A stretch of 38,695 nucleotides of DNA from an uncultured Monoglobus sp. (GTDB lineage: Bacteria; Bacillota; Clostridia; Monoglobales; Monoglobaceae). This document shows, piece by piece, positions 1 to 38,695 of this stretch; position 1 is the first letter of the stretch, and each line of letters begins with the position of its first letter. The translations under genes and the position numbers were made by a program. Below the pieces are notes generated by a model. That model saw nothing but the letters and a program-made list of their open reading frames with translations. It had not been told where the DNA came from and did not search any database. The stretch spans positions 1 to 38,695 of the forward strand of contig CANPWW010000017.1 in NCBI GenBank assembly GCA_947585115.1, written 5' to 3'.

Positions 1-300
1 TCGACAGAGCCTTCAACAGAACCTTCGGCGGAGCCCTCGACAGAGCCTTCGACAGAACCTTCGGCGGAGCCCTCGGCAGAACCTTCGGCAGAGCCCTCGT
101 CGGCTCCCACAGAGCAGCCTTCATCGGCTCCCACAGATCAGCCCACAACGGCGCCTACGGAGCAGCCCACGACTGCACCCACGGATCAGCCCACAGCGGC
201 TCCCACGGATCAGCCCACAGCGGCGCCCACGGATCAGCCCACAACGGCGCCCACGGATCAGCCTACGACAGCGCCCTCAGAACAGCCCACGGCTGCTCCG
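1..300 (+). repeat. Imperfect 12-bp tandem repeats coding for PSTE/PTDQ-type linker
   Basis: Units of 12 bases encode four-residue repeats: first S-T-E-P / S-A-E-P, then A-P-T-D-Q-P-type units. All units keep the reading frame, so gain or loss changes linker length without frameshift. The array continues beyond base 1. This is typical of cell-wall-spanning linkers. Confidence 0.85.
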
Positions 301-1281
301 CAGGCTATAGGCGATCAGAAGTTTGACGGAGCTGATCCCAAGGATATAGTTGTTGCGCTGCCCGACGCGTCGGCTAATGTATCAAAGATAACGGTTAACG
401 GAGTTACCGTTCCCGACAACAGCTACAAGGTTGAAAACGGCGTTATCACATTCTCGGCCGAGTTCCTCGCTTCGCTGCCTAACGGAGTAAACAGCGTTGT
501 GATTGAGGACGACAAGGGCAATGCCTACACCTTTGATATCGACGTTACAAACGCTGTTGAGCCTTCGGGCGAGCCCACAACGGCGCCCGCGCCTACTCCC
601 ACAAGAAGACCTTCCTACGGCAGGGGCAGCGGAAGCACATTCGGCACATCGGCCACGGCGACACCCAAGCCTGCGGCAACAGCTGACCCGAATGCGACTG
701 CCAATCCAAACGCCACAACGGCTCCCGGAGCGCCCGCAACGGCGCCCGCAACCGGCACTCAGGTATTCGAGGACGTACCCGCGGATCACTGGGCATACAG
801 CTACATTATGGACCTTTATAACATGGGCATCATAAACGGCGAGACGCCCACGATGTTCGTTCCCGACGACAACGTTACAAGAGCGGAGTTTGCCAAGATG
901 GCGGCTATGCTGTTCGGCCTGACGGCGCAGAGCACGGATTCGCAGTTTGTTGACGTAACGTCCGGTGACTGGTTCGCGCCCTATGTGATAGCGGCGACAG
1001 AGGCCGGAATCGTGAACGGCACAAGCGAGACCACGTTCAGCCCGAACGACAACATCACGCGCGAGCAGATCGCGGCGATAATCGGCAGACAGATGAGCTG
1101 GGCATCCGAGAACGCGGCAAGCTACAGCGACGCGGCCTCGATCGAGGCATACGCGCTGCCGTACGTGAACGGACTTTCCGAGCAGGGGATCCTGACCGGA
1201 GACAACGGAATGTACAGACCCAAGGACAACGCCACCAGAGCGGAAGCCGCGGCGATCATCGACAGAGTGAAGAATCACTAA
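1..1281 (+). CDS. SLH-domain surface protein, 5' truncated by window edge
   Basis: The frame is open from base 1 to the stop at 1279-1281, so the true start lies outside the window; an internal GTG at 499 is not the start. Visible order: a Pro/Thr/Ser/Glu low-complexity region (1-300), a beta-sandwich-like segment resembling an X2 or Ig-type module (about 307-555, containing FDGADPKDIVVALP and ITFSAEFLASLPNG), a second P/T-rich linker (556-760), then three S-layer-homology repeats (about 763-1275). The SLH repeats carry the usual signs: FEDVPADHWA, GIINGE, VTRAEFA; FVDVTSGDWFAPYV, GIVNGT, ITREQIA; GILTGDNG, ATRAEAA. SLH trimers normally bind pyruvylated secondary cell wall polymer, so the protein is probably surface-anchored through its C terminus. 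The role of the missing N-terminal part is unknown. A strong terminator follows. Confidence 0.9.
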   Translation, partial: STEPSTEPSAEPSTEPSTEPSAEPSAEPSAEPSSAPTEQPSSAPTDQPTTAPTEQPTTAPTDQPTAAPTDQPTAAPTDQPTTAPTDQPTTAPSEQPTAAPQAIGDQKFDGADPKDIVVALPDASANVSKITVNGVTVPDNSYKVENGVITFSAEFLASLPNGVNSVVIEDDKGNAYTFDIDVTNAVEPSGEPTTAPAPTPTRRPSYGRGSGSTFGTSATATPKPAATADPNATANPNATTAPGAPATAPATGTQVFEDVPADHWAYSYIMDLYNMGIINGETPTMFVPDDNVTRAEFAKMAAMLFGLTAQSTDSQFVDVTSGDWFAPYVIAATEAGIVNGTSETTFSPNDNITREQIAAIIGRQMSWASENAASYSDAASIEAYALPYVNGLSEQGILTGDNGMYRPKDNATRAEAAAIIDRVKNH

Positions 1282-1290
1282 GATAAAAAA

Positions 1291-1323
1291 ATCTCTCCCC
1301 CGATTTCGGGGGAGATTTTTTTA
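1291..1323 (+). terminator. Rho-independent terminator of the SLH gene
   Basis: A GC-rich inverted repeat (ATCTCTCCCCC / GGGGGAGAT, loop GATTTC) begins 9 bases after the stop codon and is followed directly by a run of T. Confidence 0.9.
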
Positions 1324-1414
1324 TGCGCAAACGGGAAATCGAGGTTTGCCTCGGCGTCCGGAGAGAGTCTGACGCCTGCGGGACGTCGAGGGCGCCGTCC
1401 CCTACGGATTTGGG

Positions 1415-1519
1415 GGTGGGCGGATGATATCCGCCCTTACGGGTGCTTATGGTGATTGGATCGCCGCAATCCGCGCGATAGGCGCTAAACCCTGTAGGGG
1501 CGGCAATCTGCCGCCCGTG
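1415..1519. repeat. Intergenic palindromic element, copy 1
   Basis: Contains GGGCGGATGATATCCGCCC, and about 60 bases later TGTAGGGGCGGCAATCTGCC followed by GCCCG. The same two blocks recur at 24044-24118, there closer together. Between the SLH gene and def (1324-1536) no coding region is visible, only this element. It resembles the short dispersed palindromic intergenic repeats common in Clostridia genomes; mobility cannot be judged from two copies. Confidence 0.6.
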
Positions 1520-1536
1520 GCCACCTCGAGGGAGGC

Positions 1537-1577
1537 AAAAAACAGGCTCCCCTTATGACGCAGGGGAGCCTGTTTTT
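1537..1577 (-). terminator. Terminator of the yicC-to-def operon
   Basis: The 16-base arms AAAAACAGGCTCCCCT / AGGGGAGCCTGTTTTT form a near-perfect hairpin. Read on the minus strand it directly follows, and partly overlaps, the def stop codon at 1576-1578 and ends in a T run. The arms are A/T-flanked on both sides, so it may work in both directions. Confidence 0.85.
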
Positions 1578-2037
1578 AGTCGTCCTCGGTTTCGACCCAC
1601 TCGGTCACAAGCTCGGTGAAGAAGTGCCCGTTTAAGTGGTCAATTTCGTGGCAGAAGGCGCGGGCGGTCAAGTCCTCGCCCGTGTACTCATATTCCGCTC
1701 CGTTTCTGTCCGTGGCGCGTATTTTTACGATTTTGGGCCGCGTCACCATTCCGTATTTTCCCGGATAGCTCAAACAGCCCTCCGCATCGGTCTGCTCGCC
1801 TTCGGTGTAAAGTATTTCGGGGTTTATGAGCTCGAGATACGTGTCGCCCGTGTCAACGATCGCGACGCGGCGCAGCACGCCTACCTGCGGCGCCGCCAAC
1901 CCGACGCCGCCCGAGGCTTTCAGCGTCTCCTGCATGTCGTCGAGCAGACATATTATTCTGTCGTTTATTTCTTTCACTTCGCGGCACTTTTTTGTCAGTA
2001 TCTCGTCTCCCAGCTTAACTATGTTTCTGATTGCCAT
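1576..2037 (-). CDS. def: Peptide deformylase
   Basis: A 153-residue cytoplasmic metalloenzyme that removes the formyl group from the initiator methionine of new proteins. The three diagnostic motifs are present: GGVGLAAPQVG (motif 1), EGCLSYPG (motif 2, metal-binding Cys) and HEIDHLNG (motif 3, HExxH with catalytic Glu). The ATG at 2037 is preferred because GGAG sits 8 bases upstream; a GTG three codons earlier overlaps that Shine-Dalgarno. It is the last gene of the operon, 24 bases downstream of priA. The usual next gene fmt is absent: a terminator follows at once. Confidence 0.95.
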   Translation of the reverse strand: MAIRNIVKLGDEILTKKCREVKEINDRIICLLDDMQETLKASGGVGLAAPQVGVLRRVAIVDTGDTYLELINPEILYTEGEQTDAEGCLSYPGKYGMVTRPKIVKIRATDRNGAEYEYTGEDLTARAFCHEIDHLNGHFFTELVTEWVETEDD

Positions 2038-2061
2038 ATATGTCACTCCGTTTGCAAAATT

Positions 2062-4509
2062 TTAGCTCATGTTCACGGGGTTTATGTCGATCACCAGCGT
2101 TGTGTGATTGTCATGCCCGTAGATCTCGTTTATCCCGTGAAGCGTTTTGAGGATCTTTTCCTTGTCTCTGACCTTGATAAACAGCCGATGGCGGTAGCTG
2201 CCCTTGATCTTTCCGATCGGGGCGGGCATAGGGCCGCTGAGAAAAATTATATTTTCCGCGTCCGCGTTTGCCGTAATATAGCTGTGGATCAGGCTGAGAC
2301 AGGCCCGCGCTTTCTCGTTGTCGGCGCTTGTGACCATTATGTTTATTATGTCACAAAACGGCGGATAAATCAAGCGTTTTCGGAATATTATTTCATTTTT
2401 GTAAAAGCCCTCGTAGTTGTGTTCCTTCGCGTAACCTATCGTTGAGTTTTTGGGCTGATAGGTCTGAATGACCGCTCTGCCGGGGATCCCGCCGCGGCCC
2501 GCTCTGCCGCAGACCTGTGTCAGCAGCGAGAATGTGCGCTCGTTGGCGCGGAAATCGTCGACGCCGAGCGACGAGTCGGCCGCCAGCACTCCCACCAAGG
2601 TGACCTCGGAAATGTCGAGCCCCTTTGTCACCATCTGGGTGCCGAGAAGAATGTCGGCTCCGCCGTTTTTGAACTCGTCAAGTATTCTCTCGTGGCTGCC
2701 CTTGCGCGCCGTCGTGTCTCTGTCCATCCGCAGGATGCGCGCATCGGGGAACAGCCGCGAAAGCTCTTCCTGGATCCTCTGGGTGCCCGTGCCGAAAAAT
2801 TTCACGTGCTTTGAGCCGCACTCGGGGCACACGGTGACGTTTCTAATCTTGTATCCGCAGTAGTGACATTCAAGAGTGTCCGAGAATTTGTGATATGTCA
2901 GCGGAATGCTGCAGTTTCGGCACTCCATAACGTGTCCGCACTCGCGGCAGGAAACAAAGGTGTTAAAGCCGCGACGATTCAAAAACAATATGGTCTTTTC
3001 GCGGTTCTCGAGATTCGTTCTGATCTCGTGCTCCAGTCTGCCGCTTATCGGCGACATGTTGTGATATTCAAAGATCTCGCTGCGCATATCCACGACGCGG
3101 ACCTTGGGCAGCGGATTGCTGTTGTATCGGCTGTTCATTTCAAACAGTTTGTATTCTTTTGTCTCAAAGGCTTTGTAGTAGCTGTCGACCGAGGGCGTGG
3201 CGGACGCCAGTATCAGTGGCGCGCTGTTTTGTTCGGCGCGGAAGGCCGCCACATCCCGAGCGTGGTACCTGGGCGAGATCTCCGATTTGTAGCTGTTTTC
3301 GTGCTCCTCGTCGAGAATGATCAGGCCGATGTTTTTGAGCGGCGCGAAGATCGCGCTCCTTGCGCCCACCACAACGTCGACCTCGCCGTTTCTGATCTTG
3401 TTCCACTGGTCGAAGCGCTCGCCGTAGCTCAGTCCGCTGTGGATAACCGCCACGCGGCTGCCGAATCGGCTCACGAACCGCTCGACCGTCTGCGGCGTCA
3501 GAGAGATCTCGGGCACCAGCATGACAGCTTTTTTATTGAGCTCTATGCAGCGTCTGATCGTCTGCAAAAACACCTCGGTCTTGCCGCTTCCGGTCACGCC
3601 GCGTATCAATATTTTCTCGTGGCGGCCGTCCTCGAGCAGCTTGTCCGTATACTCGATTATCGGTTTTTGCTCCGCGGTCGGCTCATACTCGCGTGCCGCG
3701 GCGTAATTTTCGGGATCGTATACCTCGCGTATCTTTTTTTCGCTGAAAAGCTCTATATAGCCCCTGTCGACAAGCGCCGCCAGCGAGCTGTAATTTCCGC
3801 CCGAAAGGGAGATAAGCTCCGAGGTAGTCATTTTTCCGATGTCCGCCAGGGTCAGCAGCATGTTCGCCTGGGTTCCCGCGCGGCTGTTTTTCAGAAAATC
3901 CGCCGCCATATACGCCTCGTCGATCGGGACCAAAAGCCGCGCGCAGCGCACGGTCAGTTCCTTGACCGAGTCGTCGGCTTTGTCGGATATTTTTATTATT
4001 TTTTTGCTTTCGAGGGAGCTCAAAGTCCGCCTCAGGGCGTTTGAGTTTATGATCTCGGCCAAATGCTCATACTCGATTATGCCGCCGTTTTGTTTGACCG
4101 CGCCGAGCACTTTTTTCTGAAAATCGCTGAGCTGTTTGTCGGACGCCTCATTTTCATCTATGCTTATCCACTCTTTTATTATCAGTTTCATTCCCGGCGG
4201 GACGGCCAGCTTAAAAGCGTTGTAAAATGTGCACATGTATTTTTCGCGCATCCAAAGGCAGAGGTTAAGCAGCTCGGATGTGCATATCGGCCCGTCTCCG
4301 ACGATACGTTTGATCGTTTTCAGAACTTCCCGCGAGCCGTTTTCGGGCAGATCGACAACAAGCGCCTCCACGGGATTGTTGTATATGCCGAAAGGCACTA
4401 TCACTCTTATTCCCGGGCCGATCCTGTCCTCAAGTTCCTCGGGCACGTTGTAGTCAAAAAATTTGTCTATGATATGCCGTCTGCTGATAAGAGCCACCCG
4501 CGCCGTCAT
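2062..4509 (-). CDS. priA: Primosomal protein N' (replication restart helicase PriA)
   Basis: An 815-residue superfamily 2 DNA helicase that reloads the replisome at stalled forks. Visible in order: the N-terminal 3'-end-binding domain (from TARVALISRRHIIDKFFDY), a winged-helix region, Walker A GVTGSGKTEVFL, Walker B as DEEH, the zinc-binding insert with paired CxxC motifs (CRECGHVMECRNC, then ECHYCGY and CPECGS), and the helicase C part GTQMVTKGLDI ... QVCGRAGRG. The ATG at 4509 overlaps the coaBC stop in an ATGA arrangement, which indicates translational coupling. A longer in-frame extension upstream lies inside coaBC and is not PriA-like, so it was dropped. The length is slightly above the E. 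coli enzyme. Confidence 0.96.
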   Translation of the reverse strand: MTARVALISRRHIIDKFFDYNVPEELEDRIGPGIRVIVPFGIYNNPVEALVVDLPENGSREVLKTIKRIVGDGPICTSELLNLCLWMREKYMCTFYNAFKLAVPPGMKLIIKEWISIDENEASDKQLSDFQKKVLGAVKQNGGIIEYEHLAEIINSNALRRTLSSLESKKIIKISDKADDSVKELTVRCARLLVPIDEAYMAADFLKNSRAGTQANMLLTLADIGKMTTSELISLSGGNYSSLAALVDRGYIELFSEKKIREVYDPENYAAAREYEPTAEQKPIIEYTDKLLEDGRHEKILIRGVTGSGKTEVFLQTIRRCIELNKKAVMLVPEISLTPQTVERFVSRFGSRVAVIHSGLSYGERFDQWNKIRNGEVDVVVGARSAIFAPLKNIGLIILDEEHENSYKSEISPRYHARDVAAFRAEQNSAPLILASATPSVDSYYKAFETKEYKLFEMNSRYNSNPLPKVRVVDMRSEIFEYHNMSPISGRLEHEIRTNLENREKTILFLNRRGFNTFVSCRECGHVMECRNCSIPLTYHKFSDTLECHYCGYKIRNVTVCPECGSKHVKFFGTGTQRIQEELSRLFPDARILRMDRDTTARKGSHERILDEFKNGGADILLGTQMVTKGLDISEVTLVGVLAADSSLGVDDFRANERTFSLLTQVCGRAGRGGIPGRAVIQTYQPKNSTIGYAKEHNYEGFYKNEIIFRKRLIYPPFCDIINIMVTSADNEKARACLSLIHSYITANADAENIIFLSGPMPAPIGKIKGSYRHRLFIKVRDKEKILKTLHGINEIYGHDNHTTLVIDINPVNMS

Positions 4510-5702
4510 AGCTTGGCCGCCTCCGTCAGAATAATGTCGGCCAGCTCGTCCTTGCTCATTTTTGGCAGGTCCCGCGCCGAGCCGTCGGGCCGCACTATCG
4601 ACGCCACATTTGTGTCGGTGCCGAAGCCCGCGCCCTCGGTATTCAGGTTGTTGGCTACTATAAAGTCCGCGCCCTTCGCCGCGCATTTCCCGGCGGCGTT
4701 TTTGATAAGTTCCTCGGTCTCCATCGCGAAGCCGACAATGACCTTTTTGCCGCCGTATTTTTCGCCAAGCTCTTTTAATATATCGGGGTTCCGCGTGAGC
4801 TCAAGGCTCATATCGCCGCCGCTTTTTTTGATTTTCGAGTCCGAAACTTTTTTCGGGCGGTAGTCCGACACGGCCGCCGCCATGATTATTATGTCCGCGT
4901 CCTCCGCGGCCGAAAGGACCGCGCCGCGCATTTCAAGCGCCGAGGAAACGTTCACGGTCCGGACGCCGCGCGCATCGGGGCAGGTGTGGGCGCCCGCGAC
5001 GAGCGTGACGTCGGCTCCGCGCAGATACGCCGCTTTGGCGATCGCGAAGCCCATTTTGCCGCTTGAGTGGTTCGTCAGAAAACGGACCGGGTCGAGCGCT
5101 TCTCTTGTGGCGCCCGCGCTGACAACGACTTTTTTGCCGCGCAGATCTGCGTCTTTTGAGAGCGCCAGTCGGGCGATATTTTCAAAAATCAGATCAATGT
5201 CCGCCAGCTTTCCCGTTCCCACATCGCCGCAGGCCAGCCGTCCCTCGGCGGGCATAACAAACTCGGCGCCCAAAGATTCGAGCTTTTTGATGTTTTCTTG
5301 GGTCACGGGGTTTTCAAACATGTTTGTGTTCATGGCGGGCGCTATGAGCTTGGGCGCTTTGCACGCCATGTATGTGGTCGTCAGCATATCGTCGGCGATC
5401 CCGTTTGCCGCCTTTCCGAGAAAGTTGGCCGTCGCGGGAGCGACCGCGAACACGTCCGCCGCCTTCGCCAGCGATATATGGCGGATCTCCCAAGCCTTCG
5501 GCTCCTCGAACATATCGAGCGCCACGGGATTCTGCGAAAGGCTCCGGAAGCTGAGCGGTGACACAAACACCGCTGCCGCTTTTGTCATTATAATTTTGAC
5601 GTCAGCCTCCGCTTTTTTAAGTCTCGATGTCAGTTCCAGCGCTTTGTAGGCGGCGATACCACCCGTCACGCCCAGAACGACGGTCTTGTTTTTAAGATCC
5701 AT
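4506..5702 (-). CDS. coaBC: Bifunctional phosphopantothenoylcysteine decarboxylase / phosphopantothenate-cysteine ligase
   Basis: A 398-residue fusion catalysing two successive steps of coenzyme A synthesis. The N-terminal HFCD flavoprotein half (CoaC) has GVTGGIAAYKA for FMN binding, the PAMNTNMFE substrate clamp and the LACGDVGTGKL loop with the catalytic Cys. The C-terminal half (CoaB) begins near VVVSAGATREALDPVR and contains the dimerisation/nucleotide motif FLTNHSSGKMGFA and AAAVSDYRPKK. The ATG at 5702 is chosen because AAGGTG lies just upstream; an earlier GTG overlaps that site. It is separated from rpoZ by a hairpin and overlaps priA by 4 bases. Confidence 0.96.
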   Translation of the reverse strand: MDLKNKTVVLGVTGGIAAYKALELTSRLKKAEADVKIIMTKAAAVFVSPLSFRSLSQNPVALDMFEEPKAWEIRHISLAKAADVFAVAPATANFLGKAANGIADDMLTTTYMACKAPKLIAPAMNTNMFENPVTQENIKKLESLGAEFVMPAEGRLACGDVGTGKLADIDLIFENIARLALSKDADLRGKKVVVSAGATREALDPVRFLTNHSSGKMGFAIAKAAYLRGADVTLVAGAHTCPDARGVRTVNVSSALEMRGAVLSAAEDADIIIMAAAVSDYRPKKVSDSKIKKSGGDMSLELTRNPDILKELGEKYGGKKVIVGFAMETEELIKNAAGKCAAKGADFIVANNLNTEGAGFGTDTNVASIVRPDGSARDLPKMSKDELADIILTEAAKL

Positions 5703-5724
5703 AAAAATCACCTTCGTTTAATTA

Positions 5725-5746
5725 CGCCCGCTTCTCGGAGCGGGCG
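5725..5746 (-). other. Intercistronic hairpin between rpoZ and coaBC
   Basis: Perfect 8-bp inverted repeat CGCCCGCT / AGCGGGCG with a 6-base loop. On the minus strand it is followed by GTAATTAAA rather than a T run, so a processing or partial-termination signal is more likely than a full terminator. Confidence 0.4.
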
Positions 5747-5758
5747 CGATCAATATTT

Positions 5759-5974
5759 TCAGTTAAGTGTGCCGATGTCGGGGGTGTGAATGTAATTCAG
5801 CTTGTCCTCGTAGATCTCCTCGGCGGCAATGGTAACCTCTTTGCCCGATTTTGTCTCGATCAGGGGCTGTTTGCCGTCGGTGAGCTGTCTGGCCCTCTTG
5901 GCTGTCTCGATAGTGAGCAGATAGCGGCTTCCTGCCTTCTGCACCAGCTCCGCGATAGGCGGTTTGATCATCAT
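5759..5974 (-). CDS. rpoZ: DNA-directed RNA polymerase subunit omega
   Basis: A 71-residue small polymerase subunit that helps fold and assemble beta prime. The core omega signature is visible: MIKPPIAEL, then SRYLLTIETAKRARQL (matching the family pattern of S-R-Y-x-L-V-x-x-x-A-K-R-A-R), and a Clostridia-like AAEEIYEDKLNY tail. The first of two adjacent Met codons is used (AAAGGAG 9 bases upstream). It sits in the usual Firmicutes position between gmk and coaBC. Confidence 0.93.
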   Translation of the reverse strand: MMIKPPIAELVQKAGSRYLLTIETAKRARQLTDGKQPLIETKSGKEVTIAAEEIYEDKLNYIHTPDIGTLN

Positions 5975-6023
5975 AAAGCATCTCTCCTTTTGAATTTAAT
6001 GCGAATGTATTTCTTGTTTGTAT

Positions 6024-6047
6024 CCGAATAAATTATGTTTTATTCGG
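6024..6047 (-). other. Inverted repeat spanning the gmk stop codon
   Basis: Perfect 9-bp arms CCGAATAAA / TTTATTCGG with a 6-base loop, overlapping the last codons of gmk. No T run follows on the minus strand before rpoZ. It is possibly an mRNA-stabilising or processing hairpin. Confidence 0.35.
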
Positions 6048-6603
6048 CTTTGTTTTCGTCTATTATGTTTTTGATCTCGCGGGCGGCGTCCTCGACCACT
6101 CGGTTTATCACAATATAATCATAGTTGTTCATCTGCGTCAGCTCCCATTCGGCGGCCTTGACGCGCCTCTCTATTTCCTCGGCGTCCTCGGTGCCGCGTA
6201 CCGACAGGCGCTCGCGAAGAACGTCGAGATTTTCTGGCGCGATAAATATATACACGCCCTTGGTGTCGCTGTCCCTGAGCTTGAGCGCGCCCTGAACGTC
6301 GATCTCAAGCAGCACGTCCCGTCCCGCGTTAAGGTTGCTCTCGACGTATTCAAGCGGCGTTCCGTAGTAGTTTTCGCTGAATTCCGCCCATTCCATAAAC
6401 TTGCCCTCGTCGATCATTTTGAGAAATTCGGGCACGGTCTTGAAAAAGTACGTGACTCCCTCGGTGTCCTCGTCTCTGGGCGGGCGCGTGGTGGCCGAGA
6501 TCGAGGGCACAATATTAGGGTTGCCTTCCCGGAGCTTTTTCAGCACGGTTCCCTTGCCGACCCCCGAGGGGCCCGACACAATAATCAAAAGTCCTTTATT
6601 CAT
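6040..6603 (-). CDS. gmk: Guanylate kinase
   Basis: A 187-residue enzyme converting GMP to GDP with ATP. The P-loop is [10 protein letters not shown], followed by the GMP-binding region [19 protein letters not shown] and the lid/core stretch [32 protein letters not shown] is the conserved guanylate-kinase Walker-B-like segment. The ATG at 6603 is preferred to a GTG three codons upstream because the family starts just before the LIIVSGPSG strand and GGTG is well spaced for it. The start lies inside the end of remA (8-base overlap), so the two are translationally coupled. Confidence 0.96.
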
Positions 6604-6856
6604 CTTTATCACCGTCTTCCCCGCTCTGCTCGGCGCGTCCCGCGATCGTCTCGGTCTGGATCGCCGAAAGTATTATGTGGTCGCTGTCGGTCACGATGAC
6701 CGATCTTGTGCGTCTGCCGCAGGTCGCGTCAATAACCATGCCGCGCTCCTTAGCCTCCTGCACTATGCGCTTGATCGGCGCCGAGTCCGGGCTGACTATC
6801 GCGATGACCCTGGCGCCCGAAACAAGGTTTCCGAATCCCACGTTAATAAGTTTCAT
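6596..6856 (-). CDS. remA: RemA-family DNA-binding regulator (DUF370)
   Basis: An 86-residue protein matching the RemA/YlzA family along its whole conserved length: [50 protein letters not shown] and [15 protein letters not shown]. In Bacillus subtilis RemA forms oligomeric rings that wrap DNA and activate biofilm-matrix and osmoprotection genes. The arginines needed there for DNA binding have counterparts here (Arg16 and Arg48/Arg49). The residue before GRRTR is Cys, where B. subtilis has Tyr. The C-terminal tail is acidic. AAGGTG lies 8 bases before the ATG. The position between yicC and gmk is the standard Firmicutes one. Confidence 0.93.
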
Positions 6857-6872
6857 AGCTGTCTCACCTTGA

Positions 6873-7757
6873 TTATTCTATATTCTGTATCTGTTCTCTT
6901 ATTTTTTCGATTGTGGATTTCATCTCGACCACATGGCGGGTCAATTCTATATCGTTGCATTTTGAGCCGATAGTGTTGGTCTCGCGGTTCATCTCCTGAA
7001 CGATAAAGTCCAGCTTTTTGCCGATCGGCGTGTTTTCCTCAAGGGCGGCCCTGAACGCTTTGATGTGGCTTTTAAGGCGCACGGTCTCCTCGTCTACCGC
7101 CACCTTGTCGGCGAATATTGCCGCCTCGGTCAGGATCCTGCTCTCGTCCGCCGACGCCCCGATCTCCGCCAAAGTGTCATTAAGCCTTTTTCTCAGTCTG
7201 TCTTGATATTCGATCACGGTCTGCGGCGAGCGTTCCTCGACCGCGTCGGTATGTACGGCGAGAGAGTCAAGATGCTCAAGTATGCTCTTTTTGAGCCGCT
7301 CGCCCTCGCTTATCCTCATCGCGATAAATGCGTCAAGAGCGATGCCGAGCGCTTCGTCGATCGCGCTTTTTACCGCGTCCTCATCTATCTCTTTGTATTC
7401 AATGTCAAAAATATCGCCGAAAGCCGACAGGGTGCTCATTGAAATATCGTCGGAAAGATCGAACTCCGAAAGCTCTCTGAGGCTTAGTATATATGACTCC
7501 GCCAGAGTTTTGTTGAGCTTCACCTGCTTGTTGTCGTCCTCGATCTTGTTTATCGAGGCGTAGACTTCGACCTTGCCGCGGGATATGCTGCCCGCGAGGC
7601 GGCTTCTGATATGTTCCTCCAGAAAGCCGTATATCCTGGGAGTTTTTATATTATAGTCCGCGTACCGATGATTTACCGCTTTGATCTGCACGCTGACCTC
7701 GTAGGTCTCGTTAAATACCGTCTCGGCTCTGCCGAATCCCGTCATGCTCTTGATCAT
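6873..7757 (-). CDS. YicC/YloC family endoribonuclease
   Basis: A 294-residue cytoplasmic protein with the family N-terminal hallmark [12 protein letters not shown], then [16 protein letters not shown], and the C-terminal DUF1732 part with [21 protein letters not shown]. YicC of E. coli has been characterised as an endoribonuclease that helps degrade a small RNA; the role in Clostridia is less clear. The ATG at 7757 has GAGG 7 bases upstream. An in-frame start five codons earlier has no better site. It is the first gene of the minus-strand operon. Confidence 0.93.
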
Positions 7758-7865
7758 GTAATTACCTCGCAATTTTGTGCAATTTTACCGTTGAAATTTT
7801 CGATCATTCGAATTAAAATAAATGTACCGAAAGTAATATTGCCGAAAATTTCCCATAATAGAACT

Positions 7866-7893
7866 ATTATACCACAATTTTTGAAATTTGCAA
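7866..7893 (-). promoter_or_regulatory. Candidate sigma-A promoter of the yicC operon
   Basis: On the minus strand: TTGCAA (7893-7888), 16-bp spacer, TATAAT (7871-7866) preceded by TGG, an extended -10. Initiation near 7858 gives a leader of about 100 bases. The surrounding stretch 7758-8120 is strongly A+T rich and holds no convincing gene. Confidence 0.65.
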
Positions 7894-8120
7894 TAGGGAA
7901 ATTGATTTTGAAATATAATTGTAACATAACGGAAACATAAATGTTAGATGCACGAAACTGTAATGTAAGCAAAATTTGCTTGAAAATTGAAATTTTTGAG
8001 GTAAATTTTTGAATGTTTACAATTTGTTCACAATTTGCGCAAACGCCCGAAAACACGTGTTTTTCGCGGCATAAATGCGCATTTTTCGGAGCTTTTTTAT
8101 CAATATATTAAAAGTCGGTA

Positions 8121-8149
8121 TTGACATTTTCTTCAAATCATTGTATAAT
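8121..8149 (+). promoter_or_regulatory. Perfect consensus sigma-A promoter for the NlpC/P60 gene
   Basis: TTGACA at 8121-8126, exactly 17 bases, TATAAT at 8144-8149. Transcription should start near 8156, leaving a leader of about 150 bases before the TTG start at 8305. Confidence 0.9.
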
Positions 8150-8166
8150 CATAACATAGTTTTAGC

Positions 8167-8213
8167 AAGCAGAATGGAAAATTTGTGCTTTATTTTCGTA
8201 TCTTCTGCTTTTT
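8167..8213 (+). other. Leader hairpin followed by T-rich stretch (possible attenuator)
   Basis: AAGCAGAA (8167-8174) pairs with TTCTGCTT (8203-8210), and GAAAAT with ATTTTC inside it; TTT follows. It lies only about 12 bases after the predicted start site. It could be a weak terminator or an mRNA-stabilising stem. No known riboswitch core was recognised. Confidence 0.35.
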
Positions 8214-8304
8214 AATTCTATTGTCAAAAGTATACGCAGAGAGGATGTGACGGAAGGATAAAAGCTATATATAAGACACGCAAGATTTTTGGAGGTTTTT
8301 TGTT

Positions 8305-9012
8305 TTGAGTTTTAGTTTTAGAAAAAGTATGAGAAGAATTGTTGCAACACTTGTGGCTTTGATGACAATTTCTGCTTTTATAATAGTACCGGCATACGCC
8401 GATTTTGACGACATTGACGAACCGGCTCAATACTACGGTGTTGTACAAGTTTCGAGTCTTAATGTCAGACAGAGCGCGTCAATGGACGCGGGAATAATAA
8501 CCACTCTGAATTACGGCTCGCGCGTTAGAGTTAATTGGATAGAACCCGGTTGGGTTTGCGTTGCTTATAATAACGACGGTCTGATGGGATACGTTTCATC
8601 GGATTACATAACGGTTTACGACGGCACTGTTCCCGACGCCACCGAGGGCGGTCAGGCGGTTTGCGATCTGGCGGCTCAGTTCCTGGGCGTTCCCTATGTT
8701 TGGGGCGGCACCTCGCCTTCGGGCTTTGACTGCAGCGGACTTTGCCAGTATGTATACGCGCAGCTCGGAATCAAGATCGCGCGCGTTGCGGACGATCAGA
8801 TGAAAGAGGGCGTTTACGTTACAAGAGATCAGCTGATGCCCGGCGATCTGGTCGGATTCGGTTCCGGCGGCTACGCTTCTCACATAGGCATCTACGTGGG
8901 CGACGGCATGATGATACACGCGCCCCACACAGGCGATGTTGTTAAGTACACAAGCATCGATTCGGATTATTACGCAAGCCGTTTCTTGGGCGGCAGACGC
9001 ATTATTTATTAA
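8305..9012 (+). CDS. Secreted SH3b-NlpC/P60 peptidoglycan endopeptidase
   Basis: A 235-residue protein. Residues 1-32 are a Sec signal peptide (KSMRR, a hydrophobic core, cleavage after AYA). Residues about 43-105 form a bacterial SH3 domain (SSLNVRQSASMDAGII ... GWVCVAY ... GYVSSDYI), which binds cell wall. Residues about 113-235 are an NlpC/P60 cysteine peptidase with Cys143 (FDCSG), His193 (SHIGIYVGD) and third polar residue His205 (IHAP). Such enzymes cut D-gamma-glutamyl to diamino acid bonds in stem peptides. The start is TTG at 8305, with GGAGG 9 bases upstream; no ATG fits the signal peptide. Monocistronic, with its own consensus promoter and terminator. Confidence 0.93.
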   Translation: MSFSFRKSMRRIVATLVALMTISAFIIVPAYADFDDIDEPAQYYGVVQVSSLNVRQSASMDAGIITTLNYGSRVRVNWIEPGWVCVAYNNDGLMGYVSSDYITVYDGTVPDATEGGQAVCDLAAQFLGVPYVWGGTSPSGFDCSGLCQYVYAQLGIKIARVADDQMKEGVYVTRDQLMPGDLVGFGSGGYASHIGIYVGDGMMIHAPHTGDVVKYTSIDSDYYASRFLGGRRIIY

Positions 9013-9030
9013 TTCGTAAGGCATTAAGGC

Positions 9031-9057
9031 GGAGTGGCGTTTTGCCACTCCCTTTTT
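9031..9057 (+). terminator. Terminator after the NlpC/P60 gene
   Basis: GGAGTGGC / GCCACTCC with a GTTTT loop, followed by CTTTTT. Confidence 0.9.
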
Positions 9058-9085
9058 CTCATTATTTATAAAAAGAGGTAGGAAT

Positions 9086-10108
9086 ATGACAGTAGATGAG
9101 CTGAATAAAATAATAAGGTCGGGCGCGATCCCCGGAGCACTGTTCCTTTTCGGAGAAGAGAGATTCATGCTCGAGAACCGCTTGGCGGCGCTTAAGAAAA
9201 AACTGCTGCCGGGCGGCCTTGATGAATTCAATCTCGCGCAGTTTGAGGGAAAAACAACCGCCGCGGAGATCATAGCCGCGGCCGAGGTGCTGCCTCAGAT
9301 CGGAGACAGGCGGCTTGTTATCGTGAAAAACAGCGGCCTGTTCGCGAATTTGACCACATCGGAGTTTAAAGCGGTAAAGGCGTACGTTCCGGAGCTTCCC
9401 GAATACGCGTGCCTTGTTTTTGTCGAGCCCGAGTTTGACCCCAAAAAGGCGCGCTCGCTGAAATTTATCGAGGAAGCGGGCGGCGGCGTGGTGAACTTCG
9501 AGTACCGGCCGGTGAACAAGCTTGAGGTATGGGTCGAGAAGCAGCTCGCCAAAGCTGATAAAGACATAATCGCCCGTGACCTGAGCTATTTTGTGCGGAT
9601 CGCGGGACCGTCGATGGGGGAGCTCGACAAGGAGTGCCGCAAGCTTATCCTGTATCTCGGCGACGGGCGCCGCAGAGTGACGCGCGAGGATATTGACACG
9701 GTCGTGCCCAAATCAGACGAGGTTCGGCTCTACGATATTTTCGGAAAGCTGCTTGAGGGCGGCAAAAGCGTCGGTATCGCGCGGGAGCAGCTGGCGCGGC
9801 TTAAGGCCGAGAATGCCAGGCCCACAACGGTGCTGGGAGTGATGCTTGATCAGGTGTACGAGCTGCTGCTTTGCAAGCTTTTGCAGCAGGACGGAATGAC
9901 CGCCGCCGAGATGGTCGGCTATTTCGACCGCAAGGTTCCTCTTTTCGCTGTCAATAAGGCGGCGGGAAACGGCCGACGGTTCAGCGAGAGCGCGCTTAAA
10001 GGCCTTGTGCGCAAAGGCCTCGGGTATTTCACGGAAATCAAAACCGGAAAAATTGACGGCTGGGACGCGGTGGAGCTTTACGCCGCGGAGATAACGCTGA
10101 TAAAATAA
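9086..10108 (+). CDS. holA: DNA polymerase III subunit delta
   Basis: A 340-residue clamp-loader subunit that opens the beta sliding clamp. The N-terminal part shows the family pattern PGALFLFGEERFMLENRL, then VLPQIGDRRLVIVKNSG and the domain II stretch ISRDLSYFVRIAG-like (here IIARDLSYFVRIAGPSMGEL). Further on come VRLYDIFGKLLEGG and the C-terminal collar-domain helices ending in DAVELYAAEITLIK. There is no Walker A, as expected for delta. AGAGGTAGGA precedes the ATG. No rpsT or comEC neighbour is present; a new promoter follows. Confidence 0.9.
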   Translation: MTVDELNKIIRSGAIPGALFLFGEERFMLENRLAALKKKLLPGGLDEFNLAQFEGKTTAAEIIAAAEVLPQIGDRRLVIVKNSGLFANLTTSEFKAVKAYVPELPEYACLVFVEPEFDPKKARSLKFIEEAGGGVVNFEYRPVNKLEVWVEKQLAKADKDIIARDLSYFVRIAGPSMGELDKECRKLILYLGDGRRRVTREDIDTVVPKSDEVRLYDIFGKLLEGGKSVGIAREQLARLKAENARPTTVLGVMLDQVYELLLCKLLQQDGMTAAEMVGYFDRKVPLFAVNKAAGNGRRFSESALKGLVRKGLGYFTEIKTGKIDGWDAVELYAAEITLIK

Positions 10109-10156
10109 CCGGAGAAAATAAATTTGTATTAGGCCGAATAAAATTCCCGAATTTAT

Positions 10157-10185
10157 TTGACAAATCTCATAATTTGTGGTATTCT
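10157..10185 (+). promoter_or_regulatory. Promoter of the ECF sigma/anti-sigma operon
   Basis: TTGACA at 10157-10162, 17-bp spacer, TATTCT at 10180-10185 preceded by TGG (extended -10). This is a housekeeping-type promoter. A separate ECF-type self-activated promoter could exist but was not identified. Confidence 0.65.
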
Positions 10186-10227
10186 TATAAATGGTATGAT
10201 ATTTTGAAGGATTACACGCGAAGTAAA

Positions 10228-10281
10228 CGCCGGTTAAAACAGGCGCGCGAAAAAGCGCGGCCGAGCGTGATTTGACCGGCG
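10228..10281 (+). other. Leader stem-loop upstream of the sigma factor start
   Basis: CGCCGGT (10228-10234) pairs with ACCGGCG (10275-10281); inside, CGCGC and GCGCG flank a GAAAAA loop. The base of the stem ends 8 bases before the AGGAGGTGA site, so it might influence translation. No known RNA family was recognised. Confidence 0.3.
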
Positions 10282-10301
10282 CCGCAAAAGGAGGTGAGTG
10301 T

Positions 10302-10904
10302 TTGACTGACGAGCTGAAACTTATTAAAAAAGCGCAAAAAGGCGATGTTTCGGCCTTTGAGCAGATCATAACCAGGTACCAGTCCGTGGTGTACAGCGTG
10401 TCGTACAGATATGCCGAGAATCAGGACGACGCGTCCGACATGGCGCAGGAGATATTTCTGAAAATGTTTCGAACGATAAACTCGTTCCAATTTAAATCAA
10501 GGCTCTCCACCTGGATCTACCGCGTCGCGACAAACACCTGCCTTGATTTGCTGAAAAAACGGAGAAACAGTTTCTCTGAAAGCGCGTATTCGTACGACGC
10601 CGGTTATGAGGACGCGGACGGTAATCAAAATTTTGCCGAGGTTGAGGACACCCGCTTCATGCCGGACAAAAAAGCCGAGGAAGCGGAAACAAAAGACGTT
10701 ATCAACCGCGCTATCGGCCGACTTCCCGACGACTACAGGACAGCGGTCATACTCAGGGATATAAGAGGTTTGTCCTATGAGGAGATCGCCGATATCACCG
10801 ACTGCTCGGTCGGAACGGTCAAATCCCGCATAAGCCGGGCCAGAAAAAATTTAAGAGAAATTTTATCGGAAGATCGGGAACTTTTTGAAGAATTTTTCGT
10901 CTAA
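10302..10904 (+). CDS. ECF RNA polymerase sigma factor (sigma-70 family)
   Basis: A 200-residue protein with region 2 at about 20-90 (AFEQIITRYQSVVYSVSYRY, then the DMAQEIFLKMF core-binding helix and STWIYRVATNTCLDLLKKR) and region 4 at about 137-190 (IGRLPDDYRTAVILRD, then a helix-turn-helix in LSYEEIADITDCSVGTVKSRISRARKNL). It directs polymerase to a small regulon, normally controlled by the membrane anti-sigma factor encoded next to it. The start is TTG at 10302 with AGGAGGTGA 7 bases upstream; the longer in-frame version would overlap the ribosome site. The region between domains 2 and 4 is long (about 50 residues) and acidic. Confidence 0.93.
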   Translation: MTDELKLIKKAQKGDVSAFEQIITRYQSVVYSVSYRYAENQDDASDMAQEIFLKMFRTINSFQFKSRLSTWIYRVATNTCLDLLKKRRNSFSESAYSYDAGYEDADGNQNFAEVEDTRFMPDKKAEEAETKDVINRAIGRLPDDYRTAVILRDIRGLSYEEIADITDCSVGTVKSRISRARKNLREILSEDRELFEEFFV

Positions 10905-10997
10905 TATAGTGAGAGCGGAAATAAGCGGTTTTTTGCGCATAATATCATAAATCTATATGTCAAATATGCCGTAAAATATACAGGAAGGAGGGGTATC

Positions 10998-12992
10998 ATG
11001 TCAGATTTTGAAAAGGACAACGAGCTCAGAGAAAAGTACAGCGATGTTATGGGCAGTATCGCCGATGATATTCGTCAGATTAATCTGGATGAAAAAACCG
11101 AAGAGAGACACTTTGATTTCGAAGCCGAATCCGATGAATTTGACGCTGCCCCCATTAAAATGAGCGAACAGGGATCAAACGGCGGAGAGGCGAAGCCCGA
11201 GCCCGAGGGAGAAATGATTCCCATCGAAACCGAGCCGGAGGCTCTTTCCGTGATCGGAGCTGAGGCGATCCCGACAGAAGCCGAGACCGAGGCCATGATC
11301 GCGAAGATCGAGAGCGAGGCTTTGGCCGAGATCGGCACGGAACCGGTTCCGTGCGAGACGGGTCTCGAAGTTTTGGAGGTCGAGGCGGATGATATTTCCG
11401 AGGTGCCCGCTGCGTTTGAGAACGCTGACAGCGATCTTGATATTTTAAGCTGCGAGCAATGCTCCGACATGCTCTGCGATTACGTTTCCGACGCGCTTGA
11501 TAAGGATGACGCGGCGACCGTTGAGGCGCATCTTAAAAACTGTGGTAACTGTCGCCTTGAATACTACGAGATCAAAGACATGATCGGCGTTCTGAGCGCG
11601 AGCAGCTCGCCCGAGCCGCCCATTGACTTCGCGGCTGCGCTTCACAGCAGGCTGACGAACGCCGCGCCCGAGGTCAAGGCGGAATACGCCAAGTCAAGCG
11701 AGCACGGTATAGACGGCGCGAATATTATCGATAAAGTTCGCGGCGCGTTCGGCGTCGCGGCTTCAAAGGTCAATCATGTTATCAAAAACGCCAACTGGAA
11801 AATCGTGGCTCCCGCGGCGCTCAGCGCTGTGCTTGTTTTAGGAGTTGCGGGAAGCGGAATATATCAGGTCATGAAGTCGTCCGATGAGATCTATGACTTT
11901 TCGGACAACGCGGCGATTGCCGACGCGAGAGCTACGGCGCGTCCCAGCTCAAGCGGACTTGACGATTATGTGACCGGTGAAAAGGGCGGTTCTTCAAGAT
12001 CTACCCCGTCGCCCAGAACAACCAATTCGCCGAGCACAGGCATAGGAGGTTCGGCTTCCGCCGGCAGTTCAACGGCGACCGTTCCCAGAGTAACGCCGAG
12101 GCCGTCCACTTCGACTTCATCGTCCGGCTTGCCGAATGTGAGCTCAAGCACGCGCGGCAGCTCGACATCCACAACCCCGAGCACAAGCTCGTCAAACAGG
12201 ACGACATCCTCAAGCGGCACAAGCACGTCAAACAGAACCACATCGTCCGGCACGACCACGAGCAGGACAACAACTTCGTCGTCAAGCACGGCAAGGGCGG
12301 CAGCGCCCACTCCGACGCCCACAAAGAAACCTTATGTGACGCCGAAGATCATTCTGCCGGATATAGCGACCGGAGTCACGTCTCCCACATATGTGGCACC
12401 CGAGACGGTGACCGCGGCCACACCGGAACCGTTTGTATACGTTCCGATGGTTACTCCGGAACCCGAGGCGGTTTCTGCGCAGGCGGCTGAGATAAACGGC
12501 GAAGGCAAGACGGTTTCACCGGTGACTCCCGCTCCGACGGAGGCGCCTAAGGCAACACCAAAGCCAACCGTGACGCCGACTCCGACCGAGACGCCGAAAA
12601 CAACGGCCACACCGTCGCCTACAGCCACGGCAAAGCCCGGAACGACCGCGGCCCCGTCCGCAACGCTTAAACCGGGTTCGACCAAGGAAGCTGACCGCAA
12701 GCGCAGCGCCGACGGAGAAACGGCCGAGTATACCGAAAAAGCGAAAGACATGGCAAACGCTTCGGTCATCACGTGTGAGATCACCGATAAGGCGGTGCTT
12801 GACGAGATCATGAACTCATCTCTCGCCGATTGTTCAAAAGTTGACAAAAACGGAGAGATCACGCTCTATTTCGGTAAGGATGATTATCAGGCGTTCACCG
12901 ATTACATGAAGGAAAAGAATTTGAGCTATTCTCTCGTGTCACTCGGCGGCGATGATGTGAAAGTCATAGTCAAAGACAACACGAAAAAATAA
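10998..12992 (+). CDS. Zinc-finger membrane anti-sigma factor with long Ser/Thr/Pro extracellular stalk
   Basis: A 664-residue protein. Residues 1-145 are acidic and of low complexity. Residues 150-205 form a zf-HC2-type anti-sigma domain: CEQCSDMLCDYVSDALD, then the zinc motif His178-x3-Cys182-x2-Cys185 (VEAHLKNCGNC). A single membrane helix spans about 267-289. The outer part has about 140 Ser/Thr-rich residues (TTSSSG-type repeats), then about 140 Pro/Thr-rich residues, then a compact C-terminal domain (about 590-664, from EKAKDMANASVITCEI to VKVIVKDNTKK) that I do not recognise. It follows the sigma gene by 93 bases with a strong AGGAGGGG site. Being paired with an ECF sigma it very probably holds the sigma inactive; the stalk and end domain suggest sensing at or beyond the cell wall. 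It ends at a terminator. Confidence 0.85.
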   Translation: MSDFEKDNELREKYSDVMGSIADDIRQINLDEKTEERHFDFEAESDEFDAAPIKMSEQGSNGGEAKPEPEGEMIPIETEPEALSVIGAEAIPTEAETEAMIAKIESEALAEIGTEPVPCETGLEVLEVEADDISEVPAAFENADSDLDILSCEQCSDMLCDYVSDALDKDDAATVEAHLKNCGNCRLEYYEIKDMIGVLSASSSPEPPIDFAAALHSRLTNAAPEVKAEYAKSSEHGIDGANIIDKVRGAFGVAASKVNHVIKNANWKIVAPAALSAVLVLGVAGSGIYQVMKSSDEIYDFSDNAAIADARATARPSSSGLDDYVTGEKGGSSRSTPSPRTTNSPSTGIGGSASAGSSTATVPRVTPRPSTSTSSSGLPNVSSSTRGSSTSTTPSTSSSNRTTSSSGTSTSNRTTSSGTTTSRTTTSSSSTARAAAPTPTPTKKPYVTPKIILPDIATGVTSPTYVAPETVTAATPEPFVYVPMVTPEPEAVSAQAAEINGEGKTVSPVTPAPTEAPKATPKPTVTPTPTETPKTTATPSPTATAKPGTTAAPSATLKPGSTKEADRKRSADGETAEYTEKAKDMANASVITCEITDKAVLDEIMNSSLADCSKVDKNGEITLYFGKDDYQAFTDYMKEKNLSYSLVSLGGDDVKVIVKDNTKK

Positions 12993-12998
12993 AAACAC

Positions 12999-13035
12999 AG
13001 CCGAGGCGCCCATACGGGTCCGCCTCGGCTTTTTT
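12999..13035 (+). terminator. Terminator of the sigma/anti-sigma operon
   Basis: AGCCGAGGCG / CGCCTCGGCT arms with a 12-base loop, followed by a T run. Confidence 0.9.
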
Positions 13036-13071
13036 AAATTAATCGGCTATATTTTAAAAGGGATATTTTGC

Positions 13072-13100
13072 TTGCAAAAAACTTTTTAATGTGCTATAAT
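13072..13100 (+). promoter_or_regulatory. Promoter of the macrodomain gene
   Basis: TTGCAA at 13072-13077, 17-bp spacer, TATAAT at 13095-13100 with TGC before it (extended -10). The start codon is 40 bases downstream. Confidence 0.8.
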
Positions 13101-13139
13101 TCATTAAAATATTACATATAATTTATTGGATGTGATTTT

Positions 13140-14246
13140 ATGCCTTACAAAATAGTGCGCGAAGATATTACAAAAATGAATACAGACGCCATAGTAAACG
13201 CGGCTAACACGGGTCTCAGGCCCGGAGGCGGAGTTTGCGGCGCTATATTCGAGGCCGCGGGCTATAAGAAACTGGAGCGGGCCTGCGCCAGGATAGGCGG
13301 CTGTCCCACCGGAAGCGCCGTTATCACCAAGGGATATGATCTCCCCGCCAAATACATAATCCATACTCCCGGCCCCGTCTACAGAGGCGGAAATCACGGC
13401 GAGGCGGAGCTGCTGCGCTCGTGCTACACCTCATGTCTTGAACTGGCTGCAAAGCGCCGTCTGCGCTCGGTGGCGTTTCCGCTTATTTCCGCCGGGATAT
13501 ACGGCTATCCGAAAGGCGAAGCGCTGAGGATAGCGGCTGACGCAATAACCGCGTTTCTCGAGGATCACGATATGGACGTATATATGGTGGTGTTCGACAA
13601 AAACTCTTTTGAGATCAGCACAAAGCTCTATAATGACGTCCGCGAATATATTGAGGACGCGCTTGTGAATCGTATCGAGCGCGCTGAAGCTCGTTTGAGG
13701 CGTTCAAAACCTTTAGCGGAAAAAGACCTCGACCTCGCCTCTACCGCGTCCATAAGTCTGAGCGAGATCGATGAGAAGCTTAATAAAACAGAGGATAGTT
13801 TTAAGCCCAATACTACGGATTTCACTTTTTTTGCCGCGGCCGAATGTCATACTTTGCCAAAAATCAAACCGCCCAAAGCGGAAATAGAAAAAAGACTTAA
13901 AAATATGGACAAATCGTTCTCGCAGCGCCTGCTTGATTTGATCGATGAGAGCGGCATGACCGACGCGCAGGTTTACAAAAAGGCCAACATAGACCGCAAG
14001 CTGTTTTCCAAAATCAGAACGAATCCTCACTACAAGCCCGGAAAAATCACCGCGCTTGCGTTCGCGCTGGCGCTCGAACTTGACATGGGCGAGACCCGGG
14101 ACTTGATCGGCCGCGCGGGATACGCGCTGACCCGAAGCAATAAGTTCGATATTATTATCGAATACTTTATAACCCGCGGCGAGTATAATATTTTTGAGAT
14201 AAACGAGGTGCTGTTTGCCTTTGACCAGCCCCTTATCGGGGCCTGA
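13140..14246 (+). CDS. Macrodomain protein fused to a C-terminal helix-turn-helix-like domain
   Basis: A 368-residue protein. Residues 1 to about 160 are a macrodomain: DAIVNAANTGLRPGGGVCGA is the ADP-ribose-binding loop 1 and FPLISAGIYGYPKGEAL is loop 2, so binding or hydrolysis of ADP-ribose, its mono-ADP-ribosyl esters or O-acetyl-ADP-ribose is likely. Residues about 160-255 form a charged linker. Residues about 258-368 (FSQRLLDLIDESGMTDAQVY ... RKLFSKIRTNPHYKPGKITA ... LFAFDQPLIGA) are a compact all-helical domain with a Cro/CI-like helix-turn-helix pattern, seen elsewhere in Firmicutes as a C-terminal partner of signalling or stress domains. GGATGTGA precedes the ATG. Monocistronic, with its own promoter; the stop is 4 bases from the stop of the convergent kinase gene. 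The biological role is not known. Confidence 0.88.
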   Translation: MPYKIVREDITKMNTDAIVNAANTGLRPGGGVCGAIFEAAGYKKLERACARIGGCPTGSAVITKGYDLPAKYIIHTPGPVYRGGNHGEAELLRSCYTSCLELAAKRRLRSVAFPLISAGIYGYPKGEALRIAADAITAFLEDHDMDVYMVVFDKNSFEISTKLYNDVREYIEDALVNRIERAEARLRRSKPLAEKDLDLASTASISLSEIDEKLNKTEDSFKPNTTDFTFFAAAECHTLPKIKPPKAEIEKRLKNMDKSFSQRLLDLIDESGMTDAQVYKKANIDRKLFSKIRTNPHYKPGKITALAFALALELDMGETRDLIGRAGYALTRSNKFDIIIEYFITRGEYNIFEINEVLFAFDQPLIGA

Positions 14247-14250
14247 GACT

Positions 14251-15552
14251 TTAACGCGACAGCGGGATCTCGGCCGTGAACTCGGCGGCTCCGGGCAGAT
14301 TAGCAAGCTTTATTGTGCCCTTGTGCAGCTCTGTTATCGACTTTGCGATCGCCAGACCCAGCCCGTAGCCTCCCGCCGAGCGCGCCCGCGACTCGTCCTC
14401 GCGATAGAAACGGTCGAATATTTTTTCATCGTCAAGGGGCTTTTCGCAGCTGTTGCGTACGGTCAGCCGCGCTTTGCCCTCGGCCTTTTTCAGACTGAGT
14501 GAGATCTCTCCGCCCGTTTCGGTGTATTTCACCGCGTTGTCCAGCAGGATCAGAACCAGCTGTTTTATTCTGCTCTCGTCGCCTAAGATATAAACATCAT
14601 CCTCAACTTCGTCCGTGAAGCTGAGGTTTTTTTCATATATGACCGCCTCGTATGTGAGAATAACGCTCTCCGCCGCCTGCGAAAACGAGATCTCGGCAAG
14701 CTCGGTGCCGTCGTCCGCGCCGCAGTCCATCCGAGCCAGATACAGCAGGTCCCCGGTCAGCTCCGCCATGCGCGCGGCCTCGTCTTTGATATACATGAGC
14801 CACTTTTTCTCGCTGTTTATCGTGCTGTCGCCGTGGGCCAGCAGCACATCGGCGTTGGTGTTTATCGTCGTCAGCGGCGTTTTCAGCTCGTGGGACGCGT
14901 CGGCGATAAAGCGGTTCTGCTTGTCCCAGGCTTCTTTTATCGGCCGTATGGCGCGGTTGGCGAAAAACAGGCTTATCAAAAACACCAGCAGCAGCGCGGC
15001 CAGCAGCACGACGCTCAGCGTCAGCGTAAGGTTTTTCAGCATGGTTATCTGCGCCTCGGCTCCGGCGAGATTCAAAGAATAGTTTGTCTCGCCGAGCTCG
15101 TTTTGGTAGGCGCTCAGCATGTATTTGTAATACCCGTTCTCGGTTTTTATATAGCGGGTCGTCGGTTCGCCCGAATATTTTGCTCTGGCGCCGTCTATGA
15201 CCTGACTGTAAAAGCTGTCGCTGTACTCTATGGGCGAGCGTTTTTCCAGAATGTTCCAGTCGCCGTCAAGGCGCAGCGACACGTTTTCTATCATATCGGG
15301 CCTGCCCTCGTTTTCGGCGTTCTGCGGGGGCTCGGCAATATCGCCTCGGGGTTTGAAGCTGAGGCCCGGATCGCGGTCGCCGCGCATCCTGCCTCCGTCG
15401 TCGGCGAAAAAGTTGCGGTGCACCATATTTTCAAGCTCCCGATCCGCGTTCCGCACCGATACGGCCAGCACAAGCGCGAAGGCCGATATCAACAGCACCG
15501 AGATCAGCGTCATATTCAGGATCAAAAATTTGTTTCTAAGCTTTTTAAACAT
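14251..15552 (-). CDS. Two-component sensor histidine kinase
   Basis: A 433-residue membrane kinase. TM1 lies at about 9-31 and TM2 at about 174-198, enclosing a sensor of about 140 residues outside the cell with no recognised fold. A very short linker (no clear full HAMP) leads to the HisKA domain with phospho-acceptor His221 in ASHELKTPLTTINTNAD. The HATPase part has the N box LILLDNAVKYTE, the F-box-like DEKIFDRFYREDESR and the G box GGYGLGLAIAKSI. AGTAGGT lies 8 bases before the ATG. It is co-transcribed 15 bases downstream of its response regulator. Confidence 0.92.
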   Translation of the reverse strand: MFKKLRNKFLILNMTLISVLLISAFALVLAVSVRNADRELENMVHRNFFADDGGRMRGDRDPGLSFKPRGDIAEPPQNAENEGRPDMIENVSLRLDGDWNILEKRSPIEYSDSFYSQVIDGARAKYSGEPTTRYIKTENGYYKYMLSAYQNELGETNYSLNLAGAEAQITMLKNLTLTLSVVLLAALLLVFLISLFFANRAIRPIKEAWDKQNRFIADASHELKTPLTTINTNADVLLAHGDSTINSEKKWLMYIKDEAARMAELTGDLLYLARMDCGADDGTELAEISFSQAAESVILTYEAVIYEKNLSFTDEVEDDVYILGDESRIKQLVLILLDNAVKYTETGGEISLSLKKAEGKARLTVRNSCEKPLDDEKIFDRFYREDESRARSAGGYGLGLAIAKSITELHKGTIKLANLPGAAEFTAEIPLSR

Positions 15553-15567
15553 AATAATTTACCTACT

Positions 15568-16236
15568 TTATTTTAAGGTATATCCCACGCCGCGGACCGT
15601 GACTATCTGCGTCCCGGAGCCCACGTACTTTAACTTTTTTCTCAAAAATGAGACATATACCTCAACGTGGTTCGATTCCGCCTCCGAGTCAAAGCCCCAC
15701 AGCTTTTCGATTATCATATCTTTCGAGAGCACGGCGTTACCGTTGGTTATAAGGTATTCCAAAAGCTCGGATTCCTTGAGCGTCAGGCTTATGCTTTTAT
15801 CGCCGCTGCTCAGGGTCAGGCTTCTGGTGTCCAGCTCGATATCGCCGAAGGTCATTCCGCTCTCGGGAACCACCTCGCCCCTGCGCCTGCCCAGAGCGCG
15901 TATCCTCGCCAGCAGCTCCTCGGTGTTAAAGGGCTTGGGCAGATAGTCGTCGGCCCCGCTGTCAAGGCCGCGGACCCTGTCCGAAATACCGCTTTTGGCG
16001 GTCAGCATAATGACCGGAGTGTCTATCCCATCGGCTCTCAGATTCTTTATTACGTCGATGCCGTTCATTTTCGGCAGCATAAGATCAAGCACGATCACGT
16101 CGTATATTCCGCTCAGGGCGCAGTCCAGACCCGCCTCTCCGTCGTTAACGCTGTCCACCGTGTACTTCTGCTTTTTGAGCAGCGTGGTCAGCGCCTCGGC
16201 CAGATGGAGCTCGTCCTCCACTATAAGCACTCGCAT
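15568..16236 (-). CDS. OmpR/PhoB-family response regulator
   Basis: A 222-residue protein. The receiver domain at 1-115 has the acidic pocket Glu7-Asp8, the phospho-acceptor Asp51 in VIVLDLMLPKMNG, the Thr of VIMLTAKS and the Lys of YLPKPF. The winged-helix DNA-binding domain at about 128-220 has LTLKESELLEYLITNGNAVL and the recognition-helix region NHVEVYVSFLRKKLKYV, ending in VRGVGYTLK. AAAGGA precedes the ATG. It is the first gene of a two-gene operon with the kinase. The direct repeats in its promoter region suggest self-regulation. Confidence 0.95.
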   Translation of the reverse strand: MRVLIVEDELHLAEALTTLLKKQKYTVDSVNDGEAGLDCALSGIYDVIVLDLMLPKMNGIDVIKNLRADGIDTPVIMLTAKSGISDRVRGLDSGADDYLPKPFNTEELLARIRALGRRRGEVVPESGMTFGDIELDTRSLTLSSGDKSISLTLKESELLEYLITNGNAVLSKDMIIEKLWGFDSEAESNHVEVYVSFLRKKLKYVGSGTQIVTVRGVGYTLK

Positions 16237-16258
16237 ATTTATCAGTCCTTTCGGCTCA

Positions 16259-16287
16259 ATTTTACCACATCAGCATTATATTAGCAA
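16259..16287 (-). promoter_or_regulatory. Promoter of the response regulator/kinase operon
   Basis: On the minus strand: TTGCTA (16287-16282), 17-bp spacer, TAAAAT (16264-16259) with TGG before it. The predicted leader is very short (about 15 bases). Confidence 0.65.
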
Positions 16288-16291
16288 TCAA

Positions 16292-16311
16292 TTCTTAAAA
16301 TTTTCTTAAAA
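16292..16311. promoter_or_regulatory. 11-bp-phased direct repeat, candidate response-regulator site
   Basis: TTCTTAAAA occurs twice, at 16292-16300 and 16303-16311, with exact 11-bp periodicity. OmpR/PhoB regulators typically bind such one-turn direct repeats as a head-to-tail dimer. It lies 4 bases upstream of the -35 of the regulator operon and 5 bases upstream of the cysS -35. Confidence 0.5.
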
Positions 16312-16316
16312 ACCCC

Positions 16317-16345
16317 TTGTTAGATCAAATCTTTAGTGTTATAAT
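16317..16345 (+). promoter_or_regulatory. Promoter of the cysS operon
   Basis: TTGTTA at 16317-16322, 17-bp spacer, TATAAT at 16340-16345 with TGT before it (extended -10). The leader is under 30 bases, which leaves no room for a T-box. Confidence 0.8.
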
Positions 16346-16379
16346 ATTACGGAATTACCCGCGAAAGGAGAATTTGCGT

Positions 16380-17780
16380 ATGAAGCTTTACAACACCATG
16401 ACAAATAAAAAAGAGGAATTCGTGCCTATCAAAAAAGGCGAGGTTATGATGTACTCCTGCGGCCCGACGGTGTACAATTATTTTCATATAGGCAACGCGA
16501 GGCCGTTTATAATTTTCGACACGCTGCGCCGCTATCTTGAGTACCGCGGCTACAAGGTAAAGTTTGTGCAGAACTTCACAGATATAGACGACAAGATGAT
16601 AAACAAGGCCAACGACCTGGGCATAACCGTGGCGGAGCTGGCCGAGCAGTATATCGCCGAGTATTTTAAGGACGCCGACGGTCTGGGTATCCGCCGCGCG
16701 AGCGTGCACCCCAGAGCCACCGAGAATATCGGCGCGATAATAAATATTATAAAAAAGCTGGTCGACAAGGGCTACGCCTACAACGTGGACGGCGACGTGT
16801 ACTACAGCACAAAAAAGTTCAAGGAATACGGCAAGCTGTCGCACCAGCCGCTTGACGAGCTCGAGAGCGGCGCCAGGATCGACATAAACGAGGATAAGCG
16901 CGACCCGATGGACTTCGCGGTATGGAAGAAGCAGAAACCCGGCGAGCCCGCATGGGACAGTCCGTGGGGCAAGGGCAGGCCCGGCTGGCATATCGAGTGC
17001 AGCGCGATGGCAAATAAATATCTGGCCGACACGATCGATATCCACAGCGGCGGCCGGGATCTTATCTTCCCGCACCACGAGAACGAGATCGCCCAGAGCG
17101 AGGCGGCGAACGGCTGCGCCTTCGCCAACTACTGGGTCCATAACGGATATATCAATATCGACAACCGCAAGATGTCGAAATCTCTCGGCAATTTCTTCAC
17201 AGTGCGCGACGTGGCAAAGGAATTTGACTACGAGGTTATCCGTTTCTTTATGCTATCGGCCCACTACCGCAGCCCGATCAATTTCAGCAAGGACCTTATG
17301 GAATCGTCAAAGTCGGCTCTGGACAGAATATATAACTGCTTAAAGACTTTGAAGTTTTTGAGCGGAGCGGCGGAGACCGCCGAGTTTAAGGACGGCGAAG
17401 CCGGTATCGCCGAGGCGCTCGATAAGCGCAAGGAGCAGTTTATCGCCGCCATGGACGACGATCTCAACACCGCCGACGCGATCTCGGCTCTGTTTGACAT
17501 AGTTTCCGATGTGAACGTGAAGCTGATAGGCGGCAAGCCCTCAAAACGGATGGCGGATAAGGCTTACGATCTGCTAAAGGAGCTGGGCGGCGTTCTGGGA
17601 CTTCTCGATAATGAGAAAGAGGACGAGGTGCCCGCCGAGATCACCGCGCTGCTTGACGAGCGCGCCGCCGCCAGAAAAAACAAGGATTGGGCCAAGTCGG
17701 ACGAGATACGAGATAAATTAAAAGAAATGGGCTACACCGTGAAAGACACCAGACAGGGCCAGCAATTGATAAAAGAATAA
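16380..17780 (+). CDS. cysS: Cysteinyl-tRNA synthetase
   Basis: A 466-residue class I synthetase charging tRNA-Cys. The zinc/cysteine-binding N terminus is YSCGPTVYNYFHIGNARP, containing the HIGN signature. Next come NFTDIDDKMINKA, the second zinc-ligand region GWHIECSAMANKY and the downstream HHENEIAQSEA, then the KMSKS loop as RKMSKSLGNFF. The C-terminal anticodon-binding helical part ends near the usual family length. The ATG at 16380 has AAAGGAG 9 bases upstream; the in-frame upstream extension runs into the promoter and was rejected. It is followed after 5 bases by mrnC, a common Firmicutes pair. Confidence 0.97.
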   Translation: MKLYNTMTNKKEEFVPIKKGEVMMYSCGPTVYNYFHIGNARPFIIFDTLRRYLEYRGYKVKFVQNFTDIDDKMINKANDLGITVAELAEQYIAEYFKDADGLGIRRASVHPRATENIGAIINIIKKLVDKGYAYNVDGDVYYSTKKFKEYGKLSHQPLDELESGARIDINEDKRDPMDFAVWKKQKPGEPAWDSPWGKGRPGWHIECSAMANKYLADTIDIHSGGRDLIFPHHENEIAQSEAANGCAFANYWVHNGYINIDNRKMSKSLGNFFTVRDVAKEFDYEVIRFFMLSAHYRSPINFSKDLMESSKSALDRIYNCLKTLKFLSGAAETAEFKDGEAGIAEALDKRKEQFIAAMDDDLNTADAISALFDIVSDVNVKLIGGKPSKRMADKAYDLLKELGGVLGLLDNEKEDEVPAEITALLDERAAARKNKDWAKSDEIRDKLKEMGYTVKDTRQGQQLIKE

Positions 17781-17785
17781 TAATT

Positions 17786-18187
17786 ATGATCGAAACAATA
17801 TTAAACGAATTAAAACTGTCAAAAACCTCGCCGGGGGAATACTCGGCGCTGACGCTGGCGTATCTGGGCGACTGCGTTTACGAGCTGTACGTCAGAAGCT
17901 ACCTTGTTAAGGACGGCAACAAAAACGTCAACACCCTGCACAAGACCGCCACCAAACACGTGTGTTGCGCGGCGCAGGCGGAGCTCTACCGAAAGATAGA
18001 AAATATGCTGACCGATGAGGAAGCGGCGGTTTTCCACCGCGGCAGGAACACCAAATCCCATGTGCCGAAAAATTCGGAAATGCGGGACTACCGCGACGCC
18101 ACCGGAGTGGAGGCCTTGATCGGCTGGCTGTATTTAAAAGGCGAAAAACAAAGGATCTGCGATTTGCTCAAACACATATTTGTTTAG
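17786..18187 (+). CDS. mrnC: Mini-ribonuclease III (23S rRNA maturation)
   Basis: A 133-residue RNase III catalytic domain without a double-stranded-RNA-binding domain. Landmarks are ALTLAYLGDCVYELYVR (carrying the catalytic Asp and Glu of the RNase III signature), the basic stretch FHRGRNTKSHVPKN, and DYRDATGVEALIGWLYL with the second acidic pair. In B. subtilis the homologue trims 23S rRNA ends. The start is 5 bases after the cysS stop with only a weak ribosome site of its own, so translation is probably coupled to cysS. Confidence 0.95.
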   Translation: MIETILNELKLSKTSPGEYSALTLAYLGDCVYELYVRSYLVKDGNKNVNTLHKTATKHVCCAAQAELYRKIENMLTDEEAAVFHRGRNTKSHVPKNSEMRDYRDATGVEALIGWLYLKGEKQRICDLLKHIFV

Positions 18188-18202
18188 ATCGGAGGAAGTG
18201 TT

Positions 18203-19078
18203 ATGAAAGCTGAATTTAAAATCAAAAACATAATTATGATAATATTGGGCGGAGCCGTTATGGGCTTCGCTCTGGAATTTTTGCTTGTGCCGGCGAAGAT
18301 AGCGGCGGGCGGCGTCAGCGGCGTCGCGACCATCTTGTATTATCTGTTCCGTCTGCCGGTCGGCGTTATGGTGTTCGTGATAAACATTCCTATATTCCTG
18401 ATCGGAATGAAAGAGTTCAGCTGGAAATTTCTGCTGACCTCAATAATCGGCACCGCGGCTATGTCGGGCGCGGCGCAGTTTTTCGAGCTTAACTTTTTTC
18501 AAAAATTCCTGCCGCTGTCCGAGGATATTTTTCTCTGCTCGGTGCTGGGCGGCGCCATATACGGCGCGGGTCTCGGCATCACGATACGCGCGGGCGGAAC
18601 CACCGGAGGCACCGACATCGTGTCGCTTGTGCTCAAAAAGAAGTTCCCGAATTTCTCGGTGGGCCAGCTGATAATTTTCATTGACGGTGCCGTGATTGCG
18701 GCGGCCGGTATCGCGTTTAAAAGCATGGAGACGATCCTGTATTCGGCGGTGCTGCTGTTCGTCAGCTCATACGTGCTCGACACCATGCTCGCCGGCGTTG
18801 ACTTCGCCAAGATCGTGTATATAATCTCGGAAAAGAACGCTGATATCTCAAAGGCGATCAGCGAGAGGATCAGCCGCGGCTCCACCGCCTTAAACGGACA
18901 CTCCTACTACAGCGGAATGTCGAGGGATGTGCTGATGTGCGTAATGCGCAAGTATCAGGTGCCGCCGCTCAAACAGCTGGTGACCGAGATCGACCCGACC
19001 GCCTTCGTGATAGTGACCGACGCCAAAGAAGTCATAGGCGAAGGCTTCAGATACGACCTGAAGCCGAAGGAGAAGTAA
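18203..19078 (+). CDS. YitT family membrane protein
   Basis: A 291-residue integral membrane protein with about five hydrophobic helices in the N-terminal 200 residues. The family landmarks are GFALEFLLVPAKIAAGGVSG, the helix after GVMVFVINIPIF, and the glycine-rich GLGITIRAGGTTGGTDIV. The cytoplasmic DUF2179 tail follows (from about residue 220: KIVYIISEKNADISKAI ... TEIDPTAFVIVTDAKEVIGEGF). Its transport or signalling function is not established. GGAGGAAG precedes the ATG, 15 bases after mrnC, so it is the last gene of the cysS operon. Confidence 0.93.
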   Translation: MKAEFKIKNIIMIILGGAVMGFALEFLLVPAKIAAGGVSGVATILYYLFRLPVGVMVFVINIPIFLIGMKEFSWKFLLTSIIGTAAMSGAAQFFELNFFQKFLPLSEDIFLCSVLGGAIYGAGLGITIRAGGTTGGTDIVSLVLKKKFPNFSVGQLIIFIDGAVIAAAGIAFKSMETILYSAVLLFVSSYVLDTMLAGVDFAKIVYIISEKNADISKAISERISRGSTALNGHSYYSGMSRDVLMCVMRKYQVPPLKQLVTEIDPTAFVIVTDAKEVIGEGFRYDLKPKEK

Positions 19079-19168
19079 AGTCAAGAAAACGCCCCACGCG
19101 AACCGGAGCGCTTTTTGGATTGTTAAGGCGTTTAAATTACTTCTCTTGAAATAACCATATTTTGTACT

Positions 19169-19212
19169 AACATTGAAAAAGAGTGGCACTTGTGCCGCTC
19201 TTTTTCAATGTT
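19169..19212. terminator. Long bidirectional terminator hairpin
   Basis: 21-bp arms (AACATTGAAAAAGAGTGGCA(C) and its complement with one G-T pair) and a 2-base loop. A-rich and T-rich flanks lie on both sides, so it can stop transcription from yitT and from the converging XRE gene. Confidence 0.85.
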
Positions 19213-19366
19213 GTGCGCCAAAACAAGAAAAAAGCAAACACTTTTATGGAATTAATGTTTATTGTCGTTATTGGATTGAAACCGCGCAGAACAAGATGGG
19301 ATACGGCTTTATGAACAGTTCAAAAATGCCTGTGATTTTTGTGTAATATCTCATATGCGTCTGTGG
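19213..19366. other. Intergenic stretch without recognised feature
   Basis: Between the terminator and the end of the XRE gene no reading frame with a ribosome site, RNA gene or clear repeat is visible on either strand. Confidence 0.5.
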
Positions 19367-19702
19367 TCATAGGCTTCTGTATGAGGCTTTTATCGCTTTT
19401 ACCGAATCAGAAAGCAGCTTGAGCTCCTTTTTGTCACAATCTTCAAGTTCGCGCTGTATGAAATGTTTGTATGCTTTTTCCGATACCGAGAGGCTGTCGC
19501 ACAGCAAAGAATCCGCTGAGACGTCAAGAACGTTCGCGATATTAACCAAAACCGGCAGACTGAGTTTTGTGTTGGCTGTTTCAATATGGCTGAGGTGAAC
19601 GGGAGATATTTCCGCCATTTCGGCCAATTTTTCCTGTGACAGCTGCCTTCGCAGTCTTTCGTTTCGGATTCTTTTTCCTATTGCAATATAGTTAAGATTC
19701 AT
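19367..19702 (-). CDS. XRE-family transcriptional regulator
   Basis: A 111-residue protein. The N-terminal Cro/CI-type helix-turn-helix at about 5-65 shows IGKRIRNERLRRQLSQEKLA, SPVHLSHIETANTKLSLPVL and IANVLDVSADSLL. The C-terminal 45 residues are helical and charged, probably for dimerisation. The ATG at 19702 has AAGGAG 8 bases upstream; a Met codon three codons earlier overlaps that site. It is divergent from the large secreted protein, with a pair of 26-bp direct repeats in between, so it is likely to regulate itself and that gene. Confidence 0.9.
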   Translation of the reverse strand: MNLNYIAIGKRIRNERLRRQLSQEKLAEMAEISPVHLSHIETANTKLSLPVLVNIANVLDVSADSLLCDSLSVSEKAYKHFIQRELEDCDKKELKLLSDSVKAIKASYRSL

Positions 19703-19731
19703 AAACAGCACTCCTTAAATTTGTTTAATAT

Positions 19732-19789
19732 ATATATTGTAAAATCAAAATGACCGTGATAAAATATATTGTATAATCAAAATGACCGT
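19732..19789. promoter_or_regulatory. Tandem 26-bp direct repeat, candidate XRE operator
   Basis: Copies at 19732-19757 and 19764-19789 differ at one base and are spaced by 32 bp, three helical turns. Each contains AATCAAAATGACCGT. ATGACC of copy 1 with TATAAT of copy 2 (19772-19777, 16-bp gap) forms a plausible promoter toward the large gene, so a bound regulator would block it. A second TATAAT lies at 19789-19794. Confidence 0.55.
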
Positions 19790-19889
19790 ATAATATAAAT
19801 CTGCGCATATTGTTTTAAATTAATATTACAATTATTTAAATGTTATATGAAAAATAAATTAATATTATATTATAAACGGAGGAACCGAC

Positions 19890-22800
19890 ATGAAAAAACA
19901 GAAACTTATCGCGATGTCTGTGTCTTTTATGATGCTTGTTATATCATTGCCCGTTTTGAGCTACGCCGAGGAGGAACCGTATTCGGCGTCGCCCGCGACC
20001 GCCGCGTCGGCGGTATCGGAGGCGGAAACAGAGAAAGAGGAAATTACGGAAGAATCCCGGGATATTGGAAACGCTGTTGACGATGAAGCGGAAGTGAATC
20101 CCGAGATAATTTCGTCGAATAAAACATCTAATCAATCAGGCATCAGTCTCGCGTCACTAAGCGGCTCGGGCACGGCCAATGATCCCTACAAGATATACGA
20201 TCAATACGATTTATTAGCTGTCGAATCAGCTCTCGACGCATATTATTCGCTGCAAAATGACATAACGGTTACATATGGTACGTGGACTCCCATAGGCTCC
20301 TCAACGGCTTTTTCGGGATGTTTTAACGGAAACGGATATAAGATTTCGGGTATTGTTTGCGATGGCAGCGGATATGAGTATTCGGGCTTGTTCGCAAGAA
20401 ACAGCGGTGTTATTGAAAATGTAAACGTTAACATAATGATTTCCGCGACCGGCCAAATCGGGGGTTTGGCCGCGTATAACAACGGAACGATCACAAACTG
20501 CGTGTCAAGCGGAAGCGTGACAAACACATCAGGCGGAAATACCGGGGGATTGATAGGCACAAACGAGGGAACGGTAACAACGTCCGGCTCAACGGCGGTT
20601 GTAAGCGGCAACAGCAATGTGGGAGGATTAATAGGAAATAATGCCCGCACAGCAACCGTAACAAATAGTTATGCGCAGGGAAATGTAACGGGCAAAAGCA
20701 ATGTCGGAGGATTAGTGGGAGTGAACAGTGACGCATCTTTATTATACGTAACTGTGATAAGAAATTGTTACGCGTCCGGCATAGTAAACAACGGAGAGGG
20801 AGCGGGATTGGTAGGCACCAATTTCAGAAAAGGAAGAGTATATAATTCGTATTATCGCTCGACTAACACGGGAAATCAAACGGGTTTTTCTGTTCCAACG
20901 ATCGATCTTAAGCAACAATCCACGTATTACTTCTGGGATTTTGACAACATATGGGAGATAAACGGAGATTATCCCTATATCAATATTCGCGGTGAAGAAG
21001 CTGAAATAGAGTTTGGTGGATACGGCGATAAAGATGAACCGTATTGTATCGAAAACGAAAAACAGCTTTATGCGCTGTCCGTTGATCTGGCAAAAATCGG
21101 AGAAAAAAACTATTATCAGCTTGCAAATGATATAAATATAACAGCAAAATACTGGATGCCGATCGGCGTTCATGTGCCTTATGTCGGAATATTTGACGGA
21201 AACGGGCATAGCATAACCGGGGCCGCGATATCCGGAACATATTATAGCGATGTCGGTTTGTTCGGTAAAAACAACGGGACCATTGAGAATTTAAAGGTAA
21301 GTGGAAGCATAAGCGGCAATAATAATGTCGGTGTTTTGGCGGGTTATAGCAATGGAACGATCACAAACTGCATTTCAAGCGGAAGCGCGGCAAACATATC
21401 AGGCGGAAATACCGGGGGATTGATAGGCACAAACGAGGGAACGGTAACAACGTCCGGCTCAACGGCGGTTGTAAGCGGCAACAGCAATGTGGGAGGATTA
21501 ATAGGAAATAATGCCCGCACAGCAACCGTAACAAATAGTTATGCGCAGGGAAATGTAACGGGCAAAAGCAATGTCGGAGGATTAGTGGGAGTGAACAGTG
21601 ACGCATCTTTATTATACGTATCTGTGATAAAAAATTGCTACGCAATCGGCGCCGTGTCTAAGGGTTCGTCAACGGGAGGACTTATCGGACACAATTACGG
21701 AACAGTCACATCGGGCTATTACAATAAAGATACCGCCCTACAATCCGATACAGATAAAGGAACACCCGTAAGCACGACCAATATGAAAAATGTAAGCACT
21801 TATGCGGGGTGGGATTTTGACGCGATATGGGCAATCGATTCAAGCATAAACAATGGCTATCCGTATTTGCGTTCAATGATTCCGAAGGAAACAGTTGCCG
21901 TTCGCGGAGTAAGGCTTGATAAAACTGACTTGACGCTTGACGTTGGGCAGACGTATGAGCTTACGGCGATAATAGAACCTGAAAACGCCGACAATCCCGC
22001 TATTAGATGGACATCTTCAAACACAAACGCGGCAACGGTTTCAAACGGAAAAGTTATTGCGAAAAACAGCGGTGTCTCCACCATAACGGCAACGACCATT
22101 GATGGAGGGTATACTGCCGAGTGTAATATTACGGTCAAAGTCGGTACGCCCACTCCCGTACCCACGGATGTTCCGCCTACGCCAACAGCTACGGCTGTTC
22201 CGGTGACGCCACCGCCTGCACCTGTGGTAACGCCTACGCTTATTCCGACATTTGCGCCGACAGCGAAACCCACTGAGGCGCCGTTTACGCTTATCGGCAT
22301 CAGAATAAAGTCACAGCCGAGCAAAACGACCGCAGTCGAAGGCACGGCGCTTGACACGAGCGGTCTCAAAGTCGAGGCGGTATACAGCGACGGTAAGACA
22401 GAGGAAATAACCGACTACACGCTGAGCGGCTACGAGCCGAATAGATTGGGCAAGCAGACGATCAATGTCGAGTATAGCGGCTTTAAAGCGTCGTTTGAGA
22501 TAACGGTCGAGGCCAAGAAGCTCATAGGTATCTCGGTGACGCAAAAGCCCGACAAGCGCTCGTATGTTCAGGGCGAGCAGTTTGACACTACGGGCATGAT
22601 CGTGACCGCTATGTATAATAACGGCACAAACGAGGAGATCACAGGCTATAATGTTTTGGGCTATGACCCGAATTATATAGGCAGTCAGACTGTAAGCGTT
22701 TCGTATAACGGATTTTCGGCGGCGTTCACCGTGACGGTATCGCCGAAGGAGCAGCTCGCGGGCACGGCCGAGACACCCAAGATAAGCATATCAAGCTTTA

Positions 22801-24011
22801 TAGGCGGCAAGACCGTGACATTGACGACGGCCACCGAGGGCGCGCAGATTTACTACACGCTTGACGGTACGGCGCCGAGCACAGGTTCAAATCTCTACAG
22901 CGGCCCGATAACTCTGACCGAGACGGCCTCGGTAAAAGCTATAGCGGTGAAAGACGGCATGGATCAGAGCAAGACCGCGGGCGGCAAGATAACGGTAGGC
23001 AATACAGAAACGCCCATATCCAGTCACAGCGCGGGACAGGTTGAGGTCGGCACGGTGATAACGCTGCGCTCCGAGACCTCGGGCTCGATGATATACTATA
23101 CCACAGACGGCAGCAAGCCCACGACCGAGAGCAGGAGATATTCCGGAGGCATAGGCATAACCTCGGATGTGACAATAAAGGCGATAGCCGTAAAGGACGG
23201 ATACAAAAACAGCGGAATATTTGAGTCGGTCTACACGGTGCCTAAGATAGAGCCGGGAAGCGCGGCAATATCCTTAGGCTCGGTATCGGGAGCCGCGGGA
23301 GACACGATATCCGTGCCGGTATATCTGTTTATGGAAGACGAAAGCGGAATAACCGATTATAGATTCACGCTGAATTATGACGCGTCTAAATTTGAGTATC
23401 AATCGGTAACTCCCGCCGAGGGATCGTCGGCGGCCGATCTGTTCACGTCTGCGAGCGGAGGCGCCGTGACGGTGCTGTACAGCGGAGCGGCGATAGAGAG
23501 CGGCGAGGTGTGCAATGTAAACCTCAAGGCGCTTGAAAGCGACGAGGACGGCGAGTATCCGATCTCGATCCAAAAGGACAGCGTTAAGATAGAGACCGAG
23601 ACCGAAAACAAATTCAACATCGATATAACCGACGGAGCGATAACGCTGATAGGCTCGACCAACTCGAACCTTGAGCTCAAGTCGGACGTAATGCTGACTG
23701 ACGCGAACGGAAATGATATAACCGACAGGAGCGGCATAAAGGGAGACGTGACGGCGAACGTTACGCTGGAGAACACAAGCGGAGACGCGGCGATCGGGCC
23801 CGTGACTGTTAATATAATCATGGCGGTGTATGACAGAAACGGCTGCCTTGTGAGCATGCTGGTAACAGACGCAGATCTTAGCGACCTTAACTACGTGTTC
23901 ACAAGCTCGATAGACATACCGGAGGGCGTGGAGGTCGGAAACATCAAGCTGATGGTATGGAACGGCCTCAGCGACATGACGCCCATGTCAGCCGCAAGCA
24001 CAATACTTTAA
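19890..24011 (+). CDS. Large secreted multidomain surface protein (GLUG, Ig-like, chitobiase-C-like, cohesin-like)
   Basis: A 1373-residue protein. The signal peptide is cleaved after SYA at residue 26. Residues about 90-345 and 365-650 are two blocks of GLUG-type beta-solenoid repeats (NVGGLIGNN, NVGGLVGVN, TGGLIGTN). Residues 668-750 are a Big_2 Ig-like domain and 753-800 a Pro/Thr linker. Residues 800-952 hold two Big_3-like Ig domains (GIRIKSQPSKTTAVEG; GISVTQKPDKRSYVQG). Residues about 960-1112 are two chitobiase C-terminal-like domains (IYYTLDGTAPST; IYYTTDGSKPTT). Residues about 1115-1245 are cohesin-like (ISVPVYLFMEDESGITDYRF ... YDASKFEYQSVTP). The last 120 residues are an unassigned beta-rich domain. 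No LPXTG, SLH or membrane anchor is visible. AACGGAGGAA precedes the ATG. The role is probably adhesion or polymer binding. Confidence 0.88.
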   Translation: MKKQKLIAMSVSFMMLVISLPVLSYAEEEPYSASPATAASAVSEAETEKEEITEESRDIGNAVDDEAEVNPEIISSNKTSNQSGISLASLSGSGTANDPYKIYDQYDLLAVESALDAYYSLQNDITVTYGTWTPIGSSTAFSGCFNGNGYKISGIVCDGSGYEYSGLFARNSGVIENVNVNIMISATGQIGGLAAYNNGTITNCVSSGSVTNTSGGNTGGLIGTNEGTVTTSGSTAVVSGNSNVGGLIGNNARTATVTNSYAQGNVTGKSNVGGLVGVNSDASLLYVTVIRNCYASGIVNNGEGAGLVGTNFRKGRVYNSYYRSTNTGNQTGFSVPTIDLKQQSTYYFWDFDNIWEINGDYPYINIRGEEAEIEFGGYGDKDEPYCIENEKQLYALSVDLAKIGEKNYYQLANDINITAKYWMPIGVHVPYVGIFDGNGHSITGAAISGTYYSDVGLFGKNNGTIENLKVSGSISGNNNVGVLAGYSNGTITNCISSGSAANISGGNTGGLIGTNEGTVTTSGSTAVVSGNSNVGGLIGNNARTATVTNSYAQGNVTGKSNVGGLVGVNSDASLLYVSVIKNCYAIGAVSKGSSTGGLIGHNYGTVTSGYYNKDTALQSDTDKGTPVSTTNMKNVSTYAGWDFDAIWAIDSSINNGYPYLRSMIPKETVAVRGVRLDKTDLTLDVGQTYELTAIIEPENADNPAIRWTSSNTNAATVSNGKVIAKNSGVSTITATTIDGGYTAECNITVKVGTPTPVPTDVPPTPTATAVPVTPPPAPVVTPTLIPTFAPTAKPTEAPFTLIGIRIKSQPSKTTAVEGTALDTSGLKVEAVYSDGKTEEITDYTLSGYEPNRLGKQTINVEYSGFKASFEITVEAKKLIGISVTQKPDKRSYVQGEQFDTTGMIVTAMYNNGTNEEITGYNVLGYDPNYIGSQTVSVSYNGFSAAFTVTVSPKEQLAGTAETPKISISSFIGGKTVTLTTATEGAQIYYTLDGTAPSTGSNLYSGPITLTETASVKAIAVKDGMDQSKTAGGKITVGNTETPISSHSAGQVEVGTVITLRSETSGSMIYYTTDGSKPTTESRRYSGGIGITSDVTIKAIAVKDGYKNSGIFESVYTVPKIEPGSAAISLGSVSGAAGDTISVPVYLFMEDESGITDYRFTLNYDASKFEYQSVTPAEGSSAADLFTSASGGAVTVLYSGAAIESGEVCNVNLKALESDEDGEYPISIQKDSVKIETETENKFNIDITDGAITLIGSTNSNLELKSDVMLTDANGNDITDRSGIKGDVTANVTLENTSGDAAIGPVTVNIIMAVYDRNGCLVSMLVTDADLSDLNYVFTSSIDIPEGVEVGNIKLMVWNGLSDMTPMSAASTIL
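20528..20750 (+). repeat. 223-bp exact internal repeat, copy A
   Basis: Identical base for base to 21398-21620; offset 870 bp (290 codons), so in frame. It encodes the GLUG stretch from SGGNTGGLIGTNEGTV to DASLLYV. Similarity continues more weakly on both sides. Confidence 0.95.
21398..21620 (+). repeat. 223-bp exact internal repeat, copy B
   Basis: Second copy of the 20528-20750 segment within the same gene. Synonymous positions are also unchanged, unlike the flanking GLUG units. Confidence 0.95.
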
Positions 24012-24043
24012 AAATAATTAATTCTTCCCAATTGAATAAGCCG

Positions 24044-24118
24044 AAAAGCGGGCGGATAATATCCGCCCCTACGGTTTGATGAAACTTGTAGGGGCGGCAA
24101 TCTGTTGCCCGCTTTTTT
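24044..24118 (+). terminator. Palindromic intergenic element, copy 2, acting as terminator
   Basis: AAAAGCGGGC at the left pairs with GCCCGCTTTTTT at the right; the inner arms CCGCCCCTAC and GTAGGGGCGG also pair. The T run after the outer stem makes it a good terminator for the large surface gene. The same building blocks form the element at 1415-1519. The rest of 24012-24163 shows nothing else. Confidence 0.75.
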
Positions 24119-24144
24119 AAAATAAAATTTTTACAAAAAAACTG

Positions 24145-24173
24145 TTGAAAAGTATGTTGTTATGTGGTAAAAT
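24145..24173 (+). promoter_or_regulatory. Promoter of the transketolase operon
   Basis: TTGAAA at 24145-24150, 17-bp spacer, TAAAAT at 24168-24173 with TGG before it (extended -10). Confidence 0.75.
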
Positions 24174-24217
24174 ATATGGTTAGAAAGAAAAAATTAACCA
24201 AACAAGGGGGAATTATT

Positions 24218-25066
24218 ATGGATTCAAACGAAATCAAAGATTTACAGATCCACGCCGCCCATGTGAGAAAGATGGCTCTTGAGGCCGTTCACGCCGCGGG
24301 CGCGGGTCATCCGGGCGGCTCGCTTTCGGTTGCCGACATTCTCACCTACCTTTATTTCAAAGAGATGAATGTCGATCCGAAAGACGCCAAGAATCCCGAC
24401 CGCGACAGATTCGTGCTGTCAAAGGGACATTGCTCACCCGCTCTCTACGGAATTCTGGCGGAGCGGGGATTTATTCCCAAGGAGGACATAAAGGGATTCA
24501 GAAGCATCGACAGTTATCTGCAGGGCCATCCCGATATGAAGAAGGTAAACGGAGTTGATATGTCCACCGGTTCGCTGGGCCAGGGCATAAGCTGCGCCAA
24601 CGGCATGGCTCTCGCTGGCAAGCTGGACGGCAAAAGCTACCGTGTTTACACCGCTCTCGGCGACGGCGAGATCGAGGAAGGCGAGGTATGGGAGGCGGCT
24701 ATGTTTGCAGCTCACTATAAGCTCGACAACCTGACCGCGTTCCTTGACTACAACGGGCTGCAGATCGACGGCGAGATCACCAAGGTTATGAACTCAACGC
24801 CTATTGACAAAAAGTTCGAGGCGTTCAACTGGCACGTTATCAGGATCGACGCCCACGACTTCAACCAGATCGAGGCGGCGGTCAACGAGGCGAAGCAGAC
24901 CAAGGGCAAGCCCACGCTTATCATGGCGAAGTCCGTAAAGGGCAAGGGCGTATCCTTTATGGAAGGTCAGGCGGCATGGCACGGCACGGCTCCCAACGAC
25001 GAGCAGTACGCGCAGGCAATTTCGGAGCTTGACGCATATATTGATTCTCTCGGAGGTGACAAATAA
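24218..25066 (+). CDS. Transketolase, N-terminal subunit
   Basis: A 282-residue thiamine-diphosphate-binding half of a split transketolase, which moves two-carbon units in the non-oxidative pentose phosphate pathway. Landmarks are AAGAGHPGGSLSVADILTYL (with the substrate/TPP His), RFVLSKGHCSPALY, GSLGQGIS and the TPP/Mg motif GDGEIEEGEVWEAAMFA followed 20 residues on by DYNGLQ. The ATG at 24218 has AAGGGGG 7 bases upstream; an in-frame extension of 18 codons overlaps the promoter and is rejected. The stop overlaps the start of the second subunit by one base. Confidence 0.94.
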   Translation: MDSNEIKDLQIHAAHVRKMALEAVHAAGAGHPGGSLSVADILTYLYFKEMNVDPKDAKNPDRDRFVLSKGHCSPALYGILAERGFIPKEDIKGFRSIDSYLQGHPDMKKVNGVDMSTGSLGQGISCANGMALAGKLDGKSYRVYTALGDGEIEEGEVWEAAMFAAHYKLDNLTAFLDYNGLQIDGEITKVMNSTPIDKKFEAFNWHVIRIDAHDFNQIEAAVNEAKQTKGKPTLIMAKSVKGKGVSFMEGQAAWHGTAPNDEQYAQAISELDAYIDSLGGDK

Positions 25067-26013
25067 TGAACTATAAAATAGGCGAAAGTGTAGCTACAAG
25101 ACAGGCGTACGGCGACGCTCTGGTCGAGTACGGAAACGACCCCAGAATAGTCGTTATGGACGCCGACCTTTCAAAGTCCACCAAGACCGACGGCTTTAAG
25201 GTGACGTATCCCGATAGATTTATCAACACGGGTATCGCCGAGGGCAACATGATGGCGACGGCGGCGGGTCTTTCCACCTGCGGCAAGATCGTTTTCGCCA
25301 GCTCGTTCGCTATGTTCGCGGCGGGCAGAGCCTTTGAGCAGATCAGAAACTCGATCGGCTATCCGCATCTGAACGTTAAGATCGGCGCGACCCACGCGGG
25401 CATATCGGTCGGAGAGGACGGAGCCTCGCACCAGTGTCTTGAGGATATAGGCATTATGCGCACGATCCCCGGCATGGTTATTTTAAACCCCGCCGACGCG
25501 GTCGAGTCAAACCTGGCGGTCAAGGCCGCGATCGACTACGACGGTCCGGTATACCTGAGATTCGGCAGACTGGCTGTTCCCACGATATTTGACGAGAACT
25601 ACAAGTTCGAGATCGGCAAGGGCATTCAGCTCAAGGACGGCTCCGACGTGACCTTGATTGGCACAGGACTGCTGGTCCCCGCCTGCACCGAGGCGGCCGA
25701 GATACTGGCCGGCGAGGGCATAAACGCGAGAGTTATCAATATGGCGACGATCAAGCCCATAGACAAAGATATAATCATCAAGGCGGCCAAAGAGACAGGC
25801 GCCATAGTCACCGCCGAGGAGCACAACGTGATCGGCGGACTGGGCAGCGCGGTCGCGGAAGTTCTGGTAGAGAACGCGCCCGTTCCCATGAAGCGCGTGG
25901 GCACGCAGGACGTTTTCGGACGTTCCGGAAAGCCGTATCCGCTGCTTGAGATGTACGGCCTCGACGCCAAGACCATAGCGGCGAAAGCCAAAGAAGCCAT
26001 AGCGATGAAATAA
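25066..26013 (+). CDS. Transketolase, C-terminal subunit
   Basis: A 315-residue partner of the preceding protein; together they match the length of a full transketolase. The pyrimidine-binding domain shows STKTDGFK, RFINTGIAEGNMMATAAGL (with the catalytic Glu) and HAGISVGEDGASHQCLEDIG. The C-terminal transketolase domain runs from about residue 190 (DVTLIGTGLLVPACTEAAEI ... EEHNVIGGLGSAVAEVL ... DVFGRSGKPYPLLEMYGLD). GGAGGTGAC lies 8 bases upstream of the ATG, inside the first gene. Translation is coupled (TAATG overlap). Confidence 0.94.
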   Translation: MNYKIGESVATRQAYGDALVEYGNDPRIVVMDADLSKSTKTDGFKVTYPDRFINTGIAEGNMMATAAGLSTCGKIVFASSFAMFAAGRAFEQIRNSIGYPHLNVKIGATHAGISVGEDGASHQCLEDIGIMRTIPGMVILNPADAVESNLAVKAAIDYDGPVYLRFGRLAVPTIFDENYKFEIGKGIQLKDGSDVTLIGTGLLVPACTEAAEILAGEGINARVINMATIKPIDKDIIIKAAKETGAIVTAEEHNVIGGLGSAVAEVLVENAPVPMKRVGTQDVFGRSGKPYPLLEMYGLDAKTIAAKAKEAIAMK

Positions 26014-26030
26014 AAATATAATCATATACG

Positions 26031-26060
26031 TCCCTCGGCAGCGCCGGGGGATGTTTATTT
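26031..26060 (+). terminator. Probable terminator after transketolase
   Basis: TCCCTCGGC / GCCGGGGGA, 9-bp stem with one G-T pair and an AGC loop, followed by TGTTTATTT. The T run is imperfect. Confidence 0.5.
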
Positions 26061-26115
26061 GTGCGTGCTTGACAAATTTGGAAGCCGATAGTGGTATTTT
26101 TTGTATAATATATAC

Positions 26116-26144
26116 TTGAATTGGGGACGGTTTTGGGATATAAT
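26116..26144 (+). promoter_or_regulatory. Promoter of murT-gatD
   Basis: TTGAAT at 26116-26121, 17-bp spacer, TATAAT at 26139-26144. An additional TTGACA at 26069 and TATAAT at 26104 are present but wrongly spaced to each other. Confidence 0.7.
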
Positions 26145-26216
26145 GTATCATAATTGGGTTTTTATGAGCTTTTGTGACCCGATAAACCGAATATATTTCC
26201 GAAAGGATTGAAATAA

Positions 26217-27602
26217 TTGAACGCGATACGATTGATCCTCGCGGTATGGGCGGCCAAGCTGGCGTCCGTCGCGGGCAGAATTATAGGAAAAAAATCATCG
26301 TCATCGCCCGGAGTGCTGGCGCTCAAAATATGCCCGAGCCTTATAAGTATGCTCAAAAAGAACGTGAAAAAGGGCGTTATCGTGACCTGCGGCACCAACG
26401 GCAAGACGACCACAAACAACCTGCTGAACAGTTCTTTGAAAAAATACGGATACACCACGGTGTGCAACACGCTGGGCGCCAACATGGTGGGTGGTATCGC
26501 CACCGCGTTCGCCCAGGCATGCAATATTTTCGGCAGGTTCAAGGCTGACTACGCGGTGCTTGAGGTAGACGAGGCCTCCGCGCGGCGCGTGTTTAAGCAC
26601 ATTAAACCCGACTACGTGCTGATAACCAACCTGTTCCGCGATCAGCTGGACCGCTACGGCGAGATCGACATAACCGTTGATTTGCTCAACGAGGCGATCG
26701 ACATGACGGATGGAGTGAAGCTTATCTTAAACGGCGACGATCCGCTGACGGCGCAGTTCGGCGAGGGCCGCGACGCGATCTACTTCGGCATCTCGGAGCA
26801 GGTGCTGCCCGAGACCAACGAGACCAAAGAGGGCCGTTTCTGCTTAAAGTGCGGCGCCGAGCAGGAGTATAACTATTTCCACTACAGCCAGCTGGGCGAC
26901 TACTACTGCCCGAATTGCGGCAACAAGCGCCCGAATATCGACTACGCCGCCACCGATGTCGATCTTTCGGAGTCGATGAAGTTCACGGTGGGCGGCAAGA
27001 GGATAGACGTCAACTACCGCGGATTTTACAATATTTACAACATACTCGCGGTGTACGCCGCGCTTAACACGATTGGCATCAAGACCGACAATTTCAACGA
27101 GATACTTTCGGACTACAAGCCTCAGATCGGCAGAATGGAGCTGATACCGATGGGCGGCAAGCCGTTCATCCTGAATCTTGCCAAAAATCCCGCGGGCTTC
27201 AATCAGGCTATACAGACCGTGCTGCTCGACAAGCGGCCAAAGGACGTTATCGTCGCGATAAACGACCTCGCCAACGACGGCCGAGATGTGTCGTGGCTGT
27301 GGGATGTGGATTTTGACAAGCTCGAGGACGCGAACCTGAAGCAGCTTATAACCTCCGGAATACGGCGGTACGACATGTGGCTGCGTTTCAAATACGCCGA
27401 TATGAAGGTCGATCTCGCCACCGAGGATATGAAGTTCGCGCTTTCGAGGTGCTTTAGCGATAAAGACGCCGAGGTGTGCTATGTGCTGGTGAACTACACG
27501 GCGCTGTACCCCACCCAGACGGCGATGCTGGAATACAAAAAGGAAGCCGACGCGGCGCTTCCGGTTCCCGCGGATAAGGGAGGTGCCATGAGTGCAGAAT
27601 AA
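26217..27602 (+). CDS. murT: Lipid II isoglutaminyl synthase, MurT subunit
   Basis: A 461-residue Mur-ligase-like subunit that, with GatD, amidates the alpha-carboxyl of D-Glu in lipid II. Landmarks are the ATP loop VTCGTNGKTTTNNLL, EVDEASARRVF, ITNLFRDQLDRYGEID, a zinc-ribbon insert with CLKCG and CPNCG (typical of MurT, absent from other Mur ligases), GRMELIP, NPAGFNQAI and the C-terminal DUF1727 part with RDVSWLWDVDFDKL, holding the Asp that contacts GatD. The start is TTG at 26217 with AAAGGA about 9 bases upstream. It overlaps gatD by 11 bases. Amidation affects cross-linking and susceptibility to cell wall agents. Confidence 0.94.
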   Translation: MNAIRLILAVWAAKLASVAGRIIGKKSSSSPGVLALKICPSLISMLKKNVKKGVIVTCGTNGKTTTNNLLNSSLKKYGYTTVCNTLGANMVGGIATAFAQACNIFGRFKADYAVLEVDEASARRVFKHIKPDYVLITNLFRDQLDRYGEIDITVDLLNEAIDMTDGVKLILNGDDPLTAQFGEGRDAIYFGISEQVLPETNETKEGRFCLKCGAEQEYNYFHYSQLGDYYCPNCGNKRPNIDYAATDVDLSESMKFTVGGKRIDVNYRGFYNIYNILAVYAALNTIGIKTDNFNEILSDYKPQIGRMELIPMGGKPFILNLAKNPAGFNQAIQTVLLDKRPKDVIVAINDLANDGRDVSWLWDVDFDKLEDANLKQLITSGIRRYDMWLRFKYADMKVDLATEDMKFALSRCFSDKDAEVCYVLVNYTALYPTQTAMLEYKKEADAALPVPADKGGAMSAE

Positions 27603-28344
27603 CTATGAGATAAACATAATACATCTTTATCCCGACCTTTTGAATCTTTACGGCGACCGCGGCAATATAGCCTGCATGGAAAAGCGCCTCGAGTGGCGGG
27701 GCATAAAAGCCAACGTCAGGACCTGCACCAACAAGGACCACAGCATTGATCTGTCGGGCGCTGATATTATTTTCGTCGGCGGCGGCTCCGACCGAGAGCA
27801 GGAGATCGTGTGCAATCTGCTGATCAAAAAGAAGGACGAGCTTATAAAACACGTGGAATCGGACGGCGTGCTCGTGGCGGTCTGCGGCGGCTATCAGCTG
27901 CTGGGAAAATACTATAAGACCGCGAACACAAGGATCGAGGGTCTCGGGATTCTGGATATATACACCGACTCGGGCGACACGCGCCTTATCGGCAATGTGG
28001 TGCTTGAGTGCGACAAATTCAAAATGCCGATCGTGGGCTTTGAGAACCATGCGGGCAGGACTTACCTTGGCGAAGGCGTGACCCCTCTGGGCAAGGTGCT
28101 GTTCGGGAACGGCAACACCGGGGACAGCGGATATGAGGGCGTTTTGTACAAAAACGTGATAGCCACATATCTTCACGGGCCGCTGCTGCCCAAGAACCCT
28201 CAGCTCTGCGACTATATTCTTGAGCGCGCGCTCAGGCGAAAGTACCCGGATTTTGAAGGCCTCGAGCCGCTTGATGACGGGATCGAGACCCTTGCCAACG
28301 AGTATATCGCAAACAAATACGCGGGCGGAAAGCAAAACGTGTAA
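27592..28344 (+). CDS. gatD: Lipid II isoglutaminyl synthase, GatD glutaminase subunit
   Basis: A 250-residue class I glutamine amidotransferase supplying ammonia to MurT. Catalytic Cys98 sits in VAVCGGYQLLG and His195 in ATYLHGPLLP. The N terminus IIHLYPDLLNLYGDRGNI is characteristic of GatD/CobQ-like proteins. The start is GTG at 27592, 6 to 7 bases after GGGAGGTG; the nearby ATG belongs to the murT frame. The overlap with murT indicates coupled synthesis of the two-subunit enzyme. Confidence 0.94.
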   Translation: MQNNYEINIIHLYPDLLNLYGDRGNIACMEKRLEWRGIKANVRTCTNKDHSIDLSGADIIFVGGGSDREQEIVCNLLIKKKDELIKHVESDGVLVAVCGGYQLLGKYYKTANTRIEGLGILDIYTDSGDTRLIGNVVLECDKFKMPIVGFENHAGRTYLGEGVTPLGKVLFGNGNTGDSGYEGVLYKNVIATYLHGPLLPKNPQLCDYILERALRRKYPDFEGLEPLDDGIETLANEYIANKYAGGKQNV

Positions 28345-28396
28345 TAGAATATTAATATTTGTTTAACAATTACGTGATAAAATCTTGCTGAAAATG

Positions 28397-28405
28397 TGTT
28401 AAAAT
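28397..28405 (+). promoter_or_regulatory. Possible extended -10 of the adaptor operon
   Basis: TGTTAAAAT, a TGN-extended -10, 44 bases before the ATG; no good -35 at 17 bp. No terminator was seen between gatD and this gene, so read-through is also possible. Confidence 0.35.
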
Positions 28406-28449
28406 AGTAATGTATGTAAATATCGCAATTGCATACGGGAGGACAACGG

Positions 28450-30942
28450 ATGAGCTTTTTTGGAAAATTGTTTTCCGGCAAGGACAAGGGAAGCAATGAG
28501 TCGGAATATTTGGACCGGGTATATGAGAGCTTGGGAGATGAGTCCGACCTGAATCCTGACAGGATTCTGGATGAAAACAACGCAGCCGACCCGGTGTCGG
28601 CTTATGACGAAATTGAGCTTATGACAGACAAGGAAGAGCTGCCATTCGGCGCCGCGGAGGGATCCGTCGGCGATTTTGGCGTGTCCGAGAATTTTGATAT
28701 CGCCCAAGACGCCGAAATCGAGGTTCCTGAAAATATAACCGATCCCGTGGCCGAAGCGGATATTAGAGGCAGCGAAGCCGAAATTGAAACAGAACCCGAG
28801 ACGGAATATGAGCCCGTTGAATTTGAAGATGAGATAGAATACAGAGACGAAGTTTCGCCTGAGGAATACGAGCCCGAGAGAGAGCCCGAACCCGAGGCGG
28901 ATATTTACGGCGGCGAACCGGAAATTGAAGCCGAAATCAAGCCCGAAGCGGAATATGAGCCCGAAGATGAGCGCATGTCCGAGGAAATCGAGCTGCCCGG
29001 GGTGTTCTACGCGCCGGAGCAGGAGCCTGAGGATGAGGCGGTTGCCGCGGGAACCGAGGAGGAAGCAGCCGATATCGGGACTGATTCGTCCGAGACCGAG
29101 GATGTTTTTGACGAAAGAGACGCCTACGCTGCGCTTGAGGACGACAAGGGCGACACCGACGAGATGGACGTTGATCAGCTGCTCAGCGCCATGAAAGACG
29201 CGGACGGATATATCGAGCCCGAACCGACGTACGAAATGGTTTCAAGCGCCGCGGAGCCCGAGATTCCTGTTTCCGCGGACGATCCGTCATACGCGCTTTT
29301 AAGCGGCGATATCGACACCGAGGAAGTCTACACCGCCTACGCGCCCAAGAGCATGCGCCCGAAGGTCACCGAGACATCCTACTATGATTTGGACGATATG
29401 GACGATTTGGATCTTGAGCCGGAGCGCGAGAACAAATTCAAGAAATTCGTGACCAAAAACAGAAAGTGGATCATCGGCGCGGCAGTGGCCGCTGCGGTTG
29501 TTCTGACGACCGTGGGCGCGCTGTTTTTCGCCCGCTGGCGCATGAATCCGCTGATGGGCTACACCGAGCTTTATGTCACAAAGGGCAACATAATAAAAAC
29601 AATGGAGGCGGGCGGCAACGTTGAGCCGAACGCCAGATACAACATAATCCCGCCGGTGGGCGGAACGATAATCGAATCGCCGCTGAACGCGGGCGACACG
29701 GTCCGCGCGGGCGAACTGGTTTACAAGATCGACGACACCAACGCGCAGATTGCGGTGCAGCAGGCCCAGAACGCTGTCAGCCGCGCCCAGCAGGAACCGA
29801 CAACTTCTACGACGACATCCGAGCGCGTGAACATATACGCCAACTCGTCGGGCACTATAAGCGGCCTTAACATCTCATCCGGAAGCCGCATAACCGGAGG
29901 ACAGATAGCGACGATCACTCAGGCCAACGGCACCGAGATAGGACTTATCCCCTCGGTCACCGGAACGGTCGAGAGAGTAAACGTGAGCAACGGCTCCACG
30001 GTCAGCTCGGGTCAGGTCGTTGCCGTCGTTACCGCCGACGGAGCCTTAAACGCGGGCGTGAGCGCGAACACCAGAGAGAACGACATAACCGCCGCGAACC
30101 TGGCGCTTGAGCAGGCGCAGAAGGATCTTGAAAAATACAAGATAGCCGCGCCGATAGACGGCACTATACTCGTCAAAAACGCAAAGGTGGGCGACAGCGT
30201 TGTTGAGGGACAGACGGATCAGCCCATGATGGTGATCGCCGACATGAGCAAGATGAAGCTCAAGATCGATGTTGACGAGCTCGATATTTGGAATATCGAA
30301 CTGGGTCAGACGGTCGTTATCACGGTCGGCGCGCTGCCCGGAGAGACCTTCAGCGGCGAGATCACCAATATTGCCGGAGAGGGCGAAAAGAAGGGCGACG
30401 GAGTCACTTCCTACGCGGTCGAGATAACCGTGAACGATCCCGGAAAGATCAAGTCCGGAATGAACGTTGACGCGAGGATAATTATAGACTCGGCGATTAA
30501 TGTGCTTTCGCTTCCCGAGTCGGCGCTCTATGAGTCCGACGGCGAAAACGCGTTGGTTATAACCGACGGCGGAGACGACAGCGAGGCGGTCGATCCCGAG
30601 GATTATCCCGAGATAACCGTGCCTTCGGGTTACAGACTGGTGAAGGTAAAATACGGAGTAAGCGACGGCGATAACGTCGAGATCTTATCGGGTCTTAGCA
30701 TAGGCGACGCGGTCCTCCACAAGCAGCCCGAGGATGGCGAGAGCGAGCCCGAGGCGAAGCCCGCCGATAATAAAAAGAACGCGGAGCCCGCGGCCCGCGA
30801 GGACGAGGCGGCGGACAGCGCCGATGAAGACGCGGTTCCCGGAGGCGTCGATTCGGACGATATAGAGATCGTACCGCCCGAGGAGGATTCCGAGAATCTG
30901 GAGTCCACCGGAAAGGCTGCCACGGGAGTTATGGATATTTAA
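28450..30942 (+). CDS. MacA/HlyD-like membrane-fusion (adaptor) protein with long acidic cytoplasmic N terminus
   Basis: An 830-residue protein. Residues 12-325 are strongly acidic, of low complexity (EPE-rich runs), and have no signal peptide. A single membrane helix lies at about 340-362 after a basic stop (KKFVTKNRKW), so the acidic part stays inside. Outside, from residue 373, is a periplasmic-adaptor-type fold: YVTKGNIIKTMEAGGNVEP, a first lipoyl-like motif (PVGGTIIESPLNAGDTVRAG), two additional lipoyl-like motifs inside the hairpin region (NSSGTISGLNISSGSRITGG; VTGTVERVNVSNGSTVSSG), the half-hairpin ALEQAQKDLEKYKIAAPIDG, a beta-barrel domain and a membrane-proximal part. The last 100 residues are acidic again. 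The ATG at 28450 has GGGAGGA upstream. It is followed after 22 bases by a MacB-like permease. Confidence 0.85.
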   Translation: MSFFGKLFSGKDKGSNESEYLDRVYESLGDESDLNPDRILDENNAADPVSAYDEIELMTDKEELPFGAAEGSVGDFGVSENFDIAQDAEIEVPENITDPVAEADIRGSEAEIETEPETEYEPVEFEDEIEYRDEVSPEEYEPEREPEPEADIYGGEPEIEAEIKPEAEYEPEDERMSEEIELPGVFYAPEQEPEDEAVAAGTEEEAADIGTDSSETEDVFDERDAYAALEDDKGDTDEMDVDQLLSAMKDADGYIEPEPTYEMVSSAAEPEIPVSADDPSYALLSGDIDTEEVYTAYAPKSMRPKVTETSYYDLDDMDDLDLEPERENKFKKFVTKNRKWIIGAAVAAAVVLTTVGALFFARWRMNPLMGYTELYVTKGNIIKTMEAGGNVEPNARYNIIPPVGGTIIESPLNAGDTVRAGELVYKIDDTNAQIAVQQAQNAVSRAQQEPTTSTTTSERVNIYANSSGTISGLNISSGSRITGGQIATITQANGTEIGLIPSVTGTVERVNVSNGSTVSSGQVVAVVTADGALNAGVSANTRENDITAANLALEQAQKDLEKYKIAAPIDGTILVKNAKVGDSVVEGQTDQPMMVIADMSKMKLKIDVDELDIWNIELGQTVVITVGALPGETFSGEITNIAGEGEKKGDGVTSYAVEITVNDPGKIKSGMNVDARIIIDSAINVLSLPESALYESDGENALVITDGGDDSEAVDPEDYPEITVPSGYRLVKVKYGVSDGDNVEILSGLSIGDAVLHKQPEDGESEPEAKPADNKKNAEPAAREDEAADSADEDAVPGGVDSDDIEIVPPEEDSENLESTGKAATGVMDI

Positions 30943-30964
30943 CAATATAAATTGGAGTGTGCGG

Positions 30965-32149
30965 ATGGTAGACATTAAAGGCGCGAGCGAAAACAGAGCG
31001 ACGGCGCGCTTTGGGCGCGCGGCGAGAGCCGCGATAACCGGCGCGCAAAACGGTATCGCGCGTATAAAACTGAATAAAACTCAGGCGGGCTTTGTCGTTA
31101 TCGCTTTTATGGCCGCGGTTTTCGCGGCTGTGGCGATAGGGCTCGCTTTAAACTCGTCCGCGCTAAGCGCGGCGTATGCCGCAAGTCCTTTGGGAGCCGA
31201 CAACATCGCTCTCAAGATCAGCGGCGAGCGCACAGGCATAACCGCGGACGGGCTTACTTCTCTGGCAGCTGATAATTCCGATCTGTTCGAGGACGTTGTT
31301 CCGTTTTCGCGGGTAGAGGGCGTCGAGCTGCGCGGAACCACAGGCAAAGGTCTCACGGGCACAGCCGTGGTTACCGACGATTTGTTTTTCGAGTACGGAG
31401 CCGTGGACGTCACGAGAGGCGCCGAGCTGACGCAGGCCGACCTCGGCAAAAGCGCGGCGCTGATCTCCGAGGACTTGGCCGAGGGCCTGTTCGGCGGAGC
31501 CGAGCCCGTCGGTCAGAGCGTCAGGATAAACAACCGCTCATATGAGGTTATCGGATTGTTTAACGGAAAAAACGGCTGCGATTTGAGCGGCAGCGTGGTA
31601 CTGCCTTCGGGCGCCGCCAGAATGGTGCTCAACTCGTCCGAGCCGACCGAGTACGTGTTCATAACCCGCGGCAACACGGACGCGGCGCTTAAAAAGATCG
31701 ACGGATTTGTAAATACTAACATGAGCAAAGTTTCGGGCGGAAGCTGCGAGACCGAGGTTTTGGGCGCTACTTCGAGCGAGCCGTCTGCGGCGTGGATCGC
31801 GCTCTATATTCTGATGCTGATAATCTGCGGTATAACGCTCGTTATGTTCCTGCTGTTCCCGTCGAGAAAGGCGGCCGATTTTTCCGAAGGCTTCGCCGGC
31901 GCGGACAAATGGATATATATTTTAAAAAGAGGTATCTGTCCCGCGTTTTTGCTTGCGCTTGTCGGTTCGATTATCGGAGCGGCTCTCGGCATCGGCGGCG
32001 CCGCGGCGTATACCGCGCTGAGCGGCAGCGGTTTCTTTATGTCAATGCCCGCTGTGCTGGCGCCATTGATATCGGCGCCTCTGTTTGCTGTTTTGGCTGC
32101 GGCAGCGGCGGAAATAATCAAGAGATTGGGCGGTGGAAAGCATGCCTGA
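30965..32149 (+). CDS. MacB/FtsX-like ABC permease lacking an ATPase
   Basis: A 394-residue protein. TM1 is at about 40-62. A MacB-type extracytoplasmic domain follows: DNIALKISGE ... FEDVVPFSRVEGVEL ... VTDDLFFEYGAVDVTRG ... SAALISEDLAEGLFGG ... GQSVRINNRSYEVIGLF. Three helices at the C terminus (from about residue 277) resemble the FtsX domain. A positively charged N-terminal tail of about 35 residues is unusual. Start ATG 30965 has GGAG 7 bases upstream; a GTG two codons earlier overlaps it. MacB-type permeases normally need a partner ATPase, fused or adjacent; none is encoded in this window. It overlaps the next gene by 8 bases. Confidence 0.82.
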   Translation: MVDIKGASENRATARFGRAARAAITGAQNGIARIKLNKTQAGFVVIAFMAAVFAAVAIGLALNSSALSAAYAASPLGADNIALKISGERTGITADGLTSLAADNSDLFEDVVPFSRVEGVELRGTTGKGLTGTAVVTDDLFFEYGAVDVTRGAELTQADLGKSAALISEDLAEGLFGGAEPVGQSVRINNRSYEVIGLFNGKNGCDLSGSVVLPSGAARMVLNSSEPTEYVFITRGNTDAALKKIDGFVNTNMSKVSGGSCETEVLGATSSEPSAAWIALYILMLIICGITLVMFLLFPSRKAADFSEGFAGADKWIYILKRGICPAFLLALVGSIIGAALGIGGAAAYTALSGSGFFMSMPAVLAPLISAPLFAVLAAAAAEIIKRLGGGKHA

Positions 32150-33662
32150 TATAATGGGCGATATCCGCCGAAAGCTGAAATTTTTCGATTTAATTAAGCC
32201 GGGGACGTTTATGACACTCCTTTTCTGGTGGGTTATTTCGGCGGCCGCGGCGTTTTTGTTTTCATACCGCGTGTGCGGCATAGTCGGCTCCGCGGCGGAC
32301 GCGTCTCTTGTCGGCGCATTGGCCGCGGCGGCTGTGACGGCAGTCTATGCCGCCGTTGTTGTGCGCAAGGAAATATCCTCTCTCAAACTGATAATTGACG
32401 AGGACGGCGAGGTCATGACAAACATAGTCGGCGGCACAATGATAAGCTGCGACGACAACTTCTTTACGATAAAAAAATGCACCGACCGCTTTTACTCGAT
32501 GACGGGCTACAGATTCGGCGAGATAGCGCGGCGTTACCGCGGCGAGTTCAGCAAAATGCTGGTGGGCGACGAGTCGCGCGGTGAGTTCGCAAGGCTCAAA
32601 CGTCGGCTCCGCGAGACGGGCAGCGGACAGGCGAGATACAAGCTCCTGCGCGGCGACGGCGCCGATATGTGGGTCGCGTGCAGCAGCTTTCTGACAAAGG
32701 ACCGCAGCGGAAACTCGGTGGTTTATTCCGTGTTCCTTGACATTACCGAAGAAATGAATCTTCAGCAAAAATACGCGCTGGCCGAGGCCAGGAACAAGAT
32801 CGTGTTTGAAAACATAAACAGCGGTATTTTCGAGTGGGACATGATACGCGGAACAATTGACATTTCCGACCATATGGAGCGCAGATTTATAGGCGCCGTG
32901 AAAGACGGGCCGATCCCCGCTCTTAATGTCAAAAATTATATCGAGCCCGAGGACTACGAGCATTTGATCGAAAAAATCGAATCGGTCAAGAACGGGGATT
33001 CCGACAAGATCGTGATGACCCTCGGCCTCAAAAACGCCGACGGCACTGTGACCCATTCCGATATGAGCTTGGTCGCTATACGCGATCACAACTATGTGGC
33101 GGTGCGCATGGTGGGAATACTGATCGACGTTGAGGAGCGCCATCGGAGAGAGGAGGAGCTGCGCAGCAAAGCCAGCCGCGACTCGCTGACCGGTCTATAT
33201 AACAAGGGCGCCACCCAGCAGCTTATAGAAAACACTCTGGAGCTCCGCGGCAATCAGGAGCACGCGTTTGTTTTATGCGATATCGACGATTTCAAATCGG
33301 TAAACGATACCTTCGGCCACGGCGCCGGAGATGAGGCCATAAAGATGATAGCGCGGCTTTTAAGCGAGACGTTTGACCGCGGCTGCGTGATTGGCAGAAC
33401 GGGCGGTGATGAGTTTATGGTCCTGTCCCGGAATATCGGAGGCGATTATTACCGTCTGAGAAAGCAGCTTAGGAGGCTCAACGAAAACAGGCCGACAATC
33501 GAGGAAGGCGGACTGCGCCGCGAGCTTACGCTCAGCATCGGCGCGGCGCTGTACCCAAGCGGCGGCAGAACATACGACGAACTTTATAAAAACGCCGACA
33601 CGGCTCTTTATAAAGTTAAGGAGAGCGGCAAAGCGGGCTACGAGGTATACGCGGGATATTAA
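32142..33662 (+). CDS. Membrane PAS-GGDEF diguanylate cyclase
   Basis: A 506-residue protein. Two membrane helices lie within residues 20-75. Two PAS-like sensor domains follow (about 85-210 and 215-335; the first ends in VYSVFLDITEEMNLQ, the second in MVGILIDVEERHRREEEL). The GGDEF domain spans about 340-506: SRDSLTGLYNKGATQQLI, LCDIDDFKSVNDTFGHGAGD and the active-site loop RTGGDEFMVLSR, so cyclic di-GMP synthesis is expected. The product-inhibition RxxD motif is absent: the equivalent four residues are DRGC. The ATG at 32142 lies inside the permease gene (8-base overlap); a GTG three codons earlier is an alternative. The coupling to the permease suggests the cyclase and transporter-like proteins work together. 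Confidence 0.9.
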   Translation: MPDIMGDIRRKLKFFDLIKPGTFMTLLFWWVISAAAAFLFSYRVCGIVGSAADASLVGALAAAAVTAVYAAVVVRKEISSLKLIIDEDGEVMTNIVGGTMISCDDNFFTIKKCTDRFYSMTGYRFGEIARRYRGEFSKMLVGDESRGEFARLKRRLRETGSGQARYKLLRGDGADMWVACSSFLTKDRSGNSVVYSVFLDITEEMNLQQKYALAEARNKIVFENINSGIFEWDMIRGTIDISDHMERRFIGAVKDGPIPALNVKNYIEPEDYEHLIEKIESVKNGDSDKIVMTLGLKNADGTVTHSDMSLVAIRDHNYVAVRMVGILIDVEERHRREEELRSKASRDSLTGLYNKGATQQLIENTLELRGNQEHAFVLCDIDDFKSVNDTFGHGAGDEAIKMIARLLSETFDRGCVIGRTGGDEFMVLSRNIGGDYYRLRKQLRRLNENRPTIEEGGLRRELTLSIGAALYPSGGRTYDELYKNADTALYKVKESGKAGYEVYAGY

Positions 33663-33679
33663 AAAATTATAAAAAGACC

Positions 33680-33708
33680 TTGAAATTTGGGCTTTTTTGT
33701 TATATAAT
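33680..33708 (+). promoter_or_regulatory. Promoter of the hisD-like operon
   Basis: TTGAAA at 33680-33685, 17-bp spacer, TATAAT at 33703-33708; followed by the alternating purine-pyrimidine run GTGCGCGTGCGCGC just after the expected start site. Confidence 0.75.
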
Positions 33709-33753
33709 TATTTAGTGCGCGTGCGCGCAAAATTAAGACTAAGGAGTTTTTAT

Positions 33754-35046
33754 ATGAATATTTATAAATTATCCGAAATGACGCCCGAAAAGAAGGACTT
33801 TATCATGAAGCGCGCGGAGCTTGATATCTCCGAGCAGATGAAGGTCGCCAAAGAGGTGTCAGACGATATAAGGCGCCGCGGCGACGAGGCGGTGCTTGAG
33901 TACACCGAGAAGTTTGACCGCGTTAAACTGACCGCCGACCGCATGAAGGTAAAGCCCGAGGAAATAGAGGAAGGCTATAACCGCCTTGACGAAAAGACCC
34001 GCGAGGCGCTGGCCTACGCGATCGGCAATATCCGCGACTTCCACTCAAAGCAGATGCCCGAGGAAATGTGGTTCACCGAGGTGGACAAGGGCCTGATGGT
34101 CGGCGAAAAGACCACGCCCATCGTTGACGTCTGCCTGTATGTGCCCCGCGGCAAGGGCAGTTTTCCGTCTGTTATGTGTATGCTGGCGACTCCGGCAGTC
34201 GTTGCGGAGGTTGAGAAGATCGTGGTCGTGACCCCGCCCAACGAGCAGGGCAACGTTGACGACGCGATACTGGCCGCCGCCAAGATAATCGGCGTTTCCG
34301 AGATATACAAGGTCGGCGGAATACAGGCGGTGGCGGCTGTAGCATACGGTACCGAGACGATACCCAAATGTCACAAGATAATCGGCCCCGGCAACGCCTA
34401 CGCCACAGCGGCAAAGCGCGTGCTGGCAAACTACATAGATTCGGGTCTGCCCGCGGGCCCCAGCGAGTGCATAATCTTGGCCGACGAGCACGCCGATCCC
34501 GAGAAGGTGGCGCTTGACTGGATGATAGAGGCGGAGCACGGCCCCGACTCGGCGGCGCTGCTGGTTACAAGCAGCGAGGAGCTGGCGCATAAGGCGGCGA
34601 AGATAACCGAGCGTCAGCTTGAAAAGATCTCCGACAAGCGCCGCGAGTTTGTGACGACCAACTTCAATACCTACGGCGGAGCGATAATAACCGACAGTCT
34701 CGAGGAGAGCATCGCGTTTGTCAACGAGTACGCGCCCGAGCACATGGAGGTTATGACCGAAAAGCCCTTTGACGTGCTGCCCAAGATAAAGAACGCGGGC
34801 GAAATACTTTTAGGCGACTACACGCCGGTCACGCTGTGCAACTTTGTGCTGGGCCCCAACGCGATACTGCCCACGGGCCAGTTCGCCAAGACCTACTCGA
34901 GCGTGTCTGTTCTGGACTTTCTTAAGCGCTCGTCTGTGGGCTACGCCAGCCGCGAGGGATTTGAGCGCGTCCGCGACTACGCCTACAGGATAGCGACGGC
35001 CGAGGGATTCGACACCCACGGCCTGGCCGTAAAAGAGAGAAAATAA
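33754..35046 (+). CDS. hisD: HisD-family dehydrogenase (histidinol dehydrogenase or related)
   Basis: A 430-residue protein covering the whole HisD fold: DVCLYVPRGKGSFPSVMCM, the nucleotide-site motif KIIGPGNAYATAAKR, LPAGPSECIILADE, EAEHGPDSAALLVT, NEYAPEHMEVM with the catalytic Glu329-His330, and the C-terminal FDTHGLAV. Compared with E. coli HisD as I recall it, two zinc ligands differ: Gln259 is Glu259 here and Asp360 is Asn363, while His262 and His419 are kept (His262, His422). The GDYxxGxNHVLPT motif reads CNFVLGPNAILPT, losing a substrate-contacting His. The canonical YVPGG is YVPRG. HisD relatives acting on other alcohols exist (for example the sulfopropanediol dehydrogenase HpsN), so the substrate is open. 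AAGGAG lies 7 bases before the ATG. First gene of a four-gene run. Confidence 0.8.
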   Translation: MNIYKLSEMTPEKKDFIMKRAELDISEQMKVAKEVSDDIRRRGDEAVLEYTEKFDRVKLTADRMKVKPEEIEEGYNRLDEKTREALAYAIGNIRDFHSKQMPEEMWFTEVDKGLMVGEKTTPIVDVCLYVPRGKGSFPSVMCMLATPAVVAEVEKIVVVTPPNEQGNVDDAILAAAKIIGVSEIYKVGGIQAVAAVAYGTETIPKCHKIIGPGNAYATAAKRVLANYIDSGLPAGPSECIILADEHADPEKVALDWMIEAEHGPDSAALLVTSSEELAHKAAKITERQLEKISDKRREFVTTNFNTYGGAIITDSLEESIAFVNEYAPEHMEVMTEKPFDVLPKIKNAGEILLGDYTPVTLCNFVLGPNAILPTGQFAKTYSSVSVLDFLKRSSVGYASREGFERVRDYAYRIATAEGFDTHGLAVKERK

Positions 35047-35064
35047 ATTATTTGGGGTGATATT

Positions 35065-35685
35065 ATGAAAAATAAAATTACGGTCACCAGAAAATCCACC
35101 GAGACGGCCATAACCGTCAAGATCGAAAAGGGCGAGCTTGTTCCCAACTACAGAAAACGGATAAAGACGCCGCTGCCGTTCCTCAATCACATGATCGAGC
35201 ACATCGCGTGGAGAGCGGGACTGAATATTTCTATCAACATGGATTTTGACGCCTTCGAGCTCAACCACCTTGTCTGCGAGGATGTGGGAATGACCCTCGG
35301 CAAGGCCGTGGGCGAGTTCGTGCGCGCCAACGTGCCCTCGGGCTACGGCTCGGGAACCGGCATGATCGACGAGGCTGTCGCCGACGCGGTGATCTCGTTT
35401 GAGGACCGCTCGCTGTTTAACTTCAAAACCGATGTGAAATACGGCGAGACGGTGGAGAACATGCCCTCGGAAGAGCTGCTGACGTTTCTTGACGGATTCG
35501 CTCAGGGCGCGCGCTGCACATTGTTTGTGGAGCTACGCTGCGGCGAGAACGGGCACCACATCTGGGAGGCGGTCTATCGCGGCGTGGGTATCGCGCTGGG
35601 ACAGGCGCTCTCGGTCGACCCGAACAGAAAGGGCAAAACCTCCGGAGTGGCGGGAGAAGTGATTTATGAAATTTCAGCCGAGTAA
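35065..35685 (+). CDS. hisB: HisB-family dehydratase (imidazoleglycerol-phosphate dehydratase-like)
   Basis: A 206-residue protein that aligns with IGP dehydratase over its length: PFLNHMIEHIA (for FLDHMLxHxA), CEDVGMTLGKAV, MIDEAVADAVISFEDRSLFNF and GENGHHIWEAVYRGVGIALG. Canonical enzymes bind two manganese ions through two HHxxE motifs. The second is intact (His164-His165-x2-Glu168) but the first reads His68-Leu69-Val-Cys-Glu72-Asp73, with one His lost. The C-terminal phosphate-binding PSTKG is replaced by KTSGVAG. So either a divergent HisB or an enzyme for another substrate. The neighbours are a HisD-like dehydrogenase and an overlapping HAD phosphatase (20-base overlap). Confidence 0.78.
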   Translation: MKNKITVTRKSTETAITVKIEKGELVPNYRKRIKTPLPFLNHMIEHIAWRAGLNISINMDFDAFELNHLVCEDVGMTLGKAVGEFVRANVPSGYGSGTGMIDEAVADAVISFEDRSLFNFKTDVKYGETVENMPSEELLTFLDGFAQGARCTLFVELRCGENGHHIWEAVYRGVGIALGQALSVDPNRKGKTSGVAGEVIYEISAE

Positions 35686-36664
35686 TTTTAAAAATATAAT
35701 ATTCGATATGGACGGCGTTATCACAAGCGAGTATATCTATTGGGATACCGCCGCTCTTACTGTGTACGAGCTGCTGCTCGACTATCGGTTTTACGGAAAG
35801 AGCGAGATAGACCGAGAAAGCTGCCTTGAAAACTACGGCGAGCTGAGGCGGCTGATTTTTGATGACGACAAAACTATCCGTGCGGTCAAGGCGCTGGGTG
35901 TCAACACCAACTGGGATCTGGCGTATCTGACATTCTGCGTTTCGCGGTATCTCGAGCCCGAGCTTGAAAGCCTCGATGAGTGGCATTTCCGCTCGGTGCG
36001 CATGTTTATCGAGAACATCGAGGCCAAAGCGCCCGAGGTCTACGGCCTCGCGGGAGAGCTGGCGGCTAACGCCTGCGGAAAGCCGAAGGAGGAATTCGAG
36101 CGCACGACCGGCGAGCTTTGGAAAAACCTGCAGTTCTGCTTTCAGCGCTGGTTCAAGGAAGATGGTCTGTGCAGGCACGAAAAGCCGCTGATCCCGATAG
36201 ACAAGATACACGCGGTACTCGAATATCTCAAAAAATCGGGGCTAAAGCTCGGGGTCGGCACAGGCAGGCCGAGGGACGAGATCATGTATCCGCTGAGGTC
36301 GTGGGACCTGCTCAAGTATTTTGACGATAACATGATAGTCACATACGACGAGGTTTCCGCGGCCGAGCAAGGTCTGAGGCTTACCGCGTCGATCGCCAAG
36401 CCGCACCCGTACGTGTTTTTAAAGGCGGCTCTGGGCCTCGATTATCCCGACAAAAAGATTGTGGGCAGCGCGTACGCCAAAAGCGTCGCCAGAGCCACCG
36501 CGGTAGTGGGCGACGCGCCCAGCGATTTTCTGGCGGCAAGAGTCGCCGAAATGCCGTTCGTCGGGGTGCTGACCGGAGTTGACAGGACTGCTGCCGAGGC
36601 GTATTTCAAGACCAACAAGGCGGACTATATTTTTGAGGATATAACGGGATTTTTGCCCGAATAA
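35666..36664 (+). CDS. HAD-superfamily phosphatase with large helical cap
   Basis: A 332-residue hydrolase. Motif I is FDMDGVITSEY at residues 12-22 (nucleophile Asp, acid/base Asp), motif II GVGTGRP, motif III Lys in SIAKPHPYVF, and motif IV VGDAPSDFLAAR. About 190 residues lie between motifs I and II, giving a long C1-type helical cap that normally sets substrate choice. The start at 35666 is within hisB-like and has GGGAGAAG upstream, so the two are co-translated. In E. coli histidinol phosphatase is fused to HisB, but it belongs to a different HAD subgroup without such a cap; the substrate here is therefore unassigned. Confidence 0.85.
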   Translation: MKFQPSNFKNIIFDMDGVITSEYIYWDTAALTVYELLLDYRFYGKSEIDRESCLENYGELRRLIFDDDKTIRAVKALGVNTNWDLAYLTFCVSRYLEPELESLDEWHFRSVRMFIENIEAKAPEVYGLAGELAANACGKPKEEFERTTGELWKNLQFCFQRWFKEDGLCRHEKPLIPIDKIHAVLEYLKKSGLKLGVGTGRPRDEIMYPLRSWDLLKYFDDNMIVTYDEVSAAEQGLRLTASIAKPHPYVFLKAALGLDYPDKKIVGSAYAKSVARATAVVGDAPSDFLAARVAEMPFVGVLTGVDRTAAEAYFKTNKADYIFEDITGFLPE

Positions 36665-36683
36665 ATTTAAAAGGCGGGATAAT

Positions 36684-37298
36684 ATGAGCGAGACGATCAA
36701 GATCACAACACCGATCACAAAGGATAAGATAAAAGATTTAAAGGCGGGCGACAGCGTGCTGCTCAGCGGCACGATCTACACCGCGCGCGACGCGGCGCAC
36801 AAGAGAATGATCGAAGCCCTCGATCGCGGCGAAAAGCTGCCGATAGAGATAAAAGATCAGACTATATACTACGCGGGCCCCGCTCCGGCCAAGCCGGGCA
36901 GGGTCATCGGCTCCTGCGGCCCCACCACCAGCGGACGCATGGACGCCTACGCCCCGACGCTGATACGCCTGGGGCTCACCGGAATGATAGGCAAGGGCGA
37001 GCGTTCCGACGAGGTCGTGAGTGCTATGACGGAATGCGGCGCGGTGTACTTCGGCGCCATAGGCGGCGCGGGAGCGCTTATCTCCAAGTGCGTGACCTCG
37101 GCCGAGGTCGTGGCATACGACGATCTGGGCGCCGAGGCGATCAGACGCCTGACCGTGGAAAATTTCCCCCTCACCGTGATAATAGACACCAAAGGTAACA
37201 ATTTATATAAGCAAATACCGACAACCGACGAACTGCTTGCCGCTTCGAAAAAAATTATGGAACGCAACAATGCGGTGTATGAGGAACTGGCAAAATGA
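36684..37298 (+). CDS. Fe-S hydro-lyase beta subunit (class I fumarase / L-tartrate dehydratase beta type)
   Basis: A 204-residue swivelling domain of class I fumarases and tartrate dehydratases. Landmarks are LKAGDSVLLSGTIYTARDAAHKRM (conserved LxxGDxVxLxGxIxxxRDxAH), PIEIKDQTIYYAGP, IGSCGPTTSGRMD, GMIGKG, FGAIGGAGAL and VENFPLTVIIDTKGNNLY. This half supplies substrate-binding residues but not the iron-sulfur cluster, which sits in the alpha subunit. No alpha subunit gene is present in the window; it normally lies directly upstream, where there is the HAD gene. AAGGCGGGA precedes the ATG. It is the last gene of the run; no strong terminator is seen. Confidence 0.92.
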   Translation: MSETIKITTPITKDKIKDLKAGDSVLLSGTIYTARDAAHKRMIEALDRGEKLPIEIKDQTIYYAGPAPAKPGRVIGSCGPTTSGRMDAYAPTLIRLGLTGMIGKGERSDEVVSAMTECGAVYFGAIGGAGALISKCVTSAEVVAYDDLGAEAIRRLTVENFPLTVIIDTKGNNLYKQIPTTDELLAASKKIMERNNAVYEELAK

Positions 37299-37358
37299 AA
37301 AATAATGTATTTGTACGTTTCGTAACAGATCACCTCAAAATTAGTATAGGTATATTAT

Positions 37359-37376
37359 ATTCCACGGTTGTGGAAT
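37359..37376. promoter_or_regulatory. 18-bp perfect palindrome, candidate XRE operator
   Basis: ATTCCAC / GTGGAAT arms with a GGTT centre, 27 bases before the ATG of the XRE gene and just downstream of an A+T-rich TATTATATT -10-like stretch. This is the expected place for an autorepressor site. Confidence 0.5.
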
Positions 37377-37403
37377 TGCCAACAAAAAATTAAGGAGTTT
37401 TCT

Positions 37404-37735
37404 ATGTCGCTTATAGTGTTACTGGAAACGTTATGCAAAGAAAAGGGTATTACAATATCGCGAATGCTTTCTGATCTGGGATTATCCCACGGGATTTTTT
37501 CTAATTGGAAAACACGTGGTACAATGCCTAATGGAGATATATTGAAAAAATTGCAAACTACTTCGGCGTATCGGTAGATTATCTACTGGGTAACGATTCA
37601 GCAGCCGTTAACAACGCGCCATTAACCGACAAGCAAAAGGCTGTTCTTGCTATTGCGGATCAGCTCTCGGATGAAGATGTGAAAAAACTAACAGACTATG
37701 CCGAGCTTCTCGCCAAGGCCGGTAAAAAGGAATAA
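37404..37735 (+). pseudogene. XRE-family regulator with a -1 frameshift at an A6 run
   Basis: The frame from ATG 37404 (AAGGAG upstream) encodes an N-terminal helix-turn-helix (LLETLCKEKGITISRMLSD, GIFSNWKTRGTMPNGDILKK) and then stops at 37575-37577 after 57 codons. Re-reading one base at the A6 run 37545-37550 continues as IANYFGVSVDYLLGNDSAAV, then DKQKAVLAIADQLSDEDVKK, to the stop at 37733-37735, giving a normal regulator of about 110 residues. One A appears to be missing. Possible causes are a real mutation, an assembly or sequencing error in a homopolymer, or slippage. The first gene of an A+T-rich segment, 10 bases before the next gene. Confidence 0.8.
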
Positions 37736-37745
37736 AGGTGAGAAA

Positions 37746-38255
37746 ATGCAAAATTACATAATTTCCAACCTAAAAAGTATTTATACATTTTGTGACAATC
37801 TTGATAAGGAATGGTTAGGTATAGACACGTTATTGGATACGAATCTATCAACCGCCGACTTTGTTTTGCGAGATATAATTACATTTTTATACTGGTTATC
37901 TATTAGTGATGGCAATTTTAACGATAATGAATTTAATTATATTATTGATAGCCTTGGTATTAATGCGTTAGATTTAGACGAAATCAAAAAGTCCTTAAAA
38001 TATATAAATTCCGTGCCAATTGCCAATCCGATATCTGATTCCGTTCAGGTGCTGGTTAAGGCCGATATGCTGAAGCTTGGTAAAGATGTACTTTATTCCT
38101 TGGAGCTTTTAAATATTTATAAATATTTGGGAAATAACATAATATCGGCTGACGGCATTGTTGCCGGTGATGAAATATACAGTTATAAATGGTTTATTAA
38201 TGAACTGAAGAAATATATATCAAAAAAATTGCATATATCTATTCGCAAAATATAA
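37746..38255 (+). CDS. Small acidic protein, possibly TerB-like
   Basis: A 169-residue cytoplasmic protein without signal or membrane segment. Two helical segments carry the pattern of TerB-type acidic motifs: FLYWLSISDGNFNDNEFNYI at about 45-64 and ISADGIVAGDEIYSYKWFIN at about 130-149, each with a DG turn followed by an acidic residue. TerB proteins bind metal ions and occur in membrane-linked stress systems, but the match is only by pattern. The ATG at 37746 has AAAGGTGAG upstream; the longer in-frame version overlaps the XRE end. Codon use is A+T-rich, like its neighbours and unlike the rest of the window. Confidence 0.6.
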   Translation: MQNYIISNLKSIYTFCDNLDKEWLGIDTLLDTNLSTADFVLRDIITFLYWLSISDGNFNDNEFNYIIDSLGINALDLDEIKKSLKYINSVPIANPISDSVQVLVKADMLKLGKDVLYSLELLNIYKYLGNNIISADGIVAGDEIYSYKWFINELKKYISKKLHISIRKI

Positions 38256-38273
38256 ATAAGGAGGCAGTATGTT

Positions 38274-38695
38274 ATGAAATTCATTAGACTAATCCCACTA
38301 ATTCTGTGTTTTGCTCTGCTTTTTAGTTTGGTATCCTGCGGCGGATCTCAGGAGGCGTTTACTCCCGGTGACTACACATACAAATTATTAGATGATAATA
38401 CTGCGGAGCTAACCGGATGTACATCTGAATTGTCGGGCGACGTAACACTGCCGTCATCTCTTGATAAACATAAAATAGTCGCGATTGCTGCCGAGGCGTT
38501 TTCGGAAAATAACAGTATCACCTCGATAAAAATTCCCGACGGTGTATCTTCGATCGGCGATAAAGCTTTTTGGTGCAACTTCAAATTAACCAACGTCACT
38601 CTAAGCGATAGTGTATCTTCGATCGGCAGCGACGCATTTGGCGGATGCTCGGAACTAAGCTCAATCAATATGCCTTTATCGCTGAAAGAGATTGG
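38274..38695 (+). CDS. BspA-type leucine-rich-repeat lipoprotein, 3' truncated by window edge
   Basis: Reading from ATG 38274 (GGAGG 9 bases upstream) gives a lipoprotein signal: KFIRLIPLILCFALLFSLVS followed by Cys22, a lipobox LVSC. The mature part begins as GGSQEAFTPGDYTY and enters LRR_5 (BspA-like) repeats of about 23 residues: KIVAIAAEAFSENNSITSIK, then IPDGVSSIGDKAFWCNFKLT, then LSDSVSSIGSDAFGGCSELS. Such proteins are displayed on the membrane outer face and often mediate binding. The frame is open to the window end, so the length is unknown. It appears to be co-transcribed with the two preceding genes (18-base gap). Confidence 0.88.
   Translation, partial: MKFIRLIPLILCFALLFSLVSCGGSQEAFTPGDYTYKLLDDNTAELTGCTSELSGDVTLPSSLDKHKIVAIAAEAFSENNSITSIKIPDGVSSIGDKAFWCNFKLTNVTLSDSVSSIGSDAFGGCSELSSINMPLSLKEI

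Follow-up and report, generated by a model that had tools for sequence, protein, structure and literature searches.

Four closely spaced genes lie near the end of the window, the whole 38,695-nucleotide stretch of Monoglobus DNA that was analyzed (Table 1). Reading-frame coordinates and family matches confirmed the original prediction that they encode a dehydrogenase, a dehydratase, a phosphatase, and half of a hydro-lyase, with the start of HAD' overlapping the end of HisB' by 20 bases. The listed reading frame of HisD' extends back to a TTG at 33697. The statement that no other histidine gene adjoins them held within the window; the genome carries the early genes hisA, hisF, hisH, hisZ-G, and hisIE elsewhere.

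Table 1. Genes of the HisD'-HisB'-HAD' locus and its neighbor, with Pfam matches
Feature	Position	Strand	Details
HisD-like dehydrogenase (HisD')	33754-35046	+	430 aa, ATG start; PF00815, 496 bits
HisB-like dehydratase (HisB')	35065-35685	+	206 aa; PF00475, 102 bits
HAD-family phosphatase (HAD')	35666-36664	+	HAD_2, 49 bits
Fumarase/tartrate-dehydratase beta-like subunit (FumB)	36684-37298	+	Fumerase_C, 216 bits

We set variant HisD and HisB proteins apart from canonical ones by identities and fixed differences rather than by an outgroup tree; the window HisD' is 39 to 41% identical to canonical HisD, and HisB' is 25 to 31% identical to canonical HisB. HisD' exceeded the NCBIfam TIGR00069 cutoff (462.1 versus 243.8 bits). 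Residue roles were taken from PMC5585171, with equivalence assigned by alignment. Glu259 and Asn363 had been said to replace the zinc ligands Gln and Asp, and Ala370 a substrate His. The alignment bore this out: E259, N363, and A370 occur in all 38 aligned variants (window included), versus Q, D, and H in 11 of 11 canonical proteins. Instead of Gln, His, Asp, and His, the zinc-ligand set of HisD' is E259, H262, N363, and H422. The paired Gln-to-Glu and Asp-to-Asn changes leave net charge unchanged, and the replaced His contacts substrate through its backbone carbonyl, not its side chain (PMC5585171). Meanwhile, H262, H422, the catalytic Glu-His pair (E329 and H330), and E417, the counterpart of the imidazole-binding Glu (PMC5585171), are intact in 38/38 variants.

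The window HisB' fell under all 13 NCBIfam HisB cutoffs (best, 107.1 versus 189 bits), while each of four canonical controls passed at least two. The models listed in the NCBIfam comparison included a bifunctional HisB model. A structure model built with 56 sequences nevertheless predicted an imidazoleglycerol-phosphate dehydratase (IGPD) fold with a pLDDT of 93, compared with 31 for a single-sequence fold, and all 29 PDB matches to this model at an E value of ≤1e-3 were IGPD. As originally described, the first HHxxE motif reads HLVCE and the PSTKG phosphate site is missing. The second HHxxE is intact, and GVAG replaces the STKG loop. Both the loss of the first-motif His and the loop replacement are fixed, separating 39/39 aligned variants (window included) from 13/13 canonical HisB proteins.

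HisB' does not retain all eight Mn ligands of IGPD. The H74 equivalent, the only ligand lost in every variant, is L, V, or I in 56/56; the window protein also has Phe154 at the H145 equivalent, the second canonical metal-ligand His, a change that is not fixed (His in 40/56). The H74 equivalent belongs to the Mn that chelates substrate by its ring nitrogen and hydroxyl (PMC4509728 and PMC10978614 combined), and its loss could free the site for a carboxylate. Nor is the phosphate site complete. At the positions of R99, R121, K177, and S199 (roles from PMC4509728), variants have G, R, R, and G in 56/56, and at K201 they have A in 55/56; the R99 equivalent in the window is Gly93. The H55 and K177 equivalents are both Arg, and Arg50, Arg115, Arg172, and Arg188, invariant among variants, could still bind a phosphate.

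The expectation that changes in the two his-type enzymes are linked held up: they are fixed in both, and the loci are conserved together. HisD' and HAD' each accompanied HisB' in 30 of 31 genome_contigs loci, and gene order was kept in related genomes down to about 45% HisB identity. The catalytic motifs of HAD' (F13 D14 D16 G17, T199, K245, G282 D283, and D287) are intact in 36/36 proteins. Furthermore, HAD' tracks variant HisB, being found in 53/56 variant genomes versus 5/335 others (Fisher P = 9e-56, which, like our other co-occurrence P values, ignores relatedness), so the phosphatase does belong with the his-type pair. It is not of the E. coli HisB-N type, a candidate that we rejected because the HisB N-domain model is absent among the 11 models matching HAD' at an E value of ≤1e-3.

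FumB is another matter. It exceeded the cutoff of NCBIfam NF005310 (295.8 versus 238 bits), a model named only "Fe-S-containing hydro-lyase," and is present at 49 of 73 module loci, a set that includes near-identical relatives and counts some genomes twice. A fumarase alpha subunit is adjacent at none of the 73, and the sole alpha match in the genome is on another contig; a participating fumarase pair was rejected on the missing alpha subunit. FumB is a frequent but dispensable, loose neighbor outside the core, and the predicted four-gene unit shrinks to HisD', HisB', and HAD'.

Genome-wide PF00815 and PF00475 searches found no second hisD or hisB; HisD' and HisB' are the sole matches. Among 60 relatives (own genome included), 30 carry variant and 18 canonical HisB, never together, and 12 carry none. 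The same exclusion appeared across 391 genomes of the class in a per-genome table, where 56 have the variant, 236 have ordinary hisB, and none has both (E ≤ 1e-6). For 24 further variant genomes, the variant HisD and HisB forms were the only ones found, and each has at least one strong HisA/HisF match; strong HisA/HisF was missing from six of the seven HisB-less relatives tested. The variant his operons that we read contain no D, C, or B (e.g., hisZ-G-H-A-F-IE in L231). Because of this genome content (single hisD and hisB, early his genes, mutual exclusion, and tracking by HAD'), we conclude with considerable confidence that HisD'-HisB'-HAD' serves this lineage as its late module for histidine biosynthesis. 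It very probably stands in for the hisD-hisC-hisB block plus the PHP-type histidinol phosphatase, with the early HisZ/G, IE, A, and H/F steps ordinary.

The HisC model was exceeded in 9/28 variant versus 7/8 canonical genomes (the eighth was 0.45 bit under), and HisC directly precedes HisB in 8/8 canonical genomes compared. No HisC passed the cutoff in 19/28 variant genomes; in G008, a single contig rated 99% complete, the best match reached only 146 bits. PHP-type HisJ passed in 4/28 variant versus 8/8 canonical genomes. These absences, like those of HAD', depend on family cutoffs or E-value limits, and the genomes compared include incomplete ones. Our aminotransferase comparison covered HisC-like matches. 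Two HisC-model matches in G000 look like general aminotransferases. At a diagnostic Tyr/Phe residue (PMC4703992), the over-cutoff HisC proteins of variant genomes have Phe in 9/9, whereas the operon HisC of canonical genomes has Tyr in 7/8; this hints at aromatic substrates for the former, a hint weakened by the Phe in the operon HisC of G052.

We tentatively propose that this lineage completes histidine through a route with dephosphorylation first, oxidation to an acid, and imidazolepyruvate as last intermediate, using repurposed HisD and HisB and no HisC. HAD' would first strip the phosphate from imidazoleglycerol phosphate. HisD' would then carry out a four-electron oxidation of imidazoleglycerol at its terminal alcohol, with the 2-hydroxyl on the zinc where histidinol places its amine, and HisB' would dehydrate imidazolylglycerate to imidazolepyruvate; as far as sequence goes, these two steps could come in either order. 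A general aromatic- or aspartate-type aminotransferase would yield histidine, and with transamination last HisC would not be needed. In favor of this mechanism we count HisC and HisJ below their cutoffs in most variant genomes, the lost R99, S199, and K201 contacts, and the lost H74 equivalent. The retained imidazole-binding Glu also counts for it, as does HpsN, a precedent for four-electron oxidation of a 2-hydroxy alcohol by a HisD fold (PMC11382572). The shared new substrate originally suggested may hold, but only inside histidine synthesis.

Several observations run against this mechanism. The four invariant Arg residues of HisB' may yet be phosphate ligands. HisC-like proteins over the cutoff are kept in G060 to G062 and G064 to G069, and those in the alignment have the same HisB' and HisD' signatures as other variants. 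Within E-value limits, HAD' was not found in three of the 56 variant genomes (G311, G360, and G394), and in G360 and G394 FumB directly follows HisB'. The HAD' match sits on a separate contig in G056 and G100, and HAD' homologues lie beside a pgsA-like gene in canonical-HisB genomes. In the loci scanned, there is also no regulatory element linking the module to histidine. Rfam scans of the window and of 22 loci, namely L231 and 21 module loci, gave no histidine element, and we rejected a histidine T-box or other known regulator. The HisR operator consensus (PMC9413887), at ≤3 mismatches of 14, matched 3/62 regions upstream of HisD' versus 15/1260 random windows (4.8% versus 1.2%; best, L286 with 2 mismatches). 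It matched 2/6 canonical hisZ starts with 1 and 2 mismatches (L157 and L162) and 2/5 variant hisZ starts with 3 (L231 and L229). HisR control of the module was set aside as its operator matches were too weak, and a generic palindrome scan found nothing common to the loci.

The main rival, somewhat less probable in our judgment, is that diverged enzymes follow the textbook order. HisB' would form imidazoleacetol phosphate, histidinol phosphate would come from a general aminotransferase or an unlinked HisC where present, HAD' would be a new histidinol-phosphate phosphatase, and HisD' would finish histidine, its metal-site changes and those of HisB' reflecting lineage drift or a change of metal. 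The genome-content evidence for histidine applies equally here. HisJ below its cutoff in 24/28 variant genomes leaves a phosphatase vacancy, HisC-like proteins persist in nine of the 28, and E. coli HisB itself joins a HAD-type histidinol phosphatase to IGPD in one protein. The charge-neutral swap and backbone contact in HisD also count for this rival. However, 19 of the 28 genomes have no HisC over the cutoff, the nearly complete single contig among them. Three phosphate contacts are invariantly lost from HisB', yet P. furiosus IGPD requires its C-loop (PMC4509728), and an unchanged HisD' substrate leaves the fixed changes there unexplained.

Moving only the phosphatase forward, with HAD' acting on imidazoleglycerol phosphate, HisB' forming imidazoleacetol, an aminotransferase giving histidinol, and HisD' giving histidine, would account for the lost phosphate contacts and for absent HisC and HisJ. 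We consider this improbable: HisD' would still use histidinol, its fixed changes again unexplained, and a neutral HisB' substrate gives no reason for the invariant Arg residues. Still less likely is a pathway unrelated to histidine, with histidine made by unrecognized enzymes or not at all. The failure of HisB' against 13/13 NCBIfam cutoffs and the altered functional residues fit such a pathway. Set against it are the mutual exclusion of variant and canonical HisB, the 25 genomes with variant copies only, and strong HisA/HisF in 24/24 other variant genomes but not in most of the HisB-less ones tested. In L050, moreover, the module lies about 2.5 kb upstream of hisZ-G-A-IE. The non-histidine, polyol-type pathway of the original prediction was accordingly rejected as the main reading.

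Histidine synthesis is viewed in textbooks as one near-universal route. Monoglobus-type gut bacteria and many relatives appear to complete it with unusual, linked enzymes. If the preferred mechanism, plausible though short of probable as a whole, is true, it would be a second way in nature of converting imidazoleglycerol phosphate into histidine. A rebuilt pathway end would show that the late step order is changeable and would extend the substrates of HisD- and HisB-fold enzymes by new ones. It would also set right automatic predictions, which may label such bacteria histidine auxotrophs when no HisC exceeds the cutoff and HisB falls below threshold. PMC10978614 and PMC5585171 discuss HisB and HisD as targets for herbicides or antibiotics. 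Natural variants with a reshaped metal site would be informative for such work.

Among known systems, the nearest solved relative of HAD' by sequence is 1qyi (127.6 bits), which shares its HAD motifs and which we take to be an S. aureus hypothetical protein with no assigned function. The E. coli HisB fusion is a precedent for pairing HAD' with HisB' in the ordinary order and speaks against the preferred mechanism. HpsN sulfopropanediol dehydrogenase (8v35 and 8wwe) has the HisD fold and acts on a 2-hydroxy substrate other than histidinol (PMC11382572). It matches HisD' more weakly than does the best HisD (177 to 193 versus 301 bits), and an HpsN-type function was rejected because its GRY-A/S-H motif (PMC11382572) is missing, with GSFPS at 135 to 139 instead (position by eye). 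HisD' is of the same family as HisD from E. coli (1k75), Brucella suis (4g07), and Medicago (5vlb), sharing two His zinc ligands, the catalytic Glu-His, and the imidazole-binding Glu, but differs in Glu and Asn for Gln and Asp and in Ala at the His367 equivalent (38/38 variants). Likewise, HisB' shares the fold of IGPD from A. thaliana (4mu4; TM-score, 0.83) and P. furiosus (5dnl), the catalytic Glu (E13), and the second HHxxE, but is without one Mn ligand (56/56) and the R99, S199, and K201 phosphate contacts.

Three genes for HisD-like, HisB-like and HAD phosphatase proteins (HisD', HisB' and HAD'; together, the module) form a run with a fumarase-beta-like neighbor (FumB), and the second and third genes of the run overlap by 20 bases. 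HisD' passed the NCBIfam HisD equivalog model. HisB' exceeded the cut-off of none of the 13 NCBIfam HisB models (best score, 107.1 bits versus 189), and each of four canonical clostridial HisB proteins used as controls passed at least two.

Genes of the four-gene run in the window
Gene	Position	Strand	Pfam/NCBIfam match
HisD-like (HisD')	33754-35046	+	Histidinol_dh
HisB-like (HisB')	35065-35685	+	IGPD
HAD phosphatase (HAD')	35666-36664	+	HAD
Fumarase-beta-like (FumB)	36684-37298	+	Fumerase_C

The original prediction raised a non-histidine pathway as a possibility for this run. In the window genome, the single matches to PF00815 and PF00475 both fall within the run, and there are two strong PF00977 matches. 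One contig carries hisF with a glutamine amidotransferase (hisH by position), and another (L034, contig C33) encodes hisZ-hisG as one 498-aa frame adjoining hisA-hisIE as one 496-aa frame. In 24 other genomes with variant HisB, HisB and HisD were found in variant form only, with two of each in G046. All 24 had at least one PF00977 match above 200 bits, and 21 had at least two (exceptions: G013, G056, and G076). Among 60 relatives, own genome included, HisB was variant in 30, canonical in 18, and neither in 12; the window's own family contains both types. Seven of the 12 genomes with neither form were tested: six lacked strong HisA/HisF and any HisD, and the seventh (G015, 79% complete) had HisA/HisF plus a HisD fragment. 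Across 391 genomes of the class, 56 encoded variant HisB (at least 46% identity) and 236 the canonical form, and no genome had both at E ≤ 1e-6.

In 13 canonical loci, hisB was grouped with other his genes in all 13 and hisD in 11. Canonical locus L160 starts at hisB, and the operon of G050 (L159) has hisC and hisB with no hisD in the stretch read. HisC lay directly 5' of HisB in all eight canonical genomes compared, an adjacency taken from coordinates, with sequences also read for three. The his operons read in variant genomes lacked hisD, hisC, and hisB. Gene orders were hisZ-G-H-A-F-IE (L231), hisZ-G-A-F-IE (L229), and hisZ-G-A-IE (L232); in L173, L233, and L235, hisA-hisIE was accompanied by a frame of the length of HisZ/G. 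At L050, the module and FumB lie ~2.5 kb upstream of hisZ-G-A-IE.

The HisC model TIGR01141 was passed at cut-off in 9 of 28 variant versus 7 of 8 canonical genomes. The eighth canonical genome, G050, scored 276.1 against a cut-off of 276.55; variant G063 had a match of 213 bits, and the other 18 variant genomes had none above 175 bits (E ≤ 1e-30). Fisher tests, which take no account of relatedness, gave P = 0.012 at cut-off and 0.003 at 213 bits. Single-contig G008 had one match (146 bits), and the two HisC-type matches of the window genome scored best with general aminotransferase models, under those cut-offs. Eight flanks of the HisC-like genes in the nine exceptions were read, and in these the gene lay apart from any his genes. 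Among the 28 variant genomes, four (G056, G061, G063, and G069) passed the PHP phosphatase model TIGR01856 at cut-off, versus all eight canonical ones (P = 2e-5, relatedness again disregarded).

Searching named genome contigs with HisB' yielded 31 loci, whose titles include Monoglobus, Ruminococcus, Oscillospiraceae, Eubacteriales, and similar names, along with Dethiobacter and Syntrophomonadaceae MAGs. HisD' was 5' of HisB' in 30 and HAD' was 3' in 30; in both exceptions (L060 and L047) a contig end falls on the side of the absent gene. In a set of 73 module loci, some of them not independent, HisD' was present in 65 (not seen locally at L060, L296, L298, L307, and L312 to L315) and HAD' in 68. 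FumB followed the module in 49, and no locus had a fumarase alpha gene nearby. Because the remaining neighbors differ between loci (e.g., dnaJ, purA, and secA, named by eye), we take HisD'-HisB'-HAD' as the core. The sole fumarase alpha match of the window genome is on contig C16, adjoining what reads as a DAHP synthase-like gene. Separately, G046 carries the HisD'-HisB'-HAD'-FumB run twice (L168 and L169). Two Dethiobacter MAGs encode a 373-aa protein (L059, 7480-8601; L064, 7314-8435) between an hpf-like gene and HisD', and the L059 copy had no Pfam match. In L286, a site 101 bases upstream of HisD' departs from the published HisR consensus at 2 of 14 operator positions; it is an isolated instance, and there was no clear enrichment overall.

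HAD' (E ≤ 1e-15) was found in 53 of 56 variant genomes and 5 of 335 others. At this threshold it was not found in G311, G360, and G394; at L292 and L297, from the latter two, FumB follows HisB' and HAD' is absent. In G056 and G100 the match is on a different contig from HisB'. The matches outside variant genomes indicate that HAD' homologs also occur apart from the module. Those in G153 and G223 are 25 to 27% identical, and G163 has no HisB and is 65% complete. Those in G113 and G234, both canonical (matches at L319, 8968-9915, and L320, 7259-8212), lie beside a gene we read as pgsA-like, which suggests that this HAD family has other roles; the G234 match, counted with two stops in one search, is a 317-aa open frame in its locus.

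In Arabidopsis thaliana IGPD2 (PMC4509728), the ligands of one Mn are E77, H145, H73, and H170, and the other Mn binds the substrate through its ring nitrogen and a hydroxyl group. Phosphate is contacted by R99, K177, R121, S199, and K201, plus Q51 and H55 in one form, and deleting the C-loop of Pyrococcus furiosus IGPD abolished activity. The ligands of the second Mn named for Medicago in PMC10978614 convert to H47, H74, H169, and E173. In 56 HisB' sequences, the equivalents of H47, H73, E77, H169, H170, and E173 were invariant, that of H74 was always L, V, or I, and that of H145 was His in 40. At the phosphate site, R99 and S199 became Gly and K201 Ala (Cys once); R121 stayed Arg, and K177 and H55 became Arg. 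In HisD' (38 sequences versus 11 canonical), the Q-to-E, D-to-N, and H-to-A changes were all fixed, and E329, H330, H262, H422, and E417 were retained. The substrate-His change to Ala370 was correctly predicted, but it is less dramatic than first held, since PMC5585171 reports that the replaced His contacts histidinol through its backbone carbonyl. HAD motifs were kept in 36 of 36 HAD' sequences. An AlphaFold2 monomer of HisB' had a pLDDT of 93, and all 29 structure matches at E ≤ 0.001 were IGPD.

Compared with histidinol, imidazoleglycerol carries OH in place of NH2 at C2 and one more OH at C3; compared with imidazoleglycerol phosphate, imidazolylglycerate has COO- where the former has CH2-O-PO3. 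We tentatively favor, at somewhat short of an even chance, a route in which the phosphatase would act first, a HisD-type enzyme would oxidize imidazoleglycerol, a HisB-type enzyme would dehydrate imidazolylglycerate to imidazolepyruvate, and one ordinary transamination would give histidine. With one His gone from the substrate-chelating Mn of HisB', the metal would have a vacant position at which the carboxylate could bind. Such a route would use all three linked activities and would explain the fixed changes in both HisD and HisB, the loss of phosphate contacts in HisB', and the dispensability of HisC and HisJ. Searches of open-license PMC papers, a set with few subscription papers, on alternative late histidine routes, imidazolepyruvate, Monoglobus histidine, and missing histidinol phosphatase or hisC/B/D turned up no account of it.

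The ordinary step order, with HAD' as a new HAD histidinol phosphatase, is a close rival that we consider a less likely but serious candidate. It is kept because nine variant genomes have HisC, three have no HAD' that we found, Escherichia coli has a HAD-IGPD fusion, and the invariant Arg residues of HisB' could still bind phosphate, all of which argue against the imidazolepyruvate route; a recheck of the counts left this weighting as it was. For that route, the HisD fold offers a precedent in HpsN, which, according to PMC11382572, performs a four-electron oxidation of a 2-hydroxy alcohol.
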